From Bacteroides sp. (GTDB lineage: Bacteria > Bacteroidota > Bacteroidia > Bacteroidales > Muribaculaceae), in assembly GCA_014802265.1 (NCBI GenBank), contig JAAVCP010000026.1:1-64000 (forward strand): a stretch of 64,000 nt of DNA. The letters are read 5' to 3'. The notes beneath the pieces were generated by a model, which worked only from the letters and a program-made list of their open reading frames with translations, made no database searches and was not told where the DNA came from. The position numbers were made by a program, and so were the translations under genes. Positions 1 to 64,000 of this stretch are shown in pieces. Position 1 is the stretch's first letter, and each line of letters opens with the position of its first letter.

Positions 1-2283
1 CCATTTGAGATGGCAGTCAATGGCACCATATATGCACAGGCACGTAAGTCAGGCATGTATGATTCCGAGATTGTCTCCTACGAGGTCAACAGCAATAAGG
101 TCGGCAATCCGTCAATCAAATTTGAGGATCTTAAGGTTGTGATCACCTCTGATTCACGTGAAGGTGTGGCAACCTACTATACTCTTGACGGCAGCGAGCC
201 TACCGAGCAGAGCGAGGCATACACGGCACCCTTCTCACTGACGCACGATGCCCGTGTTATGGCACGTTCATTCATGACTGGACTTAACCCATCAGATATA
301 GCCGAGTACGTTCATACCCATGCGGACTATGTAACCGGTGCGCCGGAGATAAGTGTTGAGGATACTACCGTCACATTGACTGCGACCACTGAAGGCTCAA
401 CGCTCTATTACAGTATTGACGACCCGAATCCGGCGCAGGAATACACGGCACCATTTGAGATGCCCCATAATGGAACGGTATACGCACAAGCACGTATTGA
501 GGGTATGTTTGACTCCGAGGTGGTGAGCCAGGTAGTCAATTCTGTAAAGACTGCCACACCTTATGGTCAGTTTGATACAGAAACTAAGTTGCTCACTTTG
601 AAATGTGATACCGAGGGAGCTGTGATAAGCTATTCCTATAGTCGTAACGGCAGTTGGACAGTCTACAGTGAGCCTATACTGATAGAGGATAACCGTACTG
701 TCTATGCCAAGGCTGAGGCACCGGATTACATTGAATCAGATGTGGCAGAAATACTTGTCAGCGAGTTCAAGTGTGCCAGCGTTGTCATAAGCTATAACGG
801 CAGATACATGACTATGACTACCGAGGAGCCTGATGTTGAGATAATGTTCACTATTGACGGTAAGACTCCGAGCAAAACAGAGGGCATACCTTATAGTTTC
901 TTGGAGATTTATGAGCCTGACGGACTGTATCATGTGAAGGCAGTGGCAGTGAAAGAAGGATACATGAACTCCGATGTGGCAGAATATACTATTGAGGTAT
1001 ACGCTGACGAGACTCATGTTGAAACAGCACGTGGCGGTGTGCTCAAAGATGCTTACGGCTGGGCTGACAGCGAGATTCTTGATAATATGGAGAGTGTGAC
1101 GGTGAAAGGCTATCTTGATGCCGACGACTACGCTGTGATACGCAGTCTGAAGGGATTGCGCCATATCAATCTTTCTGACGTTGAGACAGACCTGATACCT
1201 GATAAGGCATTGGCAGGTATGCGCCTTGTTACGGCATCAATGCCAAGTAAGGTAGAGGCTTATGGCGACAGCATTTTCAGCGATAACCCGAATATCTGTG
1301 CCGTAATTTGGAACAAACGTGGAGATATTCCTGAAGACAGACTCACTGAGGGTGTGCTGAATCCCAATATGCTTCTCTATGTGCTTTCAGAGAAAGATCC
1401 GCTGCTGACTGACCATCGTTCTATGGTTCGTAGCTCAATGACGAATGTGATTGAGGATTATGGCACCCACACCACTGTGATAGCCTTTACCGACGGTTAT
1501 CCGGTCTATATTCCTTCGTGGTTCTTTGCCGGGGAAATAACCTACAGGCGTGACTTCTCTAAGACAACGGAGGTAGGCGGTTGCGCCGGCTGGGAGACTT
1601 TGACCGTGCCGTTTGACGTGCAGGAAATAACTGACTCACGTGGCATCATCGAACCCTTTGCTGTTGATAATCGTCAGGGACGACCCTTCTGGCTATATCA
1701 ACCTTCCGGATTCGGCTGGGATCCCGCATTTGCAATAACGGCAAATATGCCCTATCTGATAGCAATGCCAAATAACCCATGGTATATTGATGAATATAAC
1801 ATCTCCGGTGAGGTGACGTTTGCGGCTTATCAAGTGAGAGTAGAAAACTCCATGGAGTCCGGTTACAGTTATCGGAACGGTGCATTGATGTGGAATAACT
1901 TCTCTTACATAAATGATGACGAGGATTTATGGGTGGTTAATGATGACTGGTATGAAGGGAATGCTCCGGGAAGTGTCTTTGTTCAGGGGCAGAGAAAGGT
2001 ACGTCCGTTTGAATGTTACCTGTCTTACGATTCATCACGCCGCTATCTCCCTATCTTCGACGGCAGCGACGTGGAGGAGATCATGGAGAAGACCGGCACT
2101 AAGATCTGGTGTGAGAACCATGATGTCTGCATCTTGAGCGGAATTGGTCAGCGTATCAATATTTATGACACCGTCGGGCAGTTGGTGCGCATAGCCGATG
2201 TTAAGGCAGGAGAGATTTGCAGGGTGACTGACATTGCCCCCGGAATCTACATTGTCGGATCTGCCAAGATAATGGTGAAGTAA
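1..2283 (+). CDS. Surface protein with Fn3-associated (chitobiase C-terminal-like) repeats and T9SS-like tail, 5' end cut by window
   Basis: The frame is open from base 1, so the start lies outside the window; the ATG at base 10 is internal to a repeat (Pro-Phe-Glu-Met precedes it and recurs near residue 155). The visible part has at least four repeats of the Fn3_assoc/CHB_HEX_C type, marked by motifs such as YYTLDGSEPT and by endings like VYAQAR...DSEVVS. A unique region follows, and the last 45 residues (INIYDTVGQLV ... GIYIVGSAKIMVK) resemble a type A sorting domain of the type IX secretion system. The likely location is the cell surface or outside the cell. The ligand or substrate is not evident. 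The stop lies 7 bases before the next gene, so it is probably the first or an upstream member of the 1-6462 operon. Confidence 0.8.
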   Translation, partial: PFEMAVNGTIYAQARKSGMYDSEIVSYEVNSNKVGNPSIKFEDLKVVITSDSREGVATYYTLDGSEPTEQSEAYTAPFSLTHDARVMARSFMTGLNPSDIAEYVHTHADYVTGAPEISVEDTTVTLTATTEGSTLYYSIDDPNPAQEYTAPFEMPHNGTVYAQARIEGMFDSEVVSQVVNSVKTATPYGQFDTETKLLTLKCDTEGAVISYSYSRNGSWTVYSEPILIEDNRTVYAKAEAPDYIESDVAEILVSEFKCASVVISYNGRYMTMTTEEPDVEIMFTIDGKTPSKTEGIPYSFLEIYEPDGLYHVKAVAVKEGYMNSDVAEYTIEVYADETHVETARGGVLKDAYGWADSEILDNMESVTVKGYLDADDYAVIRSLKGLRHINLSDVETDLIPDKALAGMRLVTASMPSKVEAYGDSIFSDNPNICAVIWNKRGDIPEDRLTEGVLNPNMLLYVLSEKDPLLTDHRSMVRSSMTNVIEDYGTHTTVIAFTDGYPVYIPSWFFAGEITYRRDFSKTTEVGGCAGWETLTVPFDVQEITDSRGIIEPFAVDNRQGRPFWLYQPSGFGWDPAFAITANMPYLIAMPNNPWYIDEYNISGEVTFAAYQVRVENSMESGYSYRNGALMWNNFSYINDDEDLWVVNDDWYEGNAPGSVFVQGQRKVRPFECYLSYDSSRRYLPIFDGSDVEEIMEKTGTKIWCENHDVCILSGIGQRINIYDTVGQLVRIADVKAGEICRVTDIAPGIYIVGSAKIMVK

Positions 2284-2290
2284 AAAATTT

Positions 2291-4183
2291 ATGATAATGA
2301 AAAGTGAATTTTTGAAACTTGTGATTGTATTTGTGTCGATGCTCGCGCCGTCGCTTTTGGCGGCGCAGGGCATTGATGCTCAATTACGCATCGCGGCTGT
2401 AAAGTCAGATTCCAATTATATTTTTGGAGAGGGGTGGGGTGACACCCCCGCCGATGCTGATAAAAATGCATTGGCAAGCCTTCTAAGCAAAATCGGCACT
2501 ACCGTTGACAGCAGGTTTAATCTTACTGAGGAGGAGAAAGTGGATGACAGCGGGATTGACTCTAAACGCGATGTGAAACTGGTGATGAACACTTATTCAC
2601 AAGCAACCCTGACAAACACAGAGACCATAAATCTCAGGCAGAAGAATGGGGAGTATTATGCATTCCGCTATATGCTTCGCCTTGAGTTGGAGAAGATTTT
2701 CAACAGTCGGAAAGATCGTGTGGAGGATTATGTACGCACGGCGATGCGCTCTGAGGAGAAAGGGAGAGTAGACGATGCCTTGAGGTATCTAAACTGGGCA
2801 TACGTGCTGCTTCATTCACTTCAGAATCCCGCTGATGCCAAGATGCAGATTGAAGGTGACAAACAGCTTCTCGTAAACTGGATTCCAAATAAGATTAAAG
2901 AGATATTGGAACAAGTCAGCGTGGAGGTGGCAAATGTGACTGATGACAATCAGGTTGACGTAATGTTCTACTACAAAGGGGAACCTGCAGCGGGAGTGGC
3001 ATATACCTATTGGGACGGCAAAAATAACAGCCCTCTGAACACTGCCAAAGACGGCATGAGCCATCTCTCTTTCCCTGCTGACCAAACTGTGAATGACGTG
3101 TTGCTTGTGGTTGAGACCACCTTCAATGAATCAAGCCAGGTTGACCGTGAACTGGATATGATGATGAGTAGTTTTAAGCCCTTGAAATTTATGGAAGCCC
3201 GTAAGTCAATAGGTGTGGAAGATAAGGCGTTGAAGGCTGACAAAGGTGCCAAAAAGGATTTTCAGGCACAAGTAACAGCCGGAAAGAGTGAGGGCGTTAC
3301 GCCTCTTGATAAGAAAGAGGCTAAAGAGTATGCAGCTATTCTCACAGAGGTGTTGAAATCGGTGAAGAGCAAGAGCTATAAGCCAAACAGCGAATTTTTC
3401 ACCGAGGAGGGATTGGAGATGTTTAACCGCCTTCTCAGCTATGGCAATGCCTCTATTCTCGGCGAACCTGACCCCGGCTTCTATCCATTTGGGAAAAGGG
3501 TTGTGGCAAGAAGCGTCCCGATGAACTTTTCTTTCAAAAACAACCGCCGGAATTTTGTGGAAGATGTCACCTTTACGTTTTCTCCCGATAAGAAGATTGA
3601 GAGCGTGGCATTCGGACTCGGCGGGGCAGCGCGGGAAGATGTGTTCAGTCAGGGTGTCGGTGCATGGAGCGATTCTGTGAAGATGGTGATTGTCACTTTC
3701 CTTGAGAACTATAAGACAGCCTTTGCCCTTAAGCGACTCGATTATATCCGAAGTATTTTTGATGACAACGCTTATATTATCGTGGGGCATAAGCTGCAAC
3801 AGATGGAGCGCAGAAGTAATGACGGCGGTGGCTTCAGCATGGTGCCGAAATATGAGTTTGTGCGTAAGAGCAAAGAGGAATACATGACTCAGCTTGAAAA
3901 ATGTTTCAAGAGCAATGAGTTTGTCAATATCAACTTTGCCGACAATGATGTGCAGAAATCGGCATTCGGTGGCGACACATTCGGCATTCAAATCAGACAG
4001 GACTATTATTCTGAGCATTATGGCGACCAGGGGTATCTTTTCCTGTTTGTAGACCTGAATGATGCCGACAAGCCGGTGATAAAGATAAGGACTTGGCAAC
4101 CGGAGCGTGATCCGGAGCTTACCCCAAATGTGGCTAAGAATAGTCGTGATTTCGGAATCTACAGTAATTCCACTTTCCGATAA
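2291..4183 (+). CDS. Exported LPP20-like protein of unknown function
   Basis: 630 residues with a clear signal peptide (hydrophobic core VIVFVSMLAPSLLAAQG); an ATG two codons downstream (2297) is an equally possible start. Residues ~25-120 resemble the LPP20 lipoprotein-like fold (GEGWGDTPADADKNALASL), although no lipobox Cys is present. The middle part looks like an Ig-type beta domain. The C-terminal third appears to hold NTF2-like segments (VIVTFLENYKTAFALKRLDY, then GDTFGIQIRQDYYSEHYGDQ). It starts 7 bases after the repeat protein and precedes another LPP20-like gene, so joint expression is likely. The function is unknown. A short out-of-place copy of its C-terminal motif is found at 6538-6642. 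Confidence 0.75.
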   Translation: MIMKSEFLKLVIVFVSMLAPSLLAAQGIDAQLRIAAVKSDSNYIFGEGWGDTPADADKNALASLLSKIGTTVDSRFNLTEEEKVDDSGIDSKRDVKLVMNTYSQATLTNTETINLRQKNGEYYAFRYMLRLELEKIFNSRKDRVEDYVRTAMRSEEKGRVDDALRYLNWAYVLLHSLQNPADAKMQIEGDKQLLVNWIPNKIKEILEQVSVEVANVTDDNQVDVMFYYKGEPAAGVAYTYWDGKNNSPLNTAKDGMSHLSFPADQTVNDVLLVVETTFNESSQVDRELDMMMSSFKPLKFMEARKSIGVEDKALKADKGAKKDFQAQVTAGKSEGVTPLDKKEAKEYAAILTEVLKSVKSKSYKPNSEFFTEEGLEMFNRLLSYGNASILGEPDPGFYPFGKRVVARSVPMNFSFKNNRRNFVEDVTFTFSPDKKIESVAFGLGGAAREDVFSQGVGAWSDSVKMVIVTFLENYKTAFALKRLDYIRSIFDDNAYIIVGHKLQQMERRSNDGGGFSMVPKYEFVRKSKEEYMTQLEKCFKSNEFVNINFADNDVQKSAFGGDTFGIQIRQDYYSEHYGDQGYLFLFVDLNDADKPVIKIRTWQPERDPELTPNVAKNSRDFGIYSNSTFR

Positions 4184-4224
4184 AAACTCTGACAGCAGTT
4201 ATTAACAAATAAATTAATTAAAAG

Positions 4225-4869
4225 ATGAAAAAGATTTTTAGTATTCTGATGGCGTTATGCCTCATGGTGCCTGCAATGTATGCAGATCATCCTCAGTCTT
4301 CAATCAACAAGCAGCTTCTTAAGGCACAGCAAAAAGAGGCTAAGGCAAAGATGAAGGAGTATAAGAAAGGGGGATATGAGATGATGGGGAGCCGTAGCAT
4401 GGAAGTGGCTCTCATGAAGCATTACACACGCCTTGAGGAACTCGGCAACGACGGTATCGTGTTTGACGGCATTGCCAGCCGCACAAAATCAAAGAGTCTC
4501 GGTGAACAGATGGCTCTCAATGATGCGACATTGAAATATGCGCAGAAAGCGGGTAGTACGGTGAAAGGACGTGTTTTAGCTGACATGCGTACTGAGGGAG
4601 TTACCGGTGACGATGAATTTGAAAAGTTTTATGCAGCATACGAGAGACTGGTGGAGCAGAAAGTGAAAGATGCCCTTGTCCCGAGCTATTCAGTAGTCAA
4701 GACAAATTCCGACGGTACATTTGAGATACAGTCATTCTTTATCGTTGACGAGAGCATCGCAAAGAAAATGCGTCAGGCAGCTCTGGAGAATGCTTTGAAG
4801 GATAGCGAACTTATGGGTAAATATGCCGACCAGGTGCGTGGTTATGTCAATGCCAGAGTGGAGGAATGA
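4225..4869 (+). CDS. Exported LPP20-like small protein
   Basis: 214 residues beginning with a signal peptide (MKKIFSILMALCLMVPAMYA). The mature part is rich in Lys and Glu. It contains a segment (LGEQMALNDATLKYAQKAG) like the helix of LPP20-type domains, as in the gene just upstream, then an amphipathic C-terminal region. It lies 41 bases after the 630-residue protein and 27 bases before the transglutaminase-like protein, all on one strand. No enzymatic motif is visible. A periplasmic or outer-membrane-associated accessory role for the module is an inference from context only. Confidence 0.7.
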   Translation: MKKIFSILMALCLMVPAMYADHPQSSINKQLLKAQQKEAKAKMKEYKKGGYEMMGSRSMEVALMKHYTRLEELGNDGIVFDGIASRTKSKSLGEQMALNDATLKYAQKAGSTVKGRVLADMRTEGVTGDDEFEKFYAAYERLVEQKVKDALVPSYSVVKTNSDGTFEIQSFFIVDESIAKKMRQAALENALKDSELMGKYADQVRGYVNARVEE

Positions 4870-4896
4870 TAATAGTGATTAACATAATTATGTAAT

Positions 4897-6462
4897 ATGT
4901 TTGTTATCAAGTCTAAACGATTATTAGCAGGGGTCATGGCAATAGCTGCCGTGACCTCTTGTTATGCCGATATCCCTGAGAGTTTCAATAAGTTCCGCCA
5001 AGAAATATTTGATAACTTCAATGGGTTTCGGGAGAGGATTCTGGAGCATTATGCCGATTTCCTTGCCGGGGAGTGGCATGAATATGAATCACTTGAGGCA
5101 ACCCGGAAATATAGCTCGCCTAAACCTGAGGAGATGCCCGCCATGATTTTGACCTCAGAGGAAGCCGAGGGGCAAAATAAGGAGATATTTGCGTTTGGAG
5201 TTACCGATACTCCGGAAGGGAAACGTCTTGAGATTAAGGACCCGGAGGCGTTTAAGTGGATAAGAAGTGCCGTAGATCTGTATAAGTCTCGCTATCCTGA
5301 CAGCTTAACCGAAGAGGGAGGAGGCGTGGCTGATATTGTTTCTCCTGAGGGTATTGTAAACAAGTATGACGGCGAGATATTCTATTTTTACGGCATGAAG
5401 TTTGCTCTCCCGAGGTTTGATTTTACGCTGCGCCCGGAGGTGAAAAACACTCTTGACTTCTCTTATCAGTGGATAGACCTGGAGAAAGACAGTGTGGCTG
5501 ACTTGGTTAACCCGTCTTTGCTTCAGTTGCAGAAGACCTCTGGAATAAGTGACTACCTGGTCTATGAGATGGTAATGGCTTGGCTTGACAGCAAGTTCCC
5601 CGAGGTCAATGATGCCTCTAAAATGTCAGGCGCACATTATCTTCTTGCCAATATGGGCTTTGGAGTGCGTATAGGCATAGATGGCGATAGCAATCCATAT
5701 ATGCTTATTCCCTTTGATGAGCCTGTATATGGGAGATCAAGGGTACAACTGTCGGGTGCTAAAGACTATTATGTTTTCTCTACTCCCGGTAAAGAGCAAA
5801 TACACAGTCTCAGTTTCAGTTCACCTGTTCTTCCGGACGATGCAAACATTGGGAAACCTATGAATCTGCGCATGTCAGGGCTTAATCTCCCGATGAAGCC
5901 CTATCACTATGAGTATGAGCACGGTGGACTTAGGCTGGAGGGTGAACTGAATGAGAACGTCATGCCGATGCTCTACCGCTATCCTCAGATGGACACCGGA
6001 GGATTCGGTGCCTGTGTAATTTCCCCGGAGGTGAGGGAAGACGTGGTGAGGCAGGTTAAGGAGCAGCTTGCCGACATGAAGCCCATTAAGGCAGTCAATA
6101 AGCTGTTGACAATGGTGCAGTTTGCTTTCCCATACGCCACTGATGATAATTTCCACGGCTTTGAGAAACCATATTTCTTTGAGGAGAGTCTTTATTATCC
6201 TAAGAATGACTGTGAAGACCGTGCCGTATTTTATAGTTATTTGCTTTGGCATGCACTCGGGCTGGAGACTGACCTCATTGCTTATCCCAATCATGAGGCT
6301 ACTGCCGTGGTGGTTGACGATGTATGGAACGGCACCTATTACATTGACAGAGAGCAAAAATATTATATTTCCGACCCCACCTATCAAGGGGCACCGACAG
6401 GTCAATGTATGTTGCGCTATATGGATGTCAATCCGATAATTGATCTCCGCTACACAAAATAA
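4897..6462 (+). CDS. Exported transglutaminase-like (papain-fold) protein
   Basis: 521 residues with an N-terminal signal sequence (LLAGVMAIAAVTSCYA). The Cys-Tyr pair at its end could alternatively act as a lipobox. The C-terminal ~150 residues carry the transglutaminase-like triad in order: Cys in NDCEDRAVF, His in YPNHEATAVV and Asp in YYISDPTYQGAP. The spacing matches the transglutaminase core superfamily, which acts as a protease, amidase or crosslinking enzyme. The N-terminal ~330 residues are not recognised. As the last gene of the surface module it could process or crosslink the surface repeat protein encoded first, but this is inference. Confidence 0.75.
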   Translation: MFVIKSKRLLAGVMAIAAVTSCYADIPESFNKFRQEIFDNFNGFRERILEHYADFLAGEWHEYESLEATRKYSSPKPEEMPAMILTSEEAEGQNKEIFAFGVTDTPEGKRLEIKDPEAFKWIRSAVDLYKSRYPDSLTEEGGGVADIVSPEGIVNKYDGEIFYFYGMKFALPRFDFTLRPEVKNTLDFSYQWIDLEKDSVADLVNPSLLQLQKTSGISDYLVYEMVMAWLDSKFPEVNDASKMSGAHYLLANMGFGVRIGIDGDSNPYMLIPFDEPVYGRSRVQLSGAKDYYVFSTPGKEQIHSLSFSSPVLPDDANIGKPMNLRMSGLNLPMKPYHYEYEHGGLRLEGELNENVMPMLYRYPQMDTGGFGACVISPEVREDVVRQVKEQLADMKPIKAVNKLLTMVQFAFPYATDDNFHGFEKPYFFEESLYYPKNDCEDRAVFYSYLLWHALGLETDLIAYPNHEATAVVVDDVWNGTYYIDREQKYYISDPTYQGAPTGQCMLRYMDVNPIIDLRYTK

Positions 6463-6537
6463 GCAGTTGCAATATTAAAACCGCTGTGATATTTCATAAT
6501 CATAAAATTAATAACATGAATAGATTTCACTCACTAA

Positions 6538-6642
6538 TATTATGATGTAGGCGCGGTAGACGTAGGGGAGGACACTTTCGACATTCAGCTTAGGCAGGAA
6601 TATTTCTCTTTATCATACTTCTCCAACGGCTATTTCAGCTGA
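6538..6642 (+). pseudogene. Decayed fragment of a paralogue of the 630-residue LPP20-like protein
   Basis: Between the last operon gene and the palindrome, an open frame of 34 codons reads ...DTFDIQLRQEYFSLSY..NGYFS and stops at 6640-6642. It matches the C-terminal motif GDTFGIQIRQDYYSEHYGDQ GY of the protein at 2291-4183, with the same spacing. No start codon or upstream domain is present (a stop lies at 6535). It is therefore best read as the remnant of a duplicated gene. Confidence 0.6.
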
Positions 6643-6644
6643 AG

Positions 6645-6704
6645 ATAATAACAAATAAACAGGAGGTGTGAAAATTTTCACACCTCCTGTTTATTTGTTA
6701 TTAT
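6645..6704. terminator. 60-base perfect palindrome, bidirectional terminator
   Basis: Two 30-base arms pair perfectly with no unpaired loop base, centred between 6674 and 6675 (AAAA|TTTT). It lies exactly against the stop codon of the minus-strand DUF4301 gene (6705) and downstream of the plus-strand operon, so it can stop transcription from both sides. The outer arms are AT-rich and supply T-tracts in either direction. Confidence 0.8.
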
Positions 6705-8225
6705 TTACTGGTGAGCGGGACGGAGAAGGTCGTTGACGGTCTTCACCGGATTGAAGGTGCTGACGGGCACTTCAACAAGAACTGTGTTCCAGTCACTCAT
6801 TGCGCCGTTCCAAAGCCCGGGAAGTTCGAGAGCTTTGATTTCAACACCCTCACGGCTCTTCTGAGAGATGAAGCCTGTGGCTTTGTCAACGTAGTCGGGC
6901 AGGTTAAACTTATTGCCTTTCCAGTCTTTGGTGCTGACTACAAGGTCAACCGGATTGAAGTGGGTAGATTCCTTCAGCATCTTCTGTGCCTCCTTATTGT
7001 CAGGATCAATCTGGGTTGACTCAAGAATCTGTGGGCTTACGGTGCCGTCGGGATTATAGGCAAGGAACGGACCGCCGCCGGGTTCGCCCTCATTCTTCAC
7101 CATGCCACACACGCGGAACGGACGGTTGAGCTTGCTGAAAATGTAGTCGGCTTTCTGCTTGGTGTCCATCTCTGCGGTGTTGTCGTGGGTGATGCAAAGC
7201 ACTTTGTGGAGGAAATCGAGCATTTCATTGAGCTGTTCATCAGTGGGAACACCCTTTGAAAGGATCTTGCAGTAGCTGTCGGCTTTCTGCTTAACGCCCA
7301 CGAGAATACCACCTATGATTTTCTTATATTTGATTGTATCCTCACGCAGAGAGTCGGGTACCACATTGTCGATATTCTTAATGAAGATAACATCGGCATT
7401 AAGGTCGTTGAGGTTCTCAATGAGTGCACCATGACCACCAGGACGGAAGAAGAGACCGCCTTTCTCACGATACGGAGTACCGTCGAGGTTGGCAGCCACA
7501 GTGTCGGTAGAGGGCTTCTGCACGCTTGTAGAGAGGTCAAACTCTACACCATATTCGTGCTCGAGATGACCCTTGGCTTCCTCAAACTTCATAGCCACGA
7601 GAGGAAGATGATCTTCACTGACAGTGAAATGCACCCTTACCTTACCATCTTTACCGGCTGCATACTGTGCGCCTTCTGCAAGATGCTCCTCAAGGGCTGT
7701 GCGTGATGTGCCGGGAACCCTGTGGAAAGAAAGGAGTGCCTTCGGAAGCTGACCGTAGTTGAGTCCTTCCTGATCGATAAGAGCCTTAACCACATCTTTA
7801 TATCTTTTCTCCTTAATGAGAGAATTGACGCTGAGCCCGTAGAGGGAAAGGCAGAGGAAGTTAAGCTGAGAGAAGAAAGCGAAGTTTTCAATCTCCTCAA
7901 AGAATTTCTTCATGAAATCGTCTTTCGGTTTATCATGCTTACCGTTGACGAAAGCAAAAAGATTTTTAAACATACGAGAGGCTGCGCCGCTGGCGGGAAC
8001 CATCTTCAGCACCTTGCCACCTTTTGAGAGATATTCATCCCAGATTGACTGAGCCTTCTCTTCCATTTCGGGAGAGAGAACTGAAATGCCGTTGCCGGGA
8101 GTAGCCGGTCTCTCAATTTTTAGGAATGGGAAACCGTCGGCAAGCATGCGCAGCTCCTCGGCGAGTTTTTCTTCAGAGATTCCTTTTGTCTTCAGAATCT
8201 CAAGGTCGATTGCATTTAATTCCAT
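6705..8225 (-). CDS. DUF4301 family protein
   Basis: 506 residues, matching the usual length of DUF4301 proteins of Bacteroidetes. The recognisable part is near residues 75-90 (KMVPASGAASRMFKNL), a glycine/serine-rich loop suggestive of a nucleotide-binding fold. Further conserved stretches include FFRPGGHGALIENLNDLNAD and GEPGGGPFL. There is no signal peptide, so the protein should be cytoplasmic. The biochemical role is not established; similarity to nucleotidyltransferase-type loops is only suggestive. It lies 84 bases after the lipoprotein gene, on the same strand as relA, and may be the last gene of that transcript, ending at the 60-base palindrome. Confidence 0.85.
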   Translation of the reverse strand: MELNAIDLEILKTKGISEEKLAEELRMLADGFPFLKIERPATPGNGISVLSPEMEEKAQSIWDEYLSKGGKVLKMVPASGAASRMFKNLFAFVNGKHDKPKDDFMKKFFEEIENFAFFSQLNFLCLSLYGLSVNSLIKEKRYKDVVKALIDQEGLNYGQLPKALLSFHRVPGTSRTALEEHLAEGAQYAAGKDGKVRVHFTVSEDHLPLVAMKFEEAKGHLEHEYGVEFDLSTSVQKPSTDTVAANLDGTPYREKGGLFFRPGGHGALIENLNDLNADVIFIKNIDNVVPDSLREDTIKYKKIIGGILVGVKQKADSYCKILSKGVPTDEQLNEMLDFLHKVLCITHDNTAEMDTKQKADYIFSKLNRPFRVCGMVKNEGEPGGGPFLAYNPDGTVSPQILESTQIDPDNKEAQKMLKESTHFNPVDLVVSTKDWKGNKFNLPDYVDKATGFISQKSREGVEIKALELPGLWNGAMSDWNTVLVEVPVSTFNPVKTVNDLLRPAHQ

Positions 8226-8309
8226 AATTATCTATATATATTTGGGTTAATGGTTACTGATTGATTATTGATGATAAGTGATTAATGATTAATTCAGATA
8301 TCAATATCA

Positions 8310-9047
8310 TTAATTCTGAGTCTTAGCCACTGAGTCGAGCGATTCAAGCATTTTCCGGCAGGTATCAATCTTTTTTGCGAGCATCGGAAGTTTGCGTTCA
8401 AGTTGGTGGGTGGTCTTCTGCGCTGCATAAAGCTTATAGGTGGCAGCAATCATCTCTTTCTCATCAGAGGGGAGTTTAAAAGAGGAGGTTTTACTGCCAT
8501 TATTCATATAAGCCACTGTCAGATTGTGGGACATATTGTCGGCAATATACATTCCTACCGAGTCGGCAACCGCACCATAGAAGCAGACTGTGTTGAGACT
8601 TCCGGCACGATAATTGAGAGCCTGATCATGGGGCACAACCTTTGTGGCTGCACTGCCACTTCCGCCGCTCACGGCTATCTGATTGAAGTTACCTCCGGAA
8701 AGCACTGCAATGAGTTCGAACCGCTCATCATCTGTAATACGCGCAACTACGCCGGTTTGTTGAAGAGGGTAGCGGTTTTTCCAACCCTGATAGATATAAT
8801 ATCCCTCCACATGACGTGGATTTGCCACATGTTCAAACTTTGAAATCATGTCGCCTACTTCAGTCTGTGAGACATGCAGTGCTGCTGAGGTTTCCTCAAC
8901 CTCAGCACGATATTTGGCAATGGAATCATTCAGGCTATGGAGCCACGTTTCCCTCTCTTCCTCAGCTTTGGGCTTCTTTACACTGCACGAAGCTGACGAA
9001 AGCAGCAATAAGGCGGCGAGGGGCAGAAATATATGCCGGATTTTCAT
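8310..9047 (-). CDS. Putative lipoprotein of unknown function
   Basis: 245 residues with a lipoprotein signal peptide ending in a lipobox (LLLLSSASC, Cys at residue 22). The mature protein begins with a coiled-coil-like stretch, continues with a beta-rich core and ends in another helical segment (YAAQKTTHQLERKLPML). No catalytic motif is recognised. Its start overlaps the relA stop by four bases (ATGA type), so translation is probably coupled to relA. The functional link to the stringent response is unknown. Confidence 0.75.
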   Translation of the reverse strand: MKIRHIFLPLAALLLLSSASCSVKKPKAEEERETWLHSLNDSIAKYRAEVEETSAALHVSQTEVGDMISKFEHVANPRHVEGYYIYQGWKNRYPLQQTGVVARITDDERFELIAVLSGGNFNQIAVSGGSGSAATKVVPHDQALNYRAGSLNTVCFYGAVADSVGMYIADNMSHNLTVAYMNNGSKTSSFKLPSDEKEMIAATYKLYAAQKTTHQLERKLPMLAKKIDTCRKMLESLDSVAKTQN

Positions 9048-11248
9048 AGACGTTGTATATTTTTTACACCTTTAACGGTTTTGAGTTTCTTTAACAGCGA
9101 CGTAAGCTGGCGTTGTTCGGACACAGCCACCACAAGCACACCCTGAAACATTCCGTCGTTGCTGTCTACGGTGATATTCCTTAGATTTGTGCCTGCCTCC
9201 TTTGAGATGATGGAGGTGATGTTGGCGAGGATGCCTATGTCATCATTACCGATAATCTTGAGAGAAACGGGGAGCATGTCGCCTTGTTTTCCGCTCCAGT
9301 CAGCCTTGATGATGCGGTAGGGATAACGGCTACGGATATTTTCAGCATTAGGGCAGTCACAGCGGTGGATCTTGACTGTGCCGTCGGAGCTTATAAACCC
9401 GAAAACCTCATCACCATATATAGGCGAGCAACATTTTGCAAACTTATAGTTCAGTCCGTTGATTGATTTCTCACCGATTACCACCACGTCGGCTTTCGAC
9501 TCGGTTTCAGATGAGGGCTGCATGTGGAACTCACCGGCGGATACTTTGGGACCTTCTGACTTGGCAGTGGTTTCCTCCAAGTAAGTTGAGAGGAACTTGC
9601 CGGGATCAATCTTGTTGTCTGCCATATCGGCAAAAAACTCGTTGGCAAACTTATATCCCGCCTTATTGATGAGCTTCATCAGCACTGATTCTTCAATCTC
9701 GATCTTACGGTTTTTCGCCCTGCGCTCTAAAAGCTCTTTACCCAGCTCCGCACGTCTCAGCATTTCCTCGTTAAGGCTCTGCTTGATTTTATTGCGTGCC
9801 TTTGTACTGACCACAATATTCAGCCAGTCGGCTTTCGGAGTTTGAGTAGTGGAGGTGAGAATTTCAACTGTATCGCCGTTGTTGATGCGATAAGTTATCT
9901 TCTTATGCTGACCATTAACCACCGCTCCCGTGCAGTGGGCACCCACATTGGAGTGGATATGAAATGCAAAGTCGAGTACGGTTGCCCCTGCGCCCAATCG
10001 GAACAAGTCGCCTTTCGGGGTAAAAGCAAACACCTCCTTACCATATACGTCCATGCGCATGTCTTTCATCAGCTGCATGGGTCCCGTCTCGGCAGTCTCG
10101 AGAATGTCGCGTATATTATTCATCCATTGGTCGGTGCTGTCGCTCTTCACTCCCTTATATCTCCAGTGGGCAGCAAGACCTTTTTCAGCCACAAGATCCA
10201 TTCTGCGTGTGCGGAACTGTACCTCCACCCATTTTGAGCCGGGACCCATCACTGTGGCATGCAGACTTTCATAGCCGTTGCTCTTAGGGAGTGAAATCCA
10301 GTCTTTCATACGTGCCGGGTTAGCGGTATACATATCGGCAAGTATAGAGTAGGCGAGCCAACAGTCGCTTTTCTCCTTTTCGCGTGGCGTGTCGATAATA
10401 ACCCTGATAGCAAACAGGTCGTAGATGCCGCTGACGTCTACCTTCTGCTTCTTCATCTTGTTCCAGATGGAGGAAATAGACTTTGTGCGTCCTTTGATTT
10501 CAAATTTCAGTCCGGCAGCGAGCAGTTTCTCTTTCACCGGGTCGATAAACGATTTGATGTATGCCTCGCGGCTGCGTTTTGTCTCGTTGAGCTTATGGGC
10601 TATCTGGGTATAAATCTCCCGGTTTGTATATTTCAGGGAAAGATCTTCCAGCTCACCTTTGATCTTATAAAGCCCAAGGCGGTGAGCAAGCTGTGCATAG
10701 AGATAATTCGCCTCAAATGCTACGTTGCGCACCCATTCCTCATCAGGGTGATGATTGATGGAGCGCATCAGCACCAGATTGCGCACAATCATGATTATGA
10801 TGACACGGATATCATCTGCCAGCGACAGAAGCAGCCCACGGAAATTATCTTGGTTGACGGCATTGTTTTTACTTGAAAACTTGTCAACCTCCGACAGACC
10901 CGTAAGTAACCCTGCCACATCTTCCCCCCATTCTTTCCTGAGGGTGATTATGTCGGTCTGTCCGTCGGTGAGCAGGGGGTAAAGCCCTATGGCGAGTAGG
11001 ATATTATGATCCGGCTCTATAGCCTGGGCAAATAACAGGGCTGATTTGAGGGTGAGTATGGCATTGGAGAGACCTTTTGAATTATGTGCATTATGAGATG
11101 CCGCCATGCCGGAACGCATGAGGGTGCGAAACTTTTGGATATCTTCGGGGATAAACCTCGAATTGGTGTATTCCCGAAGGTCGCGAATCAGAGAGGCAAA
11201 TTCTCTTTTCTCGGAAAATGTTAATTTTTCTACCTTTTCTATTTCCAT
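9044..11248 (-). CDS. relA: RelA/SpoT family (p)ppGpp synthetase, apparently synthetase-only
   Basis: 734 residues in the standard order: an N-terminal region equivalent to the HD hydrolase (~35-170), synthetase (~240-360), TGS (~395-455), a Cys-containing zinc-finger-like region (KFAKCCSPIYGDE ... HRCDC) and a C-terminal ACT domain. The synthetase keeps hallmark sequences (YDLFAIRVI, LPKSNGYESLHATV, EVQFRT, AHWRYKG). The hydrolase centre lacks the His-Asp pair: where HD-type enzymes have HDVVEDT, this protein reads YPLLTDGQTD. It is therefore probably a RelA-type synthetase of pppGpp/ppGpp from ATP plus GTP/GDP, and a second, bifunctional Rsh should exist elsewhere in the genome. It is the first gene of an operon with a lipoprotein and possibly DUF4301. 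Confidence 0.9.
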   Translation of the reverse strand: MEIEKVEKLTFSEKREFASLIRDLREYTNSRFIPEDIQKFRTLMRSGMAASHNAHNSKGLSNAILTLKSALLFAQAIEPDHNILLAIGLYPLLTDGQTDIITLRKEWGEDVAGLLTGLSEVDKFSSKNNAVNQDNFRGLLLSLADDIRVIIIMIVRNLVLMRSINHHPDEEWVRNVAFEANYLYAQLAHRLGLYKIKGELEDLSLKYTNREIYTQIAHKLNETKRSREAYIKSFIDPVKEKLLAAGLKFEIKGRTKSISSIWNKMKKQKVDVSGIYDLFAIRVIIDTPREKEKSDCWLAYSILADMYTANPARMKDWISLPKSNGYESLHATVMGPGSKWVEVQFRTRRMDLVAEKGLAAHWRYKGVKSDSTDQWMNNIRDILETAETGPMQLMKDMRMDVYGKEVFAFTPKGDLFRLGAGATVLDFAFHIHSNVGAHCTGAVVNGQHKKITYRINNGDTVEILTSTTQTPKADWLNIVVSTKARNKIKQSLNEEMLRRAELGKELLERRAKNRKIEIEESVLMKLINKAGYKFANEFFADMADNKIDPGKFLSTYLEETTAKSEGPKVSAGEFHMQPSSETESKADVVVIGEKSINGLNYKFAKCCSPIYGDEVFGFISSDGTVKIHRCDCPNAENIRSRYPYRIIKADWSGKQGDMLPVSLKIIGNDDIGILANITSIISKEAGTNLRNITVDSNDGMFQGVLVVAVSEQRQLTSLLKKLKTVKGVKNIQRL

Positions 11249-11280
11249 ACTCAGAAACGTTGATTGTTCAAATGGTTATG

Positions 11281-11311
11281 CAAAAGTATTAAAATTAGAT
11301 CAAATTGCAAA
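11281..11311 (-). promoter_or_regulatory. Predicted promoter of relA
   Basis: Read on the minus strand: TTTG at 11311-11308, 19 bases, then TACTTTTG at 11288-11281. This matches the Bacteroidetes sigma-ABfr pattern and lies about 33 bases upstream of the relA start. Confidence 0.65.
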
Positions 11312-11312
11312 A

Positions 11313-11346
11313 TAAAAGAGCCTCAACTTTATCTCCGGTTGAGGCT
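11313..11346 (-). terminator. Terminator after the alpha/beta hydrolase gene
   Basis: Nine-base arms (AGCCTCAAC / GTTGAGGCT) at 11319-11327 and 11338-11346 are followed on the minus strand by CTTTTATTTT. It lies 23 bases after the stop of the upstream hydrolase gene and just before the relA promoter. Confidence 0.75.
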
Positions 11347-11368
11347 AAATGGTAATAAAATGTTTTTT

Positions 11369-12421
11369 TCAATAACGCCTGATGAAAGAGAACATCGTAT
11401 CGTAGGCTGCATTACGGGCTTTTTCCTTACTGAGAATCAAGTCGTGAAGCCCGCTGTCGATTGCGCAAACCTCCCTGACTGAACCCAATTTTTCACCCTG
11501 CTTCTGAAGCATGAAAGGATCAAGCACTGCATCACCGGTCTGAAACTCGGGAGTATAGTTGCAGCCGTCAATTTTCCGGCTGCTGTGCATCACGAGTATA
11601 GGCACAGTTATATTTTTCCTTTTTTTCATCAGTTTGCTCTGTGCTGAGTTGATGGCGTTTATCCAAGAGGTAGTGACCGGTGGGGAATAGGTCATTTTCC
11701 AGTCGGTGTTATATTCCCATTCACCGTAATATTCCTTAAGCAGACTGTAGGCATATCCATCGCAGTGCCCCTGAGGCACCTTTGTGTTTTTGAACATCTT
11801 GCCATAGAATCCCACAACCGGTATGGCGATATTACGCATGAATGAGGAGAAGTTCCATTCAAGGAAAGGTGAGTCGGTCACTATTCGGTCAACCCCTACA
11901 TCTTTTCCTCTTACGGCTCCGAAGAGAGATACGGTCAATCCGCCGGTGCTGTGTCCTCCAAGAGTGATGTCGGTGTTGCCGTCGCGCCTTATCTGGGATA
12001 GAGCCGAGTCAATATCCGCAAAATATTCCTCCTGTTTCCTTATGTTGTAGGGGTATTGCCAAGGTTCCTTGCTGCGTCCGTAGCGACGGAGGTCTACTGC
12101 ATAGAAATTGAATCCGGAGTCAACAAAGCGTTGCCCCATTTCTCCCTGGAAGAAATAATCGTTAAACCCGTGGATATAAAGAAATGCCTTATGACTTTTC
12201 TTGGGATTGAGTTTCCTTACGATTGTGGAACGGCATGGACCGTCGAAAGCCTCACCCTGATTGACGTAGCGGGCTTCATAATCCGGGAGAATGTCAGGAT
12301 GCCACGAAGTGTCGGTTGTCGGGGTCTTGGGACCCTTATATTTTTCTTTTATGTTCCAGCCTCCGGCGGCTATTGCCACAAGTGAGAAGATAAGAATAAG
12401 TGGAAATTTGCGCATGTGCAA
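11369..12421 (-). CDS. Exported alpha/beta hydrolase (serine aminopeptidase S33/lipase-like)
   Basis: 350 residues. A hydrophobic N-terminus (FPLILIFSLVAIAAGGW) suggests export or membrane anchoring. The fold is shown by FLYIHGFNDYF (oxyanion region), the nucleophile elbow GGHSTGGL (Ser) and late residues compatible with the acid and His (SGLHDLILSKEKAR carries the His). The family includes monoacylglycerol lipases and esterases; the substrate cannot be told. It stands alone, with a terminator downstream and a hairpin upstream. Confidence 0.8.
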   Translation of the reverse strand: MHMRKFPLILIFSLVAIAAGGWNIKEKYKGPKTPTTDTSWHPDILPDYEARYVNQGEAFDGPCRSTIVRKLNPKKSHKAFLYIHGFNDYFFQGEMGQRFVDSGFNFYAVDLRRYGRSKEPWQYPYNIRKQEEYFADIDSALSQIRRDGNTDITLGGHSTGGLTVSLFGAVRGKDVGVDRIVTDSPFLEWNFSSFMRNIAIPVVGFYGKMFKNTKVPQGHCDGYAYSLLKEYYGEWEYNTDWKMTYSPPVTTSWINAINSAQSKLMKKRKNITVPILVMHSSRKIDGCNYTPEFQTGDAVLDPFMLQKQGEKLGSVREVCAIDSGLHDLILSKEKARNAAYDTMFSFIRRY

Positions 12422-12439
12422 TATGTTATATGTTTTTAT

Positions 12440-12480
12440 GTTAGAAGCGATATAGGGAGTGACCCTACATCGCTTCTAAC
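12440..12480 (-). terminator. Hairpin downstream of the outer membrane receptor gene
   Basis: Arms GTTAGAAGCGATATAGG and CCTACATCGCTTCTAAC pair with one G-U type mismatch around a short loop. It lies 45 bases after the stop of the 12525-15365 gene. The T-tract on the minus strand is poor, so it could be a processing hairpin instead. Confidence 0.55.
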
Positions 12481-12524
12481 AAAAGATAAAGCAAAGTTGT
12501 TTTGTATAGTCTGCCAAAAAGCAG

Positions 12525-15365
12525 TTATGGCCTTCTTCCGAAGCCGCCCGGAGGGGGACCCATAGGTCTGCCGCCGGGACCACCTGGTGGCGGCATCATC
12601 ATGTCTGACTCACCATCGGGTCCTTTACCTTTTTTCTTAAGGGTATTGAAATTCCAAGTCAGTCCGAACATCACATAGCGTGTGAGGTCATTAAACCAAC
12701 TGTCGACAATTGTGTTTGCACTCACGGAACGACTGATATTCTTTTTTTGCCCCAGGAGATCGTAGGCTCTTACGGAGAAAGTAAGCGACTTATCGGAAAG
12801 GAATGAATAGGAGAGTTGGGCATTCCATAGCCATTGGTTGGAATTGAAGCCTTGAGAATAACCTGATGAACTTGAGAAGTTAAGATCAGTGGTAAATTCA
12901 ACTCCGAAGGGTAGATATAGGGATAAATCGGAGTTGAAGCCATAGGCATGAGTGGTTCTGCTCGGTTGCTCAGGGAGCGTATTGGTCACGTTGCCGAATG
13001 AGTAAGTGGGGTTGACCGACATCTGAAATATATCAGAAGAGAATGTCAGACCGGCGGCAGGGGAGAGATTAAGGTTGCCAGTACGGTTGAAATCGCCGTT
13101 GATATATCCCGGTGTTGAGCCGAAGCGAGCGTTCATTCTTGCATTGAAGCGCCATTTGCGGTTTCTGAACGGACGGTTGATCATTGCCATACCGAATATG
13201 TTGAAGTTGCCGTTCACGTTGCTGTAGGTAGTGGTGCGACCACCTGTCTCCCTGTCGGTGACAGTGCGTGCCACTACGGAATTTATGGCAAACGATGCGT
13301 TGACCACGGCGAAAAGTGCCTGCTGTGACTTGGAACGGAAGTCATTGAAATGTATGCCAATATTCTGGGTAAAGGTAGGCTTCAGTTCAGGATTACCTAT
13401 AACGACATTGAGAGGGTCAGACACATCTGCCACCGGCTGTAACTGAGTCATTGAGGGTTGGGAAGTGCGGGCACGGTAATTGACACGTATGGAGGAACGC
13501 TCCCCGAATTTATAACGCAGGTTGGCGTAGGGCGATACGTTCCACACCCAACGCTCAGGTATGTTGCGTGCGTCGTTAATGAGGTCCTCACTCTTTGAAC
13601 TGGAAGGGGAGAAAAGCACACCTGCGTCAAGATTAATTGTCTTTGAAACCTTTCGATAGCCAAGCTGGAGTTCCTGTGTGGAGAAAGTGTTGCGGAAGCT
13701 GTTGCTGAGGTCAGCATCAAACACAGAGCCTGCGGGAGCCTCAGTCAGTTCGGGAGGAATGAATCCTTCCGGCATGTCAGGGTTGTCAAGATTATAGGTG
13801 AGTTTATCAGCATTGTTCCACTGATATTTCAATCGGTAGGCAATATTGAGGAAGTTACCTTTCTTGGGATCACCGAGGGGTTCGGTCCAGGTCAGTCTGC
13901 CTTCCACGGAATTTGACCAGGTGTGGTTGTCGATAAATCGGTAAAGTTCCTCGTCATTATCCTGCAACAGGAAATATTCAATTTCGCTCCATGTAGTTGA
14001 CTTCTGCCGCGTGTTGGAGAAAGAGTATTGCGCATTTACGCTGAATGAACGTCCCGGCTTTGATGCAAAGTTATGATTGTAGATAAGGTTGCCGGAAGTC
14101 TCGATGCTTGTGCCTTTGTTGGTCTTTGCGTTAGTGTTTCTGTTTACTCTCGACTGCTGTGGGTCGCCGGCACGAAGGAGGGAGGAATCATTCATCATCG
14201 ACTCGCGGAAATTTAAGCTCAGGCGCGGGCGAAATTCAAATGTGTTGTTTTCATTTGGTTTCCACTGAATGCGGAAGTCAGAGTTGATATTGTGTCCCTT
14301 ATCACGAGCCTTTGATCCGGCGTCTTGTGTGCTTACTGAGTCGGGGAAGAGATATTGGGTAGCAGTCTTGCGGGTTGACTTTTGGTCGGTATGAGAATAT
14401 AGGATATTACCACCGATACGGAATATTTCCTCATTTCCCACATTGAAGTTCAGACCGAGGCGTTGTGCTGTTGTAATACCTCCGTTTGCTCCGAAGTCAC
14501 GGAATCTGCCACGTCCTCTGTCAGAGAAACCCTGCTCATTGATATTATTGAGCCCACCGAGAATAGTAATCTGGTTACCGTTGTTGAAATTGTTGATTAT
14601 GAAGCTTCCTTGGTAACGGTCGTCGGTGCCATATCCTCCGGAGACGTTACCAAACCAACCGTTATTCATGTCTTTCTTTACAGTAAGGTTGATCACGGTC
14701 TCTTCTTCTCCGTCATCCACACCCGTAAGGCGTGCAAGATCACTTTTACGGTCGACTACCTGCACTTTGTCAACCATATTTGAGGGGAGATTTTTGGTTG
14801 CCATCTGTGGGTCATCGCCAAAAAATTCCTTTCCGTCAACGAGAATTTTAGTTATGGTTTTACCGTTGGAGGTGATTGAACCGTCGCTGCCTACTTCCAC
14901 TCCGGGAAGTTTTTTAAGCAGATCGTTCACAGTAGCGTTGGGAGAGGTGTGGAATGAACCGGCATTAAATTCAATAGTGTCTTGCTTTGCCACAACTGCT
15001 GTCTTTATCGCAGTGACTACTGCCTCATTGAGCATAATGGCATTTTCTGAAAGAGTGATATTGCCGAGGTCAACCACTTCAGCAGAGTCTTTGATTTCTA
15101 CATTTCGACCAATGTCATCCATGCCGGTCATTGAAGCGATGAGGGCATACTGTCCGGGTTTCACATTCTGGAAAATGAAATCACCGTTATCACCTGCCAT
15201 TTGGTAGCCGGCACGCACAGTGTCAGGCAATGCAATAAGTTGGATCGCCGCTCCGGGAAGCGGTTCTCCATCTCCGTCTGCAATCCTGCCTTTTACGGTT
15301 GCCGCCCAAGTGGTTGCACACATCGCGGATAGGCATATTATCGGCGTGAGCCGTAGTTTTTTCAT
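12525..15365 (-). CDS. TonB-dependent-receptor-like outer membrane beta-barrel protein
   Basis: 946 residues. A signal peptide (~1-21) is followed by a carboxypeptidase-regulatory-like domain (~23-100, KGRIADGDGEPLPGAAIQL), a plug-like domain (~115-225, LLKKLPGVEVGSDGSI and KILVDGKEFFGDDP) and a long barrel rich in alternating aromatic strands. It belongs to the 'outer membrane protein beta-barrel' family rather than to SusC proper, and no SusD partner follows. The extreme C-terminus is a Gly/Pro-rich tail (GPGGRPMGPPPGGFGRRP) rather than a barrel-closing aromatic residue. The ligand is unknown. It is monocistronic as far as seen. Confidence 0.85.
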   Translation of the reverse strand: MKKLRLTPIICLSAMCATTWAATVKGRIADGDGEPLPGAAIQLIALPDTVRAGYQMAGDNGDFIFQNVKPGQYALIASMTGMDDIGRNVEIKDSAEVVDLGNITLSENAIMLNEAVVTAIKTAVVAKQDTIEFNAGSFHTSPNATVNDLLKKLPGVEVGSDGSITSNGKTITKILVDGKEFFGDDPQMATKNLPSNMVDKVQVVDRKSDLARLTGVDDGEEETVINLTVKKDMNNGWFGNVSGGYGTDDRYQGSFIINNFNNGNQITILGGLNNINEQGFSDRGRGRFRDFGANGGITTAQRLGLNFNVGNEEIFRIGGNILYSHTDQKSTRKTATQYLFPDSVSTQDAGSKARDKGHNINSDFRIQWKPNENNTFEFRPRLSLNFRESMMNDSSLLRAGDPQQSRVNRNTNAKTNKGTSIETSGNLIYNHNFASKPGRSFSVNAQYSFSNTRQKSTTWSEIEYFLLQDNDEELYRFIDNHTWSNSVEGRLTWTEPLGDPKKGNFLNIAYRLKYQWNNADKLTYNLDNPDMPEGFIPPELTEAPAGSVFDADLSNSFRNTFSTQELQLGYRKVSKTINLDAGVLFSPSSSKSEDLINDARNIPERWVWNVSPYANLRYKFGERSSIRVNYRARTSQPSMTQLQPVADVSDPLNVVIGNPELKPTFTQNIGIHFNDFRSKSQQALFAVVNASFAINSVVARTVTDRETGGRTTTYSNVNGNFNIFGMAMINRPFRNRKWRFNARMNARFGSTPGYINGDFNRTGNLNLSPAAGLTFSSDIFQMSVNPTYSFGNVTNTLPEQPSRTTHAYGFNSDLSLYLPFGVEFTTDLNFSSSSGYSQGFNSNQWLWNAQLSYSFLSDKSLTFSVRAYDLLGQKKNISRSVSANTIVDSWFNDLTRYVMFGLTWNFNTLKKKGKGPDGESDMMMPPPGGPGGRPMGPPPGGFGRRP

Positions 15366-15441
15366 TATGAGAGTTTATAGGTGGTTGTTTTTATTCAAAT
15401 ATTTAAACTACTGACCTCTATGTGTTGAAAAAGTTTAAGGC

Positions 15442-15488
15442 TAAAAAAAGCCTTTCGGGTGAATAGGCAGAATGTTCCCCCGAAAAGC
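15442..15488 (-). terminator. Terminator after the dienelactone-hydrolase-like gene
   Basis: On the minus strand GCTTTTCGGG pairs with CCCGAAAGGC (one G-U pair) across a ~19-base loop and is followed by TTTTTTTA. It lies ~50 bases after the stop at 15540. Confidence 0.6.
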
Positions 15489-15539
15489 CTGTTTATTCCT
15501 ACAAAATGCTTGAAATAACTACTGTTGATCCTATCGTTG

Positions 15540-16613
15540 TTATTTAAGGTATTCTTTATAGAATGCTGCAATCTCGTCAAATGGAATAATATCTATTTGA
15601 TCATAGAGGTCGCAGTGTGTTGCGCCATTTATTGTGAGAAGCTGCTTGTTGTCGCCTTTCAGCTTAGCGAATGTATCTTTGCCGAAATAGTAGGAGTGGG
15701 CTTTATCTCCATGCACTATCAGGACTGCATTGTCTAACTCATCCGCATACTCAAAAAACTTGAAGTTTATGAATGGTAGGCTGGAGGTGACATTCCAGCC
15801 ATCGGTTGAATTACCTGAGCGTGGGTGGAATCCTCTTGGCGTTTTATAATATGCATGATAGTCTTTTACAAACTGAGGAGCGTCGTCTGGCAGTGGATCC
15901 ACAACCCCTCCGGCACGTGAGTATTCGCCATTACGATAATCCTCAGTGCGCTGTTTTGTCATGGCAGCACGGTTGGCGTTTCGTTTCTCTTTTGAGTCAT
16001 CGGTATCGAAATAGCCGTTGGCACTTACACGGGTCATATCATACATTGTGGAGGCTACGGTAGCCTTTATACGCGGATCGTTGATGGCAGCCTCTATTGC
16101 GATGCCACCCCAGCCGCATACGCCGAGAATTCCGATACGCTCAGTGTCAACCTCCGGCTGTACAGACAGGAAATCGACAGCAGCTGAGAAATCTTCAGTG
16201 TTTATATCCGGTGACGCGACACGACGGGGCATTCCACCGCTTTCTCCGGTGAATGAGGGATCAAAGGCGATGGTAAGATAACCGCGCTCGGCAAGCTGTT
16301 GGGCATAAAGTCCGCTTGACTGTTCTTTTACGGCTCCAAATGGACCGCTGACGGCGATAGCCGGAAGTTTCCCGGTTATGTTTTTCGGTGTATACATATC
16401 AGCGGCAAGGGTTATTCCGTAACGGTTTACGAATGTGACCTTTCTATGATCTACTTTTTCACTTTTGGGGAATACTTTGTCCCATTCCTGTGTAAGGGTC
16501 AGTTGTTCTGTCGGAGCAATTGACCGGTTTGTGTTTGGATTATTCATAGTTTGTGAATATGAGCTTATAACTCCTGCTGAAAGGAGGCATATTGATATGA
16601 TTATATTTTTCAT
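15540..16613 (-). CDS. Exported alpha/beta hydrolase, dienelactone hydrolase/YcjY-like
   Basis: 357 residues with a signal peptide (IIISICLLSAGVISSYSQ). The nucleophile elbow reads GVCGWGG, so Cys takes the usual Ser position, as in dienelactone hydrolases and the related Bacteroidetes family. The oxyanion region (PAIAVSGPFGAVKEQ), an Asp (VLIVHGDKAHS) and the His (NGATHCDLYDQ) are in place. Such genes often travel with AraC regulators, aldo/keto reductases and sugar O-acetyltransferases; here that link is a shared operator with the distant 39202 gene rather than adjacency. The substrate is unknown. The gene is probably transcribed alone. Confidence 0.8.
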   Translation of the reverse strand: MKNIIISICLLSAGVISSYSQTMNNPNTNRSIAPTEQLTLTQEWDKVFPKSEKVDHRKVTFVNRYGITLAADMYTPKNITGKLPAIAVSGPFGAVKEQSSGLYAQQLAERGYLTIAFDPSFTGESGGMPRRVASPDINTEDFSAAVDFLSVQPEVDTERIGILGVCGWGGIAIEAAINDPRIKATVASTMYDMTRVSANGYFDTDDSKEKRNANRAAMTKQRTEDYRNGEYSRAGGVVDPLPDDAPQFVKDYHAYYKTPRGFHPRSGNSTDGWNVTSSLPFINFKFFEYADELDNAVLIVHGDKAHSYYFGKDTFAKLKGDNKQLLTINGATHCDLYDQIDIIPFDEIAAFYKEYLK

Positions 16614-16714
16614 TTCTATTTATTTTGTCCATTTCCTAACCCCTTGTATAATCAGATGTTGCAGCCTGATTTGACCACAGTTGATTAGCTATATGGGTAT
16701 AAGCTTAATGGTTG

Positions 16715-16775
16715 CAAAATTAGTAAAGATTTATTTCAAATACAGACCTAAATTATGGCAATTCAGACCTAAATT
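16715..16775 (-). promoter_or_regulatory. Promoter with two direct-repeat operators, probable AraC-type activator site
   Basis: The -7 box reads TAATTTTG on the minus strand (16722-16715). No good TTTG lies at the expected -33 position; instead the first of two identical 12-base repeats (plus strand CAGACCTAAATT) starts there at 16743-16754, and the second is at 16764-16775, a 21-base period. The same arrangement is seen upstream of 39202. A site where an activator substitutes for a missing -33 element is the simplest reading. Confidence 0.65.
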
Positions 16776-17060
16776 CAGAATCAGCTAATATTCACGCTTA
16801 GAATTTACAATTCAAGTTTTGACTTTTACTCTATAAATTCCCCTCAATCAGACGTAATATCTTCTAAATAGTTAATAATCACTGGGTATTAATTTTTGTG
16901 GGTATTCCGCCTAAATGTGTATTATATAAATGTAAATATCAGGTTATTAACTATATTTTTACATATTATATCTTTCATGGGTATTTTATAGTTTAACATT
17001 TCGACCGGAATTTATATTGAGCCGAATATTTCAACCTACTTTTTATTGATCTTGGGATAA
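16776..17060. other. AT-rich intergenic stretch without recognised genes
   Basis: Nothing convincing is seen on either strand: no open frame of useful length, no strong hairpin and no clear repeat. It separates the hydrolase promoter region from the tRNA-His terminator. Confidence 0.5.
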
Positions 17061-17088
17061 ATAAAAAGCCGGACTGAAAAGTCCGGCT
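17061..17088 (-). terminator. Terminator of tRNA-His
   Basis: Nine-base arms (AGCCGGACT / AGTCCGGCT) at 17067-17075 and 17080-17088 are followed on the minus strand by TTTTTATTT. The hairpin starts six bases after the tRNA 3' end. Confidence 0.85.
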
Positions 17089-17093
17089 GATAG

Positions 17094-17168
17094 GGTGGAA
17101 GATGGGGCTCGAACCCACGACCTACGGAACCACAATCCGTCGCTCTAACCAACTGAGCTACATCCACC
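17094..17168 (-). tRNA. tRNA-His (anticodon GTG)
   Basis: The minus strand folds as a tRNA: D arm GCTC/GAGC, anticodon arm ACGGA-TTGTGGT-TCCGT with anticodon GTG, T arm GTGGG-TTCGAGC-CCCAT, and acceptor GTGGATG/CTTCCAC with one internal T-T mismatch. The extra G at -1 (17168) faces C73 (17094), the identity mark of tRNA-His. CCA is not encoded. A consensus promoter lies ~65 bases upstream and a terminator directly downstream, so it is a single-gene unit. Confidence 0.95.
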
Positions 17169-17230
17169 ATATTGCTTATTCGGAAGATCTCCACTAAAGG
17201 CTTCGCAAGGTTTTCTCCCGAAAAGCGATG

Positions 17231-17262
17231 CAAAGTTAGCCACTTTTTTTGAAACCTCCAAA
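17231..17262 (-). promoter_or_regulatory. Predicted promoter of tRNA-His
   Basis: Minus strand TTTG (17262-17259), 20 bases, TAACTTTG (17238-17231): an exact match to the Bacteroidetes promoter consensus. Confidence 0.8.
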
Positions 17263-17537
17263 TTTTTGAAATAAAAAATTTGAATAATTTTAAAATTAAT
17301 TTATAAGTATTTAATTTATAGAGATATAAAATTTACTGAGAAATAATGATAAAAATGGGCTTTATTGAGAAAAACTTCTCAGTAGAATTAAAATGATATG
17401 TAAGAGAAATATCATTACAATATATTTTTTGTTGGAATCTGATCTTTAATTATTTTGGCTGTTTTACATTTTTCGTGGGGATTTTGATTGATTAAGTTAA
17501 CTCATAAGGAAGTGTATAGGTATATTTGGAATATCCG
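17263..17537. other. AT-rich spacer, no gene seen
   Basis: Very AT-rich sequence between the tRNA-His promoter and the palindrome that ends the fimbrillin-like operon. No open frame or structure could be supported. Confidence 0.5.
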
Positions 17538-17585
17538 GATTAATTTTGTGAGGAATTGAGATCTCAATTCCTCACAAAATTAATC
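17538..17585. terminator. 48-base perfect palindrome ending the fimbrillin-like operon
   Basis: Two 24-base arms with no unpaired loop, centred at 17561/17562 (AGATCT). It lies 30 bases after the stop of the gene at 17615. The outer arms are AT-rich. It is similar in style to the 60-base palindrome at 6645. Confidence 0.7.
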
Positions 17586-17614
17586 TTCCAATAGGTATCA
17601 GCAAGTCCAACTTA

Positions 17615-18667
17615 TCATGGATTTATTTCACTATCTGTCCAATCGTTATCTGTTGATAAATTTAAGGTAATAGGTCCCTTTATAGGTATAGGATCAGAAA
17701 GAAGAGCTCCTTTAACTGTGATTTTATAGTTGGCTATAGGGATTATGGTTCTATCTTTGATTGTATGCTCCTTGGAGGTAGTTCCATCTTCGAAATGGAA
17801 TTGGAATCCAATTTCACCCAAAGAGGTAGTTGAGGTTGTATTAGGATTTGCCAAAGAGTAGAAATAGAACAATACTTCGTTGGGTTTATTTGATTGTGCA
17901 TAGTAGTTGTTCCACTTCAGGACAGTAGATGTTACCTTATTAGAGGCTTGAGTACCGGCAGTTTTACTCAAAAAATCATAATGACATAAATAATCTATAC
18001 TTGAAAATTTAATTTCTTCTATATTTGCAGGGGCAGCCGTAGTGCTTACAAAACTTATTTTGCTGACGATTCTTTGTAGCGTTACATCTTTTATTACCTC
18101 CTCCTCTTCCTTTTTTATTACAATAGTCTCAGCGAAACATTCATAGTGATCTTCGTTTATGCAACAAGTTCGCATGCTATCCTTATCGGAATTTGTCTTA
18201 AAATCATAGAATGATCTCATGTATATTTTACCATCGTCAAGACTAGTGTTATAATACTTATCCTCATAATGTTTGGTATTTGAATCATACTTCGCATCAT
18301 TTGGAATATAGTCGCCAATGATGATAAAAGAATATGTACCTGGTTCAACTTGGAAGGTTACCGAGTTGGTGTCATCAGAAGCTATTATCTCTTGCCTTTC
18401 AAGTGGTTCAGAAAAGTTAATCACTTGGTTGCCACTGGTTATGGAAATATCACCGTTATATGCTACAACGGTATAACGCAACAAGTGCGTATTATCAGCT
18501 CGCGTCCCTGACGGAAGATCAGGTTGAGCAATGGTCAAAGTGATTGTTTCCCCGATCTTTTCATGTTCTTTCGGTGGATCGATTACCTCTGTAGAGGAAC
18601 AAGCGGCAAAGAAAGCCGTCATGACTGTCGCCAATGCAAGGCGAAGGAAGTGTCGTTTTGTTTCCAT
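17615..18667 (-). CDS. Fimbrillin-like (DUF6562-type) surface lipoprotein
   Basis: 350 residues with a lipoprotein signal (TVMTAFFAACSS, lipobox Cys at residue 23). Early mature residues contain SGTRADN, which could serve as the Arg cleavage site used in Bacteroidetes fimbrial subunits. The body shows the two-domain beta layout of fimbrillin relatives (LLRYTVVAYNGD, then VEPGTYSFIIIGDYI). It is the last gene of the Rpn-DUF3575-DUF6562 run, the place usually taken by a stalk or tip subunit. An insert rich in Lys/Glu (KKEEEEVIKDV) is unusual. The assignment to DUF6562 rests on overall pattern; the fimbrial role is an inference. Confidence 0.65.
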   Translation of the reverse strand: METKRHFLRLALATVMTAFFAACSSTEVIDPPKEHEKIGETITLTIAQPDLPSGTRADNTHLLRYTVVAYNGDISITSGNQVINFSEPLERQEIIASDDTNSVTFQVEPGTYSFIIIGDYIPNDAKYDSNTKHYEDKYYNTSLDDGKIYMRSFYDFKTNSDKDSMRTCCINEDHYECFAETIVIKKEEEEVIKDVTLQRIVSKISFVSTTAAPANIEEIKFSSIDYLCHYDFLSKTAGTQASNKVTSTVLKWNNYYAQSNKPNEVLFYFYSLANPNTTSTTSLGEIGFQFHFEDGTTSKEHTIKDRTIIPIANYKITVKGALLSDPIPIKGPITLNLSTDNDWTDSEINP

Positions 18668-18690
18668 ATTATTAATTTTGGGTTAAAAAA

Positions 18691-19665
18691 TCATATTTCA
18701 ATAATAATTTCGCCGTCCCATACGGTATTGACATTTATGCTGTTGGTATAAAAATCTGTCAACAGGCTGCCTGTTATGGCAGTGACTTTTCCGCGTTCCA
18801 ATGGGATTGTAATTGTAGGCGATTTAGACACTATTAGCCTTGCCGAATTATAGATTATTATTTTGGCTGAAATTTGTGTACCTGTTTCATCAACAAAAAA
18901 TTCTCCTGATGCAATTTCACTGCCCGATTCCGGCATTGGAAAATAATATTCCGCAGGGTCTTGATAGAATATAACCTTATTGTCAATGGCATTGAATTCT
19001 TTTGGAATATGGCTGTCAACAGCAATACACACTGAATATGTTTCTTCTTGATTTTTCAATGTTTTTATATAGTCCTGAAACCCCTCCATATCAGAAGCAA
19101 TGATTTTGAATCTTCCAATAGGTGGAGAAAGAGTAAGGGGTACTTTAACTTTCGCTCCCCATTTATCCTTGTATGCATGGAGATCAATATCTGTCTGACC
19201 GTATACACACATTTTATCATCACTCCAGATCACATGATGATCATTTCTTACTATTTCATAGAAATCGTCTGTGTAATATGTCGAATTCTTATGATTCGCT
19301 GCCTCAACACAATCAAGCCAGGCAGTTACATTATATGTTACGGCATGAAAATCAAAGGGCATGATTAGTTTGATGTGTCCGGCTGCATACTCTTCTTGTG
19401 TTAGAAAATGTTCACACCTTCCTATCTGCTTTCCGTTTCTTGTGAACTCAATTATCAGTCGGTAATCAAAATTATTAATTCGGTCTTCCGCTTTGCTGAA
19501 ATTAATTGCAAGAGTTTCCCAGCTTGCATCAATACTCACTTCCACACCAATCTGCACTAATGTTGGGTCAACCCCCTCACCGTCAGGGTAAGTGTGAATG
19601 CAACATGTAAATATTGACATTAGGAGCAGTGAAATACACTGTATTATGAGCTTGGTCTTGTCCAT
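18691..19665 (-). CDS. DUF6562-like fimbrial locus lipoprotein
   Basis: The start at 19665 is chosen because it gives a standard lipoprotein signal (MDKTKLIIQCISLLLMSIFTCC) and avoids overlap with the gene upstream; a longer start at 19698 would overlap it by 23 bases. The mature protein begins HTYPDGEGVDPTLVQIG. It has the family pattern of a strand-rich first domain, then TAWLDCVEAANHKNSTYYTD (compare the VWADYVD...YYDTSDF pattern of DUF6562) and a second domain from about residue 180. It lies 10 bases after the DUF3575 gene and 23 bases before the second lipoprotein. It is probably an anchored accessory subunit. Confidence 0.65.
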   Translation of the reverse strand: MDKTKLIIQCISLLLMSIFTCCIHTYPDGEGVDPTLVQIGVEVSIDASWETLAINFSKAEDRINNFDYRLIIEFTRNGKQIGRCEHFLTQEEYAAGHIKLIMPFDFHAVTYNVTAWLDCVEAANHKNSTYYTDDFYEIVRNDHHVIWSDDKMCVYGQTDIDLHAYKDKWGAKVKVPLTLSPPIGRFKIIASDMEGFQDYIKTLKNQEETYSVCIAVDSHIPKEFNAIDNKVIFYQDPAEYYFPMPESGSEIASGEFFVDETGTQISAKIIIYNSARLIVSKSPTITIPLERGKVTAITGSLLTDFYTNSINVNTVWDGEIIIEI

Positions 19666-19675
19666 GATTTTAGAT

Positions 19676-20287
19676 TCAAAGGTTGAAATGATAGACAAGG
19701 CTTATTCCAAGTTGGTCTATGCCAAAATAAGAGGTCTTGCGAGTATCAATTTTTGCTCCGTTGTCAATATTGTAGAATCGGTCATATTTAGTTATGACAT
19801 ATCCTGCGCCAATAGAAAACTCGGCATAAAGGGTATCGAAAAGTCTAAGTGAGTAGCCGTAGTTTACCCCACAGTCAAATAGAGGAAATCCTGAGTCCTG
19901 ATAACGAAAATCACGGTATCGCAGATTATACCATGCTATTCCCAAATGCATACCGAAGAAATGACCGGCACCCGGATTTCGTAGCCAATATCTGAACTCC
20001 GGTTGAACTGCCAAAGTGCGTAATGCATATTTATGGCTAACGAAATATGGTGACCACCACACCGGTAAAGCCAGAGAAAAGCAATTGCCTATTTGAATCT
20101 CTGCCTCAAGATTCATGATTGCTGCACCCCAAGGTATAAGATTGGTCTTTAACCCAGTAAATGGCTTATGCTTAGTAAGTATGGTATCACTCATAACATC
20201 AACCTTCCCGATTTTGTAAGTATCGGCAATAGTATCACTGCAACTAAATGATGCAGCCGCAATTATTATGAGTGCAACGTCTGGCAT
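19676..20287 (-). CDS. DUF3575 outer membrane protein of the fimbrial locus
   Basis: 203 residues. The core is typical of DUF3575: TGLKTNLIPWGAAIMNLEAEI near the N-terminus, then aromatic-rich strands and a C-terminal Leu-Val-Tyr-His-Phe-Asn-Leu consistent with a small beta-barrel. DUF3575 genes commonly open fimbrillin loci, as here. The N-terminus is odd: MPDVALIIIAAASFSC has a hydrophobic core and a possible lipobox but no basic n-region. The ATG follows the Rpn stop codon by two bases, with no other in-frame start upstream (TGA six codons before it). The native 5' end may have been lost or replaced when the Rpn gene arrived. Confidence 0.75.
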   Translation of the reverse strand: MPDVALIIIAAASFSCSDTIADTYKIGKVDVMSDTILTKHKPFTGLKTNLIPWGAAIMNLEAEIQIGNCFSLALPVWWSPYFVSHKYALRTLAVQPEFRYWLRNPGAGHFFGMHLGIAWYNLRYRDFRYQDSGFPLFDCGVNYGYSLRLFDTLYAEFSIGAGYVITKYDRFYNIDNGAKIDTRKTSYFGIDQLGISLVYHFNL

Positions 20288-20289
20288 CT

Positions 20290-21252
20290 TTAAAGATTTG
20301 CTATCTCATCTTCAGAAAGATTTAACGCTTGTGAGATAGTATGCACAGGAACCCCCATCTTTTTAAGATTAATAGCATTGTTAATCTTTTCTTGAGCAAT
20401 ACCTTCAGCTATCCCCTCGGCTCTTCCTTCAGCTCTTCCTTCATTCATAGCTTTTTTGCGAGCAAAGTTCATCTCCGCATGATAATCACGTGCTTTTTTA
20501 AGATCATATTCATACTGCTCTCTGTCTTGCGGAGACAGGGTAGCAAGATTAGCAATATTCGCAAGTCGCTTGAAAATATCTTGATGGGAGGTAAAAGCCA
20601 TTGATTCCATACTTGACATGTGTTTAAGATTATATATCCATTGATCGAAAAGAGTTTCACACTCTTGTTTTGTTTTGGTGAAAGCGGGCAACTGTATAAA
20701 TACAGCCCGTAGATAATCCCCAACAGGAGTAAAAGTGTGAATATCCATATTCTGAGAAGAGGTAACCAGCTTTGGTTCCAGACCGTCAATAAAGAAACTT
20801 GAAAAGAAAACACCTACAACAGGGATAAAGTTATAGTCCCAATAAATAGAATCTTCATTACTATAGGAAGTTAAATCGGAATGAGTTTCTAATCCCTTTT
20901 TTCGTCTTTCTTCCAAAGAGAGTTTTCCTTTATAACCTTGCTCTGCAATGCAACGACATAAATAGTAGAAGGCACGCTTTAAGAAAAACTCTTGTTCATT
21001 GACTTGCATTTCAAGTATGAATCGATGACCGGTAGAAGTCACACAATGCACATCGTAGACGATTGATTTCCCGTCCTCCCATTCTCTTGTCCGCTCTGAC
21101 TGGCGATATTGCACAGAATTGATTTTAGAAAGCACCGGGTCATCTGCGAACAAGACCTTCAGAAAAGATATAAGAATGTCGTTTGACACGTCTTCCTTTC
21201 CGAAGATGATTTTGAAGCCGGTATCTGTGAAAGGGTTTATGAATTGTGCCAT
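20290..21252 (-). CDS. Rpn family PD-(D/E)XK nuclease (recombination-promoting nuclease/putative transposase)
   Basis: 320 residues. Begins FINPFTDTGFKIIFG, the standard N-terminal motif. The nuclease core is seen as Asp in YDVHCVTSTG followed by ExQ in FILEMQVNEQEFF. The C-terminus has the characteristic tandem repeat GRAEGRAEGIAEGIAQ and a short HTH-like end. Rpn proteins are DNA endonucleases tied to RecA-independent recombination. The gene stops two bases before the DUF3575 start and has its own consensus promoter, which then would also drive the fimbrillin-like genes. Such genes are mobile in distribution and common in Bacteroidetes. Confidence 0.9.
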   Translation of the reverse strand: MAQFINPFTDTGFKIIFGKEDVSNDILISFLKVLFADDPVLSKINSVQYRQSERTREWEDGKSIVYDVHCVTSTGHRFILEMQVNEQEFFLKRAFYYLCRCIAEQGYKGKLSLEERRKKGLETHSDLTSYSNEDSIYWDYNFIPVVGVFFSSFFIDGLEPKLVTSSQNMDIHTFTPVGDYLRAVFIQLPAFTKTKQECETLFDQWIYNLKHMSSMESMAFTSHQDIFKRLANIANLATLSPQDREQYEYDLKKARDYHAEMNFARKKAMNEGRAEGRAEGIAEGIAQEKINNAINLKKMGVPVHTISQALNLSEDEIANL

Positions 21253-21280
21253 GCTAACTTACATCTTTGGGTTTAAGGCA

Positions 21281-21311
21281 CAAAGGTAATGAAATAAAAT
21301 GATTTTTCAAA
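21281..21311 (-). promoter_or_regulatory. Predicted promoter of the Rpn-fimbrillin run
   Basis: Minus strand TTTG (21311-21308), 19 bases, TACCTTTG (21288-21281). No other promoter of this quality was seen between Rpn and the fimbrillin-like genes. Confidence 0.65.
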
Positions 21312-21355
21312 ATGATAACCAATTAAATGTGAAAAAATAATGTCAATAATGGTGA

Positions 21356-21934
21356 TTATATCTTTATTCCGGAGAATCCCATGAAAGCCATTGCTAAAAT
21401 GCCGGCACAAATAAGAGCAATTGGCACGCCTTTCATTGCCTTTGGCACGGGCAACAGTTCAAGTTGTTCTCGTATACCTGCGAAAATCCATAGAGCAAGT
21501 GTAAAACCAATAGATGTAGCTAAACCGTAGGTCATAGCTTCCATTAGATTAAAATTTTTCTGGATTACAAGGATAGCTACGCCAAGCACAGCACAGTTGG
21601 TCGTGATAAGAGGCAAAAACACTCCAAGAGATTGGTAAAGGGTGGGAACAGCCTTCTTCATTACAATCTCCAGCAATTGCACAAGAAATGCAATGACCAG
21701 GATAAAGACAATGGTCTGTAAGAATTGAAGTCCGAGGGGATTCAGCACGTAGGTTTGCAAAAGCCATGCGACCACTGTGGCTATTATGATGACAAACGTG
21801 ACTGCTGCCCCCATTCCGAGTGCAGAACTGATTTTCTTTGATACTCCCAAGAAAGGACATATTCCCAGAAATTGGGAAAATACTATGTTGTTGATGAATA
21901 TCGCCGTGACGATAATGGAAAGATAGGTCAGCAT
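21356..21934 (-). CDS. rnfA: RnfA, ferredoxin:NAD+ oxidoreductase membrane subunit
   Basis: 192 residues, six predicted membrane helices, usual length. Shows the family start (NNIVFSQFLGICPFLGVS) and the Cys-containing repeat (LPLITTNCAVLGVAILV) that, with the RnfE Cys, binds an intramembrane iron-sulfur cluster. It is part of the inner-membrane Rnf complex that couples electron transfer from ferredoxin to NAD+ with Na+ or H+ export. Last gene of rseC-rnfBCDGEA; its start overlaps rnfE by seven bases. No terminator is seen before the Rpn promoter. Confidence 0.95.
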   Translation of the reverse strand: MLTYLSIIVTAIFINNIVFSQFLGICPFLGVSKKISSALGMGAAVTFVIIIATVVAWLLQTYVLNPLGLQFLQTIVFILVIAFLVQLLEIVMKKAVPTLYQSLGVFLPLITTNCAVLGVAILVIQKNFNLMEAMTYGLATSIGFTLALWIFAGIREQLELLPVPKAMKGVPIALICAGILAMAFMGFSGIKI

Positions 21935-22518
21935 GATTTACGTATTTTATTGACGATTGCAATCAGATAACCGAGTGCGATGAATGCACCCGGGGCAAGA
22001 ACGAAAAGAAGCATTCCATAGTCTTCCGGGAAAATTTCTGTGCCGAATATCTTTCCGGTGCCGAATATTTCTCTTACTCCTCCGAGAAGCACGAGGGCAA
22101 AGGTAAAACCTATGCCGCTTCCAAGACCGTCGAGTAGAGAAGCAAACATTCCGTTTTTGCTTGCAAATGCCTCTGCTCTGCCAAGAAGGATACAGTTAAC
22201 CACAATCAAGGGAATAAATATGCCCAATGAGGCATTGAGGGCTGGCATCCAGGCATTGACCACAAGTTGGAGCACTGTTACGAAAGTGGCTATCACTACA
22301 ATGAAGGCGGGGATCCTCACTTTATCGGGCACAAAACTCTTAATAAGGGATATGACCACGTTGGAGCATACGAGCACGGCGGCAGTCGCCACTCCCATCA
22401 TAAGTCCGTTATAGGCTGACGAAGTTGTGCCGAGAGTGGCACACATTCCGAGAAGAAGCACCAGCACCGGGTTGGAAGGTATGATGCCATTATAGAATAT
22501 TTTCAGGTATTTATTCAT
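21928..22518 (-). CDS. rnfE: RnfE, ferredoxin:NAD+ oxidoreductase membrane subunit
   Basis: 196 residues, polytopic. Family marks are NGIIPSNPVLVLLLGMCATLG near the N-terminus and LIVVNCILLGRAEAFASKNG in the middle, which mirrors the RnfA repeat with opposite topology. RnfA and RnfE form the membrane core of the ion-translocating complex. It overlaps rnfG by four bases and rnfA by seven, so translation is coupled. Confidence 0.95.
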   Translation of the reverse strand: MNKYLKIFYNGIIPSNPVLVLLLGMCATLGTTSSAYNGLMMGVATAAVLVCSNVVISLIKSFVPDKVRIPAFIVVIATFVTVLQLVVNAWMPALNASLGIFIPLIVVNCILLGRAEAFASKNGMFASLLDGLGSGIGFTFALVLLGGVREIFGTGKIFGTEIFPEDYGMLLFVLAPGAFIALGYLIAIVNKIRKSC

Positions 22519-23165
22519 TTTTTCGGTTGTTTTGTCGCTCCTGATGAGCCGTCAACGCTGTCTGTGTTTGGCTTGGAGACGCTATTTTTGTAATCTTTGT
22601 ATGCTTCATATGCGTTGCGGAGCGTTTCCAGGAAAGCTCTCGAAGAAATGGTGGCTGCTGTGATGGCATCAATCTCTCCATTGGTGTCTTTTGAAACATA
22701 GAATTGTGTTGTCTCCGGATTTTTATTAATCACGGAGCGTGCAGCCGTCGGGTCGCGAAACCATTCCTCCATCTTGGTGCCGAGTCCGGGAGTCTCTGCC
22801 TGTTGAAGCACACGGTAATCTCTTACTGTACCGTCGGCATTAAAACCACACATTACTATAATTTGTCCCGCAAAGCCGTTCATTGTTTCACCTTTAACTG
22901 CTGCACCGTCAAGATTACCGTCGGAATATGCCGGATAGACGGTAAATTGATTACCCTCTATTTCCTTCACCCATTTATCATCTTCCGGATTATTGGTGAA
23001 TGGCGGAGCGACCTCCGCTATGGCAGCTTTCTGCTGGGCGGCTGCTTGAAGAGCAATAGGTTCTTTGGTTATGGAGTAAACCCATCCTAACAAAGCACCT
23101 GCGGCAACCGTGATAGTCACCAAAGAAATTACCATATTAGGGAGAGTAGATGCTAATTTTTTCAT
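22515..23165 (-). CDS. rnfG: RnfG, FMN-binding subunit
   Basis: 216 residues with one N-terminal membrane helix and a periplasmic FMN-binding domain. The flavin attachment motif reads DAITAAT, a variant of Dxx(S/T)GAT with Ala for Gly; the acceptor Thr is kept. Also seen: GFAGQIIVMCGFNADG and ETPGLGTKMEEWF, both typical. Flavin is expected to be attached by ApbE, which is not in the window. It overlaps rnfD and rnfE by four bases each. Confidence 0.92.
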   Translation of the reverse strand: MKKLASTLPNMVISLVTITVAAGALLGWVYSITKEPIALQAAAQQKAAIAEVAPPFTNNPEDDKWVKEIEGNQFTVYPAYSDGNLDGAAVKGETMNGFAGQIIVMCGFNADGTVRDYRVLQQAETPGLGTKMEEWFRDPTAARSVINKNPETTQFYVSKDTNGEIDAITAATISSRAFLETLRNAYEAYKDYKNSVSKPNTDSVDGSSGATKQPKK

Positions 23166-24160
23166 GCCATCACCCTCCTTTCTTTTTCACCGAATATTTT
23201 AGGTCGGCAATACTTATTGATAAGTGGCACAAAGCTGTTCATCAGTAGAATTGCAAATGACATTCCTTCCGGATAAGCTCCGAAGCGGCGTATGATAATG
23301 GTTATGAATCCTATCATAAAACCATAAATGAACTGCCCGATGTGGGTCATAGGGGATGTCACATAATCAGTAGCCATGAACACGGCACCGAGTAAAAGAC
23401 CTCCGGCGAAGATGTCGAGCAGGGGATTACCACCGAAAGCCCAGGAGAAAAGAGCGGCGGAACCGATGACTGTTAGCGGTATATGCCATGTGATTGTGCG
23501 CATGGCAAGCATATAAGCCAGCCCTATCAGTATTGCTATGCCACCTACTTCACCAAGCGAACCATTCATCTGCCCGACAGCCATATCAAGGAAATTGTAT
23601 TCTGAAAGGTTGGCATGCCCACTATTAAGATAGGTAAGAAGAGTGGCTCCTGTGGAGGCGTCAGCATGGGCTGATGCGCCAGAGGCTGCGGCAGCTCCAG
23701 CGATTGTGTCATAGCCTGATTCAACACCGGTAGGCCATGTTGTCATGGCTGCCGGGAAGGAGATAAGAAGAAAAACACGTCCTACAAGGGCAGGATTCCA
23801 GATATTACACCCTAATCCTCCAAAACTCATTTTGGCTATACCGATGGCTACTATTGAGCCTATAATAGCCATCCACCAAGGAATTATGCAGGGAAGATTA
23901 AATGCCAAAAGTAGTCCGGTGATCAATGCCGAACCGTTAGTGAGTGTCAGAGGGCGATGAAACATAAATCTGTTGACAACCCATTCTGTAAGCAGGCAGC
24001 TTACCACACAGAGGAGGGTGGTCCAAAGCGCAGGCAGTCCGAATGACCACAATGCCACAACAAGTGCAGGGATCATGGCTATCACTACATTCCACATGCG
24101 GCGGTCAATACTGTCGCTGCAATGTATATGTGGCGAGATGGATATATTAAGTTTGTTCAT
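23162..24160 (-). CDS. rnfD: RnfD, FMN-binding membrane subunit
   Basis: 332 residues with about nine membrane helices. It starts with SPHIHCSDSIDRRMWNVVIA, the family pattern. The covalent FMN site is in DASTGATLLTYL (Thr of SGAT-type motif), facing the periplasm. FMATDYVTSPMTHIGQ and the C-terminal FGAYPEGMSFAILLMN are family hallmarks. A 65-base gap separates it from rnfC, the largest inside the operon. Confidence 0.95.
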   Translation of the reverse strand: MNKLNISISPHIHCSDSIDRRMWNVVIAMIPALVVALWSFGLPALWTTLLCVVSCLLTEWVVNRFMFHRPLTLTNGSALITGLLLAFNLPCIIPWWMAIIGSIVAIGIAKMSFGGLGCNIWNPALVGRVFLLISFPAAMTTWPTGVESGYDTIAGAAAASGASAHADASTGATLLTYLNSGHANLSEYNFLDMAVGQMNGSLGEVGGIAILIGLAYMLAMRTITWHIPLTVIGSAALFSWAFGGNPLLDIFAGGLLLGAVFMATDYVTSPMTHIGQFIYGFMIGFITIIIRRFGAYPEGMSFAILLMNSFVPLINKYCRPKIFGEKERRVMA

Positions 24161-24225
24161 AAAATCTGGGTAATGTATTATGAGATATTATTAAAGTAGA
24201 CTCTTCAGTTCTAAATTTTTAACCC

Positions 24226-25539
24226 TTAACGTGCTTTTCTAAGCTCTTGTTTGCCAAGTTTGATCATATCTACAAGAGGACGATTAGCAGGACAGGCGTA
24301 ACTGCAGCACCCACATTCCAAACAGTTCATGACACCATGTTCTGCCATAGCCTCCCACATCCTTACGTCAGCCTGCAGCATGAACAGATAAGGTTCGAGA
24401 CCCATAGGGCACACTGTAATACATTTCGAACACCTTATGCATGGTTGTGTGGGCTTGCGCAACGATTGTGATTCGGGAAGCACCACTACTCCTGATAATC
24501 CTTTGGTAGCAGTTGCATCGAGACATGAGATGGCACGACCCATCATTGGACCGCCGGCGATTACTTTGCCGGAATCTTCCGGTAAACCTCCGGCAAAGGC
24601 AAGCAAGTCAGAAATAGGGGTGCCATTTTTTACCATATAGTTACCCGGGTTTGACAGTTCAGGACCAGTGACTGTTACGATCCTTTCAGTAAGAGGCATC
24701 CGGTTATAGACCGCATTATATACAGCATAGGCTGTGGCTACATTATCAACTATGCACCCTACCTCAATAGGAAGACAGCCTGCGGGCACCGTTTTTCCTG
24801 TGACGGCATATATAAGTTGCTTTTCTCCTCCCTGAGGATATTTCTTTTTTAAAGTCACGACGTGTAGGTTGGCTTTGGTGCTGACTACCTTTGTTATCGC
24901 GGCTATGGCATCAGGCTTATTTTCCTCTATTGCTATGATACCCTCACGCACATGGGTTGCTTTCATTATAAGGATAGTGCCTTTTATAATCTTGCTGGCA
25001 TGTGAACGCATAAGGGTATCGTCGCAAGTGAGATATGGCTCACATTCCGCACCATTAATTATCACAGTGTCAGCAAGTTTACCTCGGGGAATAGTAAGTT
25101 TTACCTGCGTGGGGAAGGTGGCACCACCGAGCCCAACTATACCGCTGTCACCTACTATGTCAATGATTTCCTGGGAAGTAAGTCTTCTCACTTCGTCGTC
25201 TGTACGCGGTTTAATTGGTGTTATGTCGTCGGGAGCAGATTCTGTATGGATGACGATTGAGTCTTGCCATATACCTTGAGGGGTACGGGTTGGCTCAATC
25301 TTCTTTATTGTGCCGTATACGGGTGAATGGACCGGTGAACTGACGAAGCCGTCTGCTTCGGCTATCATCTGACCCTCATAGACTTTATCACCAACTTTTA
25401 CAATAGGCTTTGCCGGCTTACCGATTGATTGAGAGAGCATTATCCTCAATTCAGCAGGTACCGGAACTGCCACGATAGGTTTTCCGGCTGTTATCTTATT
25501 TTCGGGAGGATGAATACCTCCTTTCTTAAAGGTCTTCAT
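24226..25539 (-). CDS. rnfC: RnfC, NADH/ferredoxin-side subunit with two [4Fe-4S] clusters
   Basis: 437 residues, the short form usual in Bacteroidetes. The N-terminal barrel-sandwich part (GGIHPPENK) is followed by an FMN/NADH domain (GLGGATFPTQVKL, NGAECEPYLTCDD) and a C-terminal ferredoxin pair: CIRCSKCITVCP and CLECGCCSYACP. It is a peripheral cytoplasmic subunit that hands electrons to NAD+. It overlaps rnfB by four bases. Confidence 0.95.
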   Translation of the reverse strand: MKTFKKGGIHPPENKITAGKPIVAVPVPAELRIMLSQSIGKPAKPIVKVGDKVYEGQMIAEADGFVSSPVHSPVYGTIKKIEPTRTPQGIWQDSIVIHTESAPDDITPIKPRTDDEVRRLTSQEIIDIVGDSGIVGLGGATFPTQVKLTIPRGKLADTVIINGAECEPYLTCDDTLMRSHASKIIKGTILIMKATHVREGIIAIEENKPDAIAAITKVVSTKANLHVVTLKKKYPQGGEKQLIYAVTGKTVPAGCLPIEVGCIVDNVATAYAVYNAVYNRMPLTERIVTVTGPELSNPGNYMVKNGTPISDLLAFAGGLPEDSGKVIAGGPMMGRAISCLDATATKGLSGVVVLPESQSLRKPTQPCIRCSKCITVCPMGLEPYLFMLQADVRMWEAMAEHGVMNCLECGCCSYACPANRPLVDMIKLGKQELRKAR

Positions 25540-26381
25540 TTTTTGTTGGGTGAAGTATTATTTGATGAAAAATAGCCGAGTTCGGTTGACACTATTGAAT
25601 GACGCGGACAAGCCTTCATACACTCTCCACATGCAGTGCATTTGTCTTGCTCAATATGAGCGAGAAAAGAGGTAATCACCGGGGCTTCAGAAGGACAGAC
25701 CTTACGACATTTTGTACAACCTATGCAAGCCACTCCACATTCTTTCATGGCGATAGGTCCACGATCACGATTTGCACATGCCACCCATACGATAGGCTTT
25801 TCTCCACTAAAAGGAACGAGTTCACATAAATGGCGCGGACATGCTTCTACACATTTTCCACACCCTGTGCATTTCTTAAGGTCTACGTGGGGCAAAGCCT
25901 CATCAGGAAGTATCTGCATAGCACCGAATGGACACGCCTTTACGCAGTCGCCACAACCAAGACATCCGTAGATGCAATCTGACTCTCCTTGATAGAGCGA
26001 AGCCTCGATAGCACAAGATCGCACGCCGTCATAATGATTACGAGGATCGCGGTTTTCACATGATGCACTACATTTTACTATGGCTACTTTCTTTTGTGTT
26101 TCTGAAGGAGTAAGCCCAGCTATCTCTGCTACTTTCTTCATTCCCTCGGCATTGAGACTGGTGCAGTTTAATCCCTCCATTGACTTTGCATTGGCACATT
26201 CCATGGCAAAGGCATGACAACCGGAAAAGCCGCACCCTCCACAATTTGCACCCGGAAGAAGCTCCTCAATCTCTCCGACTTTAGGATCTTCATATACGAA
26301 AAATTTCTTTGCAGCCATAAAAAGGAGCAATGCGGCTATGAGTCCGATTACTCCTAATACTATTACAGAGACGGTTATCAT
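25536..26381 (-). CDS. rnfB: RnfB, ferredoxin-accepting iron-sulfur subunit
   Basis: 281 residues. One N-terminal membrane helix is followed by the four-Cys cluster domain (GANCGGCGFSGCHAFAMEC) and then several ferredoxin-type CxxCxxCxxxCP motifs, for example CLGCGDCVKACP, CTGCGKCVEACP, CIGCTKCRKVCP and CTACGECMKACP. It is the entry point for electrons from reduced ferredoxin. Its start is seven bases after the rseC stop. Confidence 0.95.
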   Translation of the reverse strand: MITVSVIVLGVIGLIAALLLFMAAKKFFVYEDPKVGEIEELLPGANCGGCGFSGCHAFAMECANAKSMEGLNCTSLNAEGMKKVAEIAGLTPSETQKKVAIVKCSASCENRDPRNHYDGVRSCAIEASLYQGESDCIYGCLGCGDCVKACPFGAMQILPDEALPHVDLKKCTGCGKCVEACPRHLCELVPFSGEKPIVWVACANRDRGPIAMKECGVACIGCTKCRKVCPSEAPVITSFLAHIEQDKCTACGECMKACPRHSIVSTELGYFSSNNTSPNKK

Positions 26382-26388
26382 GGTTACG

Positions 26389-26847
26389 TCAGTTATTGGT
26401 TATTCGCTCAGGATTACCGGTAATGGAGAATGAAAATTCATGCGCAATCTTATTGCGGCAAGCCCATAGCACAACGTAGAAGATAATTGTGACCGCAATG
26501 CCTGACAGAGCCGCCGCGAGTTGATTAAATGTCAATAAATAAACAATCACCATCACAATTATAAGGGCAATTGAAGGTAACACTGTGGCATACATGATGG
26601 CTTTGCGGTGCATTTGCTCCGTTCCTCTTACGGTCACAATGTCTCCGCGTTTGTAAGAACATGCGTGAGGAGTGACTATTGTAACAGTGTTTTCTGTCTG
26701 TCCGGTTGCCTCACAAATCTTACCTGCCGGACAATCGCCGCAATCGCCGCAATCATCTATTTTGACGGTAACAGAATTGGCATTTGGATTGACCGACATC
26801 ACGATGCCTGTGTGGTCAATATAATCGGTATTAATAGCTTGTGGCAT
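26389..26847 (-). CDS. rseC: RseC/SoxR-reducing system family protein
   Basis: 152 residues. The cytoplasmic N-terminal part is Cys-rich (DCGDCGDCPAGKICEA), followed by an OB-like strand region and two membrane helices, the usual RseC architecture. In Bacteroidales it regularly precedes rnfB. Its role in Rnf assembly or redox control is inferred from that association. It is the first gene of the operon and lies just behind a consensus promoter. Confidence 0.88.
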   Translation of the reverse strand: MPQAINTDYIDHTGIVMSVNPNANSVTVKIDDCGDCGDCPAGKICEATGQTENTVTIVTPHACSYKRGDIVTVRGTEQMHRKAIMYATVLPSIALIIVMVIVYLLTFNQLAAALSGIAVTIIFYVVLWACRNKIAHEFSFSITGNPERITNN

Positions 26848-26871
26848 ATTATAATGTTAGAGTTAGTGCCA

Positions 26872-26902
26872 CAAAGTTACAAAAAATAAGATACCTCCCA
26901 AA
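26872..26902 (-). promoter_or_regulatory. Predicted promoter of the rseC-rnf operon
   Basis: Minus strand TTTG (26902-26899), 19 bases, TAACTTTG (26879-26872). The predicted transcript start gives a leader of about 20 bases. Confidence 0.75.
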
Positions 26903-27571
26903 ATAAATCGTATAAAATAATCTGTTATGAAGTCATTTCTTATCTTGCTCAATCGAAAATTCCTTGGGTTTTCTAAAACTTGGCTATTTTAAGATTGCTG
27001 ATGAAGCACCTGATTGTTTTACAATCTTATTGCCATTTTAAACTTTCTTTTATTTGAGTAAAATGTGAGATTATCTTGACTTTCAGCTATCGAAAATACT
27101 TTGTGCATAGGAAGTTAATATTACAGTCAACGAAATCATAATTATTAATATTATTCAATCATGGTTCTTGATTTCATATTATTAATGAGGAAATCCTCAT
27201 TGATACAACCTCAGGTATAGTGATTGAATACATTGAATCTGGAGTTACTCGGTCAAGAAATATTAATCATATCTCTGTAATATGTTCATTTTATTTTATC
27301 GATGGGGGAAGGGGAATTGTCTTGTTGCCTGATGATGACAAGGGATTTTAAATAAACGTAATGTTCGGCTATGGTTGGTTGTGAATGGTTTTATGAAGTA
27401 TTGGCTTCAATATAAGTAAGGTAGTACAGAAAACAGCAGTATATGTGTGCGAAGATAGCTGCCAACATAGCTATTGGTAGAGATGTGAAACATTACCCAC
27501 AATTATATTGGTGTAGGAACTTAGCTTTTCCAATGTCTTAGATATGTTTACCCAAAGAGAAGTATTAATAA

Positions 27572-27607
27572 CGATTGAGCCCCGGTTTTTCAACCGGGGC
27601 TCAATCG
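27572..27607. terminator. Strong perfect hairpin in the gene-poor region
   Basis: Sixteen-base GC-rich perfect arms (CGATTGAGCCCCGGTT and its complement) enclose a four-base loop, TTTC. No long T-tract follows on either strand. It has the look of a terminator, but no gene is adjacent, so it may end an unannotated short RNA. Confidence 0.55.
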
Positions 27608-27676
27608 AAGTGAAATTCTATGTTTAAAATCACTTGCGAATTATACTTTATACATTAGGATTAAGAACTCATTACC

Positions 27677-27730
27677 TGAATAGTTTTGACTTTAGCTTGA
27701 ATAGTTTTGATCTTTGCTGAATAGTTTTGA
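27677..27730. repeat. Three direct repeats of TGAATAGTTTTGA
   Basis: Exact 13-base copies start at 27677, 27698 and 27718, giving periods of 21 and 20 bases (about two helical turns). This looks like an iterated protein-binding site. The nearest promoter is ~300 bases downstream at 28037-28067, so the target gene is uncertain. Confidence 0.6.
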
Positions 27731-28036
27731 TTTTGATAATATAACACGACTATATAGTAAAAAGGATATGAAAAACTGAGAATTTTAATGTTTTTAACTA
27801 TTTTGGAGGCAAATTTGTTAAAAATGTTATTTTTATGAACAATTTTAGGAGTGCTTAATCTGAAATTTATGCTTTTGTGATTAAAAATAATGAGTAATTT
27901 TTCTAATAATCAGAAAGCTTACAATCCGTAAACAAGGGGTACATATTTATTAATGTATAAGGGAATCCATGCATATTATTAATCCAGCTATAGGAACCAT
28001 TATTCCTAAATTAATTTAAAATAATGTAAAGTTTAC

Positions 28037-28067
28037 TTGTCTATATGTAAAATATTATATACTTTTG
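28037..28067 (+). promoter_or_regulatory. Predicted promoter of the membrane protein/HTH pair
   Basis: TTG (28037-28039), 20 bases, TACTTTTG (28060-28067). It lies 29 bases before the ATG of the 28097 gene. Confidence 0.7.
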
Positions 28068-28096
28068 CGGCGTTAAATATATAAATCTTTAAAATT

Positions 28097-28504
28097 ATGA
28101 AGAATTTGCTTTTCCCCACTTGGGTTAAACGTCTCGGATGGATTTTATTCATCCCGGCTATTATCATGGCAATCTTTTGCTATTTCGGCGTAGCGCCTTT
28201 TCATGGGATTGTGGAGACAATTATCATTGATGCTACGCTTATTGGTATAGCCTTGGGAGCAATGTTTATTGTATGCTCTAAGGAACCTGTTGAAGATGAG
28301 ATGATACGATCTATAAGATTGGCGTCACTGCTAAGCTCACTTTATGTCTATGTCATAATACTCATTGTCGGCATACTTAGTTTCAATGGACCTGCTTTCC
28401 TGATGTTTGCGTTAGTCAACATGGTATTATTCCCGATTATTTATGTTATACGGTTTCGTCTTGAAATATATCGTTATAATAAAATGAGCGAAGATGAAGA
28501 ATAG
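28097..28504 (+). CDS. Small integral membrane protein paired with an HTH regulator
   Basis: 135 residues with four predicted membrane helices (for example LGWILFIPAIIMAIFCYFGV and AFLMFALVNMVLFPIIYVI) and a short charged C-terminal tail (RYNKMSEDEE). No enzymatic motif. Its end overlaps the HTH gene by 11 bases. Pairs of a small multi-pass protein and a ~66-residue Cro/XRE-type regulator are common in bacteria, and the membrane protein is often thought to respond to the regulator or modulate it. The specific role is unknown. Confidence 0.75.
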   Translation: MKNLLFPTWVKRLGWILFIPAIIMAIFCYFGVAPFHGIVETIIIDATLIGIALGAMFIVCSKEPVEDEMIRSIRLASLLSSLYVYVIILIVGILSFNGPAFLMFALVNMVLFPIIYVIRFRLEIYRYNKMSEDEE

Positions 28505-28694
28505 AATAAAAGTTGAACGGGCTGAAAAAGAAGTCACGCAGCAGCAATTAGCTGATGCTGTCGGAGTCAGCAGACAGACTATTGTTGCCATAGAGAAGAA
28601 TAGATTTCTTCCATCTACACCACTTGCCTTGAAAATTGCAAGATTCTTCTCTAAACCGGTAGAGTCAATATTTATTCTTGAAGACGATGATTAA
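28494..28694 (+). CDS. Cro/XRE-type helix-turn-helix regulator
   Basis: 66 residues, almost entirely one HTH_3 domain: KVERAEKEVTQQQLADAVG, then the recognition helix SRQTIVAIEKNRFLPS and the ending KIARFFSKPVESIFI. This is the usual length of the YozG-like stand-alone regulators. It overlaps the membrane protein gene by 11 bases, so the two are translated together. It may control its own promoter at 28037-28067. Confidence 0.88.
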   Translation: MKNRIKVERAEKEVTQQQLADAVGVSRQTIVAIEKNRFLPSTPLALKIARFFSKPVESIFILEDDD

Positions 28695-28771
28695 TTAATC
28701 ATACTAAACGCTCCCTTCCCTATGCGGGAGGTTTATGCCTTTGCTGAAGGGGAGGAGGCTTTATGGATCCT

Positions 28772-28804
28772 GTAACTATTCTGTGGAGAAGGCAGAATAG
28801 TTAC
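28772..28804 (+). terminator. Hairpin after the membrane protein/HTH pair
   Basis: Perfect 12-base arms (GTAACTATTCTG and its complement) around a nine-base loop, followed by GATTTTATC. It lies ~80 bases after the HTH stop, in the 312-base gap before the GH97 gene, which otherwise holds only the GH97 promoter. Confidence 0.6.
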
Positions 28805-28859
28805 GATTTTATCATCAATTATTAAAAAAATATAAAAAAATGATTCAAAGATAAATAAA

Positions 28860-28891
28860 TTTGGAAATTGGTTATTTAATTATTATCTTCG
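28860..28891 (+). promoter_or_regulatory. Predicted promoter of the GH97 gene
   Basis: TTTG (28860-28863), 20 bases, TATCTTCG (28884-28891; one mismatch to TAnnTTTG). It implies a leader of about 110 bases before the ATG at 29007. Confidence 0.55.
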
Positions 28892-29006
28892 CAGTGTAAT
28901 CCTTTTTAAGTAAGCAAATAAACCTTTTCTGGTGGATTTACTGACTGAGAAAACAACTTTCTTACACTTGAAATCATAACCCGTTAGACATAACATTCCC
29001 GAAAAT

Positions 29007-30950
29007 ATGAATTTAAGAAATTATCTCTTAATCCCCGCCTTAGGACTTATTGCCGCTGCGAATGCCACTGAGATAGGTAGCCCTTCAGGTAATATTATTG
29101 TGACTACTTCTGAAGGACCCGGTGGAACTATCCTTTATTCCGTTGCTCTCAATGGGAAACCGGTTATAGAAGATACTCCTTTAGGATTGGTGACTGATTT
29201 TGCGGATCTTTCTAAGGGAATGAAGGAAGTTGGATATGAGATCAATAAAATCCAAAGGAATTATAATCAGGATAAAATCAAAAAAAGTAATATTGAAGTC
29301 AACGCTATTGAGGCTGTTATTCAATATGAAGGTGAAGATGGAAAGAAACTCGATATAGAGTGGCATGTAGCTGATGATGGAGTAGCCTACAGATATAATG
29401 TGCCCAAGCAAAAGGGAAAGGCATCGATGGTGATAAAAGAAGAGAAAAGCTCTTTTGATTTTCCTGAAGGCACAGTCACTTTCCTCACATCGCAATCTGA
29501 CCCTATGATTGGTTGGAAGCGCACCAAACCCAGTTATGAGGAATATTATGTGGTTGACGCACCGATGAATCAGAAATCTCAATATGGTCATGGCTACACA
29601 TTCCCGGCATTATTTAAGACTTCTGACGGAGTATGGGTACTTGTTACAGAAACCGGTGTTGACGGATATTATTGTGGATCGCGTCTCAGCGATTATGCTA
29701 ATGGCAGATACTCCATTGCTTTCCCTATGGAGGGTGAGAACAATGGTAACGGTTCATCTACTCCTGCAGTAGCAGTTCCCGGCAGTACTCCCTGGAGAGT
29801 AATGGCAATAGGAGAGACCCTTGCCCCGATTGTAGAAACCACATTGACATGGGATCTTGTGGAGCCGAAATATGAGCTTGCAAAAGGTAAAGCCCGCACA
29901 GGGAAAGGCACATGGAGTTGGATTCTTTGGCAAGATGGGTCAATCAATTATGATGATCAGGTGAAGTATATTGACTTTGCTGCTGAAATGGGATATGATA
30001 ATGTGCTTATCGACAACTGGTGGAATAACAATATTGGTGAGGAAAAGATGATACAGCTTATCAACTATGCCAAGTCTAAAGGGGTACATATCACCCTGTG
30101 GTATTCCTCCTCGGGCTCATGGAATGACATTGTGCAAGGTCCTGTCAACAGAATGGATCGTCCCATAGAGCGTAAGAAATGGATGAAATGGATGCATGAT
30201 AATGGTGTGGATGCAATAAAGGTAGATTTCTTTGGTGGAGACAAACAGGAGACAATCCGTCTTTATGAGGATATTCTCAGTGATGCAGCCGACTATGGCA
30301 TTGACGTTGTGTTTCACGGCTGTACCCTTCCGCGTGGCTGGGAGAGAATGTATCCTAATTTTGTAGGCGCAGAAGCAGTGTTGGCATCGGAAAATCTTAT
30401 CTTTGAACAGTCATTTTGTGATAAGGAAGCACTTCATGCCACTCTTCACCCCTATATCCGTAACGCAGCTGCAATAATGGAGTATGGTGGCTCTCCACTC
30501 AACAAGAGAATGAGCAGGGATAATAAGAATGGGAATATACGCCGTACTTCGGATGCCTTTGAACTTGCTACCTCAGTATTATTTCAGAATCCTGTGCAGT
30601 ATTTTGCACTCGGACCTAATAACCTGACCGATGCACCGGCTGTGGCTATAGATTTTCTTAAGAATGTGCCTACAACCTGGGATGATACCAAATACATTGC
30701 CGGCTATCCCGGTAAGTATGTGGTTATTGCCCGTCGACATGGTGATACATGGTATGTTGCTGGTGTAAGCAATCTTGACAAATCTGAGAAACTTGAGCTT
30801 GATCTCTCAATGTTTGAGAAAGGCTCCAAACTAAAAATGATCAACGATGATAAGAAAGGTGAACCCGTGATGACTGATATAGTGGTTAAAAATCCTGAAA
30901 AAGTGACTGTCACTCTCAATCCTGCTTCAGGTTTTGTCATCATGAACTAA
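29007..30950 (+). CDS. Glycoside hydrolase family 97, probably retaining alpha-galactosidase type
   Basis: 647 residues, standard length. A signal peptide (LIPALGLIAAANATE) is followed by the GH97 N-terminal super-beta-sandwich (~22-280), the (beta/alpha)8 barrel (WSWILWQDGSINYDDQVKYI, VLIDNWWN) and a C-terminal all-beta domain. The barrel has GVDAIKVDFFGGDKQ, with Asp at the position of the nucleophile of retaining GH97 enzymes such as BtGH97b; inverting SusB-type enzymes use a Glu elsewhere. Cleavage of terminal alpha-linked galactose in the periplasm is therefore likely. No SusC/SusD pair is adjacent, so this is not a complete utilisation locus. Confidence 0.9.
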   Translation: MNLRNYLLIPALGLIAAANATEIGSPSGNIIVTTSEGPGGTILYSVALNGKPVIEDTPLGLVTDFADLSKGMKEVGYEINKIQRNYNQDKIKKSNIEVNAIEAVIQYEGEDGKKLDIEWHVADDGVAYRYNVPKQKGKASMVIKEEKSSFDFPEGTVTFLTSQSDPMIGWKRTKPSYEEYYVVDAPMNQKSQYGHGYTFPALFKTSDGVWVLVTETGVDGYYCGSRLSDYANGRYSIAFPMEGENNGNGSSTPAVAVPGSTPWRVMAIGETLAPIVETTLTWDLVEPKYELAKGKARTGKGTWSWILWQDGSINYDDQVKYIDFAAEMGYDNVLIDNWWNNNIGEEKMIQLINYAKSKGVHITLWYSSSGSWNDIVQGPVNRMDRPIERKKWMKWMHDNGVDAIKVDFFGGDKQETIRLYEDILSDAADYGIDVVFHGCTLPRGWERMYPNFVGAEAVLASENLIFEQSFCDKEALHATLHPYIRNAAAIMEYGGSPLNKRMSRDNKNGNIRRTSDAFELATSVLFQNPVQYFALGPNNLTDAPAVAIDFLKNVPTTWDDTKYIAGYPGKYVVIARRHGDTWYVAGVSNLDKSEKLELDLSMFEKGSKLKMINDDKKGEPVMTDIVVKNPEKVTVTLNPASGFVIMN

Positions 30951-31011
30951 CCGACATCAACATAACAGCAATATTTAGCTGCTTTAAAACGAATTAATTT
31001 TATTACCCATC

Positions 31012-31458
31012 ATGAATAAATTTTTTAGAATTTTAGTGACTTTAATGGCATTGGTAATGGTAATGCCGGCAGTTGCCGAAGGTCTCGGCGGAGAATGGAA
31101 AGGAGATCTTCAAATCGCACCTCAGATGAAATTGAAACTCGTATTTCACATTTCTGAACCCGGTGAGGAGACAGTCGTGACATTAGATTCTCCAGACCAA
31201 GGTGCTTTTGGAATACCTACAGTGGTGAATCATCTTTCAAATGATTCAATAAATGTTTCCGTAAACGAGATTAATCTTAATTTTACGGGTAATCTCAAAG
31301 ATGGTAAAATTGAAGGTACTCTCAATCAGAATGGTATGTCGTTGCCAATGATTCTTGAGATGGAATCTGTCGACGAAGTTTCTGATCGCTCGTTCCCTAT
31401 TACTAAAGAAGATCTGAAAATCTTCAAAAAGAAACCTGTTGATATCACATTCGCTTGA
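31012..31458 (+). CDS. Small secreted protein resembling the N-terminal domain of Bacteroidetes alpha/beta hydrolases
   Basis: 148 residues with a signal peptide (LVTLMALVMVMPAVAEG). The mature part has the pattern LGGEWKGDLQI, LKLVFHISE, VTLDSPDQGAFGIPT, LNFTGNLKDGKIEGTLNQNG, known as a beta-barrel-like leader domain in front of exported alpha/beta hydrolases; here it stands alone. It lies 61 bases after GH97 and ends at a bidirectional terminator. It probably acts in the periplasm; it may bind a small ligand, but this is inference. Confidence 0.7.
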   Translation: MNKFFRILVTLMALVMVMPAVAEGLGGEWKGDLQIAPQMKLKLVFHISEPGEETVVTLDSPDQGAFGIPTVVNHLSNDSINVSVNEINLNFTGNLKDGKIEGTLNQNGMSLPMILEMESVDEVSDRSFPITKEDLKIFKKKPVDITFA

Positions 31459-31491
31459 CATTATAAAATTATAACTTGTCTATATCGTATT

Positions 31492-31535
31492 AATAAAAGC
31501 GGCTGATTGTTTTTTAATAATCAGCCGCTTTTATT
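31492..31535. terminator. Bidirectional terminator between convergent genes
   Basis: Perfect 17-base arms (AATAAAAGCGGCTGATT and complement) with a ten-base loop. The A/T-rich arm ends give T-tracts on both strands. It separates the plus-strand secreted protein gene from the minus-strand thioredoxin gene. Confidence 0.85.
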
Positions 31536-31545
31536 GATTAGGGTA

Positions 31546-32649
31546 TTACTTACCGATGAGATTGGAGAGAATTGTGAAAAACTCTGGATTATGACCGGTG
31601 GTTATGTTACGTATTTTACCTTCAGGGTCAATGATTGCCTTTGTCGGGAAACCTTGAATGCCAAATTGCTCCAAGAGGGGATTTCCTTGCGGACAATAGA
31701 CATTTACCCATGGAAGCTCATATTTCGCCACGCCCGCTTTCCATGCCTCTTCACTTTCATTGCAGTCAATTCCTACAATGACAAGTTCATCTTTATATTT
31801 TTCGTATGCCTCTTTCAACTCAGGAAATCCTTTTATACACCAGATGCACCAGCTTCCCCAAAAGTCAAGAATCACCCATTTCCCTTTAAACTGGGCAAGA
31901 CTTACGTCTTTCCCTTCGAGGTCTTTGAGAATGAAATCGGGAGCCATGATATCGCCGGAAGCCATTTCCTGTTGGCGGCGTTCCTTTTCAAGACTTTCTT
32001 TCTCGCCGGCATACTGAGCCTCTGCAAGCGGATATAGAATAGAACTCTTTGCCCTCTCTGAAAGACGGTCGAACGCGGTGATGAAGTCTTCTCCCTGGAG
32101 ATTCATCACGGCATAAAGAGAGTTAGGCGACGTTATATTTTCATCAATATATTCCTTAAGGGCATTAAGATAATCGTTGTAGATTCCCATCATCTGTTCT
32201 TGAGATGGCTGACCGGATGCCATAAGTTGCTGTTGCCTTTTCTCAAAAGGCTCTGAAATGGCATCTACTTCATTTATTCCTTCAATTAATGCTGAGCCTG
32301 CCAGTGTGTAATCGAAAGGAGAGAAAGAGACAACGTTGGCTGTGATTGTCTCTTCCGGCGTTACATACAGGGTAATAAAGTCAGTTTCTGAAAAGACAAG
32401 ACTGTAACGGCTTCCTCCTTCTATAGAGTCAATAGCTATGATGGCTTTGTTGTCAGAAATTGGAATTGTCTCTTCCACCATTCCCCGATCAGCACGGGTT
32501 TTGGCTGTGGCTAACTTCAGGATTGGGGCATGGTAGACTTTCATGGAATCAATTCCGGAATCTGCCGGAAGATTGACTGTGATGTCGGCATTTGCTATTG
32601 CAGGCAACAGTCCTCCTGCAAGCAGACCTGTGATAAGTAATTTCCTCAT
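31546..32649 (-). CDS. TlpA-like thioredoxin with N-terminal DUF4369-type domain
   Basis: 367 residues. A signal peptide (LLITGLLAGGLLPAIANA) is followed by a DUF4369-like beta domain (~20-120), a helical linker (~125-230) and a TlpA/AhpC-TSA-type thioredoxin domain with active site SWCIWCIKGFPEL (CxxC) and a cis-Pro region (GIQGFPTKAIID). A periplasmic thiol:disulfide reductase, common in Bacteroidetes, with unknown client. It lies 77 bases behind the radical SAM gene on the same strand, so it may be the last member of the rho transcript. Confidence 0.85.
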   Translation of the reverse strand: MRKLLITGLLAGGLLPAIANADITVNLPADSGIDSMKVYHAPILKLATAKTRADRGMVEETIPISDNKAIIAIDSIEGGSRYSLVFSETDFITLYVTPEETITANVVSFSPFDYTLAGSALIEGINEVDAISEPFEKRQQQLMASGQPSQEQMMGIYNDYLNALKEYIDENITSPNSLYAVMNLQGEDFITAFDRLSERAKSSILYPLAEAQYAGEKESLEKERRQQEMASGDIMAPDFILKDLEGKDVSLAQFKGKWVILDFWGSWCIWCIKGFPELKEAYEKYKDELVIVGIDCNESEEAWKAGVAKYELPWVNVYCPQGNPLLEQFGIQGFPTKAIIDPEGKIRNITTGHNPEFFTILSNLIGK

Positions 32650-32726
32650 ATCTTGTATTTTGAAGTGTTATTTTCTTTAATTATAACGTAGCAGAGCTGA
32701 CTATGTTTCATAAAATAGCCACTTCT

Positions 32727-33608
32727 TTATTCCCGCAGCATATTTTGTAGCTTCTGCATGAACTGGTAATTCTTTATACCCCATTTTGGGGCGGCTACCA
32801 TCCCGGGGGGACTTTGCGCAAGGAAACGTTCAATCACGATATTCTTAGGCACTATCCTGACAATCTCAACGCAAAGATTTATATAATCGTCAAGATTGAA
32901 AGGAGTTACGGATATTTTCCCGGCTTCCCACATCCGGAATAGGGGAGTGTCATAAAGAATCTGGAGCTGATGAACCTTGAGAGTCTCTATCGGCAATCGA
33001 CAAGCTTTTTCTATATTTTTTAGAATCTGCTTATTGTCTTCACCCGGTAATCCGGCAATCAGGTGTAGTCCGCAATGCAGGTCTGCTTTGGCAGCATGAT
33101 TGATGGCACTCTCCACCTCTTCCCATGTGTGATGGCGGTTTATGAGTTGGAGTGTATCATTGTTTGAAGTTTCGGCACCGATTTCGAGAAACACGGGTAA
33201 TCTCTTATTAAGCTCACCAAGCAGGCTTATTACAGAATCCGGAAGGGTATCAGGACGGGTGCCTATTACTATTCCGACAATGTCTTTGCAATTGGCTGCC
33301 TCCTCATATATTTCTCTTAATGACAAAAGATCCTTTCCATGTGTATTGGTATACGACTGAAAATAGGCAAGAAACTTCATATCCGGATATTTATGCGCAA
33401 AAAATTTCTTGCCGTCATTAATCTGTTGTGACACGCTTTCTGTAGATATGCAGTAGGCGGGGGAGAAAGAATCGTTACGGCAATATGCACATCCCCCTGT
33501 GCCAATGGTGCCATCGCGGTTGGGACAAGAAAACCCGGCGTTGACAGAAATTTTCTGTACCTTAACGCCGGGAAATATATCCTTTAGATAATCTGAATAA
33601 CTACGCAT
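32727..33608 (-). CDS. TIGR01212 family radical SAM protein (YhcC-like)
   Basis: 293 residues. The N-terminus contains the Cys cluster CPNRDGTIGTGGCAYC, which has the wider spacing typical of this family, followed by SFSPAYC. The TIM-barrel part shows GLHLIAGLPGEDN and LKVHQLQILYDTPL. Members bind a [4Fe-4S] cluster and S-adenosylmethionine; the reaction of YhcC-type proteins is not firmly known. It lies 25 bases after aroC. Confidence 0.9.
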   Translation of the reverse strand: MRSYSDYLKDIFPGVKVQKISVNAGFSCPNRDGTIGTGGCAYCRNDSFSPAYCISTESVSQQINDGKKFFAHKYPDMKFLAYFQSYTNTHGKDLLSLREIYEEAANCKDIVGIVIGTRPDTLPDSVISLLGELNKRLPVFLEIGAETSNNDTLQLINRHHTWEEVESAINHAAKADLHCGLHLIAGLPGEDNKQILKNIEKACRLPIETLKVHQLQILYDTPLFRMWEAGKISVTPFNLDDYINLCVEIVRIVPKNIVIERFLAQSPPGMVAAPKWGIKNYQFMQKLQNMLRE

Positions 33609-33633
33609 TTCTTATAGTCCTAATTCAATAAGA

Positions 33634-34710
33634 TTAAGAAATATAGCTTACTGTCATGAAATCAGCAATTACAAGAGCTGCCATAGCTTTCACTACCGGC
33701 ACTGCACGAACTGCAACACAAGGATCGTGACGCCCGTGGGCACGTAGCATTGCTGGGTTGCCGCAATCATCTACTGTGGGTTGAGGAATCATGATAGTTG
33801 GCGTTGGCTTGAAAGCCACATTAAAATATATTGGCATTCCATTAGATATACCGCCTTGAATTCCTCCACTGTAATTTGTAGCGGTCTTGAGTGGAAGTCC
33901 ATTATCTGAAGCCACAAATCTGTCGGCATATTCGTACCCATTGGCTGATGCAGCTGAAAATCCAAGACCGTATTCAAAACCTTTGGCAGCATTAATAGTC
34001 ATCATTGCTGCGGATAAAGAGGCATGGAGTTTGCCGAATATAGGATTCCCGAGTCCGACAGGCACCCCTTCAATCACACATGTCACTATGCCACCGATAC
34101 TATTACCGTCTTTTTTTGCCTCCATTATTTTATCGTCAATCATTTTCTGACAATCTTCGGAGAGCGTAAGTGATGTTTCGGATTGAGAGCATTTCATCAG
34201 TTGGTCAATAATGATATGAGAGAAATCTGTTGAGCCTGCGCCTGTAAGCTGTGCAGTGATGCTGACACCTTTTGATTCAAGCCATTGAGCTGTCAATGCT
34301 CCAGCCACAACCCAATTTACGGTTTCGCGTGCGCTGGCACGTCCTCCTCCACGATGATCGCGGATTCCGTAACGTTGCATATAGGTATAGTCGGCGTGAT
34401 TCGGACGATATATATGCCTCATCTCTTCATAGTCGGCAGATCGGTGGTCAGAATTTCTTACTATAAAACCGATAGGCGTGCCTAACGTTACGCCTTCCGG
34501 GGAGATACCTGATAAAAATTCGGGCTTATCAGTTTCTTTCCTTGCGGTAACGAGTGCAGAACTCCCCGGACGTCGCTTGGCTATCTCCCGGTATAAGCTG
34601 TCGAAATCAATCTTAAACCCCGGGGGAAAGCCGTCAATAATTCCGCCCATGGCTACACCATGACTTTCGCCGAAAGTAGTGAGTCGTAGATTATTACCAA
34701 ATGTGTTCAT
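33634..34710 (-). CDS. aroC: Chorismate synthase
   Basis: 358 residues. All signatures are present: GESHGVAMGGIIDGFPPG at the N-terminus, RDHRGGGRASARETVNWV in the middle and GGIQGGISNGMPIYF plus RAHGRHDPCVAVRAVPV toward the C-terminus. It converts 5-enolpyruvylshikimate-3-phosphate to chorismate with reduced FMN, the last shikimate step in the cytoplasm. It sits between ybaK and the radical SAM gene with gaps of 20-25 bases, in the rho operon. Confidence 0.97.
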   Translation of the reverse strand: MNTFGNNLRLTTFGESHGVAMGGIIDGFPPGFKIDFDSLYREIAKRRPGSSALVTARKETDKPEFLSGISPEGVTLGTPIGFIVRNSDHRSADYEEMRHIYRPNHADYTYMQRYGIRDHRGGGRASARETVNWVVAGALTAQWLESKGVSITAQLTGAGSTDFSHIIIDQLMKCSQSETSLTLSEDCQKMIDDKIMEAKKDGNSIGGIVTCVIEGVPVGLGNPIFGKLHASLSAAMMTINAAKGFEYGLGFSAASANGYEYADRFVASDNGLPLKTATNYSGGIQGGISNGMPIYFNVAFKPTPTIMIPQPTVDDCGNPAMLRAHGRHDPCVAVRAVPVVKAMAALVIADFMTVSYIS

Positions 34711-34730
34711 GCCGAAAATAAATTTGACTG

Positions 34731-35216
34731 TTATTCAAGGTCTGTAGCGATGTCAGCGGCAGTTGCGTCAGCTGCCTTAAGGAGATCGGCAGGGGAGAGC
34801 TTCAGTTGAAGTCCGCGTTTCCCGGCACTCACATATATAAATGGGAAAGTCAGGGCTTCTTCACTTATATAGGTAGGGTAGTGTTTCTTCATGCCAATGG
34901 AGGTACATCCCCCACGAATATAACCCGTGAGGGGAAGTAGCTCCTTCATTGCTATCATTTCAACTTTTTTATTGCCTGAGACCTTGGCAGCTTTCTTGAG
35001 GTCAACCTCTCGGTTGCCTGCCACGACACAAACGAGAATACCGTTCTTATCGCCACGCAACACAAGGGTTTTGAAGACTTGCTCTATGGGTTCTCCAAGT
35101 TCTTTTGCTACATGGTCGGCAGCCAGATTTTCGGGGTCAACCGTATATTCCACTAATTCATATGGGAGTTTCATACGGTCAAGAATGCGGGCTGCGTTGG
35201 TCTTTTCTAACTTCAT
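34731..35216 (-). CDS. ybaK: Cys-tRNA(Pro)/Cys-tRNA(Cys) deacylase YbaK
   Basis: 161 residues, the family length. Contains VFKTLVLRGD, VCVVAGNREVDLKKAAKVSG and GYIRGGCTSIGMKK, which include the invariant Lys of the YbaK/EbsC editing fold. It hydrolyses mischarged Cys-tRNA(Pro). It starts 15 bases after the rho stop and precedes aroC, so it is co-transcribed with both. Confidence 0.92.
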   Translation of the reverse strand: MKLEKTNAARILDRMKLPYELVEYTVDPENLAADHVAKELGEPIEQVFKTLVLRGDKNGILVCVVAGNREVDLKKAAKVSGNKKVEMIAMKELLPLTGYIRGGCTSIGMKKHYPTYISEEALTFPFIYVSAGKRGLQLKLSPADLLKAADATAADIATDLE

Positions 35217-35231
35217 TCCGGTAAATGGTTA

Positions 35232-37406
35232 TTAGCGATCCATAGTCACGAGGAGTTCCTCATTATTACGGGTAATCTCCATGCGTTTCTTAATAAACTC
35301 CATTGCCTCAAGTGAATTCATATCGGCAAGATAATTGCGTAGAATCCACATGCGGTTTAGAGTCTCCTGCGGGAGCAAAAGATCATCGCGGCGTGTGGAA
35401 GATGCGATAATATCCACAGCCGGGAATATACGTTTGTTGGAAAGTTTGCGGTCAAGCTGAAGCTCCATGTTACCTGTACCCTTGAATTCTTCGAAAATCA
35501 CCTCGTCCATCTTTGAAGAAGTTTCGGTGAGTGCGGTTGCTATGATTGTCAGTGAGCCACCGTTTTCAATATTACGGGCGGCACCGAAGAAACGTTTAGG
35601 TTTCTGAAGGGCATTAGCGTCCACACCGCCTGAAAGGATTTTACCGGAGGCAGGAGATACTGTATTAAAGGCGCGGGCAAGGCGTGTTATAGAGTCAAGC
35701 ATAATCACAACGTCATGACCACATTCCACAAGTCTTTTAGCCTTCTCCAGAACTATGTTGGCAATTTTCACGTGGCGCTCGGCGGGTTCGTCAAAGGTAG
35801 AGGCAATTACCTCTGCATTGACACTGCGTGCCATGTCTGTCACCTCCTCCGGGCGCTCGTCAATGAGCAACATTATAATATAGGTGTCGGGATGATTTTC
35901 GGAAATAGCATTGGCAATATCTTTAAGCAGAATTGTCTTACCGGTCTTCGGGGGTGCGACAATAAGGGCGCGTTGACCTTTGCCTATGGGGGCGAACATA
36001 TCTACTACGCGTGTTGAAATATTCGCTGACATACCTTTTGTGATTTCAAATTTCTCATCTGGGAAAAGTGGGACAAGATGCTCAAACGGCACTCTGTCTG
36101 CAATTACTTCCGGCGACAATCCGTTGATTGAGAGCACTCTCACCATAGGATAGTATTTATCTCCTTCATGGGGAGGACGTATAGATGCTTCTACCACGTC
36201 ACCTGTTTTCAACCCATATTCCTTTATCTGGTTTTGTGATACATACACGTCATCCGGGCTGCTCAGATAGTTGTAATCGCCTGAGCGAAGGAATCCATAA
36301 CCCTCGGGCATAATTTCAAGTACACCATAGGTGTCAAGAATGCCGTTAAGATCATATTCCGGTTCCGGCTGATTAATTGGAGGATAACCTAATTTCTGCT
36401 GAAGGCGTTGTTGTTTTTTGAGTTGATTTTTCTGTTGTTTTGTCAGTGGTTGCTGAGATGTGGCACCCGGTTCGCGCATCTGAATAGGTGTCTTCTGGGG
36501 AGCAGGCAAGGCTTCTTCGATAATCTTATCACGCTGTGGCTGTTGTAATCGGTCGGTATTGTTCTGGTTATTATTTTTTTGTCCTCTTGGGGTAAACGTT
36601 TTTCCTTTTGTGGGAGTGAAGAAGGAGAAAAGTGATGAAGAGGCATTTTCATCAAGTTTTTGACCACGCGGAGTGAAGACCTTCATCTTAGGGTGATTAG
36701 GCTCTTCTACAGGAGCCTGTTCCGGTTGCTGTTCTTGTATAGGTTCGGGTTCAGCAACGGGGACTATGTCTGCATTTTGAATTTCCTGGCTGGTTTCCTC
36801 AACCTTATCGGGTTCTTCAGAAGTAGTTTTATCTTCGTCATTGATGATGTCACTCTCAGGAACATTTTCTTCAACCGGTTCTTGGAATAAGTCATCAGCC
36901 TTCTCTACTGGAATTAGTGGGAACATATTTTCAACTGTCTGCGGTTCGACTGTCTCATTAGTCTCATCACTTTTTTGACTTTTTTTCCTACTCCGTTTCT
37001 TAGGTTCAGCAGGAGTGGATTCAAAAACAGTATTTTCAACTTGCTGAGTCTCTTGTTGTTCCGGTTGAGGCGTTTCTTCTGCTTTGGATTTCCTACCCTT
37101 TTTTTTAGGTGTTGGATTTTCTTCTTTTCCCTCTTGATTTTCAGTGGCAGGGGTTGTGTCTTTTTGTTTTGATTGGTTGGCGTCGGTATTTTTCTTCGCC
37201 TTTTTAGCACGCGGTTCTTTCTGAGTCTTCTTTTTTTCGCTGGATTTAGTCACGAAGTCTTTCGCCGACGACTCCGCCTGCTGATCAAGTATGGCATCAA
37301 TTAGTTCGTCACGCGACGATGATGCCCCGTTTTTAATACCCATGGAATCGGCAGTCTTTTTGATTTCTTCGTCGTCCATGGCGAGTAAGTCATTGATATG
37401 CAACAT
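35232..37406 (-). CDS. rho: Transcription termination factor Rho with long disordered insert
   Basis: 724 residues against ~420 in E. coli. The Rho N-terminal SAP-like helix bundle ([18 protein letters not shown]) is followed by ~280 residues of low-complexity Lys/Glu/Pro/Gln-rich sequence. The RNA-binding domain (~345-430, [20 protein letters not shown]), the Walker A motif [15 protein letters not shown], Walker [17 protein letters not shown] and the catalytic C-terminus are intact. Bacteroidetes Rho proteins commonly carry such inserts, linked in other species to RNA binding or phase separation. First gene of rho-ybaK-aroC; a leader of about 290 bases would allow autoregulation. Confidence 0.97.
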
Positions 37407-37702
37407 AAAATGTTAATTATGTTATGGGTTTTGTCACAGATTTCTGCTCCCTCGGAATTTTGTCTTTCTGCATAAGAGCAGAAGACAAACCACATTTTTC
37501 TAATGTCAGAAAGATTTTTATTACCGAGAAGATAATAACAGAGAATTGTGATTGGTTGATAATTAGATAGATTTGGTTATCCGGCAGTCATCTGCCCACA
37601 TATTTCATGAAAAGCATTCATGAAAGGGTGAAAGAATAAAAAGGAGAGGGAAGATAACCTCATAAAATGGAACATCGGCATGAAGCCTTATGTTTGATGA
37701 TG
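37407..37702 (-). other. Long leader region of rho
   Basis: If the promoter at 37703-37734 is used, rho mRNA has a leader of about 290 bases. No ORF or strong hairpin is obvious. Minus-strand C-rich, G-poor stretches in it would suit Rho loading, but I could not measure this. Confidence 0.4.
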
Positions 37703-37734
37703 CAAAATTAAGAATAAAAACTAAATTTTACAAA
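37703..37734 (-). promoter_or_regulatory. Predicted promoter of rho
   Basis: Minus strand TTTG (37734-37731), 20 bases, TAATTTTG (37710-37703): an exact match to the Bacteroidetes consensus. Confidence 0.7.
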
Positions 37735-37851
37735 TATAAAATGTAAAACCATGCAAAAAGATGATGAAATAAGCCTGAAGCACGTATACTGGAAGTGCAA
37801 GAACAAACACAGTTCTTACACTTTATCATAGGTTTTACTTTTTCTAATGAT

Positions 37852-38274
37852 TCAGTTGTCATTGTTTAATGAGGAATAAATTTCAAGAATCAGATCTTTG
37901 TCTGTGCTGTTGATAGAAAAATGTCCGCTTTCTATACGGCAGTTTATGGTAGGAGCCATTATTACAGAATCGTTAAACACAAATCCTATCCTTTTTCCTA
38001 TTCTGCGTTCTGTAGCAGTGGCCCACTGCTGTATCATTTTCTCTTTCAATATTCCATTTATGATTGCCATTCCCGGATAGGAGGTTGTGTCAATAGACAC
38101 TGTGTCAAAGTCTTTTGTAGTAACAATTGCTTTCCCTTCAATCATATTTTCCGGGATGTCAGCTACGGGATACCACCCATTGACTCGGTGTAACGAGGAA
38201 CAGGCAGTAAAAATCACAACATTAATGCAAAGAAGAAACTTTATTGTGATTTGTTGTTTTTTACTTATTACCAT
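37852..38274 (-). CDS. Lipoprotein with SecD P1-head-like domain
   Basis: 140 residues with a lipoprotein signal (LLCINVVIFTACSS, Cys at 26). The C-terminal part (WATATERRIGKRIGFVFN, MAPTINCRIESGHFSI) matches the P1 head subdomain of SecD/SecDF, where similar residues read GK.IAIVLD..V.SAP.IN..I..G...I. It is far too short to be a translocase subunit and has no membrane helices. A free-standing, lipid-anchored head domain is likely; the role is unknown. A TAACTTTG -7 box lies ~80 bases upstream (38361-38354). Confidence 0.65.
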   Translation of the reverse strand: MVISKKQQITIKFLLCINVVIFTACSSLHRVNGWYPVADIPENMIEGKAIVTTKDFDTVSIDTTSYPGMAIINGILKEKMIQQWATATERRIGKRIGFVFNDSVIMAPTINCRIESGHFSINSTDKDLILEIYSSLNNDN

Positions 38275-38353
38275 AGTTTGGAACTCTTACGGGAGATATA
38301 AGGTTTATTTTAAATCTTCTTATTTTGTCAAAATTGCTTTGGCTTTACTTATG

Positions 38354-38361
38354 CAAAGTTA
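38354..38361 (-). promoter_or_regulatory. -7 box upstream of the SecD-head-like lipoprotein gene
   Basis: TAACTTTG on the minus strand. No TTTG at the proper spacing was found, so it is a weaker call than the other promoters. Confidence 0.4.
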
Positions 38362-38518
38362 ACCAAAGCAACTGAAATATAAGCCATCTTTATCTTTAAA
38401 CTTTTAGGGTTGTAAGATGAATTGATCAATAAGATAAAATTTCTTTTTTGAGGCTGATACTGATGGGCTTTAAAATAAAATTAGTAACTTTGCAGTAAGA
38501 ATTAAAATATAAAATATT

Positions 38519-38623
38519 ATGAAAATGTCGATTATTGCATATCTGCCTCCTGTCGGAGCAATTATAGGAAGTCTGATTGGAAATTACATATATAAAAACA
38601 ATCAGCGTAAAAAAGTGAAGTAA
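38519..38623 (+). CDS. 34-residue small membrane protein
   Basis: A short ORF reading MKMSIIAYLPPVGAIIGSL, then GNYIYKNNQRKKVK. It has one hydrophobic segment with Gly spacing (GAIIGSLIG) and a basic C-terminal tail, as expected for a single-pass small membrane protein with the tail in the cytoplasm. A TAACTTTG -7 box lies at 38485-38492, ~27 bases before the ATG, and the sequence between is AT-rich as is usual for Bacteroidetes leaders. It is convergent with the acetyltransferase gene, whose stop is 16 bases away. I do not recognise the family. Confidence 0.5.
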   Translation: MKMSIIAYLPPVGAIIGSLIGNYIYKNNQRKKVK

Positions 38624-38638
38624 CCACTTTTAATAACT

Positions 38639-39202
38639 TCATATATTTTTGATAACCTTTGCCGGGATTCCACCGACAATCGTGCGTGGTGGCACATTCT
38701 TGTTCACTACTGCACCTGCGGCTATAACGGCTCCCTCTCCTATAGTCACTCCTTGAAGAATAGTGACATTAGCCCCAATCCAAACCTTATTGCCAATTTT
38801 TACTGGTGCCGGAATCATATCTGCGCGGTGATCCGGATCTATTACATGATTGAGTGTGGCTATCACACAGTTATGACCCACAAGCACATCGTCACCTATA
38901 GTTATGCCTCCCTGATCCTGAAACTTACAACCGGAATTTATAAAAACACGTTTACCTATTTTAAGATTTTTACCGCAATCAGTATAGAAAGGAGGAAACA
39001 GCCCTAAACTATCATCAACTTCAGTACCTGTCAGTTCTGACATAAGTGCCACTATCTCATGATGATTATGATAAGTGTTGTTTATTTCCATTGTGATGCG
39101 AATTGCTTCCTGACTCAATTCGTGCATTTTGGTATGGATTGGAGTGCCTCCGGGTATAACATCGCCGGAATCCATTATATGGATAAATTCTTCTGTTGTC
39201 AT
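38639..39202 (-). CDS. Sugar O-acetyltransferase (maltose/galactoside acetyltransferase type)
   Basis: 187 residues, standard length. An N-terminal helical Mac-type segment is followed by left-handed beta-helix hexapeptide repeats ([38 protein letters not shown]) and the closing [17 protein letters not shown]. The catalytic His lies in [18 protein letters not shown]. It transfers acetyl from acetyl-CoA to a sugar, perhaps in detoxification. It is divergent from an AraC gene, whose product probably controls it through the repeats at 39261-39293. Confidence 0.9.
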
Positions 39203-39232
39203 ATCAGTTATTTCAAATCATTTAATTATTTG

Positions 39233-39293
39233 CAAAATTAGTGTGGATTTATGGAAATAACAAACCCAGATTTGGGTAATCTAGACCTTAATT
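39233..39293 (-). promoter_or_regulatory. Promoter with two direct-repeat operators before the sugar acetyltransferase
   Basis: Minus strand TTTG (39264-39261), 20 bases, TAATTTTG (39240-39233). Two related 12-base sites read on the plus strand CAAACCCAGATT (39261-39272) and TAGACCTTAATT (39282-39293), 21 bases apart. They match the perfect pair at 16743 and 16764 in 9 and 10 of 12 positions and lie at exactly the same offset from the -7 box (+28 and +49). Confidence 0.65.
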
Positions 39294-39300
39294 ACTGATA

Positions 39301-39334
39301 TTTGATTCTGTGCCATAAAAAAGCATTATATTTG
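39301..39334 (+). promoter_or_regulatory. Predicted promoter of the AraC gene, possibly leaderless
   Basis: TTTG (39301-39304), 22 bases, TATATTTG (39327-39334). The ATG starts at 39339, about where transcription should begin, so the mRNA may have almost no leader. Confidence 0.5.
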
Positions 39335-39338
39335 TAGC

Positions 39339-40250
39339 ATGAAACAGAATTCAATAGTTGTAAGACTCGACTCAATAGATGCCTATAACAAATTGTATGG
39401 GCTTGAGACAAAACATCCTTTGGTGACAGTGATAAATCTTAACGAGGCAACCAAAGTAGTAAATCATGTTCGGATGGACTATGATGTCTATGCGCTTTTT
39501 CTTAAAAACGGAACGAATTGTAAGATTAAATATGGAAGGCGACCGTATGATTATCAGGAAGGCACTGTTGTCAGTTTTTCTCCGGGACACCTGGTGGATG
39601 TTGACATGGAAATTGATGAGATTGCTCCCAATGTCATTGGACTAATGTTTCATCCTGATCTTATCTATAAAACTAATTTGGCATCAAAGATAAAGAGATA
39701 TAGCTTCTTTGATTATTCTCAGCGTGAGGCAGTGCATCTGTCGGCAGCTGAAAGAAAGACTTTTATAGAATGTCTTGAACGGATAAAAGGAGAGATTGAA
39801 CACCCTGTAGATAAACACACCGCTGCTATAATTACAAGTCATATACAACTCCTTCTTGATTATCTCACACGTTTCTATGAACGGCAGTTTATCACCCGCA
39901 GTAAAGTTAATTCTGACATACTTAATAAATTTGAATCTGCATTGAAAGAGTATTTGGCATCAGGGCAATCAAAGGAAGGAATACCAACTGTAAATTATTT
40001 CGCAGAATTAGCACATCTTACCCCGGGATATTTTGGTGATATGATTAAGAAAGAGACAGGCATAACAGCTCAGGAGATTATCTCCCGTAATATTGTTGAA
40101 ATTGCAAAGCAGCGCCTCTCAGAATCAAATGATGACATAAGTATAATAGCCTACGAATTAGGGTTTCAATATCCACAACATTTTTCCCGTATGTTCAAAC
40201 GTGTCACAGGAATTAGTCCAACGCAATTCAGAGAGAAATCAGCCATTTAG
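39339..40250 (+). CDS. AraC family transcriptional regulator
   Basis: 303 residues. The N-terminal ~190 residues form an AraC-type ligand-binding (cupin-like) domain. The C-terminus has the two HTH motifs: ELAHLTPGYFGDMIKKETG and DDISIIAYELGFQYPQHFSR, ending FKRVTGISPTQFREK. It is divergent from a sugar O-acetyltransferase. This regulator group in Bacteroidetes often controls adjacent reductase, hydrolase and acetyltransferase genes. The shared 21-base-spaced repeats at 16743-16775 and 39261-39293 are probable targets. Confidence 0.92.
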   Translation: MKQNSIVVRLDSIDAYNKLYGLETKHPLVTVINLNEATKVVNHVRMDYDVYALFLKNGTNCKIKYGRRPYDYQEGTVVSFSPGHLVDVDMEIDEIAPNVIGLMFHPDLIYKTNLASKIKRYSFFDYSQREAVHLSAAERKTFIECLERIKGEIEHPVDKHTAAIITSHIQLLLDYLTRFYERQFITRSKVNSDILNKFESALKEYLASGQSKEGIPTVNYFAELAHLTPGYFGDMIKKETGITAQEIISRNIVEIAKQRLSESNDDISIIAYELGFQYPQHFSRMFKRVTGISPTQFREKSAI

Positions 40251-40296
40251 AGATCATCTTACCTATTAAAGAACATCACCGCATTAAGTACAGAGG

Positions 40297-40981
40297 GTGA
40301 TAGGAAGATATCCGAATAACTTCAGATTTCTCCGGTCACCCTTTGCCATATTAAAGTATATTAGGTATATAAATTACTCTTCTGAGAATACTGTTGCCGG
40401 TTTGCAATTAGGTAAATTAATGAATAATTTTCGTCTGGTGGAAATGGTTCTTAACGGTGATTATATTGGACTCTATTTTCTGACTGAAACAATACGCATA
40501 GATAAAAACCGCGTCAATATCTATGAACAGCAAGACGGTGAAACAGATCCGGAGCTTATAACGTTAGGCTGGCTTATAGAGGTAGATAACTATAAAGATG
40601 AATGTCAGATAACCTTACTGGAAAATGACAGTTGGAATCTGACTCTGCGCTATCATTCTCCTGAATATTTATCAACACAACAGTTGCAATGGTTTACTAA
40701 TGAGTTTAATACAATAAATTCCGCAATATACTCAAACGATAAGAATTCAACAGACTGGGAAAACTATATAGATGTGGAAAGCATGGCACGTTTCTTTATC
40801 ATTCAGGAAGTAATGGATAACCCCGATGGTTTTCATGGCAGCTTTTATTTGCATAAAGATTTGTCAGAAGATGCAAAGTGGATAGCGGGCAATCTGGGAT
40901 CTTGTGTGCTATAATCAGGAGAAGACCGATTACACTTTCAAAATGAAAGCACATTATAGGATTGGATTACTTGGGGATTAG
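40297..40981 (+). pseudogene. Broken CotH-kinase family gene
   Basis: The frame from the GTG at 40297 encodes a piece of a CotH-like kinase: AGLQLGKLMNN, MVLNGDYIGLYFLTETIRID, EVMDNPDGFHGSFYLHKD. It then runs off at ~40891 into WIAGNLGSCVL and stops at 40914. Shifting by one base at 40892 restores the family sequence (IWDLVCYNQEKTDYTFKM) up to a stop at 40979-40981. Restoring AGPIWD would need the loss of two bases to be undone. The N-terminal ATP-binding part and the C-terminal half are missing, and the 3' end runs 15 bases into tilS on the other strand. Confidence 0.75.
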
Positions 40982-41911
40982 ATAAAGAAGATGGTTTTGG
41001 AGTCTAAGAGAACCATTGCGGAGTTTCCACGTCTTGATGTCCGGTTTATTGGCAGCAATGGCGGCAATGACTTCTGAGGAAGTGGTGGTAAACGGACCAA
41101 CAGGCTCTATATAACGTCTTACCAATAACTCTGGATCAGGGAAATTCGCTATAGTGGCTGTGGGTAGAGGATTATCGGGAGTGGGCAGATTGGCTGTCAC
41201 ACTGGCTGTGATAACCTTGTTTTCCTCGCGAAGTAATGAGATGCTTCTGTCAAGGGCTTTGTCAAAACCTGCCCAACGAGAGCGCAGAAGAGGGATAATA
41301 TCGTTGCGGAGAAAATTACGTCGGTAATCAGATTCAAGATTGGTGGAGTCAGTGACAAATGAAAGATTTTTCTCACTAATATATTCAATAATTTCCGGAC
41401 GATGGAAGGAGAGTAGAGGACGCCATATTTTACCGGTGTCAGGTAGCATTCCGCGTAGCCCGGAGGTACCTGATCCTCGGAGAAGATTCAGAAAAAGAGT
41501 CTCTATATTATCGTCAGCATTATGTCCTGTGGCAATACGGTCAGCTTTCAGTTCGGTAAGCAGGTGGTTAAACCAATTATGGCGCAGTTCGCGGCAAGCC
41601 ATCTCCTCCGATATTCCTTTATGAGAGGAAATATAAGCTTCCACATCGAAATCTATGGTCTTAAGCTCAACGTCGAGGCGGGAACATATCTCCCTGACAT
41701 GTTCCTCGTCACGCATACTTTCCTCCCCACGTAAGTGAAAATTACAATGTGCGGCAATTACTTCCGCTCCTGAGGCACGGACTGCCGATAACATTGCCAC
41801 GCTGTCGGCACCACCGCTTACCGTAGCAATTACTCTACTTATTCCCAGCTTGTTAAACTGTCTCCGACATGAGATTTCAATATAATTTTTCCTTTTTTTG
41901 ATTGCGTTCAT
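40967..41911 (-). CDS. tilS: tRNA(Ile)-lysidine synthase, short form
   Basis: 314 residues. The PP-loop ATP pyrophosphatase motif is intact (ATVSGGADSVAML), as are ATGHNADDNIETLFLNLLRG and RPLLSFHRPEIIEY. It modifies C34 of tRNA(Ile) to lysidine with ATP and lysine, an essential step for AUA decoding. It ends about 100 residues earlier than E. coli TilS and seems to lack the C-terminal TilS_C domain; short forms exist (Aquifex). The 3' end lies against a decayed CotH gene, so loss of a terminal domain by deletion is also possible. Confidence 0.9.
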   Translation of the reverse strand: MNAIKKRKNYIEISCRRQFNKLGISRVIATVSGGADSVAMLSAVRASGAEVIAAHCNFHLRGEESMRDEEHVREICSRLDVELKTIDFDVEAYISSHKGISEEMACRELRHNWFNHLLTELKADRIATGHNADDNIETLFLNLLRGSGTSGLRGMLPDTGKIWRPLLSFHRPEIIEYISEKNLSFVTDSTNLESDYRRNFLRNDIIPLLRSRWAGFDKALDRSISLLREENKVITASVTANLPTPDNPLPTATIANFPDPELLVRRYIEPVGPFTTTSSEVIAAIAANKPDIKTWKLRNGSLRLQNHLLYLIPK

Positions 41912-42147
41912 AATCCTTACATTTCATTCTGAATATGTTATTTTCAATGCGAAGTTACGAAAAAAACATAAAAATCACTTGTCCGATACAAAATAAAAAT
42001 TTTCCTTAACAAAACAGGGGAGATGTGTGTTATAATTGCGTAGGGAGATTGTATCACTACAGTTTACCCTACATATAGGAGTAAAAATCCTGCGTTATAT
42101 TTTATAAACAAATAACTAAATAACTAATAAATAAAAGCTTAATTATT

Positions 42148-42702
42148 ATGGCAAAAGAATGGATATGCACAGTATGCGGATATGTGGCAGAAGGTGAAGA
42201 GGCTCCCGCAAAGTGCCCTCAGTGTGGTGCTCCGGCGTCAAAGTTCAAAGAACTTGATCAGAAGGAACTTCTCCAGTTTGTCACTGAGCATGTGATCGGC
42301 GTAGCAAAAGATACCGATGAGGAAATGAAGAAGGATCTCAACAATCACTTCCTTGGTGAGTGCACAGAGGTAGGTATGTATCTCGCTATGTCCCGTCAGG
42401 CTGACCGCGAGGGATATCCTGAAGTAGCAGACGCTTTCAAGCGTTATGCATGGGAAGAGGCAGAACACGCTGCCAAGTTTGCAGAACTTCTCGGTGACAT
42501 GGTTTGGGACACTAAGACTAATCTTGAGAAGAGAATGTATGCAGAGGCTGGCGCGAATGCCGACAAGATGCGTATTGCCAAGAACGCTAAGGAGGCTAAC
42601 CTCGACGCTATCCACGACACAGTTCATGAGATGGCTAAGGATGAGGCTCGCCACGGACAGGGCTTTGCAGGTCTTTACGAGCGTTTCTTCAGCAAGAAAT
42701 AA
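42148..42702 (+). CDS. Reverse rubrerythrin (NADH peroxidase)
   Basis: 184 residues. The N-terminal rubredoxin domain ([27 protein letters not shown]) is followed by a ferritin-like four-helix domain with the diiron ligands in [13 protein letters not shown] and [12 protein letters not shown]. The domain order, rubredoxin first, marks the reverse rubrerythrin group that reduces peroxide with electrons from NADH via a reductase. It is a cytoplasmic oxidative-stress enzyme of anaerobes. It stands alone between tilS and the efflux operon and ends at a strong hairpin. Confidence 0.93.
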
Positions 42703-42733
42703 TTAATTCGGAAATTTTCTGAACCTAAAAATG

Positions 42734-42768
42734 AAGGGGAGGTGGTGCTCACGCATCAGCCTCCCCTT
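42734..42768 (+). terminator. Terminator after reverse rubrerythrin
   Basis: Arms AAGGGGAGG (42734-42742) and CCTCCCCTT (42760-42768), with further pairing possible inside, followed by TCTTC. It could also serve the convergent efflux operon. Confidence 0.7.
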
Positions 42769-42835
42769 TCTTCAACCTAACTACACTTACTGATATAATT
42801 GTATTACTTCTATTATATAGGGAAATTGTATTTTC

Positions 42836-43585
42836 TTATTGTATGTTTTTGTTGTCATTCGGGTTATTTTTAAGCCGTGACATAAACTCATCTTTCTTTG
42901 TGTCTGAAATAGGAATATATGTCTTACCGAATACTATCCGGCTCCTTTCCACTATTTCCACTTGGTTAAGATTGACGATGAATGAACGGTGAACCCTTAT
43001 GAACCGGTCGGAGGGAAGAAGTTCTTCCAATTCCTTCATACTCATCAGGGAACTCACCGGATCGCCTTGCGTGCGATAGAAGATAACACGGTCCCTCTGC
43101 ACCTCAACATATTTTATGCTGTCAATCTTCATCTGGACAAGACGATAGTCTGACTTGACAGTGATAAGGTCAATAGAAGAAGTGGGCTGAGACGTGTTAC
43201 TTGAGAGATACGCCTTTCTCATTGCATGCCACATCAGAGCTTTTCCGACAGCTTTCATAAACTCCGGATAACTCACCGGCTTAAGCAGATAATCGAGGGC
43301 ATTGACCTTAAAACCTTGCAGGGCATATTGCTCGTAGGCTGTCACATAGATTATGCTTGTGTCGTCAGGCACCACGCTTGCAAACTCAATCCCGTTAAGC
43401 AATGGCATATTGATGTCGAGAAAAATCAAATCCACGCTGCCTGAAACGACATGTTTCACTGCCTCGGCTGCTGATTCAAAGCAGCCAAGAAGATTAAGAT
43501 CCGGGGTTTTCTCCACGTAACTCTTTAGAAGTTCCCGGGCAAGGGGCTCATCATCAATTATTATGCATTTCAGGGGTTGGTCCAT
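42836..43585 (-). CDS. LytTR response regulator
   Basis: 249 residues. The receiver domain has the acidic pair IIDDEPLAREL, the phospho-acceptor Asp in LIFLDINMPLLNG and the Lys in LLKPVSYPEF. The C-terminal LytTR DNA-binding domain includes SDRFIRVHRSFIVNLNQVEIVE. It starts 9 bases after the kinase gene. As the last gene of the efflux operon it probably feeds back on the tolC promoter, where two direct repeats with 21-base spacing are found at 49372 and 49393. Confidence 0.95.
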   Translation of the reverse strand: MDQPLKCIIIDDEPLARELLKSYVEKTPDLNLLGCFESAAEAVKHVVSGSVDLIFLDINMPLLNGIEFASVVPDDTSIIYVTAYEQYALQGFKVNALDYLLKPVSYPEFMKAVGKALMWHAMRKAYLSSNTSQPTSSIDLITVKSDYRLVQMKIDSIKYVEVQRDRVIFYRTQGDPVSSLMSMKELEELLPSDRFIRVHRSFIVNLNQVEIVERSRIVFGKTYIPISDTKKDEFMSRLKNNPNDNKNIQ

Positions 43586-43594
43586 ATTTCAATT

Positions 43595-44704
43595 TTAGTT
43601 TAATGGGGCATCATGCTTCTTAAGGGCATGAAGAGAAATTGAGATTTCGGCATAATACACGCCGTTATTCTTTTGCAGCGTAATGGCGTAGCTTCCGGGG
43701 TATATAAGGTTTAGCTGTCGCTTCACATTATCCAGACCGATACCTGACTCCTTAGGCAGTGTCCCCTCTTTTATGTGATCACTACCTACGGAGTTCTTTA
43801 CACTGCAAACCAATGACTCAGCAGTCTTATGTATATTGATATCAATAAAATAACCTGCCTCAGATTGTGAACAATGCTTAAAGGCGTTTTCCACAATAGT
43901 GAGAAAGAGCAATGGAGCCACATAAAGATTTGAATCTTCCTGATGAGGAACTTTACAGCTGACCTTAATTGCCTGACTAAGACGCAGCTTGACAAGCTCT
44001 ACATAATCCGTGATAAATTGAAATTCTTTATAAAGAGGCACGTATGCTGTCACTGAGTCATAAATCATAAAACGCAGCATTCCGCTCAGGTCGTGGAGAG
44101 CTTGCTGTGCTCTTTCCGGGGCAAATCCAATCAGGGCATAGATGTTGTTGATTGAATTGAAAAGGAAGTGGGGATTAAGCTGCGCCTTAAGGCTCTGAAG
44201 CTCGATCTGTCGTTGCTCTGCATTCAGTTCAAGTTCGCGCTGTCTTACGTTTTCCCGCTCTTTTGAAAGGCGCATTGCGTAAGCCAAGGCTGCTGAAAGC
44301 ACCATCATTACTCCGTCACGAAACACAAACCTTAGATAATCCATTAAATAGTGCAGGAAAGTTGGCTCTATCTTATGGATATGTCGCTTGTCGGGAGGAA
44401 GATGATGGAACCGGTGCATTAATAACTGCATTATGGTGCACAAGCCGATAATCAACAGAAAGTTTATAATAAAATATAGAGTCTGTTTTTCTGATCTTAC
44501 AAGCATTCTTGGCACAAGCCAGAAATAGTTTACACAAAACATAAGGGCATAGAGTGTCGCAATGATGACACTTATCATTGTCCAATTGCCGGGTCCGCCA
44601 TTATGAGAGAAAATTGAGAAGGCGGTCGGGAAATAGAACAGGGCAAACGCCAGCAGAATTGCAGGTGCGTTCCCTCCCTTTTTTGTGTAAAGCAGACTAC
44701 TCAT
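43595..44704 (-). CDS. LytS-type sensor histidine kinase
   Basis: 369 residues. About four N-terminal membrane helices are followed by a coiled coil (ERENVRQRELELNAEQRQI), the His_kinase domain with the phospho-His in LNPHFLFNSINNIY, and an HATPase with N box VENAFKHC and G box GIGLDNVKRQLNLIY. The large loops outside the membrane are short, so it may sense membrane stress or an intramembrane signal. It overlaps the permease gene by eight bases. Confidence 0.93.
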   Translation of the reverse strand: MSSLLYTKKGGNAPAILLAFALFYFPTAFSIFSHNGGPGNWTMISVIIATLYALMFCVNYFWLVPRMLVRSEKQTLYFIINFLLIIGLCTIMQLLMHRFHHLPPDKRHIHKIEPTFLHYLMDYLRFVFRDGVMMVLSAALAYAMRLSKERENVRQRELELNAEQRQIELQSLKAQLNPHFLFNSINNIYALIGFAPERAQQALHDLSGMLRFMIYDSVTAYVPLYKEFQFITDYVELVKLRLSQAIKVSCKVPHQEDSNLYVAPLLFLTIVENAFKHCSQSEAGYFIDINIHKTAESLVCSVKNSVGSDHIKEGTLPKESGIGLDNVKRQLNLIYPGSYAITLQKNNGVYYAEISISLHALKKHDAPLN

Positions 44705-45917
44705 ATCTTATTGCCTCAATTGGATCAAGGTTTGATGCTTTTGCCGCCGGATAAAATCCGAAAATAATACCTATGATGGTGCAGACCAGGAATGATAGAA
44801 TCACAGAGCTGGCATCAATCTGCACGGGCCAATTGGCTAAGACTGACACTGCCCATGTGGCTAATGCTCCTATCAATATTCCCAATATACCTCCGGTGAC
44901 GGATATGATGACCGCCTCGATCAAAAACTGCATCATAATATCGCGTCCTGTGGCTCCGATACTCATTCTGAGACCTATTTCCCGAGTGCGTTCCGTCACG
45001 CTTACAATCATGATGTTCATGATGCCGATACCTCCCACGAGAAGAGATATGCCTGCTACAGCTGCCAGCAACACTGTCATCATAGAGGATGTGGAGGAGA
45101 TCATCTCTGCCAATTCCTGCATAGAGCGTATGGTGAAATTGTCTTCATCCCCATCTTTTAGTTTATGTTGGGTGCGAAGGATTTCTGTTATTTCCTCAAT
45201 TGTGGCATCTGTATTGGCTTCGTCAATGGCTGAAGCCTGAATCCCTTGCAGATAGTCGGTGGCGAGCATTCGTTTCATGACGGTGGTGTAGGGCACCAAC
45301 GCGAGGTCATCTTGGTCCTGACCCATTGTGTTGTAGCCTTTTTCGGCGAGCACACCAATCACTGTCAGGGGTATGGAACCGAAACGTACCACTTTCCCTA
45401 TCGGGTCAGTGCCATCTGGAAAGAGATTGTCAACAAGCGTTTTCCCAAGGACACATACTTTGGCAGCTCTTTTCACATCTTCTTCGGTAAACATTTCACC
45501 CTTTGCTATTGAACGCTGGCGAATCTCAAGAAACTGTGAGTTGACTCCCTGAGCTTGTGAGGGGTAGTTGTTGTTGCCGTTAATCCATTGACCCGAACTG
45601 TTTACAGTGGGGGTACTGTGGGCTATAGTGGTGGCTTCGTTTACGAGAGCCTCATAGTCAGCAGGCTTGAGGGTCTGCATGTCATCGCTGCTTTGCCTTA
45701 CGCCGCCACGCCTCTCCGCTCCGGGGAAAATCATGATCATGTTGCTACCCATCTCAGAGATCTGAGCCTTGATGGAGCTTTTGGAGCCTTGACCGATAGC
45801 AAGCATCGTAATCACGGCACCCACACCTATAATAACTCCAAGCATCGTCAAAAAACAACGCATCTTGTTATTGTTAAGTGCCTTCAGGGCTATTTTCAAT
45901 AGATTATTAAGATTCAT
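44697..45917 (-). CDS. MacB-type ABC transporter permease
   Basis: 406 residues. FtsX/MacB architecture: N-terminal helix (FLTMLGVIIGVGAVITMLAIG), a large periplasmic domain (~45-270) and three C-terminal helices (LLVGGIGIMNIMIVSVTERTREIG ends the mechanotransmission region). Works with the separate ATPase next to it and the MacA-like adaptor to move substrates from the periplasm through TolC. It lies 12 bases after the ATPase gene. Confidence 0.92.
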   Translation of the reverse strand: MNLNNLLKIALKALNNNKMRCFLTMLGVIIGVGAVITMLAIGQGSKSSIKAQISEMGSNMIMIFPGAERRGGVRQSSDDMQTLKPADYEALVNEATTIAHSTPTVNSSGQWINGNNNYPSQAQGVNSQFLEIRQRSIAKGEMFTEEDVKRAAKVCVLGKTLVDNLFPDGTDPIGKVVRFGSIPLTVIGVLAEKGYNTMGQDQDDLALVPYTTVMKRMLATDYLQGIQASAIDEANTDATIEEITEILRTQHKLKDGDEDNFTIRSMQELAEMISSTSSMMTVLLAAVAGISLLVGGIGIMNIMIVSVTERTREIGLRMSIGATGRDIMMQFLIEAVIISVTGGILGILIGALATWAVSVLANWPVQIDASSVILSFLVCTIIGIIFGFYPAAKASNLDPIEAIRYE

Positions 45918-45929
45918 GTCTTAATCATT

Positions 45930-46676
45930 TTACACATCAGCCTCAACAGGAAGACTCTTGTAGACCTCTTCAGCCGATTTAATGTCGTTGTTATACTCGT
46001 CGCTCACGATTCTGCCGTCGCGGAGCATAATGTTACGTGAGGAATATTGTGCTATCTCAGGATTGTGAGTCACAAAAATGATTGTCCTCCCTTCTTTATA
46101 TAGTCGCTGAAACAAGGTCAGTATTGAAAAGGAAGTACGGGTATCGAGATTACCGGTTGCTTCGTCAGCAAGTATAATGACCGGGTTATTGACCAGGGCA
46201 CGGGCAATGGCAACACGCTGCTGCTGACCGCCCGACATCTGATTACTCTTATGGTAGAGTCGGTTTTCAAGACCTACCTCCCGCAGGCATTTTTCTGCTC
46301 GCTCCCTTCTCTCCTTTGCACTGACTGCGGAATTATAGAGCAGCGGCAGCTCTACATTTTCCACGGCAGTAGTCTTCGGAAGAAGGTTATAGTTCTGAAA
46401 AATAAATCCTATCTTTCGGTTTCTGATTCGTGCGCGCTCATTCTTTCCCATACCTTTTACTGGGATTCCGTCAAGCAGATACTCTCCGGAAGTCGGGGTG
46501 TCAAGACAACCCAATGTATTGAGCAGTGTTGACTTTCCTGAGCCGGATGTACCCATTATAGTGACAAACTCCCCTTCATAGATTGTAAAGCTTACCCCGC
46601 GCAGTGCCTTCACTGTCTCGTCGCCTACTTTGAAATATCTTTTCAGGTTCTCTATTTTTATAATCTCCTTAGCCAT
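45930..46676 (-). CDS. MacB/LolD-type ABC transporter ATPase
   Basis: 248 residues. Walker [14 protein letters not shown]-loop [11 protein letters not shown], signature [15 protein letters not shown], Walker [12 protein letters not shown] and H-loop FVTHNPEIA are all intact. The fold is that of the MacB-FtsE-LolD class. It is split from its permease, as usual in Bacteroidetes, and lies two bases after the adaptor gene. Confidence 0.95.
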
Positions 46677-46678
46677 CG

Positions 46679-47851
46679 TTATTCCTTTTTCTTTTTGTTG
46701 GAGCCCGGCGGCTTCGGCATGAAAGGATTCTCTTGGGTATTGCCGTTTTGTGACTTTGTCTGAATCATGTTATATTGCAATGCCACTTTGTCACCTTTCT
46801 TAAGACCGGAAGTGATCTGCTGATAGATATTGTTAGACACGCCAAGCTCTACAGGAGTCTGGATCAGCTGATTATCTCGTTCAACCCATACGGAAACCTT
46901 TGGGTTAGAGGCATCGGCAACCGGTTTCGGAAGACCTGACTTGTCGTCTTCTTCCTGCTCCATAGGCTCAAACTTAAGAGCTTTCAGCGGCACAGCCAAT
47001 ACGTCGTTAAGGTCAAGGGTATAAATTGAGAGATTGGCAGTCATGCCGGGGATAAGTTTCAGATCAGGGTTGGGGGCTTTGACAATCACCTCGTATGTCA
47101 CCACATTTGAAGTAGTTGTGGGATTGAGCCTGACCTGTGTCACCGTGCCGGTGAATATGTCATCAGGATAGGCATCGACTGTGAAAGTGACGTGTTGGTC
47201 AAGTTTTACCTGACCAATGTCGGCTTCATCGACATTGCCTACAACCTGCATGTTTTCAAGGTCAGCTATAACATAAAGGTTTGCCACATTCATGCTTGAC
47301 ACCACTGTCTGACCCACCTCTACCTCACGTGAGATTACAATGCCGTCAATAGGGGAGTAGATTTCAGCATAGTTGAGGTTCTTGGCTGCTCTTACACGGT
47401 CTGCCTGACTCTTCTCATAGTTAAGGCGTGCAACGTCGTAGTCTCTTTTGGAGGTCTGAAACTCATAATCAGAGATAAGCTGCTCATCATGGAGCTTTTT
47501 ATCACGCTCATAATTGGTCTTGGCATACTCGTAAGATGCCTTTGCCGATTCCATATTGGCGTTGGCGCTCTGCAGCTCACTGTTGAGGAGCGTCTTCTCT
47601 ATTTCGGCAAGGAGTTGCCCTTTTGTTACGTGGTCGTTATAGTCCACATAAAGTTTATCAATGATGCCGGTGACCTGTGTGCCGACATCTACCTGGGTGA
47701 CCGACTCCATTGTGCCGGTTGCCGTGACCACTTCCGACATGGAAATTGGCTCTACGGTAAATGTCTCAAGTTCCATTTTGGGCTTCTCTGAACAGGAGGC
47801 GGCAGCCAAAATAAGAAAAGAGGCTTGTAAAGTGAGTTGATATCTTTTCAT
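46679..47851 (-). CDS. MacA-like periplasmic adaptor lipoprotein
   Basis: The ATG at 47851 is preferred over a TTG-initiated extension at 47869 because it gives a proper lipoprotein signal (LQASFLILAAASC). The product is ~390 residues: barrel-sandwich/lipoyl halves (TQVDVGTQVTGIIDKLYVD and SPIDGIVISREVEVGQTV), a long coiled-coil hairpin (~95-160), beta-barrel (QHVTFTVDAYPDDIF) and membrane-proximal domain. It links the MacB-like pump to the TolC-family protein encoded just upstream. Confidence 0.92.
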   Translation of the reverse strand: MKRYQLTLQASFLILAAASCSEKPKMELETFTVEPISMSEVVTATGTMESVTQVDVGTQVTGIIDKLYVDYNDHVTKGQLLAEIEKTLLNSELQSANANMESAKASYEYAKTNYERDKKLHDEQLISDYEFQTSKRDYDVARLNYEKSQADRVRAAKNLNYAEIYSPIDGIVISREVEVGQTVVSSMNVANLYVIADLENMQVVGNVDEADIGQVKLDQHVTFTVDAYPDDIFTGTVTQVRLNPTTTSNVVTYEVIVKAPNPDLKLIPGMTANLSIYTLDLNDVLAVPLKALKFEPMEQEEDDKSGLPKPVADASNPKVSVWVERDNQLIQTPVELGVSNNIYQQITSGLKKGDKVALQYNMIQTKSQNGNTQENPFMPKPPGSNKKKKE

Positions 47852-47881
47852 TTCTACAGATGTTACCAATTTGATTGAGTC

Positions 47882-49312
47882 TTAAGGAAGATTTACCTCT
47901 TGAGATGCGTAAAAATTAATGGTCTTGTTGGAAAGAATTGCCATATATTTACTTTGGAGCAACTCAAGGCGGGCTGTCAGCAGATTATTGTGGGCTGTGA
48001 GTAGCTCAAGCGGGTTGACTAATCCTAATTCAAACTGACGGTCAACTAATGTAGATGTCAGTGAGGTGGCTTCGAGTTGCTTCAGTCCTGCAATAAATTT
48101 TGCCTTGGCATTGTTGGCTTCCGTGTAGAGATTTTCTATTGTCTGCGACAATGAGTTGAGAAGGTCATCGCGGTCTACTTCATATTGTTCGGCAGCGATT
48201 TTTGCTTTAGCGGTAGCTCGGCGGGTAGCGTTGCCGTCGTAGATGGGGACAGATATGTTTACCCCGATCCTTTCATTAAAACCATGTCCCATCTGGTTGC
48301 CCCAAGATTTGCCCCCTGATGTGTAGCCTGTCCCAATACCTCCGGAGAGTGCAATCTGTGGCATATAGCCTGCCTTGGCAATCTTTATGTCGTTGGCATA
48401 AAGATCTTTGTTAAGCTCATTGCTTTTAATCTGCGGCAACCATGCTGCGGCGATATTATATGTGTCAACCATAGGGGGAAGTTGGGTGAGCACAACAGAA
48501 TCAGGACATTCAATCTGATGAATGTCAAAATCTTGGTCAAGAGTAATCTGCAGAATGGTCTTCAGATTTACTTTTGCTGATTCAAGGTTCCCTTGTGCTT
48601 GGACAAGATTATAACGGTCTTGTGCACACTGGCTTTCAATCTGTGCGAAGTCAACCTTTGAGGTGCGTCCTGCATTCATCAGTTTGAGAGCCCTTTCAGT
48701 CTGTGCCTCACTCACCTCGAGAGTCTGCTGTGCGATTTCTACAGCTTCTACGGCATACATTATGTTAAGATATGCCTGAAGCACCCCGAGTTTTATCTCC
48801 TTTTCAGTATCGGCTCCGGCGAGTGCCTCTTGTTGCTCAAGCAGTTTTGCAGATTCGAGTTTGTATTTACGGATATTCCCTTCCCAAACTGTCCAGGAGG
48901 CATCAACGCCATATGAACTGGTATATGTGTTTCCATCACGCCCCGTTTCTTTCGCCGGATAGTTGATGAATGACTGGGAAGTGTTGAACCCTACATTCGG
49001 CAACCATGCATCTTTTGCTTCGCCCACACTTTCTTGGGCAAGCAAGAGTCTTATGGTGTTGCGTCGCACATCAGTATTATTGGCAAGTGCCCACTTCAGG
49101 CAATCGTCAAACGACCATTTCTCCGCATTGCTGCTGTTGGTTGCCTCAGGCATCTGTGGTCCTTCCGATTTGCCGGAGCTTTTGTCGTTAGAGTCGACAT
49201 CGGGAACTGTCAGAGTGATTGCATGAGACCCTTCAGTGTTTTGGTGTGCACACAATGCTGAGGGAAGTGCAGTAAGAAGAAGACACAAGGATGAGTATCT
49301 AATGATGTTCAT
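47882..49312 (-). CDS. TolC family outer membrane efflux protein
   Basis: 476 residues with a signal peptide (SLCLLLTALPSALCAH). Two OEP repeats are visible, each with long helices (for example NAGRTSKVDFAQIESQCAQD and ALSGGIGTGYTSGGKSW between strands). It forms the outer membrane exit duct for the MacAB-like pump. First gene of the seven-part operon tolC-macA-macB(ATPase)-permease-lytS-lytTR, with a consensus promoter directly upstream. Confidence 0.93.
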   Translation of the reverse strand: MNIIRYSSLCLLLTALPSALCAHQNTEGSHAITLTVPDVDSNDKSSGKSEGPQMPEATNSSNAEKWSFDDCLKWALANNTDVRRNTIRLLLAQESVGEAKDAWLPNVGFNTSQSFINYPAKETGRDGNTYTSSYGVDASWTVWEGNIRKYKLESAKLLEQQEALAGADTEKEIKLGVLQAYLNIMYAVEAVEIAQQTLEVSEAQTERALKLMNAGRTSKVDFAQIESQCAQDRYNLVQAQGNLESAKVNLKTILQITLDQDFDIHQIECPDSVVLTQLPPMVDTYNIAAAWLPQIKSNELNKDLYANDIKIAKAGYMPQIALSGGIGTGYTSGGKSWGNQMGHGFNERIGVNISVPIYDGNATRRATAKAKIAAEQYEVDRDDLLNSLSQTIENLYTEANNAKAKFIAGLKQLEATSLTSTLVDRQFELGLVNPLELLTAHNNLLTARLELLQSKYMAILSNKTINFYASQEVNLP

Positions 49313-49335
49313 GTAAATATGAAGTTTTACAGATA

Positions 49336-49402
49336 CAAAATTACTTGATGTTATTCAATACAGCAAATGAAATCGTTATAACGGTCATAATCATCGTTAT
49401 AA
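49336..49402 (-). promoter_or_regulatory. Promoter of the efflux operon with LytTR-like direct repeats
   Basis: Minus strand TTTG (49367-49364), 20 bases, TAATTTTG (49343-49336). Directly upstream lie two identical 10-base repeats, plus strand ATCGTTATAA at 49372-49381 and 49393-49402, a 21-base period. LytTR regulators bind two direct repeats with a CGTT-like core spaced about two helical turns apart, next to the promoter. Confidence 0.7.
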
Positions 49403-49460
49403 ACCTAATTTCTCACTTTAAACGCAAAAACAGTATGATATATTGTTAATAAACGTTAAT

Positions 49461-49506
49461 AAAAAATACCCCGGAGATACCGCTTCACAAGCGTATTTCC
49501 GGGGTA
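49461..49506 (-). terminator. Terminator after the DegT aminotransferase gene
   Basis: Arms TACCCCGGAGATA / TATTTCCGGGGTA with an inner CGCTT/AAGCG stem at 49467-49506. On the minus strand TTTTTTATTAAC follows. It lies ~40 bases after the stop at 49549. Confidence 0.8.
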
Positions 49507-49548
49507 ATGGATTTAGATAGATAAGAGAGAGGATAGGGGATAGTTTTA

Positions 49549-50832
49549 TCAGCTCACGATAGCTTTTTTTATGGTGTCAGTGATATATCGCACATCGTCA
49601 TCGGTGACGTAGGGTCCTGCCGGAAGGCATATCCCCACATGGAACAGTCCCTCGCTCACACCATTGACGTATGCCGGCGCATTGCGGTACACCGGCTGAC
49701 GGTGCATCGGCTTCCACAGAGGGCGTGCCTCAACGTTGGCTGCGTCAAGGATCATGCGCATTGCCTCAACGTTGTCATTCGGCTGGCAGTCAGTCACCGC
49801 TGTCGTGGCTGTGTGTGTAACACCCGCTGCTCCTCCGACGGCACCGGTTATAACTTCCCTGTAGGCGTTCTCCTGACCCTTAATCTTCAAGCCCGGGTCA
49901 AGCGTCGCCGTGCACAGCCAGAAGTTGGAGTCGGACTCACGCCACGGGTTCCCGTGCATGGTGATACCGTCGACATTCCTGAGATACTCACAGTAGAGTT
50001 CCTGCACGTGTTTGTGGTGGGCAATGTGCTCGTCAACCACCGTCATCTGACCTCTGCCGATTCCGGCACAGATGTTGCTCATGCGGTAGTTAAACCCGAT
50101 TGCCTCATGCTGGTAGTAGGGGTAGCTCTCACGCGCCTGTGTCGCGTACCACAGTATGCGGCGTGCCTTCTCCTCGTCGGGACATATCAGGGCACCGCCC
50201 CCGGAGGTGGTTATCATCTTGTTGCCGTTGAACGATAGCACACCGTACTCACCGAATGTGCCGAGCATCTGACCGTCGAACCGTGATCCGAACCCCTCTG
50301 CCGCGTCCTCGATAACAGGTATCTCATAGCGGTTGGCAATCTCCATAATGCGGTCGATACGGTAAGGCATACCGTAGAGTGCGACGGGTATAATAGCCTT
50401 GGGCTTCCTGCCGGTCTTTGCGATTCGGTCCTTTATTGCCTCCTCAAGCAAGTCCGGGTCCATATTCCACGATTCCGGCTCGGAGTCGATGAACACCGGT
50501 GTCGCACCAAGATAAGTTATCGGGTGAGAAGAGGCACAGAAAGTGAACGACTGCACAAGTACCTCGTCACCCGCCTGTACACCACAGGCAATGAGGGCAA
50601 GATGTACGGCGGCAGTACCGGCTGAGAGGCAAACGACCTTTTTGTGAAGGGGTTGTGTGTTTTGAGTTTTGCGGTCTGAGCATGACGAATTGACGAACTC
50701 CTCGAGATCTTTCTCGAATCCGTTTACGTTAGGACCCATCGGGACAACCCAGTTTGTGTCAAAGGCTTCCTTTATGTAGTCCTGTTCCCTGCCACTCATG
50801 TGGGCGAGGCAGAGGTATATCCTGTTACGCAT
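49549..50832 (-). CDS. DegT/DnrJ/EryC1/StrS sugar aminotransferase, PglE-like
   Basis: 427 residues. It opens with RIYLCLAHMSGREQDYI and FDTNWVVPMGPNVNGFEKDL, typical of capsule-linked Bacteroidales aminotransferases. The PLP fold shows VQSFTFCASSHPITYLGATP, EDAAEGFGSRFDG and the Schiff-base Lys in LSFNGNKMITTSGGGAL. It would aminate a 4-keto UDP-sugar. A 4,6-dehydratase of the bacillosamine type (PglF) is not in the window, so the donor must come from elsewhere. It is the last gene on the 3' side of the polysaccharide region. Confidence 0.88.
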   Translation of the reverse strand: MRNRIYLCLAHMSGREQDYIKEAFDTNWVVPMGPNVNGFEKDLEEFVNSSCSDRKTQNTQPLHKKVVCLSAGTAAVHLALIACGVQAGDEVLVQSFTFCASSHPITYLGATPVFIDSEPESWNMDPDLLEEAIKDRIAKTGRKPKAIIPVALYGMPYRIDRIMEIANRYEIPVIEDAAEGFGSRFDGQMLGTFGEYGVLSFNGNKMITTSGGGALICPDEEKARRILWYATQARESYPYYQHEAIGFNYRMSNICAGIGRGQMTVVDEHIAHHKHVQELYCEYLRNVDGITMHGNPWRESDSNFWLCTATLDPGLKIKGQENAYREVITGAVGGAAGVTHTATTAVTDCQPNDNVEAMRMILDAANVEARPLWKPMHRQPVYRNAPAYVNGVSEGLFHVGICLPAGPYVTDDDVRYITDTIKKAIVS

Positions 50833-50901
50833 ATTTTGGTTAAGGGTTTTATAATTTAGGGTAAAAGATAAGGAGATCGGTATGACTGATACATATATAA
50901 A

Positions 50902-50927
50902 AAGTAGGGACGCGACTACTCGCGTCC
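50902..50927 (-). terminator. Terminator after the class I/II aminotransferase gene
   Basis: Eight-base perfect arms GGACGCGA / TCGCGTCC (50908-50915, 50920-50927) with a four-base loop. On the minus strand CTACTTTTTATATAT follows. It lies ~70 bases after the stop at 51000. Confidence 0.65.
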
Positions 50928-50999
50928 GACTTGTGATGGCAGTGTTAGTCCCGCCACTGTATGTGGTTTACAAATAAATATTGATCTTATGGAGAGATG

Positions 51000-52199
51000 T
51001 TATTTAGTACGTGAGGAATAAGCCTCAAGAGCATGGGCGAGGACTTCAATTGCCTTCCCCAGTTCCTGCTTTTCCAAGACGTAGGCAATTCTCACCTCAT
51101 TCTTACCAAGTCCGGGAGTGCTGTAAAAACCTGATGCGGGAGCCATGAAAATAGTCTGACCCTCATAGCTGAACTCCTCCAGACACCATCGGCAGAAGTC
51201 GTCAGAGTCCTCCACCGGGAGGCGTACAAGCGTATAAAAGGCACCCATCGGTATCGGGCTGTATACCCCAGGTATCTGATTAAGCCTGTCTATAAGGAAA
51301 TTGCGGCGTTCTATATACTGGTTATAGGTCGCAAGCATATATTCCCTCGGGGTGTCGATTGATGCCTCAGCCACAATCTGACCCAACAGAGGCGGGCTGA
51401 GACGAGCCTGACAGAACTTCATTACATTATGTCGCAGCTGCCTGTTCTTTGTCACCAGTGTCCCTATACGGATCCCACATTCATTGTAGCGCTTTGACAC
51501 TGAGTCAATCAGCACGACGTTTTCCTCAATGTCAGGTAAGTGACATGCCGAGATATAGGGTGCACCGGTGTAACAGAACTCACGGTAAACCTCATCAGAA
51601 AACAGGAAGAGGTCATGTTTTTTTACTATGTTCATTATCGTGAGCATCTCACGCAAAGAGTAGAGATAGCCGGTCGGGTTATTCGGATTGCATATAAGGA
51701 TCCCCCGGGTCTTCGGGGTGATGAGCTTCTCAAATTCCTCAATAGGGGGCAGGGCGAATCCTTCCTCAATCCTTGAGGGGATTGTGATAATCTTAGCCCC
51801 TGCCAGGATTGCAAAAGCCATGTAGTTGGCGTATGAAGGCTCCGGCACAATTATCTCGTCGCCGGGGTTCAGGCATGCCATAAATGCAAACATCACCGCC
51901 TCCGAGCCGCCGGCAGTGACTATTATGTCCTCCTCGCTTACATTGATGTCAAACGACTTGTAGTAGTCACGGAGTTTCACGCGCAGACTTCTGAAACCGT
52001 CAGAGGGGCTATACTCAAGAACTTTCCTGGTCACATTGTGCAGGGCTTCGACAGCCTGAGGCGGGGTGGGGATATCGGGTTGACCGATATTTAGTCGATA
52101 GACCTTGAGCCCACGCTCCGCCGCTTTCGCTGCGAGTGGGGCTAACTTCCTGATAGGGGATTCCGGCATTATGGTGCCTCTTTCTGACAGTTTTGGCAT
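51000..52199 (-). CDS. Class I/II PLP-dependent aminotransferase (aspartate aminotransferase-like)
   Basis: 399 residues, usual length. Family landmarks are RLNIGQPDIPTPPQAVEAL, TAGGSEAVMFAFMACLNPGD, ICNPNNPTGYLYSL and the Schiff-base Lys in LIDSVSKRYNECGIRIG. The substrate is not evident; alpha-keto acid/amino acid transamination is expected. It lies 91 bases after the MBL gene, between it and the DegT gene on the same strand. A direct role in polysaccharide synthesis is uncertain. Confidence 0.9.
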   Translation of the reverse strand: MPKLSERGTIMPESPIRKLAPLAAKAAERGLKVYRLNIGQPDIPTPPQAVEALHNVTRKVLEYSPSDGFRSLRVKLRDYYKSFDINVSEEDIIVTAGGSEAVMFAFMACLNPGDEIIVPEPSYANYMAFAILAGAKIITIPSRIEEGFALPPIEEFEKLITPKTRGILICNPNNPTGYLYSLREMLTIMNIVKKHDLFLFSDEVYREFCYTGAPYISACHLPDIEENVVLIDSVSKRYNECGIRIGTLVTKNRQLRHNVMKFCQARLSPPLLGQIVAEASIDTPREYMLATYNQYIERRNFLIDRLNQIPGVYSPIPMGAFYTLVRLPVEDSDDFCRWCLEEFSYEGQTIFMAPASGFYSTPGLGKNEVRIAYVLEKQELGKAIEVLAHALEAYSSRTK

Positions 52200-52290
52200 A
52201 ATTATTCTCTTGTTATTTGGGGCAGTTGCTTAGACCACCGGTGTAAATGTTTCACTTAAATAACGCAGAGATATGAATAATCTTACAATT

Positions 52291-52833
52291 CTACCGATGA
52301 CCCGGGTAGATTTTTTTACTGTCAGCAAGATTCTTGATGACAGCCAATGATTCCTCAGCGTGCCTTTTATTACCTCCGGGAAGGTTAGTGACAGTCTTTA
52401 TCCCCGGAATATAAGAGTCACCGGTGAATAGACAGTCGCCGACAATCCATGTGATGCAACTCGGATTGTGACCCGGGGTGAAGATTGCCCTGACTGTCAT
52501 GTTGCCGCCTGATTCCATTTCCTGATTATCATCCATTACCCTTATGCATTCCGGTTTACTTATCACAAATGAGTCCTCATGATAATAAGACAGGTTTTTC
52601 CTCGCGTCAAGAAGCATTTGTCTTCCGGCTTCATTTGTAAGCACTTCCACATCAGGGTTCAATTCAATCACCTTATTCAGCCCATATATATGATCGAAAT
52701 GCGCATGAGTCAACATAACAGTTTTCACTCCATGGAATCCTGCCCATTCATCACCGGGGTCAAACAGTATCTGACCCACCCTGTAACTCACAGATGAAAA
52801 CAACCCATTGACATGTGATTCTATATTCAGCAT
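52291..52833 (-). CDS. Metallo-beta-lactamase fold hydrolase (glyoxalase II-like)
   Basis: 180 residues, a little short for the family. The metal-binding motif HAHFDH is in TVMLTHAHFDHIYGL; later ligands are in FTPGHNPSCITWIVGD and CLFTGDSYIPG, and the final His in KIYPGHR. Hydrolysis of a thioester or similar bond is likely; the substrate is unknown. A predicted promoter is ~200 bases upstream. Confidence 0.85.
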   Translation of the reverse strand: MLNIESHVNGLFSSVSYRVGQILFDPGDEWAGFHGVKTVMLTHAHFDHIYGLNKVIELNPDVEVLTNEAGRQMLLDARKNLSYYHEDSFVISKPECIRVMDDNQEMESGGNMTVRAIFTPGHNPSCITWIVGDCLFTGDSYIPGIKTVTNLPGGNKRHAEESLAVIKNLADSKKIYPGHR

Positions 52834-53154
52834 AGGTAATACAGTAAAAGGATTATAGAACGGAGCATGCCTTATACAACCATTACTATTACTACTACTG
52901 TCTTGGATGTATGTTTGGAATCGCTATATCCAGAGATGAACCAAGATTTTAACCCTAACTCTCTTCCTCATCTGAATGACACTTAGTGACTCCGATCTTT
53001 TCTTTTAATTCTTTATTAATAATAATTTATAATACAAATTTAGATAATATGATTGAGATTTGCAAGTTTTATTTTTGGGAAATAGTGATAATTTGGTCTT
53101 TTCAATGGCAAGTGACTCAACCTTGAGCGATTGAAGGAGGAAAGAAAAAGGTTT
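52834..53154. other. Intergenic region between the ATP-grasp and MBL genes
   Basis: About 320 bases without a gene. It contains the predicted MBL promoter at 53035-53065, a short ACT/TTA simple repeat near 52885-52905 and nothing else that could be supported. Confidence 0.5.
53035..53065 (-). promoter_or_regulatory. Predicted promoter of the MBL hydrolase gene
   Basis: Minus strand TTG (53065-53063), 20 bases, TAAATTTG (53042-53035). It gives a leader of ~200 bases. Confidence 0.5.
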
Positions 53155-54162
53155 TTACTCTACGTTTACGAGATAATCGCATTTAGCGAATGTTTTACCA
53201 TATGCGGGTATAAGTATTGAGTCATCTATTTCGTTCCCTTTCAGCCATTCGATTATGGCTTTTGGAAAATTGACTCCAGCCTCATAACTGAACGGGAAAC
53301 CGCCTCCGAAACGGGGATTGAGTTCAAGAACATAGTATTCCCCATGACGCTCAAACACATCTACGTCGAGGTTGCCGATGTGTCTAAGGGATTGTCCTAA
53401 CTTCCTGCCTATCTCCCTTATCGCTGTATTGTCAACAGTCTGTGCCTTGTCCGTCTCACCGGCACGCATGGCAAGCTTCTTCTTCACCGACACGCCACGG
53501 TTATTGCCGTTCAGGTCGTTCATCACGTCAATGCCGTATTCCTGTCCCTCAATCTTCTCCTGAATAAGAATGTACTCATTCCCCTTTGACACCTCCGAGA
53601 GGATCGACTTCCTGACTTTCTTCAGCAGCATGGCATACACCTCGTCAAGTTCCTCCATATTGTTGACAAACTCAATACCGATGGATCCGGAGCCCCAGCG
53701 TGGTTTGAGGACAAGTGGAAACCGTAACTCCCCGTTGCCAATGGCTTCCTTTGCCTTGTCAAGGCTGATGAAAGTCTTCGGTGTGTTCAATCCAAGGCTT
53801 TCAACATACCGGGCAGTAAGATACTTGTCAAAGCAGATGTCAATGACCTCCTTGTCAGCTACAATAGGCAGGATGCCATGCTCCTCAAATCTTTTCCGGT
53901 TCTCAGCCAATATGGGCAACTCAAGGTCATTGAGGCAGATAATTGCCTTGACATTATTACGTTGGCATATATCAAGAATACAGTCAATATAGTCAGCAGA
54001 ATAGACCGCCGGAACCTTCTCCTTGATATCAGCTGCCGAAAGCGCAGGGGCAGACAACTGCATATCCGCCCCGATAATCTTGCCCCCGTCGCCAAGCTGC
54101 TCCTTGAAATACTTTAGCAGGTATGTGCGCCTTCCGGCACATGTGAATAGAATATTAAGCAT
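53155..54162 (-). CDS. ATP-grasp family protein of the polysaccharide locus
   Basis: 335 residues. The N-terminal pre-ATP-grasp domain (NILFTCAGRRTYLLKYFKEQ) is followed by ATP-grasp motifs FPLVLKPRWGSGSIGIEFV, EYILIQEKIEGQEYGIDVM and VLELNPRFGGGFPFSYEAG (metal ligands Glu and Asn). It resembles the large subunit of carbamoyl phosphate synthase, and such proteins are frequent in Bacteroidales capsule loci, where they probably ligate an amino acid or other acid to a sugar. A decayed PLP-enzyme gene lies directly upstream, so its partner pathway may be partly lost. Confidence 0.85.
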   Translation of the reverse strand: MLNILFTCAGRRTYLLKYFKEQLGDGGKIIGADMQLSAPALSAADIKEKVPAVYSADYIDCILDICQRNNVKAIICLNDLELPILAENRKRFEEHGILPIVADKEVIDICFDKYLTARYVESLGLNTPKTFISLDKAKEAIGNGELRFPLVLKPRWGSGSIGIEFVNNMEELDEVYAMLLKKVRKSILSEVSKGNEYILIQEKIEGQEYGIDVMNDLNGNNRGVSVKKKLAMRAGETDKAQTVDNTAIREIGRKLGQSLRHIGNLDVDVFERHGEYYVLELNPRFGGGFPFSYEAGVNFPKAIIEWLKGNEIDDSILIPAYGKTFAKCDYLVNVE

Positions 54163-54171
54163 TAGTCAGAG

Positions 54172-54437
54172 TTATTTCATTACGTTCATTAGTCCCCCGG
54201 TATGCCAGAACAGCACATTATCAGAGATATTGTTCTTTCTTAAGTAGTCCATCATTCCATAGAAAGCCCAAAGATAAGCCCGGTCTTCCTCATAGCCTTG
54301 TCAAGGAACTCAGCCATCTCGGGGGTATACTGCTCATATCCCCCACACAGGTAGTCGGTGTTGAAGTCTATCTTCCCGGTGTAATCCTTGTCCAGTCCAT
54401 AAATAATCATTGCTGATACATAATAGTATGATTTACG
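54172..54437 (-). pseudogene. Frameshifted 3' remnant of an ACC deaminase/D-cysteine desulfhydrase-like PLP enzyme
   Basis: On the minus strand one frame reads YGLDKDYTGKIDFNTDYLCG, then GYEQYTPEMAEFLDKAMRKTG. The sequence then continues in another frame as AFYGMMDYLRKNNISDNVLF, then WHTGGLMNVMK, followed by a stop at 54174-54172. Joined, the two parts match the C-terminal end of 1-aminocyclopropane-1-carboxylate deaminase-like proteins, which are common in Bacteroidales polysaccharide loci. The catalytic N-terminal two-thirds are gone, and the fragment begins right at the GNAT stop codon. Confidence 0.7.
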
Positions 54438-54441
54438 GGAT

Positions 54442-55029
54442 TTATACCTCCTCCGAATGAGGATACAAGTTATCACGGACAACTTTAATTGTATCTGTGT
54501 CAATGTCTATCTCGGACAAGTCAAGTCTGGGGGGAGTATATTCACGTCTTAGCAACCCGTAATAATACCTGTCAATCAGCTCCCCATTCAGTAATTTCTC
54601 GTCCCTAATTATTCCTTCAAGTTTAAAACCAAGTTTTTCACGTACTCTGCGTGAGGCAATATTGGGTTTATCAACATGACTACTGATCTTGTTAAGCTGC
54701 AATACGTTGAAGGCATAATCAATAAGTAACTGATTAACATGGGTGCCAATACCCTGGTGGTGACGGTCCGGACTGATAAAGGTATAAGTCTCCCCCCTGC
54801 GTAGCCTCCAGTCAATCTGGGTTATTCCTCCAAATCCTATAATCTCATTGTCGTCATCAAGGTAAGTGACATCAATCCTGTCATCCCGGGTTAAGTTTCG
54901 ATTGTACCACTGTATGGTATTATCTAACGTTATGGGAGGGGTAAAACCCATATTGGCGTATATCGTAGGATTATTCATCCATTTAACACGTGTGGGCAAA
55001 TCCCTTTCCTCAATTCTTCTAATCTTCAT
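54442..55029 (-). CDS. GNAT family N-acetyltransferase (RimJ/RimL-like)
   Basis: 195 residues. The acetyl-CoA loop region reads ISPDRHHQGIGTHVNQLLID (Q/RxxGxG/A type) and the C-terminal strand LNKISSHVDKPNIASRRVRE, LGFKLEGIIRDEKLLNGE. It probably acetylates an amino-sugar nucleotide in the locus, similar in role to PglD although of a different fold. It lies seven bases after the initiating transferase gene, so co-expression is certain enough. Confidence 0.85.
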   Translation of the reverse strand: MKIRRIEERDLPTRVKWMNNPTIYANMGFTPPITLDNTIQWYNRNLTRDDRIDVTYLDDDNEIIGFGGITQIDWRLRRGETYTFISPDRHHQGIGTHVNQLLIDYAFNVLQLNKISSHVDKPNIASRRVREKLGFKLEGIIRDEKLLNGELIDRYYYGLLRREYTPPRLDLSEIDIDTDTIKVVRDNLYPHSEEV

Positions 55030-55036
55030 GCCTGAA

Positions 55037-55663
55037 TCAGTGTTCTAATTTAGATTTCCTCTCGTCATCAAGGAAGCGTCCCTTCGGAGCCACGACGATA
55101 TCCTTTCGGGCAAATACGTTTTTTATTGTCTTTAGAATAATCTTACAGTCGTTGATGAAGGTTATGTCATCCACGTACTGGGCATCATATTCCAATTTCT
55201 GATCCCATGACAGATTGTTGCGTCCGTTAACCTGTGCAAGTCCGGTTATCCCGGGACGTACATTATGCCTACTTTGTTCCCGGTGCGTATACCACGGCAA
55301 GTACCGCGGCAGCAAAGGACGGGGACCAATAAGCGACATGTCTCCCTTGAATACATTCCAAAGCTGAGGCAGCTCATCTATGGAGGTTTTACGAATTATT
55401 GCCCCAACTTTGGTGAGTCTTCTTTCATTAGGAAGTAAATTTCCCGTCGCATCTCTCTCATCAGTCATTGATTTGAATTTCACAACCTTGAAAATCTTGC
55501 CATTCTTTCCGGGACGTTCCTGAAGGAAGAAAGCGCCTGCCCCCTTGTTGGCGACGTGAAGCCAGACTGTCACAGCAGCCAACGGCACAGACAGCACCAG
55601 CAATGCCACACCGGAGGTGGTCACGTCGATTGCGCGCTTGAAGAAGTCTCTGTAAAGTTTCAT
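55037..55663 (-). CDS. Initiating sugar-phosphate transferase, PglC-like
   Basis: 208 residues, the small monotopic form. One re-entrant N-terminal hydrophobic segment (FFKRAIDVTTSGVALLVLSV) is followed by the catalytic core: VKFKSMTDERD (Asp-Glu dyad), RKTSIDELPQLWNVFKGDMS, LIGPRPLLPRY and RPGITGLAQVNGRN. It transfers a phospho-sugar from a UDP-sugar to undecaprenyl phosphate at the cytoplasmic face, the first step of the repeat unit. Confidence 0.95.
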   Translation of the reverse strand: MKLYRDFFKRAIDVTTSGVALLVLSVPLAAVTVWLHVANKGAGAFFLQERPGKNGKIFKVVKFKSMTDERDATGNLLPNERRLTKVGAIIRKTSIDELPQLWNVFKGDMSLIGPRPLLPRYLPWYTHREQSRHNVRPGITGLAQVNGRNNLSWDQKLEYDAQYVDDITFINDCKIILKTIKNVFARKDIVVAPKGRFLDDERKSKLEH

Positions 55664-55690
55664 GAAATAAACATTATATGACGAACAGAC

Positions 55691-56890
55691 CTATTTCAAA
55701 ATATAGTCCGCAATCCTGTCAACAGTGTAGACGTTCAGAAGAAATTGGTTGCCTTTTTTACCCATGGAAGTAGCTTCATCGGGATCATTAGTAAGTCTGT
55801 CCATGTTCTTCAGAAAAAGATTCAGATCTCCATTTCTGCACCACATTCCAAAACCAGCGCTCTCGGCTATGCGTCCAATGTCGGTGCTGCTGTCTGTGGC
55901 AAGGAGGACAGGCATCGAGTTCTCAAGGTAGCTTAGGAGACGGGAGGGGAAGTTGGGGATTGTGAAGCGTGGGTCGAGGAAAATAAGCCCCACATCACAT
56001 GCATGCACCAGTTGGTCATAGTTAGTCTTCGGAAGGGCAGAGAGTAGTTTTGAATTCCTGGGGCTGTGTGCCTCAAACCACCGTGCCATTTTCGGATACT
56101 CGGTGCCGCTCCCCACGATAATAATGAAGCTGTCTTCCATTTTCTCATTTGCCTCAACCACCCTCAGGAGGAAATCAAGCCCCTGTGGCTTGCCGAGGTT
56201 GCCGCCATATATGAACAAAGTCTTATCAGTGGGTATGCCTAATTTTGACAGTAGTTGGTTGCGCTCCTCCATTGAGACCTCAGGTACCTCAATAGGCATG
56301 ATTGCATTTGGGCAAACCTCCACCTTTGACGGATCCACACTTGGATTATGAGTCAGGACATACTCGCAATTTGCCGGCGACATGCAGCCGATCTTATCGG
56401 AGATCTCATAGAGACGTTTCTCCTTACTGCGGAACATCCTGTGGAGTAAGCCTCCCTTTCTCATCATTCCGAGGTCAACGGCGTTCTGTGGGAAAATGTC
56501 TTTCAGCATCAGGTAACTGCGGCAGCCACATCGCTTCCTGACATTCTCAATGACCCTGTTGAAGGTGATGGGCGGAGTTGCGTAGAGCACCAGGTCAAAC
56601 CTTACGTCCCCCCAGTACTTGCGGATAGCCCTGTCGAACTGCCGTTCGAGCAGGAGGATGCCTATCCCTTTCTCTACGACGCTGGTCTTCCGTATGTTTA
56701 GTGTCCTGATCTTAAGGATCTGGCAGTGGTCACTCTTTACCAGGTGGGTTGGTTTGCCGAACCTCCGTTCGGTGGGTGAGGCTATGTAGACGTCACTGCC
56801 ACGGCTGATGAACTCACGCATTAGGTCAGAGTAGATTCCCCTTACGTTCACGTCGTCAAACCTTGACAGGGAAAGGAAAAGAATGTTCAT
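55691..56890 (-). CDS. wbuB: GT4 glycosyltransferase, WbuB-like (probable L-FucNAc transferase)
   Basis: 399 residues of the GT-B fold, starting NILFLSLSRFDDVNVRGIYS. The UDP-binding C-terminal half has IYGGNLGKPQGLDFLLRVV, VGSGTEYPKMARW and the E-x7-E-like ALLATDS region. WbuB-type enzymes are normally encoded just after fnlC and use UDP-N-acetyl-L-fucosamine; this order is kept here (three bases after fnlC). The exact specificity is inferred from that. Confidence 0.8.
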   Translation of the reverse strand: MNILFLSLSRFDDVNVRGIYSDLMREFISRGSDVYIASPTERRFGKPTHLVKSDHCQILKIRTLNIRKTSVVEKGIGILLLERQFDRAIRKYWGDVRFDLVLYATPPITFNRVIENVRKRCGCRSYLMLKDIFPQNAVDLGMMRKGGLLHRMFRSKEKRLYEISDKIGCMSPANCEYVLTHNPSVDPSKVEVCPNAIMPIEVPEVSMEERNQLLSKLGIPTDKTLFIYGGNLGKPQGLDFLLRVVEANEKMEDSFIIIVGSGTEYPKMARWFEAHSPRNSKLLSALPKTNYDQLVHACDVGLIFLDPRFTIPNFPSRLLSYLENSMPVLLATDSSTDIGRIAESAGFGMWCRNGDLNLFLKNMDRLTNDPDEATSMGKKGNQFLLNVYTVDRIADYILK

Positions 56891-56893
56891 TAG

Positions 56894-58075
56894 TTACTGG
56901 TCTTTTCGCCAGACCATCTTGTTTACGACGGTGACGTATGACTGGATAATTTTCACCACTATGTTACTGACGTTTTCCCCAATGTAGACATCTACCGGAG
57001 TGCCATTATCGTGATTCTTGTTCATTTCAATGGCTGTCTCTACTGCTTGGAGTAATGACTTCTTATCAATGCCGGCAAGTATGAAGCCGGCATTGTCAAG
57101 CGACTCCGGACGCTCAGTTGAGGTGCGTATGCACACGGCGGGGAACGGGTGACCAACGGAGGTGAAGAAGCTGGACTCCTCGGGCAGCGTTCCGGAGTCC
57201 GAGATCACGGCGGCGGCGTTCATCTGCAGGCAGTTGTAGTCATGGAATCCCAGTGGCTCATGCTGTATGATGCGCCTGTCGAGTTTGAACCCTGACTGCT
57301 TGAGACGCCTGTGGCTCCTGGGGTGGCAGCTGTAGAGGATTGGCATGTCGTACTTCTCAGCTATGGCGTTGATGGCACTGAAGAGCGACAGGAAGTTCTT
57401 CTCGGTGTCGATGTTCTCCTCCCGGTGGGCGGACAGGAGAATGTACCTCCCTTTCTCCAGCCCGAGACGCCGGTGTATGTCGCTTGCCTCAATGTCGGGG
57501 AGGTTCTGGTGGAGCACCTCAGCCATCGGGGAGCCGGTGAAGTACGTGCGCTCCCTCGGAAGACCGTTGTCAGCGAGGTAGCGCCGTGCATGCTCCGAGT
57601 AGCAGAGATTGACATCGGATATTATGTCCACTATCCTGCGGTTTGTCTCCTCGGGGAGGCACTCGTCCTTGCACCGGTTGCCCGCCTCCATGTGGAAGAT
57701 GGGAATGTGGAGGCGCTTGGCGGCAATTGCCGACAGGCATGAGTTTGTATCGCCGAGGATCAACAGTGCATCGGGCTTGATGTCAGCCATCAGCTTGTAG
57801 GAGCAGTTGATGATGTTTCCTATGGTCGCGCCGAGGTCATCGCCCACTGCGTCCATGTAGACCTCCGGGTCAGCTAACTTCAGGTCACGGAAGAATATGC
57901 CGTTGAGGTTGTAGTCGTAGTTCTGTCCGGTGTGCGCGAGTATGGTGTCAAAATATTTACGGCATTTATTTATGGTTGCTGCCAGACGGATAATCTCCGG
58001 CCGTGTGCCGACAATGATGAGCAGCTTCAGCTTGCCGTTGCCAGCAAACCGAATATCTGAGTAATCAGTCTTCAT
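56894..58075 (-). CDS. fnlC: UDP-GlcNAc/UDP-TalNAc 2-epimerase, FnlC/CapG type
   Basis: 393 residues, WecB fold. LLIIVGTRPEIIRLAATINK is the N-terminal signature; also IFHMEAGNRCKDECLPEETN and SDSGTLPEESSFF. In the CapEFG/FnlABC pathway it performs the last step to UDP-N-acetyl-L-fucosamine. With fnlA and fnlB in the same run, this reading is preferred over plain UDP-ManNAc production. It is separated from fnlB by the HEPN/MNT pair. Confidence 0.88.
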   Translation of the reverse strand: MKTDYSDIRFAGNGKLKLLIIVGTRPEIIRLAATINKCRKYFDTILAHTGQNYDYNLNGIFFRDLKLADPEVYMDAVGDDLGATIGNIINCSYKLMADIKPDALLILGDTNSCLSAIAAKRLHIPIFHMEAGNRCKDECLPEETNRRIVDIISDVNLCYSEHARRYLADNGLPRERTYFTGSPMAEVLHQNLPDIEASDIHRRLGLEKGRYILLSAHREENIDTEKNFLSLFSAINAIAEKYDMPILYSCHPRSHRRLKQSGFKLDRRIIQHEPLGFHDYNCLQMNAAAVISDSGTLPEESSFFTSVGHPFPAVCIRTSTERPESLDNAGFILAGIDKKSLLQAVETAIEMNKNHDNGTPVDVYIGENVSNIVVKIIQSYVTVVNKMVWRKDQ

Positions 58076-58145
58076 AAAGTATATATGAGATATACATTCG
58101 CATTGGAAAAACGCGAATTAATCAGTATTCGAAATATAAAGAATT

Positions 58146-58556
58146 CTATTTGATTGATTTTATAAGTGCCTCAACTGTATCAATAAACTCTCCTGCCATA
58201 GGACGAATTTTTTCAAGAGTCTGGCGGTCGCAGAAGCAATAATCCTCATAGTCATTGTTATGTCGCAGGTCAAAGAGCTTAAAGAAAGTCTTCGCCAAAT
58301 CAGTGTCAATGAGGCGCGGCTTGACAAAATTAAGAGAGAACACTGTCTTTACACCGGCATGAGTTTGGGTCTCAAGTTTGTTTGCTACAAGAAGTGCCAC
58401 CACAATATAATAACAGGCATAGTATAGACGGCTGACGGCAGCGTTATAGAACTCACCCTTCAACAGATAATCAACCTCGCGGAGTGTCTCGTGGGCACGC
58501 TCAATTCGGTATGCCACGAGATTTGCCCTTGACGGGTCATCCAGTTTTACCTTCAT
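58146..58556 (-). CDS. HEPN domain protein, toxin-like partner of an MNT nucleotidyltransferase
   Basis: 136 residues, UPF0332 type. It has the helix pattern RAHETLREVDYLLKGEFYNA, AVSRLYYACYYIVVALLV and the late motif LRHNNDYEDY, which carries the Arg and Tyr conserved in this group. In HEPN/MNT pairs the HEPN protein is the RNase toxin, and its partner inactivates it by adding AMP to Tyr. Its start overlaps the MNT stop by four bases. Confidence 0.85.
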   Translation of the reverse strand: MKVKLDDPSRANLVAYRIERAHETLREVDYLLKGEFYNAAVSRLYYACYYIVVALLVANKLETQTHAGVKTVFSLNFVKPRLIDTDLAKTFFKLFDLRHNNDYEDYCFCDRQTLEKIRPMAGEFIDTVEALIKSIK

Positions 58557-58870
58557 ATAACAATACCCTCGTTGATTACATTTACAGTGAAGGGCGTCTT
58601 TCGGCTTTCCCAGATACTTTTGATAAGTACTAAGGGGGAAATACGTATACCCTCGTCTATCTCAATATCATATAGATGATCTACAATCTCGTCACGTCGG
58701 TCAACAAACGCATAGCCCTGATAGCTGTCAGGAAGAATAATAAGAAGGTCTATATCCGAATCCTGTGTAGCTGTATTACGAGCCTGGGAACCATAAAGAA
58801 TGGTCTTGGCCTCAGGGAAAAGTCTGCGCATCATCTCCGATATCTTCTTTATAACACCACTATGCCTCAT
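58553..58870 (-). CDS. MNT-type minimal nucleotidyltransferase, antitoxin-like
   Basis: 105 residues. The nucleotidyltransferase motif is complete: LYGSQARNTATQDSDIDLLI, with the GSxAR loop and DxD metal ligands. A third acidic position lies in DIEIDEGIRISP. It forms a type VII toxin-antitoxin-like pair with the HEPN gene downstream. The pair has no other gene between fnlB (65 bases upstream) and fnlC. Confidence 0.9.
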   Translation of the reverse strand: MRHSGVIKKISEMMRRLFPEAKTILYGSQARNTATQDSDIDLLIILPDSYQGYAFVDRRDEIVDHLYDIEIDEGIRISPLVLIKSIWESRKTPFTVNVINEGIVI

Positions 58871-58934
58871 AATATCCTGGGTTAGACTGCAAAGATAGCG
58901 AATGTTCCCGAAATATTACAACATTTGGTAAAAA

Positions 58935-60158
58935 TTATACCGGGTCAAAGAAAGTATCTGGATGGTTGGGGTGGAATATCTCATTGCAGTACATGACGGT
59001 GACAAGATCCTCGGTGTCGGATAGGTTGATTATATTATGTGTGTAGCCCGGGAGCATGATGACGGACTGGATCTTGTCACCGGACACCTCGTATTCTAAA
59101 ATTTCGTCGGTGCCCTCCCGGCGCATCTGTATGAGACCGTGACCCTTCACCACTATGAACTGCTCCCACTTGGTGTTGTGCCAGTGCTGCCCCTTGGTGA
59201 TCCCGGGCTTGGAGATGTTGATGCTTACCTGACCGCAGTTTGGCGTATGTACAAGTTCCGTGAAGCTGCCTCGGTCATCACAGTTCATCTTCAGGTCGAA
59301 CACGGTCTTCTCTCTGGGCAGATATGAGAGGTAGGTGGAGAATAGTCTCCTGGCGAAACTGTCCTCGGGGATCTCCGGGATCATCAGGGTCTTTGGCATT
59401 TCGGAGAACTGATGAAGCAGATCTACAATCCCCCCCAAAGTCACATGGAAAGTTGTCGGCACGGCACAGAACCTGCCCTCTTCCCTAAGGACGGTTCTGA
59501 CACCGTCAAACTCGCAGTGGTGCTCCCTCCCCTGCAGGGCGAGTATCATCTCCTCCACGAGGTCGTCAATGTAGAGCAGCTCAAGTTCAACCGACGGGTC
59601 ATTGACCTGTATGGGGAGGTCATTGGCGATGTTGTGGCAGAAGGTTGCCACGGCTGAGTTGTAGTTTGGTCGGCACCACTTGCCGAAGAGGTTCGGGAAG
59701 CGGTAGACAAGCACCTTTGCCCCGGTCTCACCGGCATACCTGAAGAACAGCTCCTCGCCGGCACGCTTGCTCTCCCCATATGGGTGACCGGCATACCTGC
59801 CTGTGAGGGAAGCCTGAATTGAGCTTGACAGCATGACCGGGCATTTGTTACCATGCTTTTTGAGCGTGTCAAGGAGAGTGGAGGCAAACCCGAAGTTGCC
59901 CCTGTGGAAGTCTTCTGGGTTCTCAGGGCGGTTCACGCCAGCGAGGTTGAACACGAAGTCAGCCTCTCTGCAGTAGCGGTCAAGATCCCCGGGTGATGAG
60001 TCGATGTCATACTCAAAGACCTCCAGCCCCCCTCCGGCTCCCCCCATAAGGGGGAGGGTCAGTGTACGGCGGTCTTTCCCGTCGCGTATGTTTCTAAGCT
60101 GGGCGCAGAGGTTCCTGCCGACGAAACCCTTCGCGCCTGTTACCAAAATCTTCATCAC
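58935..60158 (-). CDS. fnlB: UDP-sugar epimerase/reductase with C-terminal cupin, FnlB/CapF type
   Basis: 407 residues. The N-terminal short-chain dehydrogenase domain starts KILVTGAKGFVGRNLCAQL (NAD(P) loop) and has AGHPYGESKRAGEEL with the YxxxK catalytic pair. The C-terminal cupin has metal ligands in GITKGQHWHNTKWEQFIVV and MLPGYTHNIINL. This bifunctional architecture is specific to CapF/WbjC/FnlB, which epimerises and then reduces the fnlA product with NADPH to UDP-N-acetyl-L-talosamine. It overlaps fnlA by four bases. Confidence 0.93.
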   Translation of the reverse strand: MMKILVTGAKGFVGRNLCAQLRNIRDGKDRRTLTLPLMGGAGGGLEVFEYDIDSSPGDLDRYCREADFVFNLAGVNRPENPEDFHRGNFGFASTLLDTLKKHGNKCPVMLSSSIQASLTGRYAGHPYGESKRAGEELFFRYAGETGAKVLVYRFPNLFGKWCRPNYNSAVATFCHNIANDLPIQVNDPSVELELLYIDDLVEEMILALQGREHHCEFDGVRTVLREEGRFCAVPTTFHVTLGGIVDLLHQFSEMPKTLMIPEIPEDSFARRLFSTYLSYLPREKTVFDLKMNCDDRGSFTELVHTPNCGQVSINISKPGITKGQHWHNTKWEQFIVVKGHGLIQMRREGTDEILEYEVSGDKIQSVIMLPGYTHNIINLSDTEDLVTVMYCNEIFHPNHPDTFFDPV

Positions 60159-61228
60159 TCGCTGCGTATTTCGCGTTTGGTGTCAGCCTCAATCATTCCG
60201 AGGTCAGCCTGAATGAAGCGGAGGCGCATCAGCTGCTCCTTCATGCCCTCAACGTCCAGGCGTTGTGTGTTATGGCTGTGGTAGTCCTCGATCTTGCTCA
60301 CCTCCTCACTGCCCTCGGTGAAGAACTTGTCATAGTTGAGGTCACGCGTGTCGCACGGTATGCGGTAGTAGTTCCCCATGTCGATTGCCTTTGCCATCTC
60401 CTCGCGCGTAACGAGGGTCTCATACAGTTTCTCCCCGTGGCGTGTGCCTATGACCTTAACCTCTGTCTCGCCATACTTGGGATTAACTTTGGCATAGATC
60501 TCCTTGAGTGCCTCGGCAAGGATTGAAAGCGTGGCTGCGGGTGCCTTCTGCACGAACAGATCACCGTTGTGACCGTGTGTGAACGCATATATCACAAGGT
60601 CAACCGCGTCATCGAGGGTCATCATGAAGCGTGTCATCTCGGGGTCAGTAATGGTGATCGGCTTGCCGTCCATCATCTGCTCGACCCAGAGGGGGATTAC
60701 GGAGCCGCGGCTTGCCATGACGTTTCCATATCGTGTGCAGCAGATGGTGGTTGGCGCACCCTCACCTAACTCACGTCCCTTGGCTATTGCTACTTTCTCC
60801 ATAAGTGCCTTTGAGATACCCATTGCATTGATAGGATATGCAGCCTTGTCGGTTGACAGCACCACAACATTCTTCACTCCATGCTCAATGGCAGAGAGGA
60901 GGACATTGTTGGTGCCCTCAACGTTGGTGCGGGTTGCTTCCATTGGGAAGAACTCGCAGCTGGGAACCTGCTTGAGGGCAGCGGCGGAGAATACATAGTC
61001 AACACCCTTCATTGCGATGTCGACAGACTGCTTATTGCGAACATCACCGATGAAGTACTTCACTTTCGGATTCTGAAGCCGGTGGCGCATGTCATCCTGT
61101 TTTTTCTCGTCACGGCTGAGAATACGGATTTCCTTAATATCCGAGTCCAGAAAACGGCGTAAAACCGCATTGCCAAATGACCCAGTGCCTCCGGTAATAA
61201 GGAGGACCTTATCTTTGAATACGGACAT
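60155..61228 (-). CDS. fnlA: UDP-GlcNAc 4,6-dehydratase/5-epimerase, FnlA/CapE type
   Basis: 357 residues. LLITGGTGSFGNAVLRRFL is the Rossmann loop. The active site region DKAAYPINAMGISKALMEK has Met in place of the usual Tyr of YxxxK, as described for CapE. MTRFMMTLDDAVDLVIYAF and GTRHGEKLYETLV are further family hallmarks. It converts UDP-GlcNAc to the 4-keto-6-deoxy sugar that FnlB takes up, first step of the UDP-L-FucNAc branch. Confidence 0.93.
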   Translation of the reverse strand: MSVFKDKVLLITGGTGSFGNAVLRRFLDSDIKEIRILSRDEKKQDDMRHRLQNPKVKYFIGDVRNKQSVDIAMKGVDYVFSAAALKQVPSCEFFPMEATRTNVEGTNNVLLSAIEHGVKNVVVLSTDKAAYPINAMGISKALMEKVAIAKGRELGEGAPTTICCTRYGNVMASRGSVIPLWVEQMMDGKPITITDPEMTRFMMTLDDAVDLVIYAFTHGHNGDLFVQKAPAATLSILAEALKEIYAKVNPKYGETEVKVIGTRHGEKLYETLVTREEMAKAIDMGNYYRIPCDTRDLNYDKFFTEGSEEVSKIEDYHSHNTQRLDVEGMKEQLMRLRFIQADLGMIEADTKREIRSE

Positions 61229-61254
61229 TTATATAAATTTTATTGTTTTTAATC

Positions 61255-62391
61255 TCAATATAGTTGAACGAAGTCTGGTTTTTGTGACTGAGTTAAGATC
61301 CAATCATATACAGATTTATTTCTTTGTGCAACTGCTAAATAATTGACAGTGGTATTGATGTAGACACTACCTTTTTGCCCCATTTGAAAAAGAGTGTCCA
61401 TACCCTTATTTATAGCGTTAGATATAGTAAGTCGTAAATTCTCTACACCTAAATCAATGCACCAACCCAAATTATATTTATTTAGATCCTGCCAGGGAGT
61501 GGCAGTTGTGGTAATAACAGGTAATCCGCAACTCATTGCTTCGGCAATGACCATACCAAAATTTTCACTGTAAGATGGCAATATAAAAATAGCGGATTGG
61601 TAATACAAATTTCTTTTTTCTTTGCCAAAAATTGGTGGTATGATTCTGACACTGTTACTCAGTCCCTTTTCTTCAATCATTTTCACTAATTTTGAAATAT
61701 AGGTTTTCTCACCGTTCCCTGCAATAACCAAATTCCAATCAGGATATTTAGCAGATATATCTCCCCATGCAGTAATTAATACTTCCAATCCTTTTTTTTC
61801 ATGAATACGAGATATGAAACAAACCTGTTGTTTTACATCAGGTTTACTAAAAGGCTTTCTACATGTATATTCGTTAATGTCAATACCGTTAGGAATTATT
61901 GCGATTGGAGCTTTGATATTCAGATTTCTGATATTTTCAGCCTCCATATCAGAGGTTGCCAAAATACAAGTTGCATGTTGTAAATCCCCTTTTTGATATA
62001 ACATAAGTGCAAGTTTCTTCTTTAGCCTCTTTTGTTTTAAACACCATGGCTCAAGACACCCACGAGGGGTCATCATATAAGGAATATTATTTTTACGTGC
62101 GATAGCAGCAACTTTATGATATAATGGATGCCATAAATTTTGACAATGAATTAAATCATATCCTTCTTGCATTATTTTTTCCTCTAACATTTTATGTGAA
62201 ATATTATTAGGGATTGTTTCTAGCTTTACTTTAGAATTTGATAAGATATGGGTATTCATTTCCTTTGACTTGCAAGTTATAAGCGTAGTATCCACACCTA
62301 TTTCTGAAAGGCCCTTAGCTAATAATGGAACACTTCTTGATGGACCTCCTGATGTTTTATCTAATGTTGTTATGAAGAGGCAGATTTTCAT
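61255..62391 (-). CDS. GT4 family glycosyltransferase
   Basis: The ATG at 62391 is preferred (KICLFITTLDKTSGGPSRSV follows directly); a longer start at 62427 adds 12 unrelated hydrophobic residues. The product is ~378 residues of the GT-B fold with AIIPNGIDINEY, FISRIHEKKGLEVLITAWGD and the E-x7-E motif in SYSENFGMVIAEAMSCGLPV. Sugar specificity is unknown. The start lies inside the last 35 bases of the polymerase gene, and base composition is visibly more AT-rich than in fnlABC. Confidence 0.85.
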   Translation of the reverse strand: MKICLFITTLDKTSGGPSRSVPLLAKGLSEIGVDTTLITCKSKEMNTHILSNSKVKLETIPNNISHKMLEEKIMQEGYDLIHCQNLWHPLYHKVAAIARKNNIPYMMTPRGCLEPWCLKQKRLKKKLALMLYQKGDLQHATCILATSDMEAENIRNLNIKAPIAIIPNGIDINEYTCRKPFSKPDVKQQVCFISRIHEKKGLEVLITAWGDISAKYPDWNLVIAGNGEKTYISKLVKMIEEKGLSNSVRIIPPIFGKEKRNLYYQSAIFILPSYSENFGMVIAEAMSCGLPVITTTATPWQDLNKYNLGWCIDLGVENLRLTISNAINKGMDTLFQMGQKGSVYINTTVNYLAVAQRNKSVYDWILTQSQKPDFVQLY

Positions 62392-63598
62392 AATTAATAA
62401 ACTTATTTTTATAAGGTATAGCTGCATAATATGCAGAAATTAATAATATTATTAGAAGATATTTTTGTTCTCCAATTGCAATGTTAATAGTGAATCCAAC
62501 AAACATTGGGATGATTGTCAGATATTGAATAAACTTTTGACCTCTCTTCTTTCCAAACATTATATACATAAAAAATATATATACCGGTAATCCATACATA
62601 CAAATCAAATATATATGACCGATTTCTGTAACAAATCCTTCCTGACCTGAGCCCACGATTAAGAACAATGGCTGAATTTCCTTAAGTCCATGTATAAAAT
62701 CGGCCATACGTCCTCCTCCACCAGCAATACCTTGGTTTCCATAAATTGAATGTCGTCGCTCAATACCTGTGGAATATATCTCTTGAAAGTAGTCAAGATT
62801 AGTATATATAAACAATATAATACCTATGATTGCAATAATTCCCAAAATAATTGAAGTTTTACTATTATTCAGAGAATTTGTAAAAAATACAATATATGAT
62901 ACTAGAACAAAAGCTACACCTAATCCTCCAAAGCTCATGGTACATAGTAGTATAAAACTAAGACATACTAATAAAATATATTTATAAATTACTTCTTTTT
63001 TCTCTTCAACTAAATAAAAAAGAACTAGACTGGTAGCGGCATAAGCAACATTATTTGGATCAGCCCATAAGAAATTGTACCTAAATACTAATAGTTCTTT
63101 ATTAAGCCATCTATTAATTTGGGGATCAAATGGACACAAGATTTGTTTAATATATATGAATAAATCTCGGTTAAAACTATAAATAATAGCAAATATAGTA
63201 ATATAAATAACTCCCCAAAAAATAATACTGTTTATTTTTCTATCATATTTAGAAAAAAAATATAAGAAAAAGAAAAAATACCAAAATGAGAAAATATATT
63301 GAAAAAATCTTTTTATAGATGTACTAAAAGTAGTATGATAAGAAGATCCTTCAAAACCCAGTAAACTAAATAGAGTACTAAATATCATTAGAACAATAAT
63401 TATACTAAAGAAATGTCTTTCTTTCTCAAATTTTGTTCTTTCCCATCGAATATAGTACCAGTATATAAGGATAGGCAGAGAGAGACTTATTGAAAACAGA
63501 GGAAATAAAGGAATAAAAAAGATATCAAGAATCATGAAATTAAAACATCTTCTATCTAATTTATCCTCTTTTATAGAAGGCTGGAACAGTCCTATCAT
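62357..63598 (-). CDS. Wzy-like O-antigen/capsule polymerase
   Basis: 413 residues with about ten to twelve predicted membrane helices and a large loop (~265-300, GNQGIAGGGGRMADFIHGLK) of the type found in Wzy polymerases. Aromatic- and Ile-rich throughout, very AT-rich DNA, as expected for a locus-specific polymerase. It would join lipid-linked repeat units in the periplasm. No Wzx flippase is in the window; it should be further upstream. The assignment rests on topology and context. Confidence 0.75.
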   Translation of the reverse strand: MIGLFQPSIKEDKLDRRCFNFMILDIFFIPLFPLFSISLSLPILIYWYYIRWERTKFEKERHFFSIIIVLMIFSTLFSLLGFEGSSYHTTFSTSIKRFFQYIFSFWYFFFFLYFFSKYDRKINSIIFWGVIYITIFAIIYSFNRDLFIYIKQILCPFDPQINRWLNKELLVFRYNFLWADPNNVAYAATSLVLFYLVEEKKEVIYKYILLVCLSFILLCTMSFGGLGVAFVLVSYIVFFTNSLNNSKTSIILGIIAIIGIILFIYTNLDYFQEIYSTGIERRHSIYGNQGIAGGGGRMADFIHGLKEIQPLFLIVGSGQEGFVTEIGHIYLICMYGLPVYIFFMYIMFGKKRGQKFIQYLTIIPMFVGFTINIAIGEQKYLLIILLISAYYAAIPYKNKFINYENLPLHNNIR

Positions 63599-63622
63599 AC
63601 TATATTTCCTTGGATGAAAAAT

Positions 63623-64000
63623 TTACAGTAACATTTTAAGAGGAAGAAATCCTTCCGCATATTCAACCTTATTTGCATATCCCCAAATATGATTACGTTC
63701 AATTACAGTCTCGAAAAGTTTATTAAAACGATTATGGTCGCCTTCATAACATGCCAGTGCTGATAGCTTTTTATCTATGAAGTCTGAAATATCAATAAAA
63801 GTAGTAGGGTTTAGTTGTTGCTGTAAGATATATCCATTTGAATGATACATCAACACATTTCTGCAATGCCTTGATGCTGTTTTACAGATCCGAGATGCTT
63901 CTACGTGATCCTGATTCATGTCATCATAATAATGCATAAATACTGTATCGATATTTAAATCGAAAATTATACGTTCAACTCGTTGCATAATATCTGTGTT
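63623..64000 (-). CDS. PIG-L/LmbE family deacetylase, 5' end cut by window
   Basis: The frame is open to the window edge (NTDIMQRVERIIFDL), so the first part, with the metal-binding AHPDD motif, lies outside. The visible 125 residues contain DTVFMHYYDDMNQDHVEASR, matching the second conserved motif (H..D.H.DH) in altered form, and an ending EYAEGFLPLKMLL. The family removes acetyl groups from GlcNAc-type sugars. In a polysaccharide locus it would act on a sugar nucleotide or lipid-linked sugar. Confidence 0.75.
   Translation of the reverse strand, partial: NTDIMQRVERIIFDLNIDTVFMHYYDDMNQDHVEASRICKTASRHCRNVLMYHSNGYILQQQLNPTTFIDISDFIDKKLSALACYEGDHNRFNKLFETVIERNHIWGYANKVEYAEGFLPLKMLL

Follow-up and report, generated by a model that had tools for sequence, protein, structure and literature searches.

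Paired 21-bp direct repeats as probable operators of an AraC-family regulator at two unlinked promoters of a Muribaculaceae genome

The window, a 64,000-nucleotide stretch of DNA from a Bacteroides sp. genome, carries a gene for a sugar O-acetyltransferase with hexapeptide repeats (38639–39202, minus strand) and a gene for a 303-residue AraC-family regulator (39339–40250, plus strand), which are divergent as read from the window sequence. The spacer between them contains two direct repeats, and a similar pair lies 22 kb away in front of an alpha/beta hydrolase gene (15540–16613, minus strand). This arrangement raises the question of whether both pairs are operators of the AraC-family protein, such that the two enzymes form one unlinked regulon. 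The acetyltransferase is nearest to the NCBIfam maltose/galactoside O-acetyltransferase, with scores below the cut-offs. The hydrolase is Peptidase_S15/DLH-like, with a signal-peptide-like start as judged by eye.

The Bacteroides promoter consensus, as quoted in the available part of PMC7366714, is TAnnTTTG at −7 and TTTG near −33. In the window sequence, minus-strand −7 boxes TAATTTTG (plus-strand reading CAAAATTA) were located at 39233–39240 for the acetyltransferase and at 16715–16722 for the hydrolase. On the acetyltransferase side, the promoter-proximal half-site CAAACCCAGATT occupies 39261–39272 (plus strand), with its ACC at 39264, and the promoter-distal half-site TAGACCTTAATT occupies 39282–39293 (plus strand). 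On the hydrolase side, the half-sites CAGACCTAAATT lie at 16743–16754, the −33 position, and at 16764–16775 (both plus strand). The preliminary description had placed both pairs at +28 and +49 from the −7 box, 21 bp apart, with two perfect copies at the hydrolase promoter. These offsets are exact, and both hydrolase copies, at 16743 and 16764, are perfect CAGACCTAAATT. The copies at 39261 and 39282 are identical at 7 of 12 positions, so the acetyltransferase-side repeats are imperfect. The proposed repeat word CARACCYAAATT proved too narrow: the paired 21-base repeats are real, but their core is ACCnnnATT and the preceding bases vary. The CAAA at 39261–39264, within the proximal half-site, could serve the acetyltransferase promoter as its −33 TTTG, whereas the hydrolase promoter has CAGA in this place.

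The probable −7 box of the AraC gene, TATATTTG (39327–39334, plus strand), ends 4 nt ahead of the ATG, so a leaderless mRNA is probable. A gap of this length recurs upstream of homologues, in 13 of 50 regions of one set and in 6 of 78 of another that overlaps with it. Leaderless mRNAs are termed rare in the part of PMC7366714 available. An inverted repeat at 39265 (CCCAGATTTGGG), spotted by eye, was dropped because it is not kept in relatives. Directly downstream of the AraC gene, a short ORF (40297–40914) matches the CotH kinase profile over positions 61–207 of 322 only and is probably a truncated remnant, judging from the profile match.

Counting single copies of the motif in the window was uninformative. 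With up to two mismatches the repeat word occurs 10 times against 7.1 expected, an absence of enrichment that would suit a chance likeness of two AT-rich promoters. The pair pattern, allowing up to three mismatches, matched only at these two places in the 4.47-Mb genome, compared with one match of the reversed control. Nevertheless, the pair, box-plus-core and core patterns were written from sites already seen, so own-genome matches to them are not independent. A matrix was built from 28 AraC-homologue upstream regions with the window's genome excluded; its training sites were picked for the 21-bp ACCnnnATT core, a choice of which the motif-free, hydrolase and window tests are independent. The two highest scores in the window are at 39260 (26.8 bits) and 16742 (23.3 bits), and the third is 11.5 bits. 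Under a first-order Markov null, scores of 20 bits were reached at 2 of 76.8 million positions and of 23.28 bits at none; with other seeds the corresponding counts were 3 and 1 in 96 million. Pooling these runs leaves one position in 172.8 million at or above 23.28 bits, an expectation of about 0.0007 per 64-kb window on both strands. Two maxima in the initial 20 simulated windows, 21.7 and 22.5 bits, lay above what the large runs predict. With a matrix from foreign genomes ranking both sites top, a single null position as high, and conservation of the repeats, the chance reading is in effect refuted.

The spacing was also recovered independently of any motif. Sixty AraC neighbourhoods were fetched, two of which (L094 and L122) gave no AraC ORF by gene calling; 62 AraC ORFs were reduced to 57 within length and identity limits and to 50 non-redundant ones. 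Of these 50 upstream regions, 26 match themselves at 10 or more of 14 bases at spacing 21, while no other spacing from 14 to 45 did so in more than 9. The second set comprised 80 named loci, 78 with enough upstream DNA, from which 8 regions overlapping the first set were removed to leave 70. Here spacing 21 was found in 29 regions and the runner-up, spacing 28, in 17. The shared core reads ACCnnnATT, 12 bases, ACCnnnATT, often followed by nnnGA. Matrix scores of at least 15 bits were reached by 28 of the 70 second-set regions and by none of 1400 mononucleotide shuffles; the other 42 regions have no such pair in the expected orientation. Repeat pairs of this type are also present at the loci of two commensal laboratory strains, Phocaeicola vulgatus ATCC 8482 (L230) and Bacteroides xylanisolvens XB1A (L235/L238).

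The geometry relative to the promoter is nearly fixed. Among regions with a CAAAnnTA box within 60 nt, to which these counts apply (the remaining regions have no such box), the distance from the start of the box to the first ACC is 31 or 32 nt in 22 of 24 AraC regions of the first set, 16 of 17 of the second and 13 of 13 hydrolase regions. At this distance the near half-site covers −33. Direct repeats with a 21-bp period, the near one at the −33/−35 element, are an operator feature of the AraC/XylS family that is thus present here.

The product of the gene at 39339 has a C-terminal AraC-type helix-turn-helix, with Pfam matches to HTH_18 (residues 222–299, E = 1.6e-18) and HTH_AraC (E = 7.9e-9). 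Its N-terminal part has no Pfam match, though it is conserved among homologues. Two alignments were made, A1 from 35 fetched homologues plus the window and A2 from 52 of the 80 named loci plus the window, with L212 excluded for a stop codon. The AraC (2k9s), SoxS and MarA chains match the A1 family profile. All 36 sequences of A1 and all 53 of A2 have a cysteine at residue 60/61, within the N-terminal part; in the window it is residue 61 (39519–39521). Some match to the protein was found in 59 of 61 genomes. Within the genus there are 57 matches with E = 1e-75 or better, spread over 48 of 111 genomes. In orthologues of 80–82% identity (L112 and L114–L116), AGACC pairs are kept while the divergent gene encodes a flavodoxin, so the repeats follow the regulator rather than one target.

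Relatives were likewise informative on the link between the two targets. A hydrolase match was found in 42 of 61 genomes. Of the 22 hydrolase upstream regions surveyed, window included, 13 have a pair in the correct orientation that scores 15 bits or more; no training site is among them, and in 12 of these 13 the box lies at 31 or 32 nt. The other nine have no such pair; one is shortened by a contig end and some lie inside operons. Unlinked hydrolase promoters in other genomes retain the repeats. A pair near the hydrolase of G019 (L271) is in the opposite orientation and was not counted.

When 58 AraC loci were clustered by gene content, a hydrolase of the same kind was found within 7.5 kb in 25 and an acetyltransferase in 16. 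The corresponding figures for the named set of 80, which shares some loci with the first, are 27 and 19. Hydrolase and acetyltransferase genes are adjacent on one strand beside an AraC homologue in L119, L129, L140 and L143, and the same adjacency recurs in the named set (L185, L193, L197, L233 and L259); in several such relatives the two-gene unit is divergent from the AraC homologue. In G003 (L265) and G001 (L270) the two genes are adjacent with a pair in front, and the fetched stretch contains no AraC gene. Because the genes are neighbours in relatives, the unlinked layout in the window is best read, from gene order, as a split two-gene unit of which each part has kept an operator. Other families recurring beside AraC homologues are Flavodoxin_4, FMN_red, Fe-ADH, aldo/keto reductase, carboxymuconolactone decarboxylase, cyclophilin-like, DUF362 and HxlR. 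Upstream of an FMN reductase gene in G085 (L269, 2890–2949), two overlapping pairs make three half-sites in 21-bp steps.

A lack of paired-motif enrichment at promoters had been named beforehand as a refuting outcome. Across the genus, 18 of 111 genomes contain the exact core pattern, with 22 matches in all, while its reversed control has 6. Fourteen of the 22 precede hydrolase, acetyltransferase, aldo/keto reductase, FMN reductase, carboxymuconolactone decarboxylase or DUF3737 genes, seven of these beside an AraC homologue (in L182 only a fragment) and seven away from one. The eight matches not accepted lie in open frames of 172–966 codons. Four of the accepted ones (L164, L176, L179 and L182) are also in frames, of 145–356 codons; what spoke for keeping them was a known-family gene beginning directly downstream. 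With the window's genome left aside, 19 matches remain in 17 of 110 genomes against 6 in the control, which is the enrichment looked for. Eleven of the 19 precede regulon families: six are beside an AraC homologue, one only a fragment, and five are away from one (L168, L174, L176, L177 and L178), L176 and L178 having already been seen in the hydrolase upstream survey. The AGACC form of the pair gave 9 matches in 9 of 111 genomes, L081 (G030) among them, versus 2 in the control. The TTACC form by itself showed no enrichment, its 4 matches in 4 of 111 genus genomes comparing with 8 for the reversed control, and a pattern with 20 fixed bases was found in none of 198 genomes at the level of the order, probably because it is too strict. 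The proposed unlinked regulon of acetyltransferase and hydrolase is therefore supported by genus sites before the same families and by the adjacency in relatives.

In the window's own genome the core pattern, with at most one mismatch, gave 7 matches against 1 for the reversed control. Four precede genes: the acetyltransferase/AraC spacer, the hydrolase, and sites on C57 and C12. The other three, one of which scores 16.5 bits, lie inside open frames of 274–948 codons and were discounted. The C57 candidate (21.5 bits) is ahead of a carboxymuconolactone decarboxylase-cupin gene, and the C12 candidate (21.8 bits) is ahead of a DUF3737 gene followed by aminotransferase and MatE genes. Such scores are at about the chance level of once per four whole genomes. 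Weight is given to these sites because their families also occur beside AraC homologues, carboxymuconolactone decarboxylase at 13 of 58 loci and DUF3737 at 7 of 80. The core pattern combined with the −7 box matched three times against two in the control, which is weak on its own; two of the three matches precede regulon-family genes and are the 21.5- and 21.8-bit sites. By motif and gene company, the C57 and C12 sites probably belong to the regulon of the 39339 product or to that of a paralogue. The regulon had been described as a small one with two targets; both targets are supported, but at least two more candidate sites are present in the genome. In this part of C12 (L267, 5141–9076), the candidate operator also faces divergent genes that match Steroid_dh (3-oxo-5-alpha-steroid 4-dehydrogenase), Oxidored_FMN and short-chain dehydrogenase.

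Taken together, the two 21-bp direct-repeat pairs are very probably operators of the AraC-family protein encoded at 39339–40250, as far as sequence comparison can tell. A dimer would bind the two half-sites head to tail, with the proximal half-site over −33, and by contact at −33 would assist RNA polymerase in engaging the TAnnTTTG promoter. This would switch on the acetyltransferase and also the hydrolase, which lies 22 kb off. The protein probably controls its own gene as well, since the acetyltransferase-side pair also lies directly upstream of the AraC gene's own promoter.

Activation rather than repression is suggested by the geometry. A dimer over −33 might instead block RNA polymerase until a ligand releases it, and the position of the proximal half-site would allow this; the acetyltransferase promoter moreover keeps a TTTG at −33, as would suit a promoter working unaided. 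Nevertheless, the fixed 31/32-nt distance and the CAGA in place of CAAA at the hydrolase promoter suit activation, and AraC-family proteins with this operator layout are mostly activators. We regard repression as rather unlikely. As to which protein reads the sites, LytTR-type regulators also use direct repeats of about this period. The period is all that speaks for them, while the repeats accompany AraC homologues and Pfam gives only HTH_18 and HTH_AraC in the neighbouring regulator, with no LytTR domain, so that such a reader is barely conceivable.

A closer competitor is another AraC protein, or several overlapping paralogues. The window's genome is rich in AraC matches, at least 24 at E = 0.001 or better among the 38 of 58 candidates scored, and two are close and full-length; the second is L111 on contig C89, with 46–47% identity. 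The ACCnnnATT core is common to AraC homologues of 44–82% identity, and pairs occur in genomes without a close homologue. A 36.5-bit pair, among the strongest seen, precedes the hydrolase (L263, 4244) in G041, a 96% complete genome of another family whose best AraC match has E = 1.8e-10; this operator may be read by another protein. G017 and G003 likewise combine a strong hydrolase operator with the lack of a close AraC homologue. Since G003 has AGACC, the idea that AGACC marks only the subclade of the window's AraC was dropped. In G132 (L134, 5354–7170), a flavodoxin-acetyltransferase operon carries an AGACC pair with no AraC gene beside it, which is either an orphan operator or the trace of a lost regulator. 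Against a paralogue as the reader in the window, only the 39261 site among the four own-genome sites adjoins an AraC gene, the 80–82% orthologues keep the AGACC variant beside their own gene, and the L111 upstream region has no pair in the usual orientation, only a weak opposite-orientation pair seen by eye. Control by L111 or other paralogues is accordingly judged improbable, and the 39339 product is preferred as the regulator.

As the signal for the 39339 product, a reactive or redox-active small molecule would be the likeliest candidate. The neighbour families of the homologues (flavodoxin, FMN reductase, aldo/keto reductase and Fe-ADH) suggest this, and by analogy an electrophile or redox response is entertained tentatively, as a reading with about a third of our credence. 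It is possible, though on balance doubtful, that the system is a Bacteroidales thiol-stress regulon, in which the AraC protein with the constant cysteine would sense an electrophile or oxidant and induce partly exported proteins (the hydrolase, flavodoxin, carboxymuconolactone decarboxylase-cupin and cyclophilin-like protein) together with reductases and the O-acetyltransferase. Its genes would have been reshuffled between species with the tandem operator travelling along.

The analysis yields a regulon and an operator code, both open to test, for an AraC group present in many Bacteroidales records, with a single proposed response linking several enzymes whose roles are unclear. Genes that adjoin each other in relatives but are dispersed in this genome can be connected again through their operator sequence. 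With the ligand in hand, the promoter layout could serve as an inducible switch.

E. coli AraC binds araI1-I2 as direct repeats with a period of about 21 bp, the near one overlapping a core promoter element. The likeness extends to the repeat period, the near repeat over the core promoter element and the AraC-type helix-turn-helix. The system described here differs in its half-site and promoter class, has no arabinose genes, and its regulator has an N-terminal part without a Pfam match.

By gene company, a further likeness is to E. coli YqhC, an AraC/XylS activator divergent from yqhD (an alcohol dehydrogenase-type aldehyde reductase) and the aldo-keto reductase gene yqhE(dkgA) (PMC5297802, PMC8262776), in a system that responds to glyoxals according to the available part of PMC5297802. 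Homologues of the window's AraC protein repeatedly have Fe-ADH and aldo/keto reductase genes nearby, and in L141, L144, L145 and L152 the AraC gene is divergent from both; in the window, by contrast, the companion genes are those for the acetyltransferase and the hydrolase. The likeness to RclR, an AraC-family oxidant sensor acting through Cys21 and Cys89 in the excerpted account of PMC7464077, is looser: here one cysteine is constant, at residue 60/61, and its role is only conjectured.

Among titles and abstracts of the open-licence literature, no paper was found that describes this gene set or motif as a regulon. PMC10434189 shares several terms and, in the part available, merely lists single B. 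thetaiotaomicron genes. The nearest precedent is that of the AraC-family L-rhamnose regulators of Bacteroides, for which direct repeats with a 21-bp period are reported in the accessible portion of PMC3870299. The likeness is one of period. Those regulators have sugar-catabolism targets, whereas the proposed targets here are a hydrolase, an acetyltransferase and redox proteins; no rhamnose-catabolism family was found among the 15 gene clusters of at least four AraC loci or among the genes named behind the genus-wide sites. Judged from its sequence features, the circuit appears to be genuine though unremarkable, related gut bacteria carrying such sites before the same few kinds of gene, and the proposed regulon would be a further member of a kind already known, that of 21-bp AraC repeats in Bacteroides.
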